Shown here one piece after another: positions 1 through 64,000 of a stretch of DNA of 64,000 nucleotides. Where the stretch lies: positions 580,552 through 644,551 of the forward strand of contig KV419399.1 of the NCBI GenBank assembly GCA_001630475.1, read 5' to 3'. This DNA comes from Sistotremastrum niveocremeum HHB9708. Taxonomy: Eukaryota; Basidiomycota; Agaricomycetes; Sistotremastrales; Sistotremastraceae. Position 1 is the stretch's first letter. Each line of letters starts with the position of its first letter. The notes under the pieces were generated by a model. The model had not been told where the DNA came from. It ran no database searches and saw only the letters and a list, made by a program, of their open reading frames with translations. A program made the position numbers and the translations under genes.

Positions 1-410
1 GAATTTCTCCCTCTTATTCGTAGAGGGCCTACCTCACAAGTGAGTCACAACCGTTCCGGAGAACCATGACACTCGGCATAGTGTTCATCGCCGTTCGCCA
101 CGACGAAGCACCAAATGCGCTCAATCGGAGAATCTGGCATGCGACCCAGGAATTATTGATAATAGCTCCTGAGTCCATCCTTGATCTGATGCATGTCGTT
201 TTCCCTGATCGTCACCAGGCACCAGGGAATCGATATAGCCTCTTCGTGCCGGGGTATTCTGCTGGAAGAAGAACGACGTCGTTTCACTGTGGGAGCAGAC
301 GGTTGACTGTTTCGCGATCGCGTCTGTCTAGCTTGTCTGTCTCTCACAGTTGGCGCTCGACTCTGATTCAAGGTTCTGGGTGTCAGGGGGGAGCGAGGGG
401 CTGCAACATG
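1..410 (-). pseudogene. Decayed, edge-truncated copy of the hypothetical gene at 31857-32673
   Basis: Read on the minus strand, this stretch matches the 5' part of the hypothetical gene at 31857-32240: the same order of a proline-rich start, a Ser/Arg-rich linker, then a conserved block (TIRENDMHQIKDGLRSYY here, TIREYEMLQIEDGIRNYY in the other copy), followed by PDSPIERIWCFVV-like sequence. Here the frame is broken: the start region runs into a stop after a few codons, and further stops follow the conserved block. The alignment runs off the left edge of the window, so the 3' part is not visible. It is a host-gene relic made by an inverted duplication that also includes the neighbouring divergent gene. 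The function of the family is not recognised. Confidence 0.6.
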
Positions 411-1230
411 TCGGACAGCGAGTGGTGGAAGGAAAAGAGCTGCACGTGGAGTACCTGATGGTGAATTAGATATTGGAACGGCGGCTATAAACTCGTCACT
501 CGTAAGACCGTCATTACATCAAGCCTGGCCATGTCTCACCTATTCCCTATAAGGATCAACTCAATGTGCTGTGGGTTTTTAAGGGACTAACTGAGGTCAC
601 TGATGCTTGGGATACCGATTGGAAAATGCCGAGAACATGGCCGAGAATGAGCAAAACCCACTCTGAGTCTCCTGGAAAGGCTCGAACATTTCTTCCCTAT
701 CAAATTCCTTGTACAGGTTATCCCAGCTGTCTCAATATACAGTCTCAGCTTTATTCATTCATGATCGTGGTGTCGTAGTGTTGAAGGTCGTGACCGCTGG
801 TTGCCGACGCCGCCCCAAGTCCCAAGGACCTGTCAAATTTTATTCTCCCAGTGACTATACAACACAACACAATTCGCCGACATGATCAGCTCATCATCGG
901 TTCATCCCCCTGATACATTGCTTCAACGACGGCCTGGTTTTTGTCACTTTACGACGTCCCAGAGTCCCAGCAAAATCCGTAAAGCTATCCCAAACCACTT
1001 TTCAACATTTGTTCTCGTCTGTCCATGGCAGAAGCAAAGCATTCGAGCAGACGGCTGTAACTTTCAAAGGGAATGTGTTTAGGAACCATTTAATCATGAA
1101 CGCGTGGTCGGAGGAATAGGGCGCCATCTCTGTGATGTCAGTGCTCAAAGACACATTGAGACCTGAATGCGCAGAGGATAGTTCGCACTGGCAGGAGGCG
1201 AGCTCAAACATAACTTCACTCTGACTAATT
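411..1230 (+). pseudogene. Decayed copy of the minus-strand gene at 31092-31869
   Basis: This stretch aligns, in inverted orientation, with 31800-31090. Shared blocks include GTCATTACATCAAG near 510, the segment around CAGGTTATCCCAGCTGT near 715, and CTGTCAAATTTTATTCTC near 830. Both copies encode a similar peptide in one frame (GYPSCLN..SQLYSF here, GYPSCSN..SQFYPF there) followed by a FND-containing segment. No uninterrupted gene can be read here: frames change and stops occur between the blocks. The duplicated unit is therefore a divergent gene pair with its shared promoter. No domain is recognised, so the ancestral function is unknown. Confidence 0.5.
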
Positions 1231-1491
1231 TCGACGTTTGCTTATTCATTACAAGTATCAGGAACATCATCTTTCAACAACTGTTTGCTGTTAGGAAATT
1301 TGACACGGAGAGCAGAGCAGCAACGTACCCAGCCAAGATCCTGCACCAGAGACCGCATCTATCCTCCATCCATCATGCGCTCTGTCTCATTGGTTCACTT
1401 GCTGGATGAATGCCGGATAAGACCTGACACGTGAAGAGATTGGCTATAGCAGCTGTACCACGGACATGCTCGTCGCCATCGAATCATTCGA

Positions 1492-2059
1492 ATGTTGGCT
1501 GATCGAACTCTATCGAAGAAACCCACTCTCCTCCTCCTCAAGCTCTGTAACCTCTGGCTAAAGCTCCTACACCACGACCCAGCCCTGAATTCTCTTCCTA
1601 CCGATGACAGTATTACTCTATCCTCTAAGTGGTCTCGTTTGCTAGGCTTACGATACGACAATAATTTCTCTGGCCCTCATCGACATCCAAGTACGTTGCT
1701 TTTTGAAGCCATAGCTAGCCGTCCGAGGCAGCACATTGGATATGACGTCTTCGCGCCGCTCTTTCTGGAACTTCACGATGAAACAAGACGAGTTCCATTA
1801 CATCTATCGCCAACGCCTGTTCTACTTTCAGTCCACAATGCCAAACCGGTCGAGCTCTGTCAGATCATTCCACCAAAAAATACTTCGGAATTGTGACAGT
1901 CTGTTGGGAGTATTCAACTCTTCGTTCGTCGTCCTCGCGAAGCAGCTCAAGCTTTCTCCCGATCCAACACTATCTCCACGGGACCAAGCCTGTTTACAAG
2001 AGCAGGTGGGACAACATGCCCAAATCTTTCGCGACCTAGGTCAGAACCCCTACTCCTAA
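1492..2059 (+). CDS. Possible two-exon hypothetical gene
   Basis: An open stretch from an ATG at 1492 to about 1690 (leucine-rich start, LLLLKLCNLWLKLL) can be joined through a short candidate intron (GTACGT donor near 1692, weak acceptor near 1728) to a second open stretch. The second part has protein-like composition (SSRRSFWNFTMKQDEFHYIY, later KQLKLSPDPTLSPRDQ) and ends at a stop at 2057-2059. The acceptor is weak and the intron would be shorter than its neighbours, so the model may be wrong or the gene may be a relic. No family is recognised. It lies upstream of the permease gene on the same strand. Confidence 0.3.
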
Positions 2060-2421
2060 ATGTCTACCCCAGGCGCCTGTGTCAATGAGTCCTGGGATGT
2101 GCAAATATTGTTAATGGCTATGTGAATGGTCTTATCAGGATCAGCTGGTACCCGAGCATTCTTTCGGATAACAAAGTATTTTCAGCAATAATAGACCTTG
2201 TATATGCAGAAACTTGCCAAAAATATTATTTGCAGAGCGCAGCGCGGGTGAGTTCGGCGGAGAAGCCGACGTCAGCTCTTGCTCCATTTCGCGCTGAAGT
2301 TGCGTGCTCTGATGCTTGACTCGCACGTCGGGCGCGTACTTCCCATGGATAGACTGTCCCATAGTTCCAATTTACCTCCGTCCAGGCACTTTGCCTGTAA
2401 TTCAATCCCTCGGCAGGAGAA
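2060..2421. other. Intergenic, upstream of permease gene
   Basis: About 360 bp between the possible hypothetical gene and the permease start. No convincing coding exon, RNA gene or repeat was seen. It presumably contains the permease promoter, but no clear TATA element stands out. Confidence 0.5.
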
Positions 2422-3611
2422 ATGACTGCCAATCATGTGCAGGAGCCGGCGACAGCGTATAGCAACGACGACGACGGGAGCACTGATGAGACTCCCTTGC
2501 TTGTCTCTCAGGAAAACGGCCAGGATGAAGATGAAGATGCAGCCAGCCCTGGAGAGCTCACGTTCGATGAAGGTACGTCGGTTCATAGCATTGCTCATAG
2601 AACATGCTTGACCTATATCCTGTTCAGATGTCGCTGGCGGCTTAGGAAGACATCTGGGAATCGTCAGTTGTACAATGTTGATGTAAGTATAATCCTCTTC
2701 CTTGTTGCCTGTACTCACTGCAGTTATAGCGTTGGACGTATCATCGGAGTAGGCATTTTTAGCATGCCCGGTCTGATTCTGGGAAGTGTTGGATCAGTAG
2801 GAGCAAGTCTTGCGATATGGGTGGTTGGATTCATTCTGTCTTTCTGTACGTCCTTCTTATTCCAGTTCTGCTATGGAATTCTTATAACATGCGGCTGTAG
2901 GTGGTCTCTTTGTTTACCTGGAGCTGGGAACTACCTTCCCTCGTTCTGGCGCCGAAAAGGTGTATCTGGAGGCCATGTATCCTCGCCCAAAATATTTGAC
3001 GACCGTCATATTTGCTGCACACGCGATACTTCTTGGTTTCACGGCCAGTGGATGCATCGTAAGCGCGAAGTTTTAGTTCATTGTCCACACCCACTTTACT
3101 CACGTTGAGGTAGATCTTTGCGAGCAAGTAGGTCTCCAAGGCGCATTTCCTGTCTTGGTTCTAATTCCAACCAGCATCCTCATTGCACTGGGTATTCAGC
3201 CCCAGCTCTGGGTGGTCCGAGGTATTGCCCTTGGCGGTCAGTCTACTTTCAAACCTCTTGCGCTCCAACTTCTTACATTCTCGTGCAGTCATCATTTTTG
3301 TGACTCTTGTCCATGGACTCACTCCCCGCTTCGGAGTGCATCTTATGAATGCTCTGAGCTTCTTCAAGCTCGTCCTGGTTTCCTTCATCGTCATCACTGG
3401 CTTTGTTGTTATGGGTGGAGGCACTCGTGTAAAGGATCCGATGGCAAACTTTCGAGACCTGTTCGCCGGTAGCTCTCCCAATAGCAACGATGTTAGCGAT
3501 TCTCATTCTCTCATCCTGTTACATCTTACCTTTCTGTGCAGTATGCGACAGCCATGTTCAAGGTGCTCAATGCGTATGCGGGGTGGGGAAATGTCAACAA
3601 TGTCCTCAATG

Positions 3612-3634
3612 AAGTACGCTAGTGCAGTGTTAAA
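3612..3634 (+). repeat. Left hAT boundary: 8 bp target duplication plus terminal inverted repeat
   Basis: AAGTACGC (3612-3619) is host sequence, followed by the element's first bases TAGTGCAGTGTTAAA (3620-3634). The same eight bases recur after the right end. An 8 bp duplication is diagnostic for hAT insertion. Confidence 0.95.
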
Positions 3635-6600
3635 TATAGGGTGGTTAGTAACTTAGGGCGTTATTAACTTGATATTAACCCGTTAGTAACATACCGCCAA
3701 TAAATTAGATGTTACAAACCCTCGATTTCCCTCAAAACCTCTGAGAGTCCGATACACAGCTCCTGCTATCTATTCCAAGCTTTTCCGGACCTTCCCCAAC
3801 CGTGAGAGCGCGAATGGAGATGGAGAGGAGTCAAAGGCGGTCAGGCTGGGCGGAGCTTGAAATCAAATACCAACTATGGAAACACCGGTAACCCGACGAA
3901 CAGTCTTTTCTCGTGCACGCTTCTATTACGACTCAATTGTGTTCTCAAGGCGGAAGCATGACCCAAGACTTCTCAACGCTTCGAAAGTCCATCAAGCGTC
4001 TATCTGACCTCTTTGCAAGCGCTCCCCGCACGCTTCCCGAGACACCCCCGAAAACCCAACTTCCTCCAACAATCGACCATGACTTTGCCAAGGAAGAAGG
4101 TATTTGCAGTGCACTCAATAAAGCAATGCATAATTCCTGGGGCTATCGCGATATCGGAATCTCTCTCACGGAACGTGGACCCGGACTGCAGGGCACTATA
4201 GTCGTGTTGAATATGGTGCTTGATCAAGTGGAGGATGAGGACCGGAAAGGCAAAAAGCCTGTCAATATTGTATTGCTACAAGATTGGATAGAGTCTTTGG
4301 AGCAGGCTGCTATCAATGCTGGTTGCGCGGTGAGTGTGATTTGCTTTGTATCAATATTGGTGCTGAATTTCAATATGCCTGTCAGATTTCCGTTGATTCT
4401 GATGTGGAAATAGTCGAACCAAGTACTCAAAAGCAGAGTGGGAAGCGAAAATTGACTGATATGTTTGCTGTGTTGCCCTCGAAAAAGTCGAAGGGATCTG
4501 TAAGTTGTTTGTTTGTTTGTTTGTGGCAGACACTGACTGGCCGCGGAAGTCCAAATCGTCGAATCAAGGATCGAGTAATGCAGGAGGTCGTCCTCGAGAC
4601 CCTCTCGTCGATAAATTAGTTGAACCAGTTGAGGATTCAGATGCCGTCAGGTGCATATTCTGTGGAGAGACGAGGGCCCATCGCGACAGAAAACGTATCC
4701 TCAAGCACGCGAGTTTAGACTGTCGCAGCCGAAGTCGAATGTCCAAGGATCTCCGCGAGCAAGTGGCTGCAGCTCAGAAGGAGTTGGCGGGATCAGCTCA
4801 GCTTGCAGCAATGTCGACATCTGGAAAGAATGATGACAGTGTTCAGACAGCTCTTGTACACAAGCCCATTACCCGAGGATCATCTGCAGCATCAGATAAC
4901 AACTCAGTCGGCTCAAACGAAACTCAGAATGGGCCTGGTGAATATAAAAATCCGGGATTCCGTGATTTGTTTGTCATTGCTGGGGCAAAGCAGAAGGTCA
5001 TCAAACTGGATGCTCTTCTCGTCCCATTCATAGTCTGTCAGGGTCTTCCGCCACGGATGATTGACAGTGAGTGGACTCGCTCGATATTCCGGGTAGCAGC
5101 TCCGGAATGGAAGATGCCCTCTCGAACCGCTTTTGAGATTGACCGGTTGCCTTCGGAAGCAGCCTGGGTTCGAGCCGAGGTCCTGAAAATACTCAGGAGT
5201 CAGGAGAACCTAACAATGAGTTTTGATGGATGGGATTCGCAAGCACACGACTCCATTTACACGATTTCCGTCACCACCGCTCTACGCATTGCATATCTAT
5301 TCGATTACCACACCGATAATCAAGCGTCACATACAGGAGAATTTATTTCAGAATTCCTGATTAAGGTGAGCAGTATCAATTTCCGGAGCTTGTTTATCTG
5401 AATCATTATTTCAGGCTATCCAGGAGATCGGATCACATCGTTTTGCAGCAATTTGTAGTGACAATACTGGCAATACTCGAGTGGCGCGCCGCCTTGTGAC
5501 CCAGGCCATTCCGACTATTTTCAACTTGCCTGATCCATGCCATCACCTTCAAAATACTATCAAAGATATCTGCCGACTTCCGCAGTTCAAATCAGTTTGT
5601 GAATACGAGTTTGTCTCTTCTTGTTCACTCATTTTTGCTAGGTCATAAAGGGCATTGGTGCCATCACGACTTTCTTCAACAAATCAATTAAGGGCCGCGG
5701 TCTCCTGAAAGACTACAAAAAACAAGAAGGAACCAAATCTCGAGGGCTACAAGGGATAGGCAACACTCGTTTTGCCACTATTTATTGGTCTGGTATTTCG
5801 ATTGACCAGATGGCACGGCCTTTGGAACTTTTTGGTCAAAAGGAACTGGCCCCCGGTAACAAGAAGTTCGCTGGAGGCGAAGCTAACGAAAATGATGCTG
5901 ATCAGAAAAAAGCGATCGAAGTCTTACTCCCGCGGAATTTCACCAGATTCCGACAAAATCTGGGAACCCTGCTTCGTGTTCTTGGTCCCCTCGCCAAATC
6001 CATCAAAAACCTTGAATCTTCTCTTGCAACTGCCGCCGACGTCTTCCTCCACTGGCTTGCGATACAATCAGCATTGAAGAAGATTCTAGACGACGATGAA
6101 GCATGTACTGATGCCTCCATGCGAGATTTGACCCCAGAGTCATCTGTCAAGATCCGAGCCATCATCAACAAACGATTCAAGGAAATGATAGATGACGCTC
6201 CGACGGACATCTATATTGCAGCATTCTATCTAGATCCAGGTACTTGACAGAATCTGATCATTACATTGACTAACGACTTTGCGCAGAAAAACGAGGAACT
6301 GCGATACTCAAACGCGACAGCGTCTTCCCAAGCAACACTCCCAGCGGCAGCACCAATGGAAGTGTGCAAAACCGCGTCCGCCAGTTCCTTCTTCGTACGC
6401 TGAAGAGTTCAATGAATGGCGGGGGTAAGAACGTCGCCGAGCAATTAGTTGCTCAGCTTGAGCTCTATTCGGCGAACCTGCCGCCATATCATCTCCCCCT
6501 TCAAGGCGACGAAGCCATCATAGTATGGTGGCAACGTCTTCTTGTCATTCCTGGGTCTGAGGTACTTGCTGTGAGTTCATCCATACGCTTCTATACCTCT

Positions 6601-7505
6601 GCCGCTCATGATTTTTGATTATCCAGCGCATTGCTGTGAAAATTTTTGCTGCGTCACCGACCTCAATGACCGACGAACGCACCGCCTCAACGTTCTCGTG
6701 GATAAACTCCGCTCGTCGTAACGGACAGTCTCCGTCAACGATCGTCCGGATGGCACAAGTGCGGGAATATCACAGGTTGTATAGCGGAATTGAGAAGGTC
6801 CAGGTGCGTAAATTTATTCACAACTACAATAGCTTCCCTAATCCAGATTACCCAATGTTCGTAGCTCCCTACTCCTACCCGAATCAACTTTCACGCCATC
6901 AATCACGATCTATACGAGTCACGCGCCACCACTCGAGACATCAAAGCTCTCCTCAATCCCGAGACAGGTGCCGATACCGTCTTTGCCGAATCATGCGGTT
7001 CTCTCGAAGACCTTCAAAAAGCTGTCAATGCCCAATGCTCCAAACCCGCGACATCTGTGCAGGTCGATGCCATGATCAACGATACCCCTGAAGACGAGAG
7101 CACCGACCTTCAATCCGAGACGCCATCCGAACCGAACACCTTCCGCGGCGAAGAATTGGTTGATTTGGATCATCCAGCACTGACCTCTTTGTTTGATGGT
7201 GCAGATAACTCTACTATCACACAAAAAGCTTCTACACACGTCGAGATCACTGCAACTCAACAACCAGATGGTCAGGAGTGGAATCCCGAGGACTTCTGAC
7301 ATGTAGCTGAATTATACATGTTTTTAACGTTTTTAACATAGTTTTTAACCGGTTATTAACCCAAAAATCGCTGGCGGCCGGGGGCTCCGCCCCCCTTCCC
7401 CCGACATGTTATTTAACAAAGTAACACTGTTAGTTACTTTGAAATTTCGGGACAGCTTAGTAACTAACGTAACACGAGCCGGATTGACTTTTTAACACCG
7501 CACTA
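3620..7505 (+). mobile_element. hAT-family DNA transposon, apparently complete
   Basis: The element is 3,886 bp. It is bounded by terminal inverted repeats TAGTGCAGTGTTAAA and, on the other strand at the right end, TAGTGCGGTGTTAAA (one mismatch in 15), and by identical 8 bp duplications of AAGTACGC. The subterminal 100-150 bp on both sides are packed with GTTAGTAAC/GTTATTAAC-like motifs, typical of transposase-binding repeats in hAT elements. A GC-rich hairpin (GGGGGCTCCGCCCCC) lies near 7380-7396. It carries a single multi-exon transposase gene on the plus strand, the same orientation as the permease it disrupts. Perfect target duplications, nearly identical ends and an open transposase suggest a recent insertion that may still be mobile. 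Confidence 0.93.
3958..7299 (+). CDS. hAT transposase (BED zinc finger, DUF659, hAT C-terminal domain)
   Basis: The multi-exon gene starts at ATG 3958. Exon 1 runs to 4329 and encodes an N-terminal region without a recognised domain. A BED-type zinc finger follows near 4640-4730 (CIFCGETRAHRDRKRI...H...C). A DUF659-like region covers about 4990-5364 and includes the first catalytic Asp in SFDGWDSQ. The next exon holds the second Asp in CSDNTGN and the family's C..H motif (PCHHLQNTIKDI). The hAT dimerisation/C-terminal region near 6660-6720 contains SMTDERTASTFSWINSARR with the third acidic residue. An acidic tail ends at a stop at 7297-7299. Introns with good GT/AG ends are at about 4330-4385, 4500-4549, 5365-5415, 5593-5641, 6240-6285, 6571-6626 and 6804-6859. 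The 4500-4549 intron needs an acceptor at GAAG to keep frame, the only weak junction. No premature stop was seen, so the protein may be functional in cut-and-paste transposition. Confidence 0.88.
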
Positions 7506-7513
7506 AAGTACGC
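7491..7513 (+). repeat. Right hAT boundary: terminal inverted repeat plus 8 bp target duplication
   Basis: TTTAACACCGCACTA (7491-7505) is the inverted partner of the left terminus, and AAGTACGC (7506-7513) repeats the host bases at 3612-3619 exactly. Removing 3620-7513 restores an uninterrupted permease reading frame across the junction. Confidence 0.95.
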
Positions 7514-8828
7514 GATCCTATACGCACGCTCAAGATCTCAGGGCCCCTTGGCCTAGGTATATGCGCCACGCTCTTCCTACTAGCAAATATTGCCTATTTC
7601 GCTGCTGCGTCAAAAGAGGAAATTTTGGACTCCGGCATCACCGTGGCCAGCCTGTTTTTCCAAAAGGTCTTCGGTGAACATGCCCAGAGGGCTTTAACTG
7701 TGTTCGTTGCGCTTAGGTACGTTGTAGTAGTCTCATTTGGGCGCCAGACCCTGACGTAAGATCCACAGCGCGCTAGGCAATGTCTTGACTATTGTATGCG
7801 TTCACCCTCTGACATTGTCATTGCGCCTCTTATCTTGCCCTAGACTTTCGCCGCCGCCCGTGTGAACCAGGGTACGCCTATCAAAACGTCTCGGTATCTC
7901 AGGTGCTGATCTGTGGTCTTGACAGAACTTGCTAAGGAGGGTGTTCCTCTGCCGTTTGGAAACAAGTTCTGGGCATCGAACTGGCCTACCGGCAAATCAC
8001 CCATGCCCGCGCTCATCATACATCTCATTCCCTCTGTACGTAAAGAAGCTGTTATTGTCGTACTCGCTGATCTGAACCTTCGTCAGGTGCTCGTTATCGT
8101 CTTCCCACCTCCTAAGGTTGTCTATCCTTTCATTTTGAACGTAGAGGGATACCCCGCCCAAATCATACACTTCTTCATCATTGTGGTAAGGATACCGTGA
8201 GATGCCGTTCTTCCTATAGCCGACGTATTCTCCAGGGACTATTCTACTTGCGCTATACGAAACCCCATATTCGGCGGCCGTTCAAAGGTGACGTGATTAT
8301 TTGTATTTCATCGAGGAAATATATTAACTCAACTTCAGTGGGTTGGCCATTCGCCGTGTTCTACTTCATAGCAGCGTGTTTCCGTAAGCATCATCCTTCG
8401 GTTGCAAGATGCGTCTGAATGAACTAATCTCGATGCTCAGTCATGGTTGCGCCCTTCCTTCCTCCGGCTAACGGCGTTGGGGATACCCCCCCCTTTGCCT
8501 TATTGGCTGTTCGTACTTCATTTCCGTGTTATGATTAACTCGCTAATCTTCTCGTGCCTCTTTTCCCACTTATAGATATTGCGTTGTTGGAATAGCTGTC
8601 CTATTCTCTGGCGTTCTGTATTGGGCCGGATGGAGAATCATACTCCCGAGAGTGTTTGGATATGAACTCATCCCTCGAAAGGAGACATTGAGCGACGGAA
8701 CTGTGGTTACTTTGGTAAGCACTAGCTTAACCTTTGCGGTCCGCTTCGATGTGGCCACACCCTGATATCCCTTTTCTGACCTATTGTCTTCTTCCCAGTT
8801 CTCCCAACGCAGGGTTGAGAAAAAGTAG

Positions 8829-9947
8829 AGATTGTGCCTTCATTTCTTTGTTGGGTTCGCCGTCGCCGAATCTATCCATACTCTCTTCGTCGAAACTTGG
8901 TTTAGCCCACTTCGTGATTCTGGACCTGACCCTGCCGAATATACCCTAATGCTACCTCATCTCGTTCTCAAAGGCCAACAATAAGTGACTCTCGAAAGAC
9001 GTCGCTCATGGCCATGCTGAGTATTCCGAACTCACCCGTGCTCTCGCTTCTTGGCATGCTGTTTTCATCACGGTTGTTCTGTTCCCTTCCCCACATTTCG
9101 CCTTCGATTCTTCTAGGCACATGGTTGCCCATCATAGATCAAGATTCAGCCACAACTCGACGTCGCACAGGGTTCAAAGCTTTCCTCATGAGAGAACAAG
9201 CACCTGATGATCACCGCGCAGCCGTAACACCCGTGCATTGTCTTCCTGAACGCTCGAACCCTTGAGTAACCCCAAATCTCAACTCATTCCTCCCGCGTCC
9301 GCCCAGATCTCTCCCACACTCTGAATTCACTCCTACTAGCTCGAGTCACGACGACGTCACGTAGACTGACGCCTGATCAAGCCTTGTCCTTCCTTTCCTT
9401 GCTTTTCTGATCTTCGCTTCTGATCTCCCGAAAGACAATGCACGCTCCAGCCGTATAATCATTCATCCTTTGACCGCACGATTTCAGGAGTTTCGTGCGA
9501 TCTGATCTATGCGAATTAGGAAGGAGTCGACCTCGAGTTGCGGGTCGGGGTGTCCTGGCCCATGAACCCGGATTAGTAGGGTATGAAGCTTAGATTTGGA
9601 AACATACTCGTGATGAAATCTGTATGAACAAAACGTTTCAGTTAGCCGTTGCCACACATCGACACGTGTCGAAGCAGTCGAGCACGGTTCATCTCCAGGA
9701 GACTTCTGCCAGTGAGCCCAGATAAGACGGTGCCTGGTCGTCTGGTCGTGAGAATCCGTCGAGGCTTGGGACCATGCATTGCAATGAATTATTTGTTTAT
9801 TTTGATGTCGAAGGCGTCGTAAATTTCATTCGCCATGCCTCGTTTCGCGGAAGCAAAGTACCAGAAAATGAAGGAGGATATAGAGCACGTGACCGTGACC
9901 GCGCTTCTTCCCCCGTCCTCGAGCGAGCTTCAGTGTTGTAGCTCACC
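8829..9947. other. Intergenic between permease and BUB3
   Basis: About 1.1 kb. Short open stretches occur but none shows splice structure, conserved motifs or composition that would support a gene. No tRNA-like or repeat element was recognised. The BUB3 promoter should be at the right end. Confidence 0.5.
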
Positions 9948-11221
9948 ATGTCCGATCCCAAAGGTCAGTTGTAGCATTGCTATGAAATAAATGTGCTAAT
10001 ATAATGCTTCCCAGAGTTTGAACTGGAGAGTCTGCCTACCGATACCCCAGCGTCGGTTAAATTTGCCAAAAAGACGAATCACCTCTTGGTTGCATCATGG
10101 GACTCGGTCAGATATCTTATGCGAGGCCAGCTCTCTTGTCAAGCTAATCGACCATTCCACAGTCACTAAAACTCTACAATGTCGACTCAAAACAAATGCA
10201 GGCGAGCTATAATTATCGAGCGCCAGTGCTGGATTGTGCTTTTTCGGCGGACGAGACCAAAGTCTATGGAGGTGGCGCAGATTCATATGTTCGACAGTGC
10301 GTTTACCGTCTACTCTTCTTTAATCCGAAGTCTCATTGCACCCAAGACACGACATCCAAACAGGCTCTCTCCAAACACTAGGCCAACACGCAGGCGTAGT
10401 TTCTCAAATGGTCTATTCCTCAACAGTCAACGCCGTCATCTCAGGCTCCTGGGATCACACTATCCGATTCTGGGATCCCCGATCATCAACTTCTCCAGTT
10501 CTCAAACAAGATTTGCCAGAACGTGTGTATAATATGGATTATGTGTCGAGTTCATCGACGTTGGTTGTTGCGCTTGCTGGGAGACAGATGGAAGTGTATG
10601 ATGTGAGGAAGATGGATGAGCCGAAACAGAAGAGGGAGAGTAGTTTGAAGTTCATGACGAAGTCGTTGGCTGCTATGCCTGATGGACAAGGTACGTCGAC
10701 TTTGCCGTTCTTCCTTGGCAGACGCTGACGACGAGTTGTCGGTTCTGTGGTGTAGGGTATGCTATCGGCTCTGTAGAAGGCCGTATAGCATTGGAATACT
10801 TCGATCCATCACCAGCCGCCCAAGCTAAAAATTATGCCTTCAAGTGCCACCGACAAACAGTCGATGGCGAAGATCGCGTATGGCCCGTGAACGCTCTCGC
10901 ATTCCATCCCCTGTCCGTATCTCCTCCTCCATCTCCGCGCCCTCTTATACTGACCTATATATCTTCATCTTCAGACAAGGAACCTTTGTATCAGGAGGCT
11001 CTGACGGCGCCGTGGCATTTTGGGACCACGCAGCCAAGAAAAGATTACGACAACTTCCTAAATTCTCTGCGGCCGTTTCGTCGTTGTCATTCAATCATGA
11101 CGGAACGAAGTTGGCTATTGGTGTGGGCTACATGCATGACGGGGGATTGGGAGATAAAGCGTCGAAAAACACTATATATATTCGGGAAATCGGTGATGAG
11201 GCAAAGGTGAGAAGTAAGTGA
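9948..11221 (+). CDS. BUB3: Mitotic checkpoint WD40 protein BUB3
   Basis: BUB3 is the beta-propeller of the spindle assembly checkpoint. It binds the GLEBS motifs of BUB1 and BUBR1/MAD3 and brings them to phosphorylated kinetochores in the nucleus. Spliced exons give an acidic start (MSDPK then [17 protein letters not shown]), then WD-repeat blocks: [55 protein letters not shown], the typical [42 protein letters not shown], and [15 protein letters not shown]. The YAIGSVEGR...AVEYF-type segment and the [13 protein letters not shown]-like block are hallmarks that separate BUB3 from other WD40 proteins such as RAE1. Exon 1 is only 16 bp (ATG to 9963). The start is the first ATG that splices in frame. 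The stop used (11219-11221) lies just after an alternative donor, so the last few residues are uncertain. It converges on the DNA glycosylase gene. Confidence 0.93.
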
Positions 11222-11422
11222 TCATGAGAGGTACGGCGACTCGTTCTCCGCGCTCTGTGTAGTCAATACTGAGTAAACCGATTTGTGTAGATATAGAAAC
11301 AGCGAAAGGCTGGAATATATGTACATGGATTATTGTACACATTTGCAGACGTCTGAGACCATTACAAAATACACATGTATAATAACTTCGTACACTGTCT
11401 CATCCACCGACTCGAATGCTCC

Positions 11423-12436
11423 CTATGATTCCGCCTCAAGCTTTGCCTCGACCTGCTCGACTTCTTCCTTGATCTCGTCTTCCCTTTCCTCGACCTCCTC
11501 GCCTTTCAACCCCTTCTTCTCCTTCAACCATGTCTTCAAGACACAAGCACCTCTACTCCCGTCGCCCTTGCATCCCGAACATCGACGACCATGGCCAATC
11601 AACATGACGTGTAGGCCATACTTGAGATGATTCGGGACTCGAATATCCAAATGCGCCTGCGCCATCACCCTATCCGCTTTAGGTGGCACCCATCCCAAAA
11701 GCCTCGTCAATCGATACACATGGGTATCGACAGCGAATGAATCGCGGCCCAGACAGAAGAGTAAAACGCAAGAGGCAGTCTTAGGACCAACTCCCGCATA
11801 CGACTGAAGTTCTTTCATCACTTCTTCATCGGGGAGCGAAGTGAGATGTTGGAGTGAATATTTCCCGTGTCGTTCGTGGATCTCTTTCAGGACGTTCTGG
11901 ATAACTGCGGCCTTTTTATTCGCTAGTCCTCCAGAACGCAGGGCATCGACGAGTTGTTCACGTGGAGCCTCCGCGATAGCTTTGAAATTATGTCGTCCAA
12001 ACGTGGCATCCAAATTCCTCTTCGCCCCCGACGAATTTTTGCCCGACGTATTCTGGGATAAAATCGTCCCGATAAGAGAATCGATGACATCATGTACCTT
12101 TCCACAAGTCTGTGCGGAATTGACGTCCTGGCTATTCTCAGGAGTAACTCGAGTGTTTTTGAGCTTGTTTTTGAACTCTGGATGTGTAGATAGGAGGAGG
12201 TCGAATATCGACTGAGCGTCGGAGGGTGAAGGGTGGGCGAAGTCCGGAAAGGGAGAGACGGTTCCGAAATCTGAGATAAGCTTGAGCTTTTTGTTCTTTT
12301 GTGGTGATGACGACGGAGTAGACGACGGCGACGCTCTAGCTCTCTTCGAGCTCCCAATTGTCTCGGATATTTCAGACTCGACTTTAGGAATCCCGTCCTG
12401 CTGCAACGAGCCTTTGTGCCTGCGCGTTACAGGCAT
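11423..12436 (-). CDS. Endonuclease III-type DNA glycosylase (HhH-GPD superfamily)
   Basis: A single-exon protein of 337 aa. The N-terminal ~90 residues are basic and Ser/Pro-rich. The HhH-GPD core follows: DVIDSLIGTILSQNTSGKN, then the helix-hairpin-helix LQSYAGVGPKTASCVLLFC, whose Lys fits the catalytic Lys of bifunctional glycosylases, and FAVDTHVYRLTRLLGW with the conserved Asp. It removes oxidised or damaged bases in base excision repair. The C-terminal part (GRRCSGCKGDGSRGAC) has only three Cys, spaced C-x2-C-x8-C, not the C-x6-C-x2-C-x5-C of the [4Fe-4S] cluster in bacterial Nth/NTHL1, so the cluster is probably missing or altered. The end is strongly Glu-rich. The chosen start (MPVTRRHKGS) gives a compact protein; the same frame stays open up to 12772 and that extension is rich in basic residues, so a longer form is possible. 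It converges on BUB3 with about 200 bp between stops. Confidence 0.88.
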   Translation of the reverse strand: MPVTRRHKGSLQQDGIPKVESEISETIGSSKRARASPSSTPSSSPQKNKKLKLISDFGTVSPFPDFAHPSPSDAQSIFDLLLSTHPEFKNKLKNTRVTPENSQDVNSAQTCGKVHDVIDSLIGTILSQNTSGKNSSGAKRNLDATFGRHNFKAIAEAPREQLVDALRSGGLANKKAAVIQNVLKEIHERHGKYSLQHLTSLPDEEVMKELQSYAGVGPKTASCVLLFCLGRDSFAVDTHVYRLTRLLGWVPPKADRVMAQAHLDIRVPNHLKYGLHVMLIGHGRRCSGCKGDGSRGACVLKTWLKEKKGLKGEEVEEREDEIKEEVEQVEAKLEAES

Positions 12437-13530
12437 TATAGCTCTAGAAAATGACCTGCAAAATTTGAGTTTGAACACTGTCGGCGACTTTTTTACAAGC
12501 CTTTTTGTTCGGCGATGGAAGGAAGACGAGAACAAGAAATAAGCTTTGGCGATCGGTGGCAGTGCACTACCCGCACTCCGGACTCCGACGCCGACACGCT
12601 CTTTTGATCCATCGTCAACGACGATCTCGCCTTCGCAGAGTCTTTTTGTTCGCACTCTTATGGCACGCTCGACCCAGCAACTCGTTAGAATGCCGGTGGA
12701 CCTGTATATCGGGAAATATCGTGTGCGGCGACTTGATTGACTGCCTGGTTCGATCTTGGGTCGTACTGTCAACTTGGGTCAACAACTTTGGATATTCTTG
12801 GGTCTGGATGGGTGCTGAGACATGCGATTGAGTCCGGACGTTGTCGATGGCCGTGGACGACGATAAACAATGAGATTGCCATAGTTACTCGCCTAAGGTG
12901 TGCCCTTGAACGTGCTGCAGGTCGACTAACGACTTTTTGTGCTCGTTGCTGCAAGCAACGTCCAGACTGGCGATCTTCCGCTCTCGAGACACCTAATACA
13001 CCTCATGGCTATGATGACCCTGCTATGCAGAATGTTCTGATGATCTACTGATGATCTTGACCCAACGCTTGTGCGATCTGTTTATTCCTTGTCTCATGTT
13101 GCTAAGACCTCGGTCGCTTGATACCTCTGGGACCTTAGGCCTCATGTTGTTGTATGAATGAGAATGGAATAACTTTCGTTTTCTCGTGTCCTGAAGGGCC
13201 CATTCGCTTGAATTTTTCTGATTTCTGTGAACTTTGAGAGGGCCAGGGCAAACAGTTTCATCCATGCCGAATAACGGAGATGAATCCGACTCGTATGGCT
13301 CCTCGAAGACGTTCAGCTCCACCGGTACCCAATGCTACCACTCTTGATGCCATGTCACTGTGAAACGTGGTCCTGGGACCTCAAGCCTCATGAACCATCG
13401 ACGTCCATGCCGAACCCCAGAATATCTGCAAGGATGAAGAGGAGATCAAGTCGACGTTGGATTCGGGTCTACAAACATTGTACCATCGCTCACGTAGACT
13501 AACCCATTCGAATATTGAGCGCGATGGTGT
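12437..13530. other. Intergenic upstream of the glycosylase
   Basis: No confident gene. A minus-strand open stretch at 13023-13322 (99 codons) has no recognisable motif and no supporting splice context. The glycosylase frame remains open to 12772, so part of this region may be its 5' leader or an N-terminal extension. Confidence 0.45.
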
Positions 13531-14561
13531 GAAAAATCATTCTCCTACCCAGAGGCTCCCGCTGCGCAGGTCACGATAAATCACAATACGGTAGAATAGA
13601 GAACAACGTAATTTCAATGTCGTGATAATGTTCGGAGATAAAAATGATAAATCCGTAAGGAGACGCGACCGCGCAGCGGGAGCCTCTGGAACATGATGGT
13701 CTCCGATTCCGATCCGAGACGATTACATCAGCTTTTCCCTGTCACGCCGCCTTGCATGGGCTCTCGGGAAATGCTCCTACTGACTCTTTTATCGGGAGTG
13801 AGACCCGAAGGCTGTTAGGGGAAAAAAAACCATGTCAATGGCAGATTGCAGCTGTCCAAAAATAGCTTGCAGGATCTCATGTAAATGCCATCTCTGGCAC
13901 TGAATCCGGCAAATCTCTCCCTATGTGGATGAATGAAATCATAGAAAAGTCTCTTAAACTTGATTCTCTCGTTGTCGTATTGTACCATTAACAGGATTTG
14001 GTGTTTAACACGAACAGGAAGCCATAAAGTGTGGGCCGAAGGGAAAACTCGTTGATTCCGAGAACTGCACTGCTGAACTTGTGAAGGCAAGCATATATCA
14101 TCTATCAAATCGGTCAGCAACTTGATTTCTGAATATAGGACTTGACCTCCTACGACGTCGTCATCATGTCGCCCGAACTCGCCCTGAAAAAAAAATCAAA
14201 AATCGGATTTTCGTCAATGCTCACCTCAAAAAAGAAGAATATCCGTGTCATTATCGGAGAGGATTTTGGTAGCCATGGTGTGTTACGAGGAATAAGGCTA
14301 TGAGTGGCGAATTATGTGCCCACTGTGTCATACAGAAAGGATCATATACGGTGACATTGTGTGACCAGGGGTCTCGGATCGGAATCGGAGACCATCATGT
14401 TCCAGAGGCTCCCGCTGCGCGGTCGCGTCTCCTTGCGGTCTTAAACTCTTATCTCCGAAATTCATTATGCGATTTGAATTACGTTACTCTCTATTCTACC
14501 GTATTGTGATTTATCGTGACCTGCGCAGCGGGAGCCTCTGGGTAGGAGAATGGTGAAAAAT
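13531..14561. repeat. Large inverted repeat (two ~190 bp arms, 650 bp loop), foldback or MITE-pair structure
   Basis: The left arm is 13531-13720 and the right arm 14371-14561; the right arm is the reverse complement of the left over nearly its whole length, with small differences in the middle. Each arm is itself palindromic: it contains AGAGGCTCCCGCTGCGC near its outer end (about 13551-13567) and the inverted copy GCGCAGCGGGAGCCTCT near its inner end (about 13671-13687). Thus each arm could fold into a hairpin of about 140 bp, and the two arms could pair with each other. Similarity stops abruptly at both arm ends. The loop holds no recognisable gene. The structure fits a foldback transposon, or two head-to-head copies of one small MITE with shared flanks. 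No clear target duplication was seen. Confidence 0.75.
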
Positions 14562-17500
14562 TAAGTTCCGTCCAGCAAGCAATGGAGAAAGCAGCTCGGT
14601 GGCTGTGTCGGCGCCCCTGGCTTGCGCGCAGCAGCTGCTACTCGCGCTCGTGACGTTGCTCTTCGCTTGCATTACAGCTTTCTCCTCTAAGCAGATCTTC
14701 CATCCGGAACTTAACCAAGACATACGCTAGATCTCTACGCTCCTTTACGGCCATTAGGAAACCAAAGGGGGCGCAAGAAGTAGCAGATCGTTACCATCGG
14801 ACTACCCGTCATCGATATCGATCCCCATTGATGCTTAACCTTACTGTCGACGTCTACACTTTCTAGCGTCTAGATCCGTCCTCTACGTGCTCATCCTTGT
14901 TCTCACTCTTCTTGCATAACGACGCGCTGGCGGCTCCGAGTCCGGGCTGTTCACCGATAACTCTTCGATTTCGAAATTTTGCGGGTCACGGGGTAAGCGC
15001 TCAGTCAGGTCCATGCTATGGGGCCATCGTTGATCAAGAGGAAAGGATAGCTAGCTTTCCACCCGGAGTCGGAGTGCCTACTCTACTCTATTCCATCCCG
15101 AAGCTCAGGCTCAGATCTGTGCCGACGCACATGCACGAAGGTTAGTCTAAATCATGGAATTTGCCTTTGATCAAGACTTTCGGCGTATTGCGTCGACATT
15201 GAGCTGACAGTTCCAGTTCTCATTTCATCTAAAGGGCAAGACGAAAAATAACGGGGTGAAATGATATACTCAGGAGTAAGGTATTATGGATACTATACCT
15301 CTAACAATTCTCCAGGCCGGCGCTCAAGACCGACGGGATGGACTAGAATCCCAGGCTTCCCAGGCTCGACGGAGCGAGCGCTTCAATCTCAGAGGCGCTT
15401 GTCCATATACGTGCTTGTCGCTCTGCGCAGCGCCGCCTTCTCGCTCGCCTACAATTCTTGTGGGAGAAAACTGTCAACATATCATTCAGCCAGCCAGGGG
15501 ACGCCTCCAACATACCTGACCAGAATTCGAACTGATAGACGCACACGCGCGTCTGAACCATATACGACACTATACGGAGTACCTGGCTATCCCATCTCCG
15601 TAAAGCAATTGACGCTCGTTCGCCGTGGCCGTCTCCGTCTCCGTCTCTCTCGTTCTCTTTCGAATAATCATTGTCAGCGCATGACCGACCGAAGATTCTC
15701 AATTTCTCACTCGTATTCCTACCCGCCGCCGAGCCCGAGTTGACCGACTATTGAACAAGCCGATGAAGGGTCGCTCGTCGCCGGAAGAATTCTATTCAAC
15801 ATTTGCTGTCTGTCAAGATAGCTCCGCCCTTCTAGCCAAAGAATCAAAGAATCCCGCCCTTTTTCTTTCGCTGCCGAATACTTTATCATTAGGAGGCGGG
15901 AAGACAACGTACAATTTATCTAGGTATGGCAATCTTCTCCACTTCGCCAACGTGTTTGACAGTGCGGATTTAATGTGCCTTGCTTCAGGATTGAGAAGAG
16001 AAAAGAGGCTGTAAACACCGCGAGCTAGTTCTGAGACAATTCAGTAATTTGATGGAAGCAAGGCACGGAACTTGGAGAGCCCTTCAATGCGAAAAACATC
16101 TAAACCTGCCGATTGTGTTTCTTAACGCCACTTCTGCCAGAGTATCTCCCTTGAGCCTGTCGAACCATATCAAAATGTGGTGCTGAACCTCTCACGAAGC
16201 TAGCTCAGAACGAGAACGAGTGGAAATTCTGGCAACACACCAGAGGCTTCTTGCATGCCAGAACTCACGATGTCTTTCGAAGAGAAGAGAAATTCGCTCG
16301 ATTCGGGGATTGGACGTAGTTCTACATCTTCATAACCTATCTCCCTTTTCGAGAGACCAATCCCAAGGATTCTGGAGCACCAGTCGGCCGAAAAAAATCA
16401 TCTCACCTCAGCCCTGCACAACAAATGACTCGATGCCATCAATTCAGTCGGCCCGTCCATCCTCATCGATCATCCCTGACAATGACACAGGGTCCCAGGC
16501 GCACTCAAATAATCCCTCATCGATCCAACAAATCACTCATCCATTCAACCATTTTTCATATCGGTCGAAGTCATCTCCAAATATATCCATCACCTTGTTC
16601 AACGTAAGCTCGTTCCACTCCGAAAAATAGGGATAGGGGCCAACGCCTGTGGCACCTCCCCGCCGTCCCGACGTCCCGGAGATGCCGGGAAACAAGGTAA
16701 GTGGAAATGAAATGAAAATTGATCATGATGGTGATGGCACGAATTCCGATCGCGATCACTTGCATGGCATGATCAGTCATCGACAAGGTCGGTCGCGGTG
16801 CTTCTTTGAGAGCGACTGCGTGCGACGTGCGGAGTGGATATATTTGGTAACAATGCCTCTTTGGGATGTCTCACCTGAGTGGACGATGTGGGTTCATTAC
16901 GAAGTACTTAGGATGGTGGTGATGTAATTTTCCTTTGGGGAGAGAACAAGGTAATTGAGTTTTAGTGCTCGAGTCAGCTCGCCGCTCCACGTCTTTGTCA
17001 ATTTTGGGGGACGATCCTTTGCTGCAACAAGGCCGATGACATGCATTTCTTTGCTCCGGTGCTCATAGATATTTTCAGACTAGAAATTTGGATCAAGTGG
17101 TTCCCAGATCTAGAAACAGCGCTGCATATAGACATATATAGCTACCCTCTTGTTACTACTAGTCTTCCGAACACCAAAAAGGAGCAAAAAAAACTCCGAG
17201 AGCTTCGTAGAATTTCGGAGACTCGCTCGCAATCCTGCAATCGCACGTTCAACGTTCAAGAGGAGGAGAAATACTACGGACGTAGCATACCATACGATAT
17301 CCTTCCACGAAATCGACCCTGAGAAACCAAAGCCAGGGCTCGCTGAATATTCGGAGCCTACCGGGACTTTTCCTAGCAAATCCACGCCACCATCAGAATC
17401 GATATTCGAAAATCCAGTCGGCCTGGCGTCACACGCCCACGATTCGAGAGAAGAGGTACGGGGAGTCTAGGGAGCGCAGCATCCAAGCTAGACAAGTCGT

Positions 17501-20500
17501 TTTGAGCAAGTTCCGGTTCTGAGAGACTAGGATCGTACCGATGGAAATTCTGTGTCATGATGGCTGGCATCAGGGCCGCTGCCCTGGTGGACTGTGTAAC
17601 TGAACTGGAACGATTTTAATATTTCCGACGAGCCTTGACATACAAGGAAATTCCAACGGCGGGCCTATGGCACGAACATCATCGCCGCCGACCCTGCCTG
17701 GTACGCAGCGCCCCTGTCTGGTGATGCAGGCACAAGGAGCATCATCATTTCATGCCAAATTCGTGGACCATGTTCAGGCTCAGGTCAGCCAAGCTTAAGG
17801 CTCGGAATAATTACCTGATTACTCAATATTCCGATCACGATACCTCCCTATCTCGAGTTAGCTCAGGGATACCCAACCTTCAAACGTATTTATGTATGCC
17901 AGTGGTTCACTCATTAATTGCACGTTACGTCGTTGAGCCCGATGAGCTCTCTGATGCGAATTGTGTACAGCAGTGTACGAACTCGGATATTTAATCTCAT
18001 CTTTAATCTAATCGCGGCTGCAAACTCGGCTGAGTCGGCTGCGGATGCCAGCGCCAAAGACAGCGACAGCGGCAGCGGCGTGAAGGGGATGACTCTATCC
18101 TCTATCTTATCTACATCCCACGAGGAGATGGTCTGAGATGTCGGAGTCGGAACGGAGATGGGGAATATCGATGATCCTTCGATCGTCCGCCCGGTCCCGC
18201 ATGTGCATGGATTCTTCTAAGCGAAGCTTATTCGGAACGGGAACATTGTTCAGGCTCAGGCTCAGGCTCAGTTGAAGCTGGTCACAGCATCCCGAAGGCG
18301 GTGTTGAGTTTCGGGGTGATTGTATAGAGGGTGAGCAATCAGCTTTTAGTAGGTACAGAGAAATGGAATTCCCAATTCTGTGGATTTTGGATTTCGAGTC
18401 CGGGGTATGACGAATGACGACTCAGTTGGCTGGTGCGATCGAAGTGAATATTCGGAGATCGAGATGTGCATCGTGTCGTGTTTCATCTTTCATACTGGCT
18501 TCATACTGGCTCAAGAGACGTCGTCGACTTGCCCCAGAGCTTGCACCAGAGCTTGTCCCAACTCCCAGAACTGGCTTCAGAACTTACACCAGAATATCCA
18601 TATTCAATTCACATCCCTTCGAAATTCATACTACCAAACCCAGCCCACCCCAAATTCCTTCCCTTCCCTCAGTCCAATGACGCTCCCCATTCCTGACCCT
18701 CCATTCCCATAGACGCTCCCAGAGCCTAGCCACCCACGAATCCAGGATATAGCAAGGGATAGGATTGGCCGCCAAATTGCCAAATAAAGCCGTTGAAGGG
18801 GATGTCTCAGTTTAGCTTTTCGAAGCCCAAGCCTCCCCTCACGAAGCCTAAGCCGAAGAAGAAGCGGAAGCCAAAGCGGAAGTGGAAGTGGATTGTGGCT
18901 CAGGGTCTTGAGTACTGAGTGTCGGGTGATGCTATAGAGGGTTGATGACATCTAAGCGAGAAGCGCTCTGCTGCTTTGATCATGAGGAGAGAGTGAGCCC
19001 CTGAGGCCTGATGCCTGACGAATACATTGGATTGAGTAGAGGAGTTCTGTTCTCTGTTCTCTGTTCTGTTCGCAGTACGTCCAGAGACTACAGAGAACTT
19101 GTCTCAGATCGAACACGCAGTTCCCATGAACGATCTCAGAAGTCCACATAGAACTCGAATGAAATCGAAGGCGAAGCCAGAGCCTCCTCTGGCTTCGCGG
19201 TATGGAGAGGACTCGTGATCATATCGAGGGTTCGGCTCTCTCACCCTGTTCTATCCGTGGCATCCGTGAGGCCGGCCGGCCAACTGGCCGAGCCACCCCG
19301 TCGGCTCTCCCTCCATATCCGTATTCGGGACGGGAACGGAGTTAAATCCGCTCACTCGCTCGGCTATCAGGCTTACGGGTAGGTCCGGTGAAGGTCCGGG
19401 CCGGCAAGTTCCATTTACTTTTGGATTTAGGATTTACCTTGTTCTCCTCCTCTCCTCTCCTGAAATTTATAGCTTCGTCGATCTGCCCCTTCACCGACTG
19501 ACGCATGAGACTAAGCACTAGCATTAGAATGCTCCGAAGAAAGTCCTCAGATATTTCTGGCAATTCCCTTGTGCTCAGCTAGTGACATATTGCCAAAATT
19601 CATTTTACGCCGTGGCGGTCAACAAACATTTCATTTCCAGTCTGAGTGCATACGTACCGTACCGGAACGGCTTTACCCTTATTCCTTACTCCTTATTCCT
19701 TGATACGTTGATACGTTGATCGGATATAACATCCAAGCCGACGCTCACGCTCACACCCTCCATTCCATTCCATCCTAAAACGCTCACATTCTCAAGAAAG
19801 AAATGGCAGCTGACCAATCGCCATGGATGACATGCGCTGACATGCGCACGATGAGACGGTGAGACGGTGATACCCCGGAGAAAGGGATATCGTCATGCAT
19901 GGCAAAGTAAAGTAGATAACGAAGCTTGTGGCATACTTGGACTTGGATAGTGGATTTGAAGGGGAATTTCGAAATTCGAGTGTATGTTATGATCCATGTA
20001 TGCTATACTATGCTACGCCGCGGACCAAGGACCATGGATCGCTACCCATCATACTCCCCGTCATCGTCCTCTCCGAATTCATCGTCCCCCTTCGTTCATA
20101 TCTACCTTCGTTCATATCATACCTTCATACCTTCATACCCCGAATTTGCGAAGCCGAAGCGACTCATAGCTCAGGCTCGTGGTTGAGACTCGCATCGTGG
20201 CATGTCTTCATTCCGCGACTTACAGTACTAACCAACTCGTGTTCATTAAAAACACATTGCATGCAGGGCCAAGACCTCCCTCCCTCCCTCATTGCCTCAT
20301 CCCTCATCCCATCCGCAAGCCGAGACGCGCATCACTCAGATTAGAAATCCGCGTAGATATCCCGGCGCTTCCCATGGCAGGGACAGGGATAATGGATCCT
20401 AGCGGCACCGTGACCTAGTCCTGGCTGTCCTGGCGGACTAAGCGAGCTGAGGCCTCAGGAGATCGGATCGAGGACTCTCTTCCTCCGGGACCGGCGATCA

Positions 20501-21850
20501 CCTGTTCTTTCGTATCGCACCTTCTAATCTTGGAATGCCGCGCCACCGAGCCACCGTGCCACATTTCGCCTATTTCTTCCCTGATTCTATTTTTATTTCC
20601 CCGTATGTCTATGATCTATGCTGTAAGTTATGGGACATGGGAAATGTGGCGGTACATACGAGATTCTCAGGCCTCTGGGTTGGTGGAAGCGCTGGGTTGA
20701 GTCTACGGATCGTTTGGCCGTAGTGTATGACGAGCCTGAGCTGCGTAGATTATCGCTGTTGCCGAGCCGGAGCTTTGGGATTGAAGCGACGGACGGAGCA
20801 GGTCCAGGTGTACAACTTTCATTGACTGACCGGGCGAGCGGGCGGGAGCTATGAGCGAACGAAGGAAGGGATGAGCGAAGGAACGTTCTTCCGCCCGAGC
20901 CGATCAGACATGACAACTTGACAAGGAGCAGGAGAAAGCGGACAAGGAGGAGACAAGGTGACTTTGTTCACTTTGTGATTTAAATCATATATCCTACAAA
21001 TCGATCGAATGTAGAAATACACATTTGGGGGGTCTACGTCTGACGAAAGATATTCGGGAATGTATGCTCGGTCTGGTTCTCCCAGAGTGCCAGTGTTCTG
21101 TTCTCATGCATTGGCATATGGAGTGTGGCATGGGATGGCAGATATTCCGCGGACTGACGGGCTGGACTCAGGATCAGGACACCCGTGCGGATTGCGGATG
21201 TAAAGGATATGATATATCCCAGGAACCCCCGAGCCTTATTGTTCTCCTCGTCGTCACCACTGCCACCGGTCCACGGAGTTCGATCGTGCCACGGTCGGCC
21301 TAGGTTAGATGACAAAAGCGCTGTTGCTGTTGCCAGTCCCTGGATGCTTGTCAGACTGTCTGGGCGCTCGAGATCTCGTGGTGTCTCGGAGCGTTGACGA
21401 CGACGACAAGGCTTATTATGCAGAAGAAAGGTGGTTACGATGGTGTACCCTTGTGTACTCGGCTGTAAGAAAGAGTGACGAGTGAAGGAGCGGAACTAGA
21501 TTGTGGAAATGGTGGAAATGGTGGTGGAAAAGAGGGAGAGCTCTGAACATGGGGAATGATAAGTGAGGAAGGACCCGTAGATTGAATGTGACACTATCGA
21601 GTGCCGAACTGGACCGAACCACGCACCCTTTCAAAAAGGAAGTCGAGCTGTGATTGGTGGCCACCCAGGAACGAGATTGATCCCGGCCGCACCAGAGATT
21701 CGGGTATGCTCCTCCCCGAAATGCACACAATTCTATTGTTCCTCATTCCAGGACCGGTGTTTGTGGTTGTTTGTGAGACAATAAGAGGAGGTGAGTCGGT
21801 GTGGCATCCGGGTCGCGTGAAGGGGGAGACCTAGTTCGTCACGATGGCTG
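14562..21850. other. 7.3 kb gene-poor region upstream of HMG-box gene 1
   Basis: No convincing protein-coding gene was found. Several open stretches exist (for example 15261-15743 with 160 codons), but they are low in sequence complexity, lack splice context and show no motif. The DNA is rich in short imperfect repeats: CAGGCT units at 18251-18271, TGTTCTC units near 19048-19068, CATTC/TTCCA units near 19760, and CTTCATA units near 20095-20145. Such length is striking next to the compact spacing elsewhere in the window. It may be a long regulatory region or a non-coding transcription unit belonging to the HMG gene, or simply decayed sequence. Confidence 0.45.
18251..18271 (+). repeat. Short CAGGCT tandem repeat
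   Basis: Three and a half copies of the hexamer CAGGCT in a row. Similar single or double copies are scattered nearby (for example near 17772), giving this region a low-complexity character. Confidence 0.8.
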
Positions 21851-21853
21851 TAT

Positions 21854-22020
21854 CTCTATAAGACTGAGATTGCGGAGAGGAGAGAGAGCTGCCCTTTGTT
21901 CGTGTCTTCCTTTTCTGAACAGCCTTTGTTCCTCTTGCGTCCCGACGCCCCCGCTCGCCGTAGCAACCCCCACTCCCGACTCCAACTCCTGTCTGTCGGT
22001 CGTAGATTGCCTATTCTACT
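21854..22020 (+). promoter_or_regulatory. Putative core promoter and 5' leader of HMG-box gene 1
   Basis: A TATA-like TCTATAAGA lies at 21854-21862. A start site about 30 bp further on would give a leader of roughly 130 nt. The leader is pyrimidine-rich and contains no ATG before the chosen start at 22021, which supports that start over the further-upstream in-frame ATG at 21801. Confidence 0.5.
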
Positions 22021-23964
22021 ATGCCCGCCCACCGTGCCCGTCCTTCGCAGACTCTCTCCCCCGACGCTGTCTATTCACACGGTACGTCTATCTCTCTCTC
22101 TCCATTACTTCCCCGACTAATAGCAATGCAGATGCCCAGCCGACGTTCAACATTATCACTCCTACCCCTCGCGCACTCACATTCCCCGCCATCGAAATCC
22201 CAGTCTACGAAGCAGTGAACCACCTCACTCTCTCCTCCTCCCCTCACTCCTCTCCTTCCCTATCCCCCTATTCATCGCCTGAGCCTTCAACAGATTACGC
22301 AAGTGCTCATTCACCTTATACACCCCACTCCTCCCTTCCTCGTCGCTTCGACTCTCCCGAATCGTCCTCCTCTGCACAATTCTCACCCTCTATCTCTAAC
22401 GAAGTCAACTTCGCTCTCCCCATCACCAACCCGAAAGCCGCCGCCCGTCTTCGCGCTGGTCCTCCTCCCAAGAAGGGCGATCCCCTATACATCCCCCGTC
22501 CAGAGAACGCATTCATCCTCTTTCGCAAGGATGCAGTAGCGAAGATGCGAGCGGCGCAATCACTCGCTTCTCCCGATTCGGAAGATGGGAGAGTAAAGGG
22601 CAAGAAACAACGTCAGGCGGATATGTCAAAGAGTATCTCTAAGATGTGGAAAGAGCTGCCTCCGGATGAGAGGGGGAGGTGGGAAGAGATGGCGGCGAAG
22701 ATTAAGAGAGAACATGAAGCTAAACATCCGGATTATCGATATCAGCCTGCGAGACCTGGGAGCAAACCTAAGGGGAAGGGCAAATCCGATCGACCTGTTC
22801 TGAAGCGGAAGAAGACGGCGGGGGATGATGATGAAGATTTCGCAGCGGAGGTTGGAGGGATGAGTGAGGATTTGGCAGTTGTCGTTCGTGCCACTCGTGG
22901 TCCTCGACGAGCTTCCACCTCCACCTTCGCATCCACCTCCTCATCCCAAGCTCCCCAGTCTCAGCAGTCGAGCGAAGGAATCCTCCTCCCCTCTCTCTTC
23001 CCCGCTTCCCGCTCTCCATCTCCACGCGCCCGCTCTCCTCTTCGAGGCAAGATGATTTGTCAACCATTAGCTATGGACCCGAGTCCACCTCCTACGCAGT
23101 TATTCTTTCCTTTGAGAGCGGATCATTCGAGGACTATGTCCCTTGATATGGGATATTCGCATTCTCATCCTGGACAGCCTGGACAACAGCCTGCGATGCA
23201 AGTGCAAGAAGTCTTCTCTTCGCCGCATTATACGGAAATGGTACGTCCCCCCTATCCCGTTCTATTTTCGACGAATGGGAACTGATGATTGGGTTGTGTT
23301 GTAGTCTTCGCCTCAGTACGAATCGACGTACAACGACGTATTCACCGAACCGATGACAGTCGAGACAAACCCCTGGTCCCCCAACCCCGTCGCACACCGC
23401 GCCATCGCTTCCTCAACCGGTGTACACGGACGAGCCCGAGCACTTTCACTTCCCCAACCCGACTCCCTCTCCCTCTCCCGCTTCTCCTCCCTCCCCCTCT
23501 CCTCCTCAGCAGCACAGTCAATATCCCAAACACATACTCCCCCACCCACACGTCCATCTCTCAATCGCTGGCAATCCGCTCTCCCTCTTCCTCTCTCAAT
23601 AAATACTTCTCCGTCGATTTATGGAGGAGGAGGAGAGGCGGGGAGTGTGAGCGGGAGTGGACCGGAGAGTCCGTGGAGTAGTGCTTCGAGTCCTATGCCT
23701 ATCTCTGCTGACTCCCTTCCCCATCCTCACCACCCTTCTCACGAGCCCACTCCCGATTCGCCTCTAGCGAACTACTCCACCAACACCAACCTCCCGTACC
23801 CCGCTTGCCTACCCGCCCAAACAAACCCTTATGAGAGCTACGCAATAAATGGTATGAGTGGAGGAGTAGGGGAGGACGAATGGATGGGGATGGTTACGAG
23901 TCCTGATTTGAGAGAGTTGAGGGAGTTGGAGGGGTATATATTCGAGATGGGGGGTGCTTCGTAG
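22021..23964 (+). CDS. HMG-box transcription factor 1
   Basis: A nuclear, sequence-specific DNA-binding protein of the SOX/MATA HMG type is predicted (609 aa from three exons: 22021-22081, 22132-23240, 23305-23964, all in phase). The HMG box spans roughly residues 141-225: YIPRPENAFILFRKDAVAKM, a loop carrying GKKQRQADMSKSISKMWKEL, then PPDERGRWEEMAAKIKREHE and KHPDYRYQP. The PRPxNAFILFR start is the signature of fungal mating and developmental HMG regulators. A Lys-rich stretch (KGKGKSDRPVLKRKK) follows and likely serves as nuclear localisation signal. The rest is Ser/Pro-rich, as expected for an activation region. The start fits the TATA-like box 160 bp upstream and the first intron phase. 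It is flanked on both sides by several kb of gene-free DNA, unlike other genes here, which suggests complex regulation. The specific orthologue cannot be fixed by eye. Confidence 0.9.
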
Positions 23965-26900
23965 CTCCTCCTCTTCCTCGTTTACTCCCTTCCCTTCCCC
24001 TCTCACCATCATCCTCCTCCATCCCTCCTTCTTCACCCCTCCTTCCTTCGCGGTCGCGACGACATTCTCCCCCCTGCGCGGTCGCTCGCTCGCTAGCTAG
24101 CTGCGATCGCTTTACTCCTCCTTGGTATCTTGGATTCAGTTTCGGTTTTGGACAACAGAAAAACGGACATATTTTCGTTCAGATTCAAAAGCCAGCGCCC
24201 GCACACTCCACTTCTCTTTATATTTTGTTCACATTTCATATCTCACTTCATTTCATTTCGATGCGCCGGGCCCAAATTCAAATGACTGGCAAAGTACATA
24301 GTACATATTCTTATCTTATTCTTCCCTCTTCCTTCCCCTTTCTGTTCAAATTTGTTGTAAGTGTTACTGTAAACTTGTAACCCCAACCCCATCTATCCAT
24401 TGTTGTAAAACCCGATTGTGTTTGTAAACCCATTCATACTTCATACTTCGTATTATTGTTTTTTTAGCTTGAGCTTTAGCATTACGATCACTGTTTCAAC
24501 TAACATTTGTGTCTAACAATCAATCAATCAATCATTATCTTGTGTCTTGTAACTCATAGTGGGACTATTGAACTATGAATTTGAGCGATGCGTTGCTCTC
24601 GTATGCGTCTGAATATGCCTGCTTTTGTTGCTAAACAAAATCGAGAAGAATGAAGAATGATAGAGGAACAGAAATGAGCTCGAGCGAGGTGAGAGGCGTC
24701 CTCGAGCTCGTCATCGGTGTGGAGCAGATTCGAAGACAGAGTTGAGAGCTGAGAGTTAGCGAACCAGCTGGCCAGAGTGTAGAGTTGAAAGTCCCTGACA
24801 CGGACTCTAGTCGAGCTCGTTTCGAATTCGAGGAACCTTTCCTTAAGCTTGCTTAACATTTTCCTTCGAATTCGCCATCAATCAATGATATGTTTTTTGG
24901 TCTTTGGCGAAGCTGTAAACTCATTCCGAGATGCAGGCTTTGGAATTCGATGTGTACAGTAATACTCGAGTATGCGTCGGTCTCGCGTTAGCTTTAGATT
25001 GGGCTTCGTTGTACTCGTAAGATTCTTTCATTGTTTCACTATCGACAACATTTTTCTAAGGTCTAACGTGGATTTCTGACACATATGTACACACTCCTTT
25101 CCTTGTTCGTACGAGACTCCCAAGTTGAGAACTGAACTGCAAGTGACACTTGGCAAGTGACTCATGCCTTCGACCCCTCAGGATTGAAGTAAAAGCGTGT
25201 AAGATACGATAACATGAATGGCATTTACGCTGATCTGGCAGAGTGGCAGTGCTAGTGAATTACGCGACTCGACTCGAACTCGGAGAAGTGAAGCCACCGA
25301 TCGCGAAGCGAAACGTGTATGATGCACACGGATTGGAGGAAGACAACGCGAAAAAAAAGATAGGAGATGCGGAGAGAATTAGATTGAAGGCGGGGCCTTG
25401 AGGCTGGAAAAATAGGAGTGTATGAGTCAACTGTACGTCCACCACCTCCGAGTCCGAAGGCGTCGACAGGGAAGAAACGCATGTCGTTAGGGAGATCCAA
25501 GCGCATGCATGGAGTAAGATAATGGAATAGGGCAATTGAAGTATATGAGGTAGGCTCGAAAGGAATGAAGGCACCGGATCGAAGAGTCGAAGGGAGGGGG
25601 TGGAAAAACTGCACCTGCACCTCCCAAAACGTCAAAGCAAGAAACAGAAAACAATCGTTATTGCTAGGGAGTGTGTACGGTCGCCTGTGAGAGAAGCCGG
25701 TGCGAAACAAATGGAGGAACGTAGGGATGGGGAGACAATGGCACTGGCACAAGAGTTCCTTCTTTTCGTTTACGCAGCGCTGGGCGTGAATGATTAGACA
25801 GGCAGCAGAGAGATTACGTTCTCAGTCTCCCAGTCCGACAGGGAAAATAGATCAACAAACGATAGTATCTTGAGTATGCATCAATCTCTCGGCTGAACAC
25901 CAGGAAAGAAATGCACACACCTACGAAACCGAAGTTAGGGGTGCCTTGCGCACCCTAGAAGTAGCATGACGATCACGCATGGTACGGTATAGTCATGCGG
26001 AGACCGGGGTAAACAAAGAGAGATGAAGTTCGAGTTTGATGATTCGCAAGCCTGAGGGCCAAGGGGTGAGAGAAAACTCCACTCCTCACACCCCACATCG
26101 GAAGCAGCGGCACAGCACTGCACTGCAAGAAGCTCGAAGGCCAAAGCCAAGATACGAGATCTCTCGGACACTCTTCGGAGGGTCGTACCGCCAACACAGT
26201 CTGAGATTCGGCGAAGAAAGAAGATCCAGGGCTCGCTAGAGGACAATACGCAGTTGCGAAGAAGCGAGCGGCAAGATCAAATCGACACGCAGACACTTCA
26301 TCGTGCTCAGTGCCCGGGAGAATACATGCATATGGAAGGGTCCTGCCTATTTGGACAAGTTGGCAAAATGACCATTGTCCTCGAAGCGCCGGGCTCAGAA
26401 TCCGAAGGACAGAACGCGTCAGGTCCAAGCATGCATGCATGAGAAACGAGTGCCTGCATCACGCCCAGGACTAGCACGGGAGCCGATGGATTCAATCGCC
26501 AATGCCAGTGATCGCGAAACGCGCGGACTCAGGAGCAGGAAAACCTGAGGCACAAATTAAACAAAAATCAGCCGAGCGTAGATACAGACGCAGAGATAGG
26601 AGTCTATAGCGTGTATGTTTCGGCATCGTATCCTTTTTGTGTTTGTTGCACAGGAATCAGGAATGTCTCGGTACCGAGCGAGCGTGGATCACTTCGTCCG
26701 AGTCATAGCTGTGATCGAATGGAAAGAAGCGATCTCCCGGGCGGAGGCGGGAAGATGCGGAAGGATGTACAGGGTGAGATATGAATGAGATGATAGCGTG
26801 TGTGTATGAAGGTGCCATCGTGGGGCGCGGGGATAGGATGAAGACGCGTGGCTTAGCGGTGGTGTATTGTTCTTTGGGGAAATCAGAGACTAAATTGTCA

Positions 26901-27300
26901 CTGATCGAAGGAACGAGCGGGCAACCCAAGCCGAGTTGTTCGAATCTCAAATCTCAAAAGAGTTAGATACGCACTCGAAAAGGAGATAAACTGAGATGAT
27001 TCAGAGTCGGTAAAAAGAAAAAGGCAAGGCACATGCTCACCCCTTTCCGGTTCCATAAACCATGGCATAAGATAGGAGGTCTCAACAGTAACGAAAGGAA
27101 AAATCGAGAGACGAGAACTCAGTATGCGGCCGCGCGAATGTCGTAACGTTCTCCGGCCTTAGACCCTCAATGTACCCATCGTGCATCGTGGATTAATGAC
27201 CTCCGCCGATACTCAGGACGCCTCGCACGGGGAGGGAGATACCATTCTTATCAATGAACGCGTTAAGGAAGTGGAAACCAGCCGGCTGAGAGTTCTCAAA
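23965..27300. other. Gene-free region downstream of HMG-box gene 1
   Basis: The first few hundred bases are T- and C-rich and probably hold the 3' UTR. Beyond that, open stretches such as those on the minus strand at 25252-25752 and 25973-26440 show no splice support, motif or protein-like composition and overlap other open frames, so they are not called genes. No transposon ends or tRNA-like sequences were recognised. Confidence 0.45.
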
Positions 27301-30300
27301 GATAAACTGATAGAAAAGCCGAATAAATCCTAGACCGGGCCCCTATCTAGACGGACATGCGGCCTTCGACGATGGCCGATAAGAAATCGAGAGGCGGACC
27401 GGATGGATGAAGAAAACGGCCGAGAAGAAAGTCAGTCTGACCGGTCAGAAAGATGGCAATTCCTCTCGGGAGAACATTATACTTCATTGACGGTTCATCT
27501 GCAGTCATCGGCTCAGAGTGAAGGAGGTGTACCATACACTCAGTTTCACTCTTGGATATCCTCCACAATCACTGAGTGAATGCTATCGCTGCCCAAAGGA
27601 AATCAGTTCACTCAGTCGCATAATACAACCGGTCTCGTGGCCTGACAAGCCAGAAAGCCATACGCTCAGACGTCGGCCTGTGCTGATCTCGATGCTGGTC
27701 AATAGAAGCCTCAACAAGCGATACAGAACAGCTGTCGTAATCTGAAGAGCAGTACCTGTCTCGAGCTCATCGACGGGTCTAGGGTTTCTCAAGTGACCGC
27801 CAATTCCGCACATGTGAAGTCGTGCGTTCACGATAACGGAATGCTGCTCTCAGGCGATCTATACCATCAAATAGACCTCTGAGAGAGACTGAGCCTCGCC
27901 AGCAGGAATACCTGAAAAGCTGTGATGAAGGTTAGCGTCAAACAACGATTGGAGGCCCTGCTTACTAAGCATTTTAGCAGCTCGCTCAGGACGCCATGCT
28001 CGACGGCGACGAGCACATTGCCCGTCATCATAAACTCACCATGACATCAAATCCAACACGTTCAAGACCTTGATAGATTTACGACGACGGCTTATCTTCC
28101 ATTCCGAACGGCCATCTGCTGTCAAGAATCAAGAATATACCGTTGCGTATTTCAGGCAAGCCTGAGGCTTGAAGCTCTTCCATTTCGGAGTCGAGCCAGA
28201 GCCTTTAGTTAAGCTAGAGTGAGTCGTGAATATTCTCTCAGAAAATCGTCGATCTTAGTGTTGTCTTAGGGTTGGACAACTAAAATTCTAAATTAGAGCT
28301 GGGGGTTGCTTTTCAGCTCCCCTACGATCATGTCCACTACCGTCTCTACTCCTGCTGTAGCTACGATCCCGGCAGAGCCTAAGTCGATGACTGTGATACC
28401 TAAACTACTGATATCATGGTGCCGTACACTCCTCTCCTATCGCTCTGATAGCGGGTCACTGATCAGCTGCAGATTCCAGAGTTATTCGTCAGCCGCTGTC
28501 CGAGCACCCGTCTTCCCATGCTTATAGACACCAGCCGACCCTTCACAAGGATCTCCTTCAGACTACATGCAATTGACTATCAACCCGGCCATGCAAACGC
28601 TCGCCATGGTTCGTCGCCACCCGTCTGAGTGTCTCTGCGAAGCTTTCCCCGAATGAACTGAATGAACTCTCAGAGCCTAATGCTGCGTCTGGACCAGTCT
28701 CTCTTGGTCCTGTGGATGATGGAATCATTGACGTTATGAAGTTTATAGCTCGATGCGATCTTCAGAGAGATTGCGAGAGCTGAAACGCGCTTGGCCGCCG
28801 ACGGCGAAAATCGCGAGTCTTCCGTTGATTCGATCAGCACGCACCGGAGACTTTGACTGCATGCCTGGTACCGCTGTCACGCAATCTCAACCCCACCAAC
28901 ATCATCAGAAAGCCCAAGGTAAGGTCTTCCTGGATCCGAGTCAATGCTTTGCTAAACCACTATCAGCGGGCCGTTCCTTCATGCATCAAGAGCAGGCAAG
29001 AAAGGCTACAAGTAGCAGCTCCAGGAAACGAAGGCGGGTTCGATCTATTCGGATACATCAAAGACCTGCAATAGCCACATCTTCACCGCTTCTTCGCCGA
29101 CCCGCAATCCCAGTCCAACACTTCTCGGTACGACGCTCAGGAGGAAGGCTACGTTCAGCAACCTCGACGTCCAATATTATTGATGATCGGAGTCCTTGAA
29201 GGTTGCGCTGTCGGTTAATGATGAGTGATAGGCTTTCCATTCGATTCTGCAGTCAGTCGCCCATCACGACCTGGGCCAACGAAAATCCTTTGTATCTGAT
29301 CCGTTTCGTCTTTCCTTGGCTTTCATGTTGATATCTAGCAGCCAAAACTTCGGCAGTCCTTGGCTTTCGATTTCACAAACGCGCCGAACAGAGCATTGCC
29401 TTCAAGAAAGACGAGATAGATGCGGAAGATATCAGGGAGCCCGAGTGAGGGGAGGAAACTCTGGAAGGGACTACTGCGAAAATGAGGAACATATAGCGTC
29501 CTGATCATAGGTTCGTTCTTTGGCTTGTTTGCAGCATTACTGGAACTGACTTTGAACCTGCTTTCAGGTGAAACTCCACGCTTAGTCATCGTCAAGGACC
29601 TGTCAGTAAGGCATCGTGCGATTCGAGGCGGAGAGACTGGAGTGCAAGTCTACAATTGCAACTCGAGCGGAAATCTGAACCGGCCTGCACACGCGTCAAC
29701 TCGTTGTCATGCGTTCGGTACTGTATGTATCGCTGTGGTGGGGAATATCAATGTTCCAATTCAATCGGGATCTTCTTTGTCTGTTCTTTCGATCCGGCGA
29801 CAGCGTGAGACCACTTCAGGCCAGGCGGAGCATCCTTCGCGAAAATCTGGCAAAAGACTGTTTTCGACAGTGATGTAGTCAAAATCCTTCAATTCTTTAT
29901 AAATCAAGATATCGTGTCATCAATTATCAGAGTGATCCTAGTGGCATTGAATTTTAATGCATCTAGTGATACAGCGATAGTCAGACGTCTTCCTAAGCCT
30001 CCAGCGACATCCGAACATGAGTTAGATCGAGGCAGTCAAGCGCGATGGGGAGAAGCGATTCAAACGAAGCACCGTCTTCGAACGTCAGGTCTGCAGGGTT
30101 GACTTCATCCTCATGCTAACCGGCTTTCGGAACGACAAATCAGGGCATTCTATCTGTGTTCCTCTCGCCGGCATTACTGTACGTTTTCATGGGCTCCTGG
30201 ACTTCATCGACAGACATTCCTCCAGTCAAGTGATTTGATTACGGGGCAAGCCGAAGTGTCCGACCGAGCGAAGGTTGGACTCCGCAGACAATCCCTCCGC

Positions 30301-31089
30301 GAGTGAAGGATGGACTCCGCAGACAATCCCTCCGCGAGTGAAGGATTGGGGACCGAGAGAGATGAGAACAAGATGCTGCTCAGAGAACGCAAGGCCTAAT
30401 CAGGCGAAAGCCAGTTCTTAATTATGAACATTAGGTTGAGGAGGAGCTAGAGCGGCGCGAAGGAGACATGTTTGCTGGACGAATAAAGAGGGCTTCATTC
30501 AAAGAGCGAACTCCTCCAAGGTCGATGTTAATCGGAGAACTCGTTGCCCGAGGACCGGTGAACAAAAGCATATGGAGGGAGCATAGAGTGATGCTGTCAC
30601 GGGCAGGATGATAACGGCGGACGCGGGTTATGATGCGAGAGCATTGGTCCGCCTTCATAAGAGCTTGAGGAGGCGCAGAGTGGTTTCTTCAGCAGAGATT
30701 GATGTCGATGAGCATAGTATCCTCGCGCGCAGCCGCCAGCGAGTGTCTTTGTGTGATAATGGTAGGCCAGGAGTGGTCCAGCAACTGATCCTGTACTAGT
30801 CTGTCCAATGGGGCGTCTGCCGTGCAGCTGAGTGGTGGAGGGTAGATAGCGCTCTCAGCTCAAGAAAGACTCTGGGCAATGTGCGACTCACCAGGCATAT
30901 AAATTCACTTCAGACAACACCACATCATGCTCATCGTTCAGCCCTCCGGCTGAAAGGCCTTGAGTGGGGAAGTAAATGGGCACTCTTCCCTCCGTGCCAA
31001 ATGTCGTAACAAGTGCTGTATCGAAACAGTTCGGATGATACCTGTATAGAATCAGCAAAAACGTGAAATGTATCAGAGCGATGTGAGCT
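27301..31089. other. Region with scattered coding-like traces, no gene model possible
   Basis: Several short stretches have protein-like composition but are broken up: a minus-strand stretch at 27347-27568, plus-strand stretches near 28330-28520 and 29040-29210, and one near 30440-30610. None could be joined by good splice sites into a gene, and no domain was recognised. The likeliest reading is decayed genes or elements. Confidence 0.35.
30277..30346 (+). repeat. Tandem duplication, 2 x 35 bp
   Basis: Two consecutive copies of a 35 bp unit beginning GGACTCCGCAGACAATCCC (copies start at 30277 and 30312). They are practically identical, so the duplication is recent. The preceding bases (GCGAAGGTT) resemble the unit's end (GTGAAGGAT), hinting at an older third copy. 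Confidence 0.85.
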
Positions 31090-31091
31090 TT

Positions 31092-31869
31092 AACTTTACT
31101 GCCTTTGAATCGACCTCTGCACATCCACGTTTCTACTACGTGTCCTATTATACAGACGTCGCCCTATGCCTCCGCCTATGCATTCGTGACCAGATGATCT
31201 TTGAAAACTTTCTCTCCAGAACGGCCTTTTGAAACACCTTGCTACTGTCATGAACGAGTATTGAAAAATGTTGGAAAGCAGATTGCCGATTGCGATAACT
31301 TTACTGGTTTTGCTGGGTCTCTCGAATGCCGTAAAGTACCAGTGAACGGACTGTCGTTGAAGCGAAGCATCAAAGGGGTGACTAGAAGGCGAGTTGTTCA
31401 TGTCGGCGAGTTAAATCGTGCTATAAAGTAGCAAGGAGAGCAAAATTTGACGGGACCTTGGGGGTTGGGCGTCGGCAATCTGCGGTCACAAACTTCAACA
31501 CCACCATGAGCAGGAATGGGTAAAACTGCGATAGTGTATTGGAACAGCTGGGATAACCTGTAAAAAGAAGTTGAGGGGGTAACAAAATATTTGAACCTTT
31601 CTTGCAGACCCAAGGTGTGTCTTGTTTAATTTCTGCGGTTCGTGGTGGTAGTATCCCAAGCACCGGCGACTTCAGCCATCACCTGAAAATTCCACAGCAC
31701 ATCGAATCGCTCCGTGTACGAGATATTTTAGACCTTGCGGAACTTGATGTAATGACGATCTTCGGCTGACGAGGGTATAGTCGGCGTGCCAATATTTAAA
31801 ATCGCCATCAGGTACTCCACGTGCAGCTCTTTTCCACTCGCCACTCACTGTATCCCATGTCCCGGCCAC
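31092..31869 (-). CDS. Uncertain hypothetical gene, divergent partner of the gene at 31857
   Basis: On the minus strand a coding-like first exon starts with ATG at 31869 (MAGTWDTVSGEWKRAARG, later YWHADYTLVSRRSSLHQ). A second stretch (GYPSCSNTLSQFYPF...VVLKFVTADCRR) is conserved in the copy at 715-800, where the same frame is favoured. Further downstream a FND-containing segment is also shared. The junctions between these blocks are unclear and at least one favoured frame contains stops, so this copy may also be damaged. No domain was recognised. Its first exon overlaps the start of the divergently read gene at 31857 by 13 bp, and the whole pair was duplicated together to 1-1250. Confidence 0.35.
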
Positions 31870-32673
31870 ATCTCTCCCCCCCTAGACACCCAGAAACATT
31901 GACTCAGAGTCAGATGCCACCTTTAGGAGATAGGCAAGCCAGTCGGGCGCGATACAGCCAATCGCCTGCTCTTACATTGGGCGACGTCGGCACTTCTTCT
32001 GGCAGCACGCTCCAAGACGAAGAGGGGCCCTGTACCGATTTCCTGGTGACGATCAGGGAATATGAAATGCTTCAGATCGAAGATGGAATTCGAAACTATT
32101 ACTTCTTCAATCGAATGCCAGATTCTCCGATTGAGCGCATCTGGTGCTTCGTCGTTCAGGACGGCGCTGAAGACGATGCGGAGTGTAATGGTTCACTGGA
32201 GTTCGTTTGTGAAGTAGGCCCTCTACGGATACGAGGGAGAAACTCACAGGGACTAATTGAGGATGGGATCATGAATCTGTCTTTCAATGATCTAGATGAT
32301 CCCGAGATGGATTCGTTTCCTTTTGCCTTTCGGATTGCAAGTGTGTGGCGACTCAATACGGCGCTCCGGTTTGAATACCTCAAGGCGAAGTTCGGCTTCG
32401 CATCGTTGGATGATACCAACGATGCAGAGACGAACCTGATCTCTCCCATGACTTCTTCGTTTCTGAAGTCCATCATCTGGCATGAGCAAGACTTCCGTCG
32501 GCTTAACCTCACCGAGCAGAGCTACTGGAACCTAACTCCGGAGGAGCGGCAGATTTACTATCGTCGTATCATCGAATCTCCATGGGCCAATCATCCTGGT
32601 ATGTTTCTTTATGCACTGATATACAAAACCTGATCAATGTGCTGCAGGTATAGTGGGAGATAACTCACAATAG
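31857..32673 (+). CDS. Hypothetical protein, duplicated family
   Basis: The gene starts at ATG 31857 (MSRPHLSPPRHPE) and reads openly to 32600. A 47 bp intron (donor GTATGT at 32601, acceptor CAG ending at 32647) then leads to a short last exon ending NSQ and a stop at 32671-32673. The result is about 256 aa. The first 60 residues are Ser/Pro/Arg-rich and probably disordered. The rest is a compact domain with the conserved block TIREYEMLQIEDGIRNYYFF, PDSPIERIWCFVVQDGAED and a C-terminal part rich in aromatic residues (LNLTEQSYWNLTPEERQIYY). No known domain was recognised. A decayed inverted copy lies at the left end of the window, which shows that the block was functional long enough to be recognised in both. 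Confidence 0.6.
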
Positions 32674-34272
32674 CGACGGTGACTGAAGGGACACTAGGAA
32701 CAGCCTAGGTCTGCTCTGTGCTTCCAAGACGCGACGAAGATGTCGTCATTCAGCTACCTAGAGTCTCATGTCGGACCAAAGAGGACTCAGTTGTAGCAAG
32801 GGCTCAGAGTTCGATGATTCACCCGGATGAGGATACGGTTCGAGCAGTGGTTGGGTGATGGATGTTTTGCCATCCGAATTCGAGGAGTCGTTGCGTCTGC
32901 GTTTTGAAAGTGTGTCTTGTATCATCAGGTTCTCTTCTCACTCCTGTATAGTAGGTTCTGCCACCTTCGTAATCTCATGAGATTTTCCGACTTGTTAAAA
33001 ACGATGGGGATAGTCATCAGATCACGAACCTTCGTGCTTTCGACGATTTCAGATACCAGAACTTATACCAAGGGGGCTACAACATCGAAGACCGATACTC
33101 ATCGTATTTTTCTAGGTTGAGGACAGTTGGTTCAGTGGGCGAAAAACTAGAGAAAATCCTCAACTCGCAGTTTGCCGAAGATCCTGCCTTGTGTTCGACG
33201 CGTGTTTGTCCTCCCATCATCTCCCTTGCCACAGACATCGATGGCTCTGTCCATCTATATTCGCAAGGCCTAGGAACTCTACGAGTGTCTATTGATCTTG
33301 ATTGCTCGACTTTGAATGCTTGTAAGCTCCTAAAGACGGCGCAATGCTCGAGGGAAGTGTCTCAGAATTCAGCATCTTGCCGGCCGACGGATGGAACACG
33401 ATCTACCTGCGTAGAAACTCCAGTCTTTCGCACCTCACCAAAACTGCCTATCGTACGATGAGGGAGTCATTCAGGACAATATTCGTGGACTTCAATGTCG
33501 CGACCTACATGTCTTAACGGGATGTGTAGGAAGGGTGTCAGTCGTGGGCTATCGGTCCAAAACTGGCATCTAGGAGACGTCCTAGTCTAACATCATGATC
33601 ATCTCTTACTTGTGTATGAGAATGTCGTGACGGAAGACGGGATGGTTTTTCATTTGCAGTGTGGTGATGTCTGTCCTGCGTTGCAGCACTGCGAGGTGTA
33701 TGAGGGCTTTTCTACATCGGGAGTTCGTGCCACCGCTTCCGTGCCACCAGGGATCTTCTGCATAATTTTTCTCACTCCGTCGTTTCGCGCGATATTTTTC
33801 CAGTTCCGGGTCTTCTCAAGGGCAGTTCAAAGCGCGCGTGATAATATGGTCTGTCAACCTTCCCGGATACTAATGCTCTCGAGTACAACTGATGATCTCT
33901 GTTGTCTTTCAGACTTGCCTCAAGCTTCTCGAATATCATGTGGTGTTATCGCTAAGAATATCGAGGAATGATATTTTGCCTCCAACCATTGAGATCTAAA
34001 GTACTCGACATGCATCGACGGAGTAAGAGGTAAAATTGTTTCTAAACCTGTCAAAGCCTGAAACTCTCAGACGCTATTCCAATCAATATTGCGCCAACGC
34101 TCAATTTCGGACATGATTTTGGGACGATTCTGTCAGTGGCAAGAATTGTTACAGTGCGTACTCTCTACACTTGCTATGATGCGATATCACTGATCAGATA
34201 CAGCTGATTTTAGCGCCTATGTCTAATTGCCTGCATTTCATTCGAATTTCAAGCCCTCCACTTCTTCCTCCG
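32674..34272. other. Intergenic, no confident gene
   Basis: About 1.6 kb. The longest stretch (33117-33461, plus) has a short segment vaguely like the start of a serine beta-lactamase fold, but nothing downstream supports it. No repeat or RNA gene was recognised. Confidence 0.4.
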
Positions 34273-34656
34273 TCACTGCCTTCGTTCAAACAACTTTGAC
34301 AAAAGGAGCCATGCCTCCCGCGATGTTTTCATGGGGTCCAAATGTGGGTAAAGGCTCTCATCGACGGACAGAATGATGAAAGCAAGAGCTTGCTCATCTT
34401 GGCTCTCTTGGAGCGTCGTTGTGTCGTGTGGAACAGATGCCATTGAAAGGTCGCTATCGGTGCCACCCTTTTCGGGGTCGGTCTCTTCCTTTGTGTCTTG
34501 TGGTTCTAATTTTTCTCCAGTAACGTAGCCCCAGAGACCACGTCCTCTAAGTATAGCACGCATTTGAGTCCTCCAAATCATGTAATTTTCTGCCCCTTTC
34601 AACTTGACTACCAAATCGAGCAAAGCAACGAGCTCCTCGAAGTCCATAGCTGTCAA
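34273..34656 (-). mobile_element. Ty1/copia Gag fragment (fossil)
   Basis: A 127-codon minus-strand stretch matches the N-terminal Gag region of fungal Ty1/copia LTR retrotransposons: KLKGAENYMIWRTQMRAIL near the start, GLWGYVTG in the middle, and the late ILSVDESLYPHL...EAWLLL segment of the copia Gag-polypeptide family. Nothing recognisable as protease, integrase or reverse transcriptase lies next to it, and no long terminal repeats were seen. It is a broken remnant that keeps only part of one gene. Age cannot be judged without LTRs. Confidence 0.75.
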
Positions 34657-36074
34657 TATCCGCTGCTCAAGGCGAACGAGTCCTGGGCGGCTAGTGGAAA
34701 TTTTATTCGATGAGATTAACGAGGACTCTGCTTCGAGAAAAGTCGAAAATGTCGCTCACAATTTTCGAAACAATAGCAAACGATGACCAGAGATCGGAGT
34801 TGGCGGAGTTGAGGCGGAGAGTCAAATTGACTACGAAAAGGGAGGACCAAACACCAAGCCAAACAATCGCCTCTTGGACTCCCCCATCGACTGTTCGCCG
34901 TCGATCGGATGCAAGAAGTCCCAGGCAAGAGGTCACTCAAGCTCATGACCTCTTCGAAGGCTCCTCGCCTTGGACGCTAACTATCATCCTCTATGACCCA
35001 AAGATCCTCCGGGGGAGGGTGGGATGATATTCAGCCCTCATCGGTTCGACCAGTAGATTACGACGTGCCTCTTTGTATCTCATAGTCTATCGCGTTACCC
35101 TCCCTCGAAGATGAAACGAGAGACTCGTATCATCATCACGATACTGTCGTGATCGGCTCTCAGCTCACACTGAGAGCAGGTTTTTCAACCTCCAGCGACG
35201 TTCTTGTCGCTTATTTACATAACGTCGAGTTGTGTATATCCCGGTCTGGGATTGTTCATGTGTCCTGTTCAGGACGAGGGAAGCAAAAGATTTGCATAAC
35301 CATCAATCTCGAGCTCCCTACTACGATGAGACATCGTATCGGCCCAAGTCCGGGCGCTTTGAATCTTCCGCGAGGGAGATGCAGACCATGGAGTGACAAC
35401 ACTCCAGAGTATTCGTGGCATCAGGAGGTGCTCTGACCCATGAACATCATCTGACCATCCCACGTCGTTCACGGGTGGCCAGACCGCGCTATAGAGTGCG
35501 GTCTGAATCAGTGACAGTAGGATTGGTCGGCATGTGTGTTACACATTGTTTCGAGGTTCTTGGGGGACGTACGAGGATTATGAGAGAACATCTCGAGAGG
35601 TGACCGAGTGTCTAGAAGGTCGACCGAGATTGGGAGCCTTCGCCCAAATTTTTTCCTTCTTTCTGTTTCGTGCAGAGCCCGCGCCAGTGTTTGCCGATAG
35701 AGAACGAGAGTTATTGGACGAAAGTGTTTGTCCGTGCGTTTTATATTCCTTTGAATTTTCCTTGATCAACAGTCCCTCACTGTTTCACCGCATATAGGCC
35801 TGTTCTGAACTGACTACATGAAACATGCCGTACACTCCTAGTGCTGTGACTTACTTTCCGTAGCTATGAAGATGCCGATCATGGGCCTGGTAAATACGAT
35901 TGCAGAAACTTTTTCTCTTCTCTTGACTTCTGGCTGACATCGCTCACGTCTCTTTGGAGATCTACTTTCATTCCCGCCTTACGCTGCCGAGCTCTCCCTA
36001 CCAAGATTTACGCTCTGACGTAGATGACGAGTTCAACGGGCCCTCTGACCTGTTGAGGTTTCGTCCCAATGATC
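34657..36074. other. Intergenic, no confident gene
   Basis: Short open stretches on both strands near 34700-35030 overlap each other and show no motif. No further parts of the neighbouring copia fossil were recognised, and no RNA gene. Confidence 0.4.
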
Positions 36075-36076
36075 TA

Positions 36077-36340
36077 CTGTACATACACGACCATAACATA
36101 CGGCCGTAACGCCGTAACGATCTCAGGAACCAAAATTTCAACATACTCACCAAAATATCAGCGTAACGTTCGAAAAAAATGACATACAGTGACGCCCGGA
36201 TATACCAGCCGGCGTAGCCGGCTCGCCGAACTTTCAAGAGTCAACGTATCTCGAGAGCGGCTGGCGTAACGTTACGCCAATTTGGCATACTAATCTCACG
36301 ATTTCGGCCGTAACGGTATGTTACGGTCGTGTATGTACAG
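36077..36340. mobile_element. MITE with TA target site (Tc1/mariner-like ends)
   Basis: The termini are inverted repeats: CTGTACATACACGACC at the left and its reverse complement at the right, with similarity continuing for about 25 bp (one mismatch in the first 25), and TA on both sides (36075-36076 and 36341-36342). The interior is full of CGTAACG/GGCCGTAACG motifs and includes the palindrome GGCGTAACGTTACGCC. At 264 bp without coding capacity it fits a non-autonomous element. The TA flank suggests mobilisation by a Tc1/mariner-type transposase, but the family cannot be proven from one copy. Confidence 0.8.
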
Positions 36341-36559
36341 TATCGCGGCAACCAACCAGTTTCTCTTATCCAATCTGTCATGTTCTGCAACGTAAACAAT
36401 CCATTGGTTTCACACAAACAAATGTGTATTAGTCTTCGAATCAACGTGCACTCTTAAATTGCAGGACCATCACAGCAGTGACCCTTACGCTCTTCAGTGA
36501 CAGCCAGACTTGGAAGCTTATACTTGATCCCAATCTACTCATGCGCTCAGCGGTATATC

Positions 36560-37104
36560 ACATCAATGCTGAAAATGTATAAGCTCTTGAGCTTCGTAAA
36601 CCCCGTGTTGTCCTTAGGCAACTTTTTCCTGACGGCTGCAACAAGGCTCATAGAATCGCCGGAGCCATATTGAACGCGTCACCATGCTGTTCTGATGGAA
36701 TTGCATTCACTGAGCTACAAGGATGGCATCAGCTCCATAAACCATCTTCAACAGGTTGGGGACAGCCCTCGCCTGCCGATCAGACTGAGCTTCTGCAACC
36801 ACGTGGATGAGCACTTGGTCTGAGTAACCTGAAATGCTGGCGATCACCGAGGACTCCAGTAATTCGCTCGACCTTCAAGGAGAACAAGACTCCGATGTAG
36901 CACAGCCTACTCGATCATAACCAGGTCCCAATGATGCGGCGTCGCCCATGTTAAGAAAGGGGAGAGAGTGAGATAACTCATACTTCCTTGGTTTAAAATT
37001 TGTGTGAGATGCCTTTGCTTGGATTCTGTCATTGTGGTTCGAAAGTGAGCCACAACTCCAGCTGAAGCGGCATCGCTTGGCCCCGGCTCGGTCAACTTCG
37101 GCAT
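36560..37104 (-). pseudogene. Coding traces of a possible small gene divergent from metacaspase 1
   Basis: On the minus strand an ATG at 37104 opens a protein-like exon (MPKLTEPGPSDAASAGVVAH, then FRTTMTESKQRHLTQILNQ). A GTATGAG donor near 37000 can be joined to an acceptor near 36838, giving another open exon (YSDQVLIHVVAEAQSDRQA...PNLLKMVYGADAILVAQ). A third coding-like stretch (SLVAAVRKKLPKDNTGFTKL) follows in a different frame without a good junction. It may be a real gene with an unusual exon I could not place, or a decaying one. No domain was recognised. Its ATG lies 170 bp from the metacaspase 1 start, so the two would share a promoter region. Confidence 0.3.
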
Positions 37105-37221
37105 CGGCGTCGGCCTCCGGAAGCCTCGAAGCTGGAGCTGGCTCTAGCGACGGTCAACGGTGACCATCATTGGGACCTATCTACCAGGCGGATCGAGGAA
37201 GCGACATCGTACTCGTCACGC

Positions 37222-37229
37222 TATATAAA
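37222..37229 (+). promoter_or_regulatory. TATA box of metacaspase 1
   Basis: TATATAAA lies 46 bp upstream of the metacaspase 1 ATG at 37275. The distance is compatible with a very short leader. Confidence 0.55.
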
Positions 37230-37274
37230 GGGAGCTTGGGAGGCTCTGGAGCCCGCAAGAAGGGAATTATCCCC

Positions 37275-39470
37275 ATGGCTCAGGCAGGACCCAGCTCACC
37301 AGCTCGCCGGACTGAAGTGCTAGCTCAGGCTCGTCCTCCCATCAAGCGTGCACTTCTCTTCGCATTCGAATACAAGCATCGAGCTCACGAAGACCTTGAT
37401 CTGATTGGCGCTCACAAAGATGCTGATAGACTCAAGAGTTTGCTCATCGGTACGCAGCGAGTCGATCGCAAATCCCATTCCGAACCTATTAATCACATGC
37501 GATGTTGTGCGCAGATCTGTTTGGATTCGAGGAGAAGAACATTAAAGTCGTGTTAGATGAAGGAACCGGACCTGGCGCTAGCCGTATCATGAAAGAGATG
37601 CGATGGCTGAAGAAGGACGTCCGTCCGGGTGACAGTTTATTCTTTCATTGTGAGTCGTACTGAACAGATTTTGTATATCTCGGCTTGCTACTGACATCCC
37701 TTATCAACCATAGTCTCGGGGCATGGAGACCAAATGAAAAACCTCAACGGAGGCGAATCAGATTCCGAAGACGAAGGTTTGCACTCCGTCCTGAACCGGC
37801 TATAGCAAATTTGACCAATGCTCATTCTAAGTGATGTGCCCACCGACCCACAAATTCCGCTTCTCCAGTTCAGTACCTGCCCCTGACGAGCTAGAGGCGT
37901 CTCACCGCCCTCATCGTTCTCGCACCGCCCTCACTATCGCGGAAATGAACCAGGATCGAGACATTAAAGAGGTAAGCGGGACTTCCTGCAAGGAACATTA
38001 CAAGATTGTTTAACTTCATCCTCCATTAGTTCTTTTGGCAGCATCGCGAAGTCAAAGATGACGTATGTGTACTGCTGCGAACCTCTTCCCTCGTTCAGAT
38101 GTTCAATGGCATATCTAGACAATTCATAGGATCCTCGTTAGAGGTCTTCCCGTAGGTTGTCGTTTGACGGTAGGTTGGCGTTGCAGGATACAAACATCCA
38201 ATTAATTAAGTGTTCATGCAGGCGCTCATAGATGCCTGTCATGCCGGGAGCATTCTTGGTAAGCATGTTGGACTCCAGCGGGTTTACATTCTGACAAAAC
38301 TATTGCAGATTTGCCCCATTATCATTGCAATCGCGTGCATCCACCGGGAGGCTCCGGTCAGTGCGCATTCCTCTTTTCAGGCCAAAATATGACTCACGTT
38401 CAAACACAGCTAATCCACCGCGATGTCGTGAGTCACGAACCAAAGCGAGCTCATCTGAAACCTGAATTCAATTGATGTAGCCGAATGCGCGAGGCTGGAC
38501 GGGAATTGGAAGAAGAAGTCAACACGTCATTCGTGGAAAAGCTTTTTCAAGTCCTCGATTTGCCACACGGAACTTTCCAACACGGACACTGCCGTCGTCG
38601 CCGAACCACAGGGAGAAGTGGATCCGCAGGTGTCGTGCATGACGCCTCTTTGGAGCTTCTGTTCCACCTGGGCGTCTTGTCTGCCTAGACGAGAACAGTG
38701 GAGATCATATTTCAAATGGCGAGCAAGATCTGCAGAACATCATGATGGCTATAGTCCGCTCCCGACAGAAGATCCGTTGATGGCTCGCAAAGAAAGACCG
38801 GTATCCACTAGACAACCGTCTGCGGATTCGATCGACGTCACTGGGACGATGCCCGACCGACGACGTTTCATGTCACCGGAGCCGGATGACTCGTCGGACG
38901 AAGACCCACACGAAGTGGCTGAAGTGGTGTGTTCATTTGTTTCCGAAGATCAATTGGTGTTGGCTAACACCACTGGCAACTCAGATTTCTTGGTCCGCTT
39001 CTCGCGACAACCAAAGGTCGTTTGGTAGTGATGATGGCGGTCGCATGGTAGAGGTAAGTTTACACTGTGCCCCCTTTTTGCCTGTCCTGACGTGATATTT
39101 ATCTCAGGCGTTTTGTCGTATCTTGAGTTCGTATACGACAACTTGACAATACGTCTAAGTGTACTGAATAACATATAGGGGAACGTCCGGAAATAAGTTA
39201 TAAAGATCTATTGACCAAGATCAAGTGCGATCCTTGTCTTTCTCTCCATCTAAATGGGCCATAATGACGGGATTGTTTAGTTTTTCGTTCCATAAAGCTG
39301 GCACACAGCTTGCGTCAGAATATCCGAATCATAAAGATGCTCCGGAGTGGATTGCGCAAGAGGCTCAACTGGGCAGCTCAAACCGACTAGTGAGTGGTGT
39401 TCTTTGATCAGCATTGTCCCAGAACTCTCAATCTTTATTGCAGAATCTTGAGGACATCATCCGGATCTAA
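37275..39470 (+). CDS. Caspase-fold peptidase 1 (metacaspase-like, Peptidase_C14)
   Basis: Metacaspases are Ca2+-dependent cysteine proteases that cut after Arg/Lys and act in cell death and protein quality control. This multi-exon gene begins MAQAGPSSPARRTEVLAQ and goes almost at once into the p20 domain: RALLFAFEYKHR, GAHKDADRLKSLL, DVRPGDSLFFHFSGHGDQ with the catalytic His codon at 37722-37724, then NLNGGESDSEDE (acidic Ca2+-binding-type loop), and ALIDACHAGSILDLP with the catalytic Cys codon at 38237-38239. A long acidic, poorly conserved linker follows. The p10 part, ISWSASRDNQRSFG plus GGRMVEAF, is near 38999-39125. The end is WIAQEAQLGSSNRL then LEDIIRI and a stop at 39468-39470. There is no long prodomain. 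About a dozen introns have GT/AG ends; junctions in the linker (38400-38800) are uncertain. It is the first of a tandem set of three and the most canonical around the dyad. Confidence 0.85.
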
Positions 39471-40132
39471 AGCACAGCACCGACCAGTATCTAATTGTAC
39501 ACCACGGACTTTTTGTATTGACAACGTTGTTTTCTCGCTTTGATGCTTTCATTATACCTATATATTTCTCGTCTCTTGTGTCTGGTAGTGTTGACATTAT
39601 GCCGCCATTAAATATGTTGGCGAACGCCAGGCTATCGGTCAGTTCCGGTTGAGTGCAGCTGAGGAGCCGCCACCTTGCCCGCCTCCGGCACTCTGGCTGG
39701 CGGTGCACAGCTTGCGTGCTCTAGTGCAGTAACCGATAAATGAACATTCAAAGTGCTGTCTAGGATTCTGGATATTCCAAAAGTCTTGAAACACTTGATT
39801 AGCGATGGCTGAGCAACCGATCGCCTCTGCATCCTGTTTCACTGCAGGTCTTGTACTACTGGCGATATTCTCTCAACTATCGTGCTCGATCGTATACTTA
39901 TTGGCAACAAGACCGTTCGGCTTACACCCTTGCTAACGGCGATCGCATCATTATCATGTACCTTTCCCGGAATACATGTCCTAAGTGCATGTTTGCGCAG
40001 CGGTCAGTTCACAATAGTGTTAATATCAGTGAGGCGACTGACGGTTCGGTCCACACAACCCCAGGTTATTAGTGTACGACATGGGGTGCTTTAAAGAAGC
40101 TTTCGATTGCCAGACGGTCCACCCAGTCGACT
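39471..40132. other. Intergenic between metacaspase-like genes 1 and 2
   Basis: About 660 bp. Short overlapping open stretches only; no extra caspase motifs (GHG or DACH) were seen, so there is no fourth copy here. Confidence 0.5.
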
Positions 40133-42271
40133 ATGTCGGTTCTGTCCCTCCCTCAGCGAACGACGTACGCTGGTACCAAGCGTGCTCTCTGCATCGGCCT
40201 CGAATATAAACATTCGACTCTACCAAATGCCCCCGATGAGCTCCCTGGCACCCACTCGGATGCGAAAAGCATGGCGCAACTCCTTATCGGTACGTGACTC
40301 ATACTCTTTCCATTTAGTCCCATCCCCACCTCGACTAACCTCCGTTCTCCAGAAAAATGTGGTTACCTCCCTGAGAACGTCAGAGTCGTTCTCGACGACG
40401 GTCAGCAGCCTATGCCCAACAAGCATGTTATCGAAGGTTGGCTCCGGTGGCTTCGACGGGGCGCCCGCCCCGGGGACACCTTATTCTTATATCGTGCGTT
40501 AGCCTTGTTCATTATCGCCTCGATCATTGTGATTCATACCATCCCTATTAAAGTCGCGTGCCATGGGGTCCAAAAGCATAACCTGAATGGCGAAGAGACT
40601 GATCGATATGACGAAGGTAGGCGTTTGCCGTTCATTACCGACATTCGCTTCATGGGTTCCTAGTCGTTGTGGACGCGTGTTATCAATTTACACCCGAAAC
40701 CAGTCTTGCCGACGATACGATTGCAGCAAAGACGGAGGTGGCCAATCATCATACGATCGCCGATCACTCCGGGGCGGGACGTCTTGCTATTCCTAATCCG
40801 AAGATCGCGGATGTACGTTCTTGCTCTTTGATCCCATGCATCTTCTCACCTGTCAAACATATTCAGCATCTTAGCCAGTATGCGGGTGTCCGAGATGATG
40901 TGGGTTGTGTTCACGTAACACCAACTTTCTCTGACTGTCGGCTTTGAAGCTAATTCACAAGATCCTGGTCAAGGGACTTCCACCAGGTGTTAAACTCATC
41001 GTGCGTAAAAGCCTTCTATGAACAAGCGCTATGATCTCAATGATCGCTAGGCCGTTATCGACGCGTGTCATTCGGGATCGATGTTGGGTATGTTGCCCCT
41101 ATCCCTCGTGTCCGATCAAACCTTCAACATGATCAATCTCCAGATTTACACAATAGCTACCATGCTAATCGCAATCGGTTAACGAAGAGTAAGACCCTAC
41201 ACTTCATCGAACTGATCTTTCACTCATATCTTTCACAAGTTTTGAGACGTCTGGGCCACATCAGTAAGTTTTAAACGAAGCTATGATTATCCACTGGCTA
41301 AACTTGATCTCCAGTACCGCGCGTCAAATACAAATTGAAGACGATCTTCGGGCGTGCATGGACTATGAGCATAGCATCTGACGATGACTCTATTTTGTCT
41401 CTCGACGAGGACTCTCGAGCGATGAGCGCATCGGCGAACTGGGACCCCGACGAAGCCGGAATCTCCGCCGAGGACTGTGAGAAGGACAGTGATGAGATTG
41501 CTTCTCGATCACTCAGTGCCTTTCGGAGATGGTTCCACAGAATTACCAACAGACAACCTATATCCGAGCCTCGGGTTCCCCAAGAAGAAGACGTGTCGGC
41601 TACTTGGCTCTGCGGACTAGACGATTCTGCCAATGTCGGGTGCTTTGGACCCCTTTGCGAAGAGCCGGAGCTCGAAGAGAATTACGACGAGCCTCTTCCC
41701 GATGTGGTACGAGAACAGCCACCGTATGCCCTTTATTGGTTGAGATTGACACGTTATTAGATAAGCATCGCTTCAACCTTGGACCATCAGAGGGCATTTG
41801 GAACTTCCAAAGGCGGAGTTTTGACCAAAGTCAGTGTCAATATCGTGTCATTGCTCTAATTCACAAATGTTGTGCATTATAGGTCTTGCTGGAAGCAATG
41901 AGTGCGTGGAAGATATTTTATCCACTGACCCCTGAGTCTCATTCGTTCAACAGATCAAAATCAGAAGAGAACCTGGAAGCAGCTGGTCGATAAGATTAAG
42001 TATGTCTACTTCGTAACCCTACCTCATTCCGTGTGCTGAGGCTGTGCTTTGTAGCACCGATCTTCACGCGGCCATGAGGCAAATGTCGAAAAAATTCCGG
42101 AATGAACCAGATTGCCCGCGAGACGTACGGGAGGAGTGGGTCCAACAGCAAGTCGAACTACGGAGCCTGCAGCCACTCGTACGTTACAACCCCCACGATG
42201 TTTTGCATCGCTCACTTTTATCCCGGCGCCGTTAGACTCAAAAGAAATTGAACGAGATTGTGGCTTTTTAG
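40133..42271 (+). CDS. Caspase-fold peptidase 2 (metacaspase-like)
   Basis: This gene starts at ATG 40133 (MSVLSLPQRTTYAGTKRAL) and enters p20 directly: CIGLEYKH, GTHSDAKSMAQLLI, NVRVVLDDG, GARPGDTLFLYLACHGVQ with the His codon at 40562-40564, HNLNGEETDRYDEVVVD, and AVIDACHSGSMLDLHN with the Cys codon at 41066-41068. The linker is long and very acidic (SDDDSILSLDEDS, PELEENYDEPLPDV). The p10 segment ISIASTLDHQRAFG...GGVLTKVLLEAM follows, then a C-terminal domain shared with copy 3 (IDLHAAMRQMSKKFRNEPDC, EEWVQQQVELRSLQPL) ending in AF and a stop at 42269-42271. The usual SGHGxQ around the catalytic His is ACHGVQ here, keeping the His but replacing the Ser and the residue after Gly. Strong similarity in sequence and intron positions to copy 3 shows a tandem duplication. 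Catalytic activity is plausible but unproven. Confidence 0.85.
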
Positions 42272-42819
42272 CCTGCTCCTTTCCTGGAAGGTTTATGATA
42301 TCTTCTGTACCCAGATGTGTCTTTATTCTCCTGTAGCATTACCAATAATCCCCTAATAATGACAATCACGGGTCTTTGCTCTACTTGTGCTATGAACCAA
42401 TGAAGAGTCAAGGGAACTGCCGAATGATCATGTTCGCTTTATCTGCTACTGAGCTACACCCGCTACTATTGGCAGTGAGCTTACAAGGGGATGCTGAGTG
42501 CATCCATTGATATCCTCTCACCTATTCTGGCAGCACCCGCAATGTGGAGATTAACATCGTCGCCGACGGTCCCCGCGGGCAGCACGCCTGTATCCACATC
42601 CACACAACTCACAGCATATACTTTCTCGACGTAGAACAGCCTTCGTAACGGCAGTTCTGCCACCTCTATGTGCTCCCCAGTGTCCCCACCTCTGAGAAGG
42701 CCCGAGGTTCCCCAAATTCAAGAGCATAAGATGAGGAGTCCTACGACAGGAAGGCCCATCCACCGTGATCTTCTGACTGACTGAAGATCTGTGTGGCACC
42801 TTACACTAGGGACTCATTG
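42272..42819. other. Intergenic between metacaspase-like genes 2 and 3
   Basis: About 550 bp with no convincing exon. Copy 3 may have a further upstream exon here, because copy 2 has about 19 residues before the conserved KRALCIGL block and copy 3 begins only one residue before it. Confidence 0.45.
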
Positions 42820-44933
42820 ATGAAACGGGCACTATGCATTGGCCTTCAATATGAGAATTGTCAACAAGACAACCCTCCTGACGTTCTGCCTGGGGCGCAC
42901 TCCGATGCGGAGAGTATGCGTCAACTTCTAATCAGTCAGTTATCTGTTATTCCCCAAGTCACCGATTAGCCCTCTAGCGTGGTACTGATTGTCGCTTTTG
43001 GATTCCTTAGACAGGCAAGGTTATGACGAAGATAATGTCAAACGCCTCCTTGACGACGGGAAGGGCCCAGCACCCAATAAACATGTCATCGAACAGCATC
43101 TTTGGTGGCTTAAACGAGGCGCTAGAGCAGGAGATACTCTGTTCCTATATCGTGAGTCCCTTTCCACTGCCATCTCAAATATTTGTCTGACGTCTTGATG
43201 CTCAGTCGCTTGTCATGGTGATCAAAAGCCTAATTTGAACGGTGAAGAGACTGATGATCTGGATGAAGGTGCATCACATCCATCTCGGCACTTTGTGAAA
43301 CTCACAAGTCTTTAGTTGTCGTGGATCCGGGCTATGAATTCGCCCCTAAATTGAAAGCAAAGACTCGAACCTGGACACGAAACATTCTGTCTTTCCTCAT
43401 CCGTGGTCGGCGACTCCGCACAATTAAGGTTCGGGAGGAGGTAGCTGAGGTGAGACAGACATAACTCGATCCTTTCATCAACTCACTGTTGACACTGCAG
43501 CACCTGCGTCACTTTGAAGGCATTCGAGACGACGTAAGCGCATACTCTGGTGATCTGAGTCTCTGCCATGATATACTAACTGTCATCTGCCATGCTAGTA
43601 CATACACAAGATTCTTGTTAAAGATCTTCCTCCCGGAGTGCGTCTGATTGTATGCACTTTTCTTGCACTGTCTCTGTATGTCCATCCGCTGACGCGTGTG
43701 TAAGGCGGTCATCGACGCTTGTCACGCCAGCTCTATGCTCGGTGCGTTCACTTGGTGACGACCTTCCGATTTATCACTGACTGAAATATCAGATCTCCGC
43801 CACCGTTATCAATCGAGGTGTCCTAAATGTGTAGCAAATATTCCGCACGCACCTCAGAATGATCGGAACATGAGAGTCGTTGAGTGTTATCATCTCATCG
43901 GTACCTTATACCCTTCATCTTATAGCCCCACAACTCATTGACTCCTTCAGCAGCACACATCAGAGTGAAGGCCAGACGGCTCTTTGACTTATTCTTCCGC
44001 AAAGGCGATCTGTACGAACATCTGTCATCGGAAGACTCCATTCTATCAACATACAGCGGATGTAACGGCATCGGTCCACCCTATGCGTCTGCACAGGATG
44101 ATACAGACAGAGCTCAGGATATCGAGACCCTCGAGAAAGGGCCAGGGGCTGATGATACACATAGGCCAAGATCACTATATAGCAGGATCGGACCGCGTAT
44201 CAGAGAAATGTTGAGTGGGACATGTTGCCAGCGCACTAAATGGCTTCTCGACGAAGACCCAACCTCGCTGGCAGTCGGTAGTCGTATCGAGGGCGAAGGC
44301 CGACGCTGTGACACGCCAGAACCCATGGAAGAAGTTCAGGACGCGACCAGCGGTGCTCTTGCCGATGTGGTGCGATCTCCGACCTGCCTTCTTACTGAAG
44401 ACTAATTGTACCTCGATCAGATTTCTATCGGGTCGACGCGAGATGGACACAGGGCATTTGGAACTGCATCGGGTGGAGCTTTGACGAAGGTGAGGCAATG
44501 TTCCTGGATATTTTCCATCCCTTTAAATTGTTAAACGACAATCATAGGTGTTCTTGGATGCAATGAGTAAGCCACGTGTGCAATGAACTTGCGCCCAGAA
44601 TATTAATCTTAAATTCATAGACGAAGATAAGCCAAGGAGTTGGGCGCAGCTGATCGATAAGCTCAAGTCAGAATCTCTCTATTTGGCAGATAGGCACCTC
44701 ATCTCATATTCTCACAGTGTTGACCTACACGCGGACATGAGGCAGAAGTCCAAGGCATTCAGGAACGATCCGGATTGCACAAGGGCGGAGCGCAAAGAAT
44801 GGATTCAACAACAGGTTGAACTGCGGAGCTTGCAAGAATTGGTCCGTGCTGTTCGGTGTCGCCATCCGTTTTACTGATATGCTACGATCACATGCAGACT
44901 GAGGACAAGTTGAATGAGATTGGGTCCTTCTAG
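42820..44933 (+). CDS. Caspase-fold peptidase 3 (metacaspase-like)
   Basis: A close paralogue of gene 2. From ATG 42820: MKRALCIGLQYEN, GAHSDAESMRQLLI, NVKRLLDDGKG, GARAGDTLFLYLACHGDQ (His codon at 43214-43216), NLNGEETDDLDEVVVD, and AVIDACHASSMLDLRH (Cys codon at 43720-43722), followed by a Cys-containing segment (RCPKCVANIP). A long linker (LFDLFFRKGDLYEHLSSEDS up to SGALADV) precedes p10: ISIGSTRDGHRAFG...GGALTKVFLDAM. The Gln that normally follows in the p10 motif (DxQ) is His here. The C-terminal domain (VDLHADMRQKSKAFRNDPDC, KEWIQQQVELRSLQEL, DKLNEIGSF) matches copy 2, and the stop is at 44931-44933. Introns agree with copy 2 in position and phase, including the one just before ISIGS. 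The start is the first ATG before the conserved core; an upstream exon cannot be excluded. Confidence 0.84.
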
Positions 44934-47759
44934 ATACGCCAAATCCCGAAGCTGCATCGCAGTGTAGATATCCCATGATCTGTTGTATACCCGATATCTG
45001 GACTTGCTGAATGACTCAACTTGCCTTCTGTGGCCCTGTGCATCGTTAATTGGAATGTAGCAGAATGATGTCCATTGAAGTAGAGTATCGAAGCATCGAA
45101 TGACGAACTTTGTAAGATCAAGACAATACAAATGTCTTCGTATTATTCGAGGAAACTAATGGCTTGGTTATGTGTCAAAGAAGCTTATTACTCTGGCACA
45201 AGACAAGGCACAAGAACGACGGGGAGCACTAGTTCGGCGATGTCCGAACCTCCTGTCCGGAACCAAGGTCTGTTCACAGAAGTTAGCCGATATCGGCCAT
45301 TTCCGAGCCGCAAGAAAGCATGCCGTTTCCTGCCGGTTCCCGGAGGCGGGTAATTTTCAATCTCAGCCCACCGTCGTCCTGCAGCTCGCGCTCATCGTTC
45401 CCGCCGCCTCCATCATCGTCGGTCTGCGATCAAGCTCAAACCTCTCTCGAAGAAGAGTGAAGGCAACGACCGACGCTCAGCGCGGTTTTTTAGGACATAT
45501 ACAAGTCGGATGGACTGCCGGAAGATGCACACCAGCATCCGTGTCGGTGACGTTGTAGAACGCGACGAGTCGCGTTCGACGCGTTGGGTATCTCTCGGGA
45601 GGGTTTAGTTAAGGAGTGGAGGGTATTGGAGTCAAGAAGTGGGTGTCTGGGAACGACAGGCGAGACGAGGGCATAGTTTTTCCTATATTTTTGCATTTCT
45701 ACTGACCTTTTCCAAGCCCTTAGTCATTTCATTTCTTCTGTAACACCTTTGCATTCTTGTTCATTCTCTTTTTCATCTTCCCTATAACCAAGCTACACAC
45801 TCAATGCTATCATAACCATAACTCGTACATAAACAGACTGAGCATTTTTAATAGCATTTTGAAATAAACTGTAGTAGCAGTGCTGGAGAGGCCAGATATA
45901 CGAAGGGTAATGTCCTTAGATGCGATACTCAAGATCCTTCAGATAGCAAGATATTCAGGACTCATCAAACACTATTTTCTTTTGGCTCTCGTAAGCCTCT
46001 ACTTTTCCCCAGCGAAGTGTTCTCTCCGGCTTGCGTTCCAAAAGCGGAAGTGACCGGTGCATATGTCCGAGGCGGCGTGCTTCTTGCGGCTCGGAAATAG
46101 CCGACATCGGCTAACTTCTGTGAACAGACCTTAGTTCCCTCCTGTCCTGGTCGTTGCGCCTACTCGCTTTCCTGATCACAATCTCAGAACGCCCCTTCAA
46201 CAGTCCACTAGGCCCGCACACCCCCTAAGCCGTCTCAAGAGACACTCCTGATCTGTTCAGACTATGTAGCCAGACGCCTTCTCCGGCCACCGAAAAAGGT
46301 TGAAGTCTTTTGCATCGCCAATGCTTATCTTCTACGTACAGACACCAACATCTTTAATGAACAGAGCCTCGTGTTATCTTCTTCTGTATGCATCAACGCT
46401 GTGGCAATATTACCGATGCACTCACCAAGGAGCTATCATATCGCAGGCCGAGGATCCGTGCATAGCTTATTTATGCTTGCCTAACGTTTCATTGAACTTT
46501 GCGGCCCTGGAGAAGGCGGCTCCTAATGGAGTTTGTCAGTGGAAGACCTTCCCGTAGTTTCGCACACTCTTGGTACGGGTGTCGAAATTTTGAACCATCG
46601 ATCTGCGACTCGACGTCCACAGCACAAGATGGAAGACATTATAGTTGGACCATCAACGCTCCTTGAACTCTCTCAAAACTGATGCTGTCAATTCTCAGTC
46701 TCATTTGCATCTTTGGATGAGTTCTGTGGTGCTGCTCCCCGTCTGCCTTTGTTACTCTTCTGGAAGCTCTTGACTCTCTCGTGCTTTGTCTGTCCAATTT
46801 GTGCTCTTCGTCTCATTGCTTCATCTTGCCTAGGAGCCATGGTGGTGAAGCTAGGGTGGATACCCTGCGGTCGTCCATGAAATTCTCCTGCCACCTTCAG
46901 ATATGTCGAAGAACGAATCTTCGAATTTGTCTTGTGGTTCCTCACTACGGAATACTGAAAGGCTGAGACCTGGTTTACGTGATGCTCAACAAAGGCAGCT
47001 AAACCTTCCTCGCGCGCAAACCTTGCTTAAGAATCGCTGGTTTGTCGACTATTCAGTACCATTGGCTCAGTCCGTTATCGTGAAATCATCTCTGTCTTCC
47101 CGTCAACTGCTCCTGAATGCCACCCCAGTATTTGCTCAATCAAACACGAAATTCGAGGTCTGGAGTGGCTTCACAAGGTCTTTGTACCCTTCCGAACAAA
47201 CGTCTCTCGTCCTTTATATGAGCTTTTGATAGTAGACCGTTGTTTGACTTATCTGTAGCGAGATACAGAAGACGAAAGGGAACTTAGAGATTATATACTT
47301 GTACAAAGGATTACTGCTTGGCTGTAAGATAAATGTGCAAATGATTACTGGATAAAGATATAGACCAGACGATCGCGAATAGACGGCGCGGCCTGGTTTA
47401 CTAGAAGCTTTGTGATGTTTGTCGTAATGGGGAAATTGGAAGCTCCGGATCCGCCATATGCATCCTGATAGACGCCACGTCGCACCTGCTTGACCTCTTG
47501 CCAACCACCACGCAACCAAGGACATTCTCATGATGATGTGCTCGTCCCGCGCCGTAGGCCCTGCTGCCCTGCGATGTCTTCTATATTGACAATCAAGAGG
47601 AAATTGTATCACCGCCGTGACGCTAGCGCAAGTCGAAGTGGGGCTTGCATTGTTTGAGCCCGAGTGCCCGAGTGGGCATACAATAAAATCATAGGTATGC
47701 CGAGCCCTAGGCCTCGAACAGAGTGTGCTTGATATCGATCCGTTTCTCTTGTATTAGCA
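44934..47759. other. Intergenic with an inverted repeat, no confident gene
   Basis: No gene could be built. Short open stretches (46300-46557 plus, 46688-46945 minus, 46903-47229 plus) show no domain and lack splice support. A 58 bp inverted repeat lies at 45259-46138. The stretch left of 47759 probably holds the 3' UTR of the zinc-finger gene. Confidence 0.4.
45259..46138. repeat. Inverted repeat, 58 bp arms with ~760 bp spacer
   Basis: The arm 45259-45316 (beginning GGAACCAAGGTCTGTTCACA, ending in GAGCCGCAAGAA) is the reverse complement of 46081-46138 with about three mismatches; weaker similarity extends a little further inward. The spacer has no recognised content. It could be the ends of a small non-autonomous element or two inverted fragments of one older repeat. 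Confidence 0.7.
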
Positions 47760-48830
47760 CTAGTAGGCTCCGTACGTGGGATATCCGGACTCATCGTCAG
47801 AATCGTCGTCGCTCGAATCTCCCGTAATCTGCTGACGCTCTATCATCAGCACAGATCCAGCGACTTCAGGTGTGTAAATGACATACCGGATTGACTTTGA
47901 CCACAAATCTAGATAAATCCTTCTCGCCAAGTTGCCTGCGCCCTGCTGTTGCAGACTTGTGCTGAGTCCGAAGGTGTCGTAACAGCGAATCGATCCGTCC
48001 ATTCTGAATTCTAAGATGACATTGCGGACACTCCAGCCCCAGCCCCAACCATGCCAGCACATGAGGAAGCTGGTGTCTAGTGTTGAGCGTTTGAGTTTTC
48101 ATCTTCGCTCTACAGACCCCTCCGTTCAAGTACTTGTGTGGCCATTGGCATGGTTGACCCGGATTGAAGCCGAACCAGTGGGCCGGTGCATCTTCCCGGA
48201 CTGCTTGCTCCTTCAGTGAGTCGATGAACTCCTGGAGTGGAGACACTCGGCGAGCTGAAGGTGCACCCCTGCCTCTGGTGCGGCGAGGAATGCTAGCTTG
48301 GTCTTGGGCTAGGTTCATAGATCAAGATCATGTCGCGCGAAAGATATTAGGGACAGTCACTGACCTGATTCATCAGGCTCATTCTGGTTCGGCGTTAGTT
48401 TGTATGAATCGATTGAATGCAAGCTTGAAGACTGACCTCCTCTTCCACAGGCCTCGAACCGCTCGTTGACTCAGTGACCCTTTCATTCGTTATTCTGGGC
48501 GTCTTTGCGCCCTTTCTGTTTTTTATTGTGTTCTGACGACACAAGAAAGAGAAAGGTCACGTAATTGAATTCACACGGAATGAGAAGGCGCGGCTTACAG
48601 GTGCCCTGCTAGAAGATCCGGGCTCGCATTGTGGAGGGCAGGAGCCAGTTGTCACATCTCCAGGTGGCTGGAATATGTGATTGAACTCCTGAGCCTTACC
48701 CTCCGCTAGACGAGCGCGTTTTCGAGCACGAGTTTCCGGTATTCCTGCACCAAGTCATGGATAGGTTGCATGCACGCCAGGCCGTGAGAGGCGGGTACGT
48801 ACTAGTAGGTTCTCTGGGCCTTTTGGGCAT
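47760..48830 (-). CDS. Putative nuclear C2H2 zinc-finger protein, six small exons
   Basis: The gene was assembled from clean splice sites. Exon 1 (MPKRPREPT, from ATG 48830) ends at a GTACGT donor. The following exons encode RIPETRARKRARLAEGKAQE (a good nuclear localisation signal), a short basic exon (NTIKNRKGAKTPRITNERV), a 19 bp exon (NEPDES), the main exon beginning DQASIPRRTRGRGAPSARR, and a last exon ITGDSSDDDSDDESGYPTYG that ends in GAY and a stop at 47760-47762. Every junction keeps phase, giving about 255 aa. The main exon contains one C2H2-like finger (LECPQCHLRI...LLRHLRTQH) and Cys/His before it (CQWPHKYLNGGVCRAKM). The last exon is strongly acidic. The finger and NLS suggest DNA or chromatin binding; the target is unknown. 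Confidence 0.7.
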
Positions 48831-49150
48831 CTTTGAGGAGGACGCGTGGATGAGTGGAAAGAGTTGTGGAGGGCGGAGGAAAAAATCAACAACGTCGGAG
48901 CGTCAATTAGAATTAACGTCTCCTACACTACATTCGCACGATAGCCCGGTCTTATCCTCCCTACCTTCTCATATGGATTTTTACCTAGTCTTGAATCCAA
49001 GCAAGTATTTTTTTGCTTGCCACCTCTCGCCTGTGAAGCCAACTTGGGTGCCACCACGACATCACAAGACAGGTGTGCAATTCGAAACAGCCACTCGTTT
49101 GTGTCCCGCAAACCTTACGTACTCTGTATCAAAGAGTCGAAAGAATTCTC

Positions 49151-49434
49151 ATGGCTCTGAGTTTTGCTTTTCAAGAAGGGCAGGATTTTGGAATGTCTAT
49201 GTATCGACATCGATTTGATTCTTCTCCTTCACTGCCCAACATCTCCTACAATGCTATCGGCTGGACCGAACGGCTGCCCTTTTCCTCCGTTCAGTCTCTG
49301 AGTTCTATCAGTCATTATAGATACTCAAGTCAAGGTATAACAGAAGCTCGAGAGATGAATATCAATAATTCAACAAAACCACAGGCGTCTCCGTGTCTCC
49401 GTGCCACTCCGTCCGGAACAGAGACAACACCTAG
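49151..49434 (+). CDS. Possible small two-exon gene (77 aa)
   Basis: ATG at 49151 opens MALSFAFQEGQDFGMSMYRH and runs to a GTATAAC donor at 49335; a CAG acceptor at 49384 restores frame into GVSVSPCHSVRNRDNT and a stop at 49432-49434. The 50 bp intron has typical size for this genome and the phase fits. The product is Ser-rich and has no known domain, signal peptide or membrane segment. With so short a protein, chance cannot be excluded. Confidence 0.3.
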
Positions 49435-51211
49435 GTCTGTACGTATACTCCGCGTCAGCTCCGAGTTTGTATTGATTTATGCAGTATAATCAACAGAAGA
49501 GTGTAGGAGCTACGCACTGGACTCTGCGGTTACTATCCAACGATCGGAGTACAGACCTACAAAGTACACGGATCCGCGAATCGAGTGCAATCCCTCGATC
49601 GGCATGATTTTCCATCTTGCGTTAGTCAGAAAGTCCGGGTCACGATAGCCAGCCACTCAATCAAACTACTCTGATGGTAAGTCATTGGAGACACTGCAGG
49701 CATGAGGGCGATGATGCAGCGCAACATTTTTGAACATATCTTATAAAGATAAATAATCACTGCATTATTTAGTCAGTGAGACATATTTTGTAAAATCCTT
49801 GAATGATTTGCAAAGATGGCTCTTGCGCTGAAGAAGTCTGTAATGTATAAGCAGATTCTTCGAGCTTTATCCATTGATCCCAATGGATAGAAGTTATTTA
49901 TCTTTACGCGTTTATTTCAAAATTTATGCACTGAAGCATTCCCCTCATGCCTGCTGTGAGACGCTGGAAAATCACTGATACTGTACATTTGAAACACTTT
50001 AAATTATCTGATAGAAGGGCTGGAAGCAGGGTCACCGTGTGAGGATTGTTGATGGATCGTCTCTTGAGATGGTATGTCCGCCGGACTTATAGGTAAGTCA
50101 TCCCCCGTTAGACTTCGATTGTCCGGGCAATTGACAGTGAGGACTGATCTGACGAGTCATGAGCAGGTTTGTTTACTTTACAGGAGGACAACTTTGGGTG
50201 TGAAATTATGTCGGGCATTCTCGAGTCCTCTTGACCAACGCACCTCATCTTTTACTGGTAACATAATATCAAGAATACCGAGTCTTGAGTCTTCAAAGGT
50301 GTTGACAGATATGACGCCAGACCCTGATTTCCAAACTTCAAATCGCACAAGGCGTGAGGCGTGAAGCCCACGGCGTGGCTGTCCGGATAACAACTAGTCA
50401 TCCTTGTCTTCCATCGAAGTCAACGACCATCTTTCACTCTTGAGACGGTCGTGAGCCGAGGAATACACCTTTGATGACCTACAAATGCCGCGTGGAGGTA
50501 GGGTGGACGTAATGATAGTGGGCGCTGGAAGGGCCCAATATACAAATATAAAGCGTCTTGTATTTTTCGTGCACCCTTATTTCGTTAGTCTGGCTTGTAC
50601 TTCTCGGCTCAGCACAAGACTATGACTCGGATCACCATGACAGCCAGATTAGATTCCGATTTGCGAAGAGGAAGAGGGAGAGTTTTAATGATCAAAATTG
50701 CCGTAGCAGCAGACTTGGGAAGATCTTCCCTGATCGGTAGCTGAGCCCAGTCCGAAGTGTTGTTCCATGTCCGACCTTCTTTACAGCCCGTACGTACGTG
50801 AGAGCTTCTACGGGCGGTGAAGATAGTGACATGTTTTGACCACCGCGCGCCTCATGTGAAATTGAAGTAGCAGAGTGGCGGGTTCGTTGAGCGAGCTCGA
50901 CGTTCAGTACAAGGCGCGTCAGGTAAATCTGGGGCGGAAGTATTCCGGAAGAGAGGCTGGCAGGAACGGGCGTGGGATGAGTTCCACGTGCCAGTGTGCG
51001 AGTGATGCCGAAAGCGTGCAAACATTCCGTTTCGGGATCAAAGCGATGCCCAAATGCGGCAAGTTATCGTTCGAACTCCGATGAGTTGTTTGTATGGTTC
51101 GCATCAAAATCTGGTATAAGGACCTGGCGGGCTCGTGTCTTGTTGTTCACCCGCTTTTGATCGCCCACCTGCTTATTGTCTTGACTCGTTTGGTTGGGCC
51201 CAGTGAGTGAA
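49435..51211. other. Intergenic upstream of HMG-box gene 2
   Basis: About 1.8 kb. An AT-rich block at 49730-49930 stands out from the surroundings, and a TATA-like TATAAGG lies near 51115, about 95 bp upstream of the HMG gene start. No gene, RNA gene or transposon end was recognised. Confidence 0.4.
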
Positions 51212-52987
51212 ATGTCCCGCCAGTCTTCTCCTTCTGCTTGTGAGTGTTATCCTCGTTTATAGCACTTCTCCCTCTCACTCTATTCCCTTATCAAGCTGAA
51301 TCGTCAGATTCGACGACATCCTTTGAAGTTAAATTCGCAACTAACATCACCCCCGCCTCCTATCCACCTTCGCTTTCCTCTCTCGAACCAACACCCGCCT
51401 TACTCGACGTTCCTCTGAAAGCTGCTGATGGCACCGAGATCGAAGTGCTCACGAACCTGGACACCGCTCAAAAATCTAATACCGTTCAGCGCCGGCTGCG
51501 CAATCGTCAGAAGAACGGCGACACGACTCACGTCCCACGCCCCGCCAATGCCTTTATCATCTTTCGCCGCTACTACACCAATAATGTCCACAAGCCAGGG
51601 ACCGTTGATACCTCCAAGTCGACCTTGAGTAGGATCATCGGAGAGGCGTGGAACGCCTTAGACCCTGAGCAACGCAAGCCCTTCGACGATGCCGCTAAGA
51701 GAGAAAAAGCCGCTCACGCGCTGAAGCATCCCGAATATCAGTTCAAGCCTATCCACAGCAAGAGACCGAAGAAGAATGAGAGGAACGCGACTCCCGCGTA
51801 CGATGATGATTATCAGGAGTATACCAAGCTAAAGCCATCGAGACTTGCCGCCCCCGCCCCGTCGGGCACCCGTCGCCGAGGTCGTCCCGCGACGCGTCAC
51901 GAAGCTTCTCCTTATCCATCCCGTTCACCGTTATCGTCTCGCGACGTCTCCCGCGATCCTACACCTGCACCTCCAGGAACATTGTACCCAGCGACGACAA
52001 CTCTTCCTGCTACCTTCCATGCGCCCGCACCACAGCCTTATGTGCCGTACCAACACACCCTGCCATCCGGTCTGGGACGCCGCCCAAGTTCCGTGCCTCC
52101 TGCGCAAAACTTTGGCTTCTCACAGCCTCAGCAGTACAACAACTCATTCTTCCCCATTACGGTACCTTCTTTGCCCATGATGCCCCTTGGTATGCCACCA
52201 TTGTCCGATGCGCTCGATTTGGCGACAAAGGATATCTCTCCAAGGAGATCGCGGCCCAGCTTTGGATTCAGTGGTAACTTGGCGGGATATGATATTCAAA
52301 TGGATGAGGCGCCAACTTCTCAAGGTCTTCTGGTGCGTATTCTGATCATGGTTGCGATGAATATTTGATTAACGTTCTCGATAGGGTTACGATCAGATGC
52401 GTAACTCGCTTTCCGAAGGCCATGATCCTTTGAATACTTTCAACTCTATTCCTTTGAGTGTTCGTCGTCCTTCAGCAGAGTGGCAACCTCAGTGGAGTTC
52501 GCCTCTCGCGCCGTTGCCGCTTCAGCCACGCCAGAAGGGACCCCATGAAGATGTCGTCTTCACGAACCCCTTCAGCCAATCATCGGACACCGCGAGCTCC
52601 AGCAACCCATCTCCCCACTCTCTCGCATCTCAGCTCGCCCCATCTCAACTGGATCTCATCTCTCCCCTCGACAACATCTCGGTCTCTTCGACTACCGCTC
52701 CTACATCGAACAATGCGCATTCTTTGAGCAACATGTTGACGTATGATGCGCCTGTTCACGCCAATGCTCTGGATATGCGAGGGCTTGACCTCTCTACCGG
52801 TCCCATGGACATGGGTCGTGAGCGCAGGTTGTCTTCGATGTTGGGCTTCAAGACGACTTCGCATCATCATGAGCTGTACCACCAGGGTCTTAGGCACGAA
52901 GGTATCTTGCCCGAGATGCCTGCTCATGAAGCCGACATCGACATGAGCCAGTATCTCCACGATACGAGCATGACCGTCGGGATGTAG
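51212..52987 (+). CDS. HMG-box transcription factor 2
   Basis: Three exons (51212-51239, 51296-52332, 52385-52987) join in phase to a 555 aa protein. The first exon (MSRQSSPSA) splices to SESSDSTTSFEVKF. The HMG box spans about residues 88-155: HVPRPANAFIIFRRYYTNNV, then TSKSTLSRIIGEAWNALDPE, RKPFDDAAKREKAAHALKHP and EYQFKP. As in the first HMG gene, PRPxNAFIxFR marks the sequence-specific fungal class that controls mating and development. Basic segments after the box (KRPKKNERN, RRRGRPATR, the latter like an AT-hook core) likely add DNA contacts and nuclear import. The remaining two thirds are Pro/Ser/Gln-rich with a His-rich end. An in-frame ATG-less extension through the first intron is open, but the spliced start explains the phase and a GTGAGT donor. 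Confidence 0.9.
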
Positions 52988-53910
52988 ATTCGCGCCAAAA
53001 TCGACTCTCTCTCGAAGACCCCCTTCTCCTTTTCTTGCCTCGGACATCTCTCAACTCTCTTTTGGATTAAGACAGGTTCTAAACTCTATTCGCCATCACT
53101 AATATTCCATCCTTCGCGGATCGTTCGCTTATTCTCTCTCTTCTCCACTGTATCAAATAGGATCGACTGGCTTCTACATCTCACTCATCCATGCGCTCAA
53201 TCACGTCTGCATCATCATTATATCCATTCTTTTGTTCTCCGGTCATACCGCTGTCCATTCTTCTGTAGCCATTTGATTGTTCCTTATCAGACCTTCATGT
53301 CATTATATACATCGCTCATCGCACATTATCTTGCTACCTTGCTGTTTACTTTCCTTTCTCGATGTTGTTATACTAGTAGGCTTGTCTTCGTTTACGGCCT
53401 AATAGAAAACGTTTCTGCTATTCAACTAAGTCGCCTCTGAGTTATCAAAGTTTTCCTATTCGTTCATGATGGCGCCATCGTTTGACAGGTGACTTACAGT
53501 TGTAAGTAGATCCGGTATTGAGCGGGCGGCGAATACCAGGATGCGTCCATCGTCTTCGAATTCTTCTTCTGGAGAAACCCTTGCTCTCCCCCCTCTGACA
53601 CCCAAATCGGGAAGGACTCAAAAATAGTTTAAGGTCCGACTGCGGCAACTATTGCCGAGTGTAAGCCGGCCGAACCACATATAAATGAAATAGCCTCTTA
53701 AATAAATAAATAAACCACTTCAATTTATTCAAATATATCTACCCTCCTCACTACAAGGCGAGATTCGAGTATTTGGAAGGATAACATGCCGGCGGGGTAT
53801 CGGTCACAGTGTGACATTTCGCGGAAGTCATGTGATTGCTGAGTGTTTACGTCAGAGCGAGAACGAAACCGCTTCAAGACGACTCTCACCGCACTCTCGT
53901 CGTCCTGGCT
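52988..53910. other. Intergenic: HMG gene 2 3' side and MULE left flank
   Basis: The left part is T/C-rich, as expected for a 3' UTR. The right part (about 53690-53760) is AT-rich with TAAATAAATAAATAAA. The left terminus of the MULE should lie here, but no matching inverted end was recognised. Confidence 0.4.
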
Positions 53911-56900
53911 TCAGTCCTCCTCCATCGCCGACGTCAACGGCGCCCCCAATGCCTCGCGGATGACCTCTCGTGGTCGAGTCCTGAAGAACATCGTATGGGC
54001 ACTGCCTGTCTCCCATGTGTTCGGATTGGTGGTTCGAGTTGAATTGGTACGTCGTTCTAAGTCCTGGCAATCAGATGCGAATTGAAAGAAGGCTCTCCCG
54101 TAGCGTTGGACGTGAGCCAAGAAGCGACGGTCCTGGTATTGGATCTGGTATCGGAGTGCATGAGAAAACCAGTCGCAAAGGTCTGCCGCGTGAGTCATAT
54201 CTTCGAGGAATGTTGTACGATCGAATATGCCGCTCATCTCTTCATTAAGCAGGTCGTCATCCTCGTCGTCCCCCCTCTCCTCCCCCTCGCCATATTCACC
54301 ATTCACGCCGTCGTCAACAGCATCAATTTGAGCAAGGACCGGTGGGACTCGGGGGGCTGCGGGCTCTTCGTAGAGCGGGATGAGCGATGGATGTTGCCAG
54401 AAGGGAGTGGTTCGGCGGCGCGAGACCTCGAGGAAGAAGATGGGCGGTACCGGTTCCACCAGCTGAATCAGGTGTTTGCAGTTCATGAACCGACTTTCGA
54501 CGAAGAAGCGACACGTGCAGACCCATTTGTACGGATTAGGTGCGTACGCAGTATCGTCTGGATTTGTAATCTGAGCCTTCTCACAGCGCCGCCATTCCCG
54601 TTTGAAGGCTTTGCGCCATGCCGGTAACTCTCGATAACGTGCGATCGGCCGCATTATCACATCTAACTTGCGATCATATTCAGGCACTAGCTTCTCGACC
54701 AAGATCCAGCAAAGAAGATCAATACGAGGTTTATGGAAGTGATGGAGGAAGTCTTTCTTGATACGACGCCAACTAGTGAATGGAAGTTGGTGAGTCCTTC
54801 ATTGTCTCAATTTATCGGTGCCACGTACTGAGATTCCACTATCATGGTAGTTTTGAGGACTGGAATGTCCGGATGAACGGATCGTGACCACAGCTCCCAG
54901 CGGCCATTGCGATACCAGTTCCCCCACAGGTAAGCCCACACTTCCGGTAGATCATTGCGCTCGCAGTATTTATACATTTGCTCAACAGCCCATTGTCGGA
55001 TCCCTGCCGGACTTGGGTGCGAGAACCCTGGGATCAAAGGATGGGCATTGTAATGGCGCACCATCATTGCAACAATATCAACCCGGTGCTCTTCCGGACA
55101 GAAGGTCCGACGGTCTCGTGGGGGAGGAGTTGTGTCGGCAGGGATGGCTGGGGTGGTGATTGGATCCTTAACGATGAGTCGGACAAAAGGTTTCTTGGTC
55201 GGAGCGGTGTCGAGATGGGCAAATGATGTGGTGTTGTTGTTGTCAACATCCATAGTGTTTGATGATGGCATTGTGGGAGGGGACTCGAGTGATCGCTGCG
55301 TGAGCCCTGGAAGACGAATGGTCAGGGAATTGGGCCCAACCACTGGTTCTGCAAGAGTGCCGATTGGGTCGACATCGTCTATGACACCACCCTCAAACTC
55401 GCTCGGATCGGCTCTTGTGGTTGGGACAAAGCTGGTGTTGATAAAGGCGAATTCAGAGTGTGCGGAGGTTGGATCGTAGGGAGTAGTAGATAGTTTATTC
55501 TTTGCAAGGCGCTCCCGCACAGCTCGCTTCAAATGCCAGAGACATATAGAATGTTTTGATGCTGGCCAAAGCTTCTTGGCGGCCCCAATCTCTGCAGTGT
55601 CCTTGTTGGTATGGACAAATTGAGGGCTTAGTCCATATTTTGCCTTCAGTGCAGCGAACCATGAATGGATGGCATTGAGTCGTTTACGAGGTGCAATTGA
55701 TGAAGCGGTCGACACGAAACAGTATGATAACGGAAATCCGGCATTATCGTGTTCGCCCAACGTGCTATACAGCTCGAGGTTTAGGGCGTTCGTACTGACT
55801 AATAAATTGATCAGTCTTCAAGCTCTCGGAAGCTTCAAGAAATGTAGACTCACATGTTGCATCCACCCCGATCTCCACAATCTTGCCTCGCAAATCTCGA
55901 TTAACTCTCTTCAAGCCAAATGCTAAGATGGTGACTCCTTCCGTAGCTGGCAGCTCCAACAAATCGACTTTCCCTTGCTCAGTAAACTCGGCCAATAGTT
56001 GGCGCGCCGAAAGTAACTGATCGTCACTTCGCTTCCACAACTGCTGACTGAATATAGTCCACGCAAACTGAATTTGCTTCGCAGTGACATAAGGCTTCCA
56101 ACGAATATAGCCCATTTAAGGATATCCGCAAGTATACTTGCCACGGGTACCTGCCTAATACACCGTAGGCAGGTATGAGATTATTGGCTGGACATTTAGG
56201 CAGGTACCTGCCTGCTACTTTTACTAGTAAATAGGGGTTATTTAGGCAAGTATAGGCAAGTAAGTACCTGTACTTGCCAAGTACAAGTATGGGATTTTGG
56301 CTGAAAAAAACAGGCAGGTACCTGCATGCAGGTACCCAGGTAAGGCAAGTATATATTTGTTGGAGGCCTTACAGTGACATGCGGAAATTCTTGACGGATT
56401 TCAGGGACCAGTGACGAGGGGGTGGACCACAGAATATTCTCGCGGATCATCTGGGCGGCCTTCTCGGGAAGAGCGAGGTTGTAATATGGTACATGATTGT
56501 CAGAGTGAGAGAAGCGAACGGTGAGGATATGGATCTGGGGATTGGAGTGCTGTTCTCGGCATCGAATCCTGAGGCTACTCTGGCATGAAAACCTTAACAT
56601 GCCGAGAGTATCTCGTGCCTTTGCTTGCGGTCTGGTGCTTTTCTTTGTGTGCTTTCGTCGGTCGGCATCCTGTGAGCACCAATATCGTGTTTCATGGCCC
56701 GAAGGCTCGCCTGACTCGTGCGCAAACTTGTTATGATCGCGAACCCTGAGTGTGTTGTTTATCAGGATCTCTTGAGCAGATTGTAAGAGAATAAATACAG
56801 CTTACGTGAATCGCCATCCGCTGACACTCCAGATCTCCTCGGATGTAATTCTGACGCGTTCTCGAAAAGTCACAAGGGGGTCGGCGGGTAGGAAGATACG

Positions 56901-57411
56901 AGCATGAACGCGAGGATTGCCTTTTTGGACAATGTCACGAAAATAGACAAAAAAATCTTGAAGCGTGTCAAAGCACGTAGGATCCTGTTTATGACGCGTC
57001 ATAAGTTGATAATTGACTAACAATGAATGAAGTTCGGACTCTGGGTATATTATTGTTATTTTCGAACGCGTCTGGATTGGCCTCACAGCCTGCACGAGTA
57101 TCAGGGTCTTGAGAAGCAGTCTCGGCGTCGCGTGAGAGAGAAGGGACAGGGGTGTGAAGGAAGGTGGTTTCTTCGCCGTTGATGTGGTTGGTGACTGCCT
57201 CAAGGGGTGCCCGAGATTGAATAGGAGGCTGAGGCTGTCGGCGAGAATCCTCGGCGGTGTCATTCTCGCGCTGCCTCTTGCGGGAATTGGCCTTGTGAAG
57301 CTTGCCGAGTTCCCGGCATGTGTCGCAGGTCTTCTGAGTGGCGTTTAGAGGAAGTTCTCGAGAGCAGGTAGCGCGGGAGCATCGCCGCACGCCTTCGGGG
57401 ACGTTCTCCAT
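53911..57411 (-). mobile_element. MULE (Mutator-like) transposon, transposase gene with a nested MITE
   Basis: Minus-strand exons encode a fungal MULE transposase. It starts near 57411 with a small zinc-ribbon-like motif (CSRATCSRELPLNATQKTC), followed by a FAR1-like DNA-binding part (WCSQDADRRKHTKKS, RDTLGMLRF). The catalytic domain has EIGVDAT, then LYSTLGEHDNAGFPLSYCFV, VHTNKDTAEIGAA and CLWHLKRAVRERL, with Asp residues of the DDE triad in GVDAT and TNKD. A SWIM zinc finger (WVCTCRFF...MNCKHLI) and an acidic end stop at 53911-53913. Introns with good ends occur near 56765-56813, 55796-55853 and 54774-54835. Two features damage the gene: a 282 bp MITE-like element in the coding sequence at 56090-56371, and a change of reading frame near 57030-57060 with no clear intron. 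Terminal inverted repeats and a 9 bp target duplication were not found, so the ends are only the coding limits. Confidence 0.8.
56090..56371. mobile_element. 282 bp MITE-like element nested in the MULE transposase
   Basis: The ends are inverted repeats TAAGGCTTCCAACGAATATA (left) and, read on the other strand at the right, TAAGGCCTCCAACAAATATA (18 of 20 identical). They are flanked by identical 8 bp copies of CAGTGACA at 56082-56089 and 56372-56379. Removing the element plus one copy restores the MULE reading FPHVTAKQIQ without a break. The 8 bp duplication suggests a hAT-type mobiliser, although its ends differ from those of the hAT at 3620. The interior is dense in GGTACCTGCCT/AGGCAGGTACC and GGCAAGTA motifs, so much of it can fold. 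It carries no coding capacity. Confidence 0.88.
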
Positions 57412-58009
57412 GAGCAGGGAGGAAAAATGGAGGAGAGAGAGTCACGTGAGCATGTTTGTGAACATAATATATTATTTGTGAAACCAAATAACAACAATTT
57501 GTTTAAGGTACTTAACAAAGCGATCGTGATCCTTAAGGAGCTTAAGATAAGACTTAAGCATCGGGATGGAGGACGAGGATGATCGGAGTTTGAAAAGAAC
57601 GACGCGCCTCGGTGTTTACGGTGATAATACTCGAAAAGGCAATGTCAGAGGGGGGAGAGCAGGGACAGCTCTTCTTCTGGTGTCAGTTTTCAAATATCCA
57701 GGGCCCCGATTCGACACGTGTCTCGGCATCAAATCTATGGTGATGGTATTTTATGGCTCTGACAGCATGAGCAGTGTATTCAAGTGTATTTTGCTTCATG
57801 TCGAGGCACAATCTGGCAATCATCCCAAGTTCATTCGATGGAGTCTACGACAGCCCTGATTCCAGAACCTGGAGACTATCTCTCACCATTATGTACAACG
57901 TGTCTTCGCACTTGCCATCCCGACCCAGCAACCCTTCTGCCGCAAGGCAGTCATCGTCACGGTCCCACCATACCATCGATATCGCTCTCCGCCATTAGAT
58001 CCTGAAAGG
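57412..58009. other. Intergenic between MULE and F-box gene 1
   Basis: Contains an AT-rich stretch (57465-57560) with CTTAAG motifs that could belong to the MULE right end. The last 60 bp before the F-box gene resemble the sequence before F-box gene 2 (CATCGATATCG...GCTCTCCGCCAT versus CATCGATATCG...GCTCTACCAT), so the duplication included the proximal promoter. Confidence 0.5.
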
Positions 58010-60101
58010 ATGGATAGCTATGACAAGCATGCCGTGAAGCAAGCTTTGGTGGCTCTGTCTCGTGAGCTCCAGGCCGTCATCCAAGACATGTAAGAATGCG
58101 CATGGCTCGTGGCTCGAGCACCGGAAAATCCTGATCTTCGGGATAGAGACCATATTGCCCTCGACCTTGAAGGTTCTAAGATCAACCATGAAAAGGGACA
58201 GTCGCTGACGACGGAACGCTCCAGTGAGTAGGGATCGTGTTTCTGTAGCGGTTAAGTATTCACCCTGTATCTTTCCTAGGAGACGCACAAGACAGTCTTC
58301 ATCATCTTACTTCGAAACTTCTCGACATCCAAGCTAGTGCCAACAGGTCGTTCGCAAGCTCCGTTGCTTGCGCGTCAGAGCACTTCAATCGCCACGCAGA
58401 AATTTCCTGTCTTCCGGTAGAGGTGCTATCCGGGATCCTCACTACATATGTCGAAAGCGAAATGGATGTGGATCACGAGTTGAATGATGACTCGAGAAAG
58501 CATATGATACTGCCTTATTCGTGGATAAACATCATTGCGGTGTATGTTCCTTTTCCACATCCAGGTCGACGGGCCAGGCTGATGTAGTCAATAGATGCAG
58601 GGGGTGGACTCGTCTGATAAACAATACTCCTGCTATTTGGACCTTCATCGACCTGTCGTGGCCGCAGGCGCGTATTCAACGCCATGTGGCACTCTCCAAA
58701 GATGCACCGTATCGTATATCATGGGATGTCAACCGGAGGCTCAAGATGCCCGACGTCGACTATCTCACGAAGGACAAACACCCCGTCGTGTCTCTTAAAA
58801 TCAGAGATATGTACCATGAATCGTCGGATTCTGTTCAATCATATTTCCTCGGATTTTGGAATCCCTGGATCCTGACACAACCAATCCACTTGGAGCTACT
58901 TCATATCGTACTGGGGCGGAGCTATCACCGTCCAGACACCCGGTTTGCCCTACCACCTATGCCAAACCTTAAACACATCCGCCTTCTTAATTGCTATACG
59001 ACATCCCACATCGCTCCATCGCTCCGTACAATCCATTTCGAGGCCACAAGTCGAGACTTCACCTACGAGCATATTCTAAGAATATTATCGGGGTGTCCTC
59101 TACTTACCTCAGTCTTCTTTAAGATGGACCTGTACAAAACGGATGCCGAGAATTCCAGCGAGGAATTTACCCCTTCACAAGACATCATCCCGGGCCCCAT
59201 TTCTGCTCCTCGTTGTCCAATGGTCCTTCCTCACCTCCGAGAATTGAGTCTGCAGTCCCTGTCTCTGAGAGAGACAGAATGCATACTGGATAATATTATC
59301 ATAGAGGCATTGCCTTCGTTCTCCGCATGGTATACAGCCCCTCAGCATCTGCCAAACTCAAGCTCTTTCTTCATCCCTAAGCCTCTTCAGGTTTACGCCT
59401 CTCCTGCAAAGACTCTAGAAGTTCGGGGTTCGCTTTTTCGGTACTCGAAAGACGACGAATATTTGCACGAATTTAGTTTTGACAGGCCTTACCGCGATTA
59501 CGGCTCGGAATACGTATCGGCCATTGCATCAATCACTCATTACTTCACCTCAATCGAGCACTTAGCTATCGATCCTTATAAGGCTCGGGACAATGCGGCA
59601 TGGATCAAAGCATTTCCTGTCTTTGACCGACTGAAGGAGCTATCCCTCTGGGGACTTCAACGAGAGCTCTTGGAAATTCTTCGAGCGCTTGCTGAAACAG
59701 AGCCACTTCTCTGCCCTAACTTGCGTGTTCTGGCGCTCCGGAACTCTGGAGGGATATTTTTTGGAGAGCCTCGATTGGTTTCTGGCGGTGGTAGAGTTAT
59801 CAGCGAAGAAGAGAAGCGCACAGGAAATTTATTGCAGTTCGCTGCTGACCAGCTAGAGCTGCTTCTCACCAGACGTGACCAGCTAGGCGTCCGGATCCAG
59901 AAGCTGATTCTGCCTGAAGCCAGCTCGTGGGACTCTCGAAATGAAAAATGGACATTGCACGTCGACACCGTGGTAATTGAAAGAGGTGCCGGGCCCGGGC
60001 CCGGGGGAAGCTATGATTCAGATGAGGAGGAGGAAGAGGAAGAGGATAGTGACGAGTACGATGATGACGATGACGATGATGGATATGACGACTATATATG
60101 A
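58010..60101 (+). CDS. F-box domain protein 1 (basidiomycete F-box/LRR-like family)
   Basis: Four exons (58010-58089, 58147-58223, 58280-58541, 58595-60101) give a 641 aa protein, in phase throughout. Exon 1 encodes MDSYDKHAVKQALVALSREL, probably helical. The F-box-like region is in exon 3-4: HAEISCLPVEVLSGILTTYV, LPYSWINIIAV, then CRGWTRLINNTPAIWTFIDL. The remainder has irregular leucine-rich segments (LRELSLQSLSLRE, LKELSLWGLQ, NLRVLALRN). Such proteins normally act as substrate adaptors of SCF ubiquitin ligases, pairing with SKP1 through the F-box. The C-terminal ~40 residues are almost purely Asp/Glu/Tyr, absent from the paralogue, after a GPGPGG spacer. Gene 2 downstream matches it in exon number and all three intron phases, so the pair arose by tandem duplication. 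Confidence 0.85.
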
Positions 60102-60516
60102 ACGCACCACACTCTTCAATTCTACTACGACCCAGCCTGTATTCGCTTAATAGAGGACAGTTGCTCTGACCAAGTGTAGAAAGACAAGGATGTTTGGAGT
60201 CTTTGGACTGAAAAGGACAAAATGAGATCATTCTAAACCAATATGAAGATAGCATAGTGACTCAACTCGAGGATCCTGACCAGAAACATTGGTGTATGTC
60301 TTACCGAGCTTTCGAAAGTCTGCAGTTTCTCGGAGACTAACACCTCTAGATAAATGAATTAAATATTAACATTTTAGCCGAGATACAAATAGACGCAAAT
60401 AATTTCGATATTACACTTTTTATAATCTCTGAAGGAAATGGCGTTGTACAGGTTGGTCCGGCTGTATCGTCCCACTCGATCATCGATATCGTGCTCTACC
60501 ATCAGGCCCTGTGTAA
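60102..60516. other. Intergenic between the two F-box genes
   Basis: About 415 bp with 3' UTR-like AT-rich sequence at 60350-60430 and the promoter of gene 2. No other feature was seen. Confidence 0.5.
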
Positions 60517-62473
60517 ATGGACACCTACGACAAGCAGTCTGTGAAGAAAGCCCTGGTTGCTCTGTCTCGTGAACTTCGGGCTGTGATCCAAGATATGTAC
60601 GAACTTGAATGCCCTAGGACCGCGAGCATGCTAGCACTATATGATTCTGACCTTTGCACAGAGACCATATTGTCGTCGATGTTGAGAGCTCTGAAACCAT
60701 TCGCGATAGGGGACAGTTGACGAGTCAAGACTCCAGTGAGTATGGCGTGAAACATCTTGATGGTTGGATACTCACTCTACTTCGTGTCAGCGGACGCACA
60801 AGAGAGCCTACGGCAGCTTTCTTCTCGCGTTATGGACCACCAATTCAAAGCCACTAGGTCATTCATGAGCACCCTCAGTTCCTTCTCCGAGCAATCCAAC
60901 CGCCATGCTCGCATTTTCTCTCTTCCAGAGGAAGTGCTCTCCGAAATACTTACAAGATATATGGAACTTGAGATGAGAGTTGACCACGAATCGGGCAGGC
61001 GAGTTGTGCTTCCTTATTCATGGGCGAATATCATGACAGTGTATGTCCTCCGCGAACGATCGAGTTTGACGTTGGCGAGCTGATCCCCTTCGTAGTTGCA
61101 GGAATTGGAATCGTATCATCTACTGTACTCCAGCTGTCTGGAGCTTCATCGACCTGTCGTGGCCACGAGCATGTGTCCAAAAGCATGTATCACTCGCTAA
61201 AGATGCACCGTATCACATATTCTGGGACGTCGACGTGGAAAGCAAGATGCCGAAAATTGAACTCTTGACGAAGGATAGGAAACCTATCAGAGAACTGAGG
61301 GTTAGGGATATGTCATGGGAAGCACTCGATCAAGCCCAGTCATATTTCTTCAAATTTTGGGATAGCTGGGTTCCGAGGACGGCAGCCTATCTCAAGCAGC
61401 TTCATATCATACTGCCGCCCAACTACAATGTCGGACCAGACACCTGCCTTGACCTACCCGATATGACGAACCTCCAACACCTTCGGCTTGTCAATTGCTA
61501 TACTAAATCAACCGTCTCATCCTCTCTTCTGACGATCGACTGCATGGCCACGACCGGAGACTCCACCTCTGAAAATATCTCGCGCATCTTATCGGGATGC
61601 CCTCTGCTGACCTCTGTCATACTTCACATGAAGAGATTCGTCCCGGATGGAGGAGATGACTCACCATCCGAAGATGTCATCCCACCCTCCTCTTTCGTCA
61701 GCAATCCGGTCATTCTGTCCCATCTCAGAGAACTTCAATTACACTCGTTTTCTCTTACGGAGGTCCAATTCTTACTGGAAAACATCGTGATTGCGACACT
61801 GCCTTCGTTCTCAACGTCTATCATAGTGTCTCGACATTCGACATCCTCGTTCTACATCCCAGAGTCCTTCAAGCATTTTGCCCGTTGTGCGAAACACGTG
61901 GCCGTAAAAGGAAAATCCTTGCGGTATTCAAAGGGCAGCGAGTACACGCATGAATTCTTTTTCAACCAGTCATCCCACGAATACGGCCCAGAATCTACAT
62001 CCGGCTTTGCATCCGTCGCCCATTATTTCAAGTCAGTGGAAAGCTTGACTATCGATCTCTATAAGCCAGTTGACAATGCGATGTGGGTGAACGCATTGTC
62101 TTCCTTCCATCATCTGAAGGAGCTGGTGATCTCTGGACTTCAGCGGGATCTCTTCGAGATTCTCAAGGCGCTTGCTGATACCAAACCGCTCCTTTGCCCC
62201 AATTTACGCGTTTTGGCGTTATTGAATCATGCAGGGATATATATAGCGGCGCACCAATCGATCTTCGGTGTTAACAATAATCGACCCGGAGAAGACGCTG
62301 TCACCACCGCCGAATCACAAAATTTGCTGGAGCTCGCTGCTGATCAGTTGGAGCTGATGTTGACGCGACGCGACGAGTTGGGTATTCGGATTCAGAAGCT
62401 GATTCTCCCCCTGTATAGCTCGTGGGACTCTAGAGACTGGAAATCCCATGTTGACAATGTAGTGATCCAATGA
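60517..62473 (+). CDS. F-box domain protein 2, tandem paralogue of gene 1
   Basis: Four exons (60517-60596, 60662-60735, 60791-61040, 61096-62473) give 593 aa. Exon 1 is MDTYDKQSVKKALVALSREL. The F-box-like segment reads HARIFSLPEEVLSEILTRYM, LPYSWANIMTV, then CRNWNRIIYCTPAVWSFIDL. The long last exon carries LRR-like blocks (LRELQLHSFSLTE, LKELVISGLQRD, NLRVLALLN) and ends LVIQ-like (VDNVVIQ) with a stop at 62471-62473, so it lacks the acidic tail of gene 1. The first three exons match gene 1 closely in length (80 bp exon 1 in both; 77 versus 74 bp exon 2). A role as SCF adaptor is inferred from the family; the substrate is unknown. Confidence 0.86.
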
Positions 62474-62666
62474 TAGCTAACGTTGGGCAATCTATAACTC
62501 AAAGATGTCTTGGACGTACATTGATTCTACAACAAGCAATTGTGGCCTGTCGAGTGTTATGCCTGATGGGATCGAGTAAGAAAAGACCAAGATATGGGGA
62601 ACAAGCATTTTGATTTCGAGATCAAGCAAGAGACTACAATACAACGTTCGAACAAAAGCACTTCAA

Positions 62667-63403
62667 TTAGGAGAAATGTGTGTATTTCTGAGCGAGCTGG
62701 GTAAACTCCGCGGCTTCTGTGAGGTTCTCTCCTGGCTCCAGAACAGATGGATCTGGATCGAAAAGGGCGAATGTGAAGCTTTTCCAGGCGTCGACGTCCA
62801 TGCGCAGGAGACCGATTTCTGCCTGCAGGTCTTCAATCTGTGTCGTTTGTTTCTGAAGATCCAATACAAGGTTGACTCTGAAATGACGAGGGGCGTAAGT
62901 TGTATGCAGAGTATGATACTCGACACGAGGCTTACAGTGGCGTGTTCATATTCCTGAGGGTTTCAATGAGTTGAGAAGATTTGAGGATATGAATATGGTA
63001 TATACCGTAGCAGGATAGCGGCCACGGATGCCGCGTCTGCCTGGCCGCGGATTTGACTGGCTTCTGATGAGGGCAGCATAGACCTGACAACGTCGAGGAG
63101 CAATCTGCCATTCTCCGCTCGTTTGCACTGAGATCTTTTCGAGATGTCTCGGCGGCGCATGAGATGGGCGAGAGTTTTGTTCGCTATGCCATCGGGCATG
63201 ACAGGACGCTCTGATAGCGTAGAATATTGATGGATGAGCACGGCGGATGAAGGTCGAGGATCGGTACGTGATGGATTCAAGTTGGGAGCTGCCCCTCTAC
63301 ATTGTGATGTACCTGTGCGAAGAGTCAGTAGGGGCCTGCGCAATAGGACTTGGGTTAGCTCACCGGTATGGAAGCTAGCAGAGGAGGTCGAGTGCTGATC
63401 CAT
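62667..63403 (-). CDS. Small coiled-coil protein, unknown function
   Basis: A minus-strand gene starting at ATG 63403 (MDQHSTSSASFHT). Four exons join in phase: the second, large exon includes SSAVLIHQYSTLSERPVMPD and IANKTLAHLMRRRDISKRSQ, the third is tiny (NMNTPL), and the last encodes VNLVLDLQKQTTQIEDLQAE, then LLRMDVDAWKSFTFALFDPD, ending HFS and a stop at 62667-62669. Length is about 190 aa. The LVLDLQKQTTQIEDLQAEI segment has heptad spacing of Leu/Ile and is a likely coiled coil. It converges on F-box gene 2. No known family was recognised; the clean splice phases argue that it is a real gene. Confidence 0.6.
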
Positions 63404-64000
63404 GTCCGTAACACAGCAGGTTGACAAAGTTATGGTGATACGACTGGATCAGAGGAGAGAGAGAGAGAGAGAGGAGGAAGCTGCTTGGTTGGGTCGCTGG
63501 GCCAGGAGTGGACATTTGCCATCCAGTCTCGCCCTCCTTATAAAGACCAAAGACATCTTGGTAGCAGTAAGCGGGAGACCCTGCGCTGCCAGTGCTGGTG
63601 ACGGAGTCTTGTCGGATATCGGAATTCGACGTCGCAGAATGGAGATCCTCAACGAAACGCGCGCAAGTGCTGTCGAGAAATTTGTTCCTTGTTTGTTCGG
63701 TCTGTTCTGGCTCTTGGAGCTCGATGCCGAAGAGGCTGCCGGATTAGCGAGTTCCAAAAGTAGCTTATTCGCTTACCATCAGTCAGTCCGGTCCAGTTTC
63801 ACAACCTCGATATCGACGGTCCACCCTATGAATTTGCACTCCGACGCTCTGCCCTGGTCGATCATGCAATTCATAGCTGGTTGGACCGATCGATACTGAT
63901 CGCACGCGTCTCTCCTCGCCCGTCTGTAAATGAAATTGAATGGTCAATGATCGAGCGAACACGATCAACTCTGTCTAGGACACGCGTCCTCTACTATCCA
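63404..64000. other. Right-edge region with a GA microsatellite
   Basis: A (GA)n run lies at about 63455-63473. Open stretches on both strands between 63402 and 63968 overlap and have no recognised motif. A gene could continue beyond the window edge, but nothing supports one from the visible part. Confidence 0.4.

Follow-up and report, generated by a model that had tools for sequence, protein, structure and literature searches.

Three neighbouring metacaspase genes of the basidiomycete Sistotremastrum niveocremeum HHB9708, here called MC1, MC2 and MC3, quite probably represent a radiated fungal family derived from type I metacaspases, in which the prodomain was lost, the p20-p10 linker became longer, the calcium loop acquired an insertion and gating would be exerted by the linker. 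They are located in a window of 64,000 nucleotides, i.e., the whole stretch of DNA that was analysed (contig KV419399.1, positions 580,552 to 644,551), where the segment 37275-44933 extends exactly from the start codon of MC1 to the stop codon of MC3. In the excerpts of the literature consulted, the division of metacaspases usually follows the kingdoms, with type I assigned to fungi and type II to plants and green algae; fungal metacaspases are classed as type I and a fungus typically features one or two genes. The excerpted open-licence PMC literature yielded no description of a type II layout, or of large gene numbers, among fungal metacaspases.

The gene models, predicted from DNA alone, describe intact, intron-rich neighbours on the same strand:

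37275..39470, + strand: MC1, prodomain-less metacaspase, 15 exons, 471 aa (gene model; Pfam C14 75.8 bits)
40133..42271, + strand: MC2, 15 exons, 461 aa (gene model; Pfam C14 68.3 bits)
42820..44933, + strand: MC3, 14 exons, 463 aa (gene model; Pfam C14 59.7 bits)

All 41 introns are of the GT-AG type and 47-76 nt long. A leave-out spliced aligner was compared with the manual models and reproduced 9/14 introns in MC1, 11/14 in MC2 and 11/13 in MC3. Nine of the ten non-reproduced introns lie in or adjoin the variable insertion, the linker region or the very C-terminal end, the remaining one being a core intron of MC3 (44666/44718); for MC1, the aligner additionally proposed three introns missing from the manual model. 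The Peptidase_C14 match (PF00656) spans p20 and p10, and scores above the curated cut-off of 21.4 bits together with the His/Cys dyad place all three proteins in family C14. Their p20 precedes the p10, the reverse of the type III order.

The first-pass annotation had described three neighbouring same-strand metacaspase genes, and the His, Cys and p10 motifs quoted there are indeed all in frame in these models (MC1 SGHGDQ/DACHAGS/ISWSAS; MC2 ACHGVQ/DACHSGS/ISIAST; MC3 ACHGDQ/DACHASS/ISIGST). The DNA pattern of the Cys motif occurs three times in the window versus 0.11 expected, a count reached by none of 100 shuffles. The catalytic elements are positioned as follows:

37716..37724, + strand: MC1 catalytic His motif SGH, His codon 37722-37724 (gene model)
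40556..40564, + strand: MC2 catalytic His motif ACH, His codon 40562-40564 (gene model)
43208..43216, + strand: MC3 catalytic His motif ACH, His codon 43214-43216 (gene model)
38231..38244, + strand: MC1 catalytic Cys motif DACHA, Cys codon 38237-38239 (motif search)
41060..41073, + strand: MC2 catalytic Cys motif DACHS, Cys codon 41066-41068 (motif search)
43714..43727, + strand: MC3 catalytic Cys motif DACHA, Cys codon 43720-43722 (motif search)
38985..39470, + strand: MC1 p10 (ISWSAS...) to stop (gene model, alignment)
41761..42271, + strand: MC2 p10 (ISIAST...) to stop (gene model, alignment)
44421..44933, + strand: MC3 p10 (ISIGST...) to stop (gene model, alignment)

With residue roles taken from the excerpts of PMC4357240, the alignment (TbMCA2 numbering) reveals that the dyad, the acidic S1-pocket residues D95 and D211 and the calcium ligands D173, D189, D190 and D220 are kept in all three proteins. 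Asp at position 189 was also considered as a discriminator between type I and AtMC4/AtMC9 and was dropped, since a wider alignment places the residue differently. Between MC2 and MC3, pN vs pS amounts to 0.22 vs 0.80 in p20, 0.19 vs 0.80 in p10, 0.52 vs 0.74 in the linker and 0.44 vs 0.80 in the insertion, no pN/pS ratio being given because synonymous sites are saturated. The core of MC2 and MC3 is under strong constraint, and in MC1-3 the catalytic core has diverged more slowly than either the linker or the insertion. The p10 of MC1 is less constrained (pN 0.45 and 0.47 against MC2 and MC3).

The S1 residue Cys92 is replaced by A, T and A in MC1, MC2 and MC3, respectively, Ser156 by Ala in MC2 and MC3, and the QTSAD of p10 is missing from all three; thus, specificity or activity may be altered. 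These changes would suit pseudoproteases, i.e., caspase-fold proteins retained for binding or dominant-negative roles instead of cutting, and so would a paralogue elsewhere in the genome (C6a), whose raw frame reads DSSHSG with Ser at the catalytic Cys position. Nevertheless, this explanation is considered unlikely in view of the retained His, Cys, S1 aspartates and all four calcium ligands of MC1-3 and of the constrained MC2/MC3 core.

Loss of the prodomain and growth of the linker, as proposed for the type I-derived family, are reflected in the models. The first core strand is preceded by 24, 16 and 2 residues in MC1, MC2 and MC3, respectively, and no Pro/Gln-rich prodomain was found in the unspliced plus-strand frames upstream, the lack of such a prodomain having been noted before. 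In these frames, which feature no N-terminal Pro-rich segment of the type I kind, the richest 25-mers contain 10 (MC1), 11 (MC2) and 9 (MC3) P/Q/G/Y residues versus 22 in the prodomain of the fungus' own type I protein. From the catalytic Cys to p10, 177 (MC1), 160 (MC2) and 181 (MC3) residues were measured, the earlier estimate being roughly 170-200; the linker is well over the limit of about 80 residues set there. The corresponding type I distances are 79 (own gene), 80 (7qp0) and 82 (4f6o), and it is the type II layout, without a recognisable prodomain and with a long linker, that MC1-3 display. The linker is encoded by the following stretches:

38309..38926, + strand: MC1 linker-coding stretch, exons 8-10 with introns (gene model)
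41144..41706, + strand: MC2 linker-coding stretch, exons 8-10 with introns (gene model)
43793..44369, + strand: MC3 linker-coding stretch, exons 8-9 with intron (gene model)

A gene-model artefact, in which unrecognised introns conceal a mature linker as short as in ordinary type I, is very improbable. The linker-side introns of MC1 and MC2 do differ between manual and automatic models, and part of the own type I linker, although in frame, is likewise missing from the aligner's output (60 vs 79 residues). Still, the linker residues encoded by a single open exon number 148 in MC1, 130 in MC2 and 138 in MC3, this exon being far longer than the introns of 47-76 nt, and the linker is bounded by two introns in common with the type I gene. 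The grown linker of the type I-derived family is probably disordered; an AF2 fold of the large linker exon of MC3 alone, based on a three-sequence alignment, gave no usable model (mean pLDDT 44.6). A conserved basic cleavage site is described for type II in the excerpts of PMC4357240. The motif [KR]x(0-3)LP[LFIMV], a pattern derived here from the chains of AtMC4 and AtMC9, was not found in the MC1-3 linkers. Likewise, no linker similarity to AtMC4 was detectable against 300 shuffles each (z 0.4, 0.5 and 1.0 for MC1-3), which is a weak test of homology since the linkers of MC1 and MC2 are likewise without detectable similarity. The AtMC9 linker length was not used, as its aligned row lacks some linker residues and reads too short.

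A further feature of MC1-3, which went unmentioned in the first-pass annotation, consists of about 40 extra residues between the calcium ligands, found in none of the compared type I or II chains:

37832..37971, + strand: MC1 exon 4, encoding most of the p20 insertion, located between D173 and D189/190 (model, alignment)
40664..40812, + strand: MC2 exon 4, p20 insertion (model, alignment)
43316..43449, + strand: MC3 exon 4, p20 insertion (model, alignment)

Concerning descent, seven introns in each MC gene (of 14, 14 and 13 in MC1, MC2 and MC3) match introns of the own type I gene, which has 11, in both column and phase; for MC2, none of 200,000 random placements gave more than three shared introns. 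The best PDB type I structure scores 98.9/79.8/70.1 bits with MC1/MC2/MC3 versus 47.6/41.1/37.7 bits for AtMC4, and core identity over 216 columns is 40.7/33.8/34.7% to the own type I protein and 28.7/25.0/25.0% to AtMC4. Phylogenetic trees, as proposed earlier, gave a divided answer, type II being represented by two chains only: a grouping of the trio with type II is rejected in the 20-row tree (p 6e-6) but not in the 9-row tree (p 0.091), and the 20-row tree does not reject the trio, C6e/C6f and type II together (p 0.067). All fungal rows group together with a support of 79/76 in the larger tree. Shared introns and structure scores thus point to common descent with type I, the support for the fungal rows being only 79/76, and the rejection of the trio with type II argues against descent from plant or algal type II, the other two tests being weaker. 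Horizontal transfer of true type II metacaspases from a plant or alga is the remotest alternative, as it fits the layout and the two non-rejected groupings but not the seven introns common to the host's own type I gene, the higher type I scores, the rejected grouping, the dissimilar linkers or the missing cleavage motif. Of the type II-like label given to the genes before, the layout stands, whereas descent from type II and its specific features are not supported, the genes being tied to fungal type I by introns and sequence scores; the cautious guess of convergence was right.

The type I-derived family extends beyond the window. Eleven further divergent paralogues occur on two contigs (C6a-f and C59a-e) and form one clade of 14 with the trio (support 97/96 in the 20-row tree), so that the three genes are adjacent as annotated, but not an isolated set. 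Many intron positions are common to the trio and the 11 paralogues. Linkers across the clade range from about 23 to 313 residues, the paralogue models being automatic and approximate (the same method shortened the own type I linker) and partial or re-modelled duplicates being counted once. The p20 insertion is present in two of the 11 paralogues, C6e and C6f. MC1 is 47% identical to C6e versus 41% to MC3, and the branch joining MC1 to C6e/C6f has a support of only 53/13; the nearest relative of an array member may lie outside the array. The upstream frame of C59a is S/P-rich. A Pfam C14 scan of the own genome listed only genes on C17 and C5 and missed the array, because short exons score poorly singly; the remaining family members were found by protein queries. 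Numerous C14 genes are present in many Agaricomycete genomes. Relatives were confirmed for none of 149 pattern stretches in a prokaryote collection (genome_contigs) and none of 33 in a virus collection (viral_contigs), which is uninformative on the spread among fungi. A Pfam scan covered 20 of 102 open frames that reach 110 aa or more; five matched (two HMG-box, HhH-GPD, copia gag, MULE), no cell-death partner being recognised in these 20. Gasdermin (PF04598) had no match in the own genome nor in 14 controls, and given the blank controls its absence from the genome is not inferable.

According to the proposed scenario, a fungal type I metacaspase would have lost its Pro-rich prodomain, its p20-p10 linker, originally of about 70 residues, would have reached about 150-175, and an insertion of about 40 residues would have arisen between two calcium ligands. 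MC1-3 would be monomeric, calcium-activated and cut after Arg/Lys. The linker would do the gating that the prodomain can do in type I and would be cut or displaced upon a calcium rise, with the insertion retuning the calcium trigger and with trigger and target differing between paralogues. Linker gating is suggested by analogy: linker mobility permits the linker to replace the prodomain as autoinhibition, according to the excerpts of PMC9820594. Those of PMC4357240 describe type I activity without the need for prodomain removal, which makes prodomain gating in type I itself uncertain. Participation in stress responses or in cell death triggered by non-self is no more than a plausible use. More tentatively, and rather doubtfully, the genes might constitute a distinct type I-derived fungal class in this NACHT-rich fungus, with a fast-changing linker as autoinhibitor convergent with type II, a calcium-loop trigger and paralogues acting as separately triggered death or stress proteases. 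A layout like that of type II seems to have been attained independently by a type I lineage of fungi. With 14 divergent copies beside a canonical one, the genome deviates from the usual fungal complement of one or two metacaspases described in the consulted excerpts, and the wide range of linker lengths within it makes the role of linker and prodomain directly testable by within-species comparison.

Compared with known systems, MC1-3 have the calcium-site and S1 aspartates in common with TbMCA2 (4afr), which features a short linker and a core identity of 29.6-33.3%. Fungal type I enzymes (Metacaspase-1: 4f6o, i.e., Yca1, and 7qp0; own gene G000:C17) are alike in p20-p10 order, dyad and the same aspartates. 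Unlike them, MC1-3 have no recognisable Pro-rich prodomain, an approximately twofold Cys-to-p10 distance, the p20 insertion and a loss of QTSAD and Cys92. With plant type II (Metacaspase-4, 6w8s; Metacaspase-9, 8a53) they share the apparent lack of a prodomain and a long linker (Cys-to-p10 160-181 versus 201 in AtMC4), and differ in linker sequence, in the conserved cleavage motif and by the extra p20 insertion. The resemblance of the three proteins to plant type II metacaspases is confined to the gross layout.

The three array genes (MC1, MC2 and MC3; window 37275-39470, 40133-42271 and 42820-44933, plus strand) are present and intact as models, each manual model being free of in-frame stops, with 15, 15 and 14 exons, respectively, and 41 introns that are all GT-AG and 47-76 nt long. 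The catalytic Cys pattern occurs three times in the window against 0.11 expected, the Pfam C14 match spans p20 and p10 in all three genes, and every motif quoted in the first-pass annotation was recovered in the models. The same catalytic motifs were obtained by a spliced aligner using a profile of other sequences, with MC2 and MC3 each left out for the other. This reproduced 9 of 14 introns in MC1, 11 of 14 in MC2 and 11 of 13 in MC3, and proposed three additional MC1 introns absent from the manual model. Two HMG-box open frames flank the array at a distance (window 21795-23282 and 51244-52365), and minus-strand fragments of a copia-type gag and a MULE transposase also lie on its two sides (window 34276-34755 and 54810-55817).

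MC1-3 keep the His/Cys dyad, D95 and D211 of the S1 pocket and the calcium ligands D173, D189, D190 and D220 (TbMCA2 numbering; residue roles as described in PMC4357240). Cys92 is replaced by Ala, Thr and Ala in MC1, MC2 and MC3, Ser156 by Ala in MC2 and MC3, and QTSAD is absent from all three. Synonymous sites among the genes have reached saturation. Constraint is evident on p20 and p10 and weaker on the linker and p20 insertion, a difference that stands out most for MC2/MC3. This pattern fits proteases that are old, maintained and probably active, with rapidly changing regulatory parts.

The argument for type I descent of MC1-3 is carried by shared introns. Seven introns of each array gene match those of the genome's own canonical type I gene in column and phase; random placement for MC2 gave at most three shared introns in 200,000 trials, and the leave-out aligner found 7/7 (MC1), 7/7 (MC2) and 6/7 (MC3) of them. 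This type I gene, on contig C17, encodes a P/G/Y-rich prodomain, and its core is 68% identical to that of the yeast Metacaspase-1 chain 4f6o. Likewise, the best-scoring solved relatives of each array protein are type I chains. A grouping of the trio with type II was not rejected in a 9-row tree (p 0.091) but was rejected in a 20-row tree (p 6e-6), where the grouping of the five insertion carriers with type II was not rejected (p 0.067). The MC1-3 linkers aligned to that of AtMC4 (type II) no better than shuffles, which is a limited test because even MC1 and MC2 linkers, diverging fast, align no better. One alignment has Asp189 matching type I and differing from AtMC4/AtMC9, but it was dropped as a marker since a wider alignment disagrees.

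Protein queries of the same genome revealed further paralogue clusters, with counts being lower bounds:

C6 about 269-283 kb (G000:C6:268500-283000), minus strand, four tandem paralogues (C6a-d)
C6 about 675-680 kb (G000:C6:671500-681400), about 30 kb past the window end, two paralogues (C6e, C6f)
C59 about 52-79 kb (G000:C59:49500-82000), five paralogues (C59a-e)

Together with MC1-3, at least 14 divergent genes form one clade (support 97/96), within which MC1-3, C6e and C6f group (99/97). The p20 insertion is present in 5 of the 14, and the D220-to-p10 span ranges from 23 to 313 residues, exceeding 100 in nine. The 11 paralogues outside the window are automatic models, a procedure that made the own type I linker about 20 residues too short. 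C6e and C6f feature a DACNSG motif and the insertion, and their Pro/Ser-rich linkers are very long, at about 224 and 313 residues; four of five C59 paralogues have very short linkers. The Cys motif of C6b-d is DCCHSG, and the raw frame of C6a reads DSSHSG, with Ser at the catalytic position in a model unsure around the Cys. By eye, a hydrophobic stretch which could be a membrane helix is visible in the frames upstream of C59b and C59c. One more C14 gene of a different kind (motif DCCHS) lies on C5.

Published counts are one or two metacaspases in most fungi (PMC13208671) and, in a 2005 table, 1-2 in two basidiomycetes, 2-3 in Aspergilli and 1-4 in three Sordariomycetes (PMC1325252). Gene content and the short introns suggest that the present genome is that of a fungus, probably a basidiomycete. 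The genome is likely NLR-rich, with 57 NACHT matches (52 above the family cut-off), several of them on C11, C43 and C52; the same search also gave matches in 11 of the 14 genomes used as controls (3 above cut-off), and therefore not all 57 need be NLRs. MC1-3 might have a role in cell death or non-self response.

The groups to which type I is assigned include fungi and protists, and type II is assigned to plants and green algae (PMC13304501) or to plants only (PMC5613156); one paper places the metacaspases of fungi in type I, and elsewhere says "predominantly" so (PMC13208671). TbMCA2 is called type II in one review (PMC12914765) and treated as type I in another (PMC4357240), thus the types are loosely used. 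A region of the AtMC4 linker prevents both activation by calcium and access of the substrate, and cleavage of the linker is part of activation; the mobility of the linker allows it to replace the prodomain as an autoinhibition feature (PMC9820594). By analogy, the MC1-3 linker would take over the prodomain's autoinhibition. No Pro/Gln-rich stretch was found in the unspliced frames upstream of MC1-3. Folded alone, the linker exon reached a mean pLDDT of 44.6, weakly consistent with disorder. CPxC occurs early in the linkers of MC1 (CPEC across an intron, window 38424-38488) and MC3 (CPKC, window 43819-43830), as a putative metal site, and is missing from that of MC2.

The Cys-to-p10 distance is 177, 160 and 181 residues in MC1, MC2 and MC3, whereas it is 79-82 in fungal type I (own and two solved proteins) and 201 in AtMC4; a pattern match giving 128 for MC3 is spurious, falling within its linker. 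The His-to-Cys distance is 98, 101 and 96, compared to 52-56 in the own type I, two Metacaspase-1, TbMCA2, AtMC4 and AtMC9 chains, and D173 and D189 are separated by 57, 60 and 55 residues versus 12-15 in the compared type I and II chains. MC1-3 thus hold two expansions: the resemblance to type II is confined to the long linker and does not extend to the second one, between D173 and D189.
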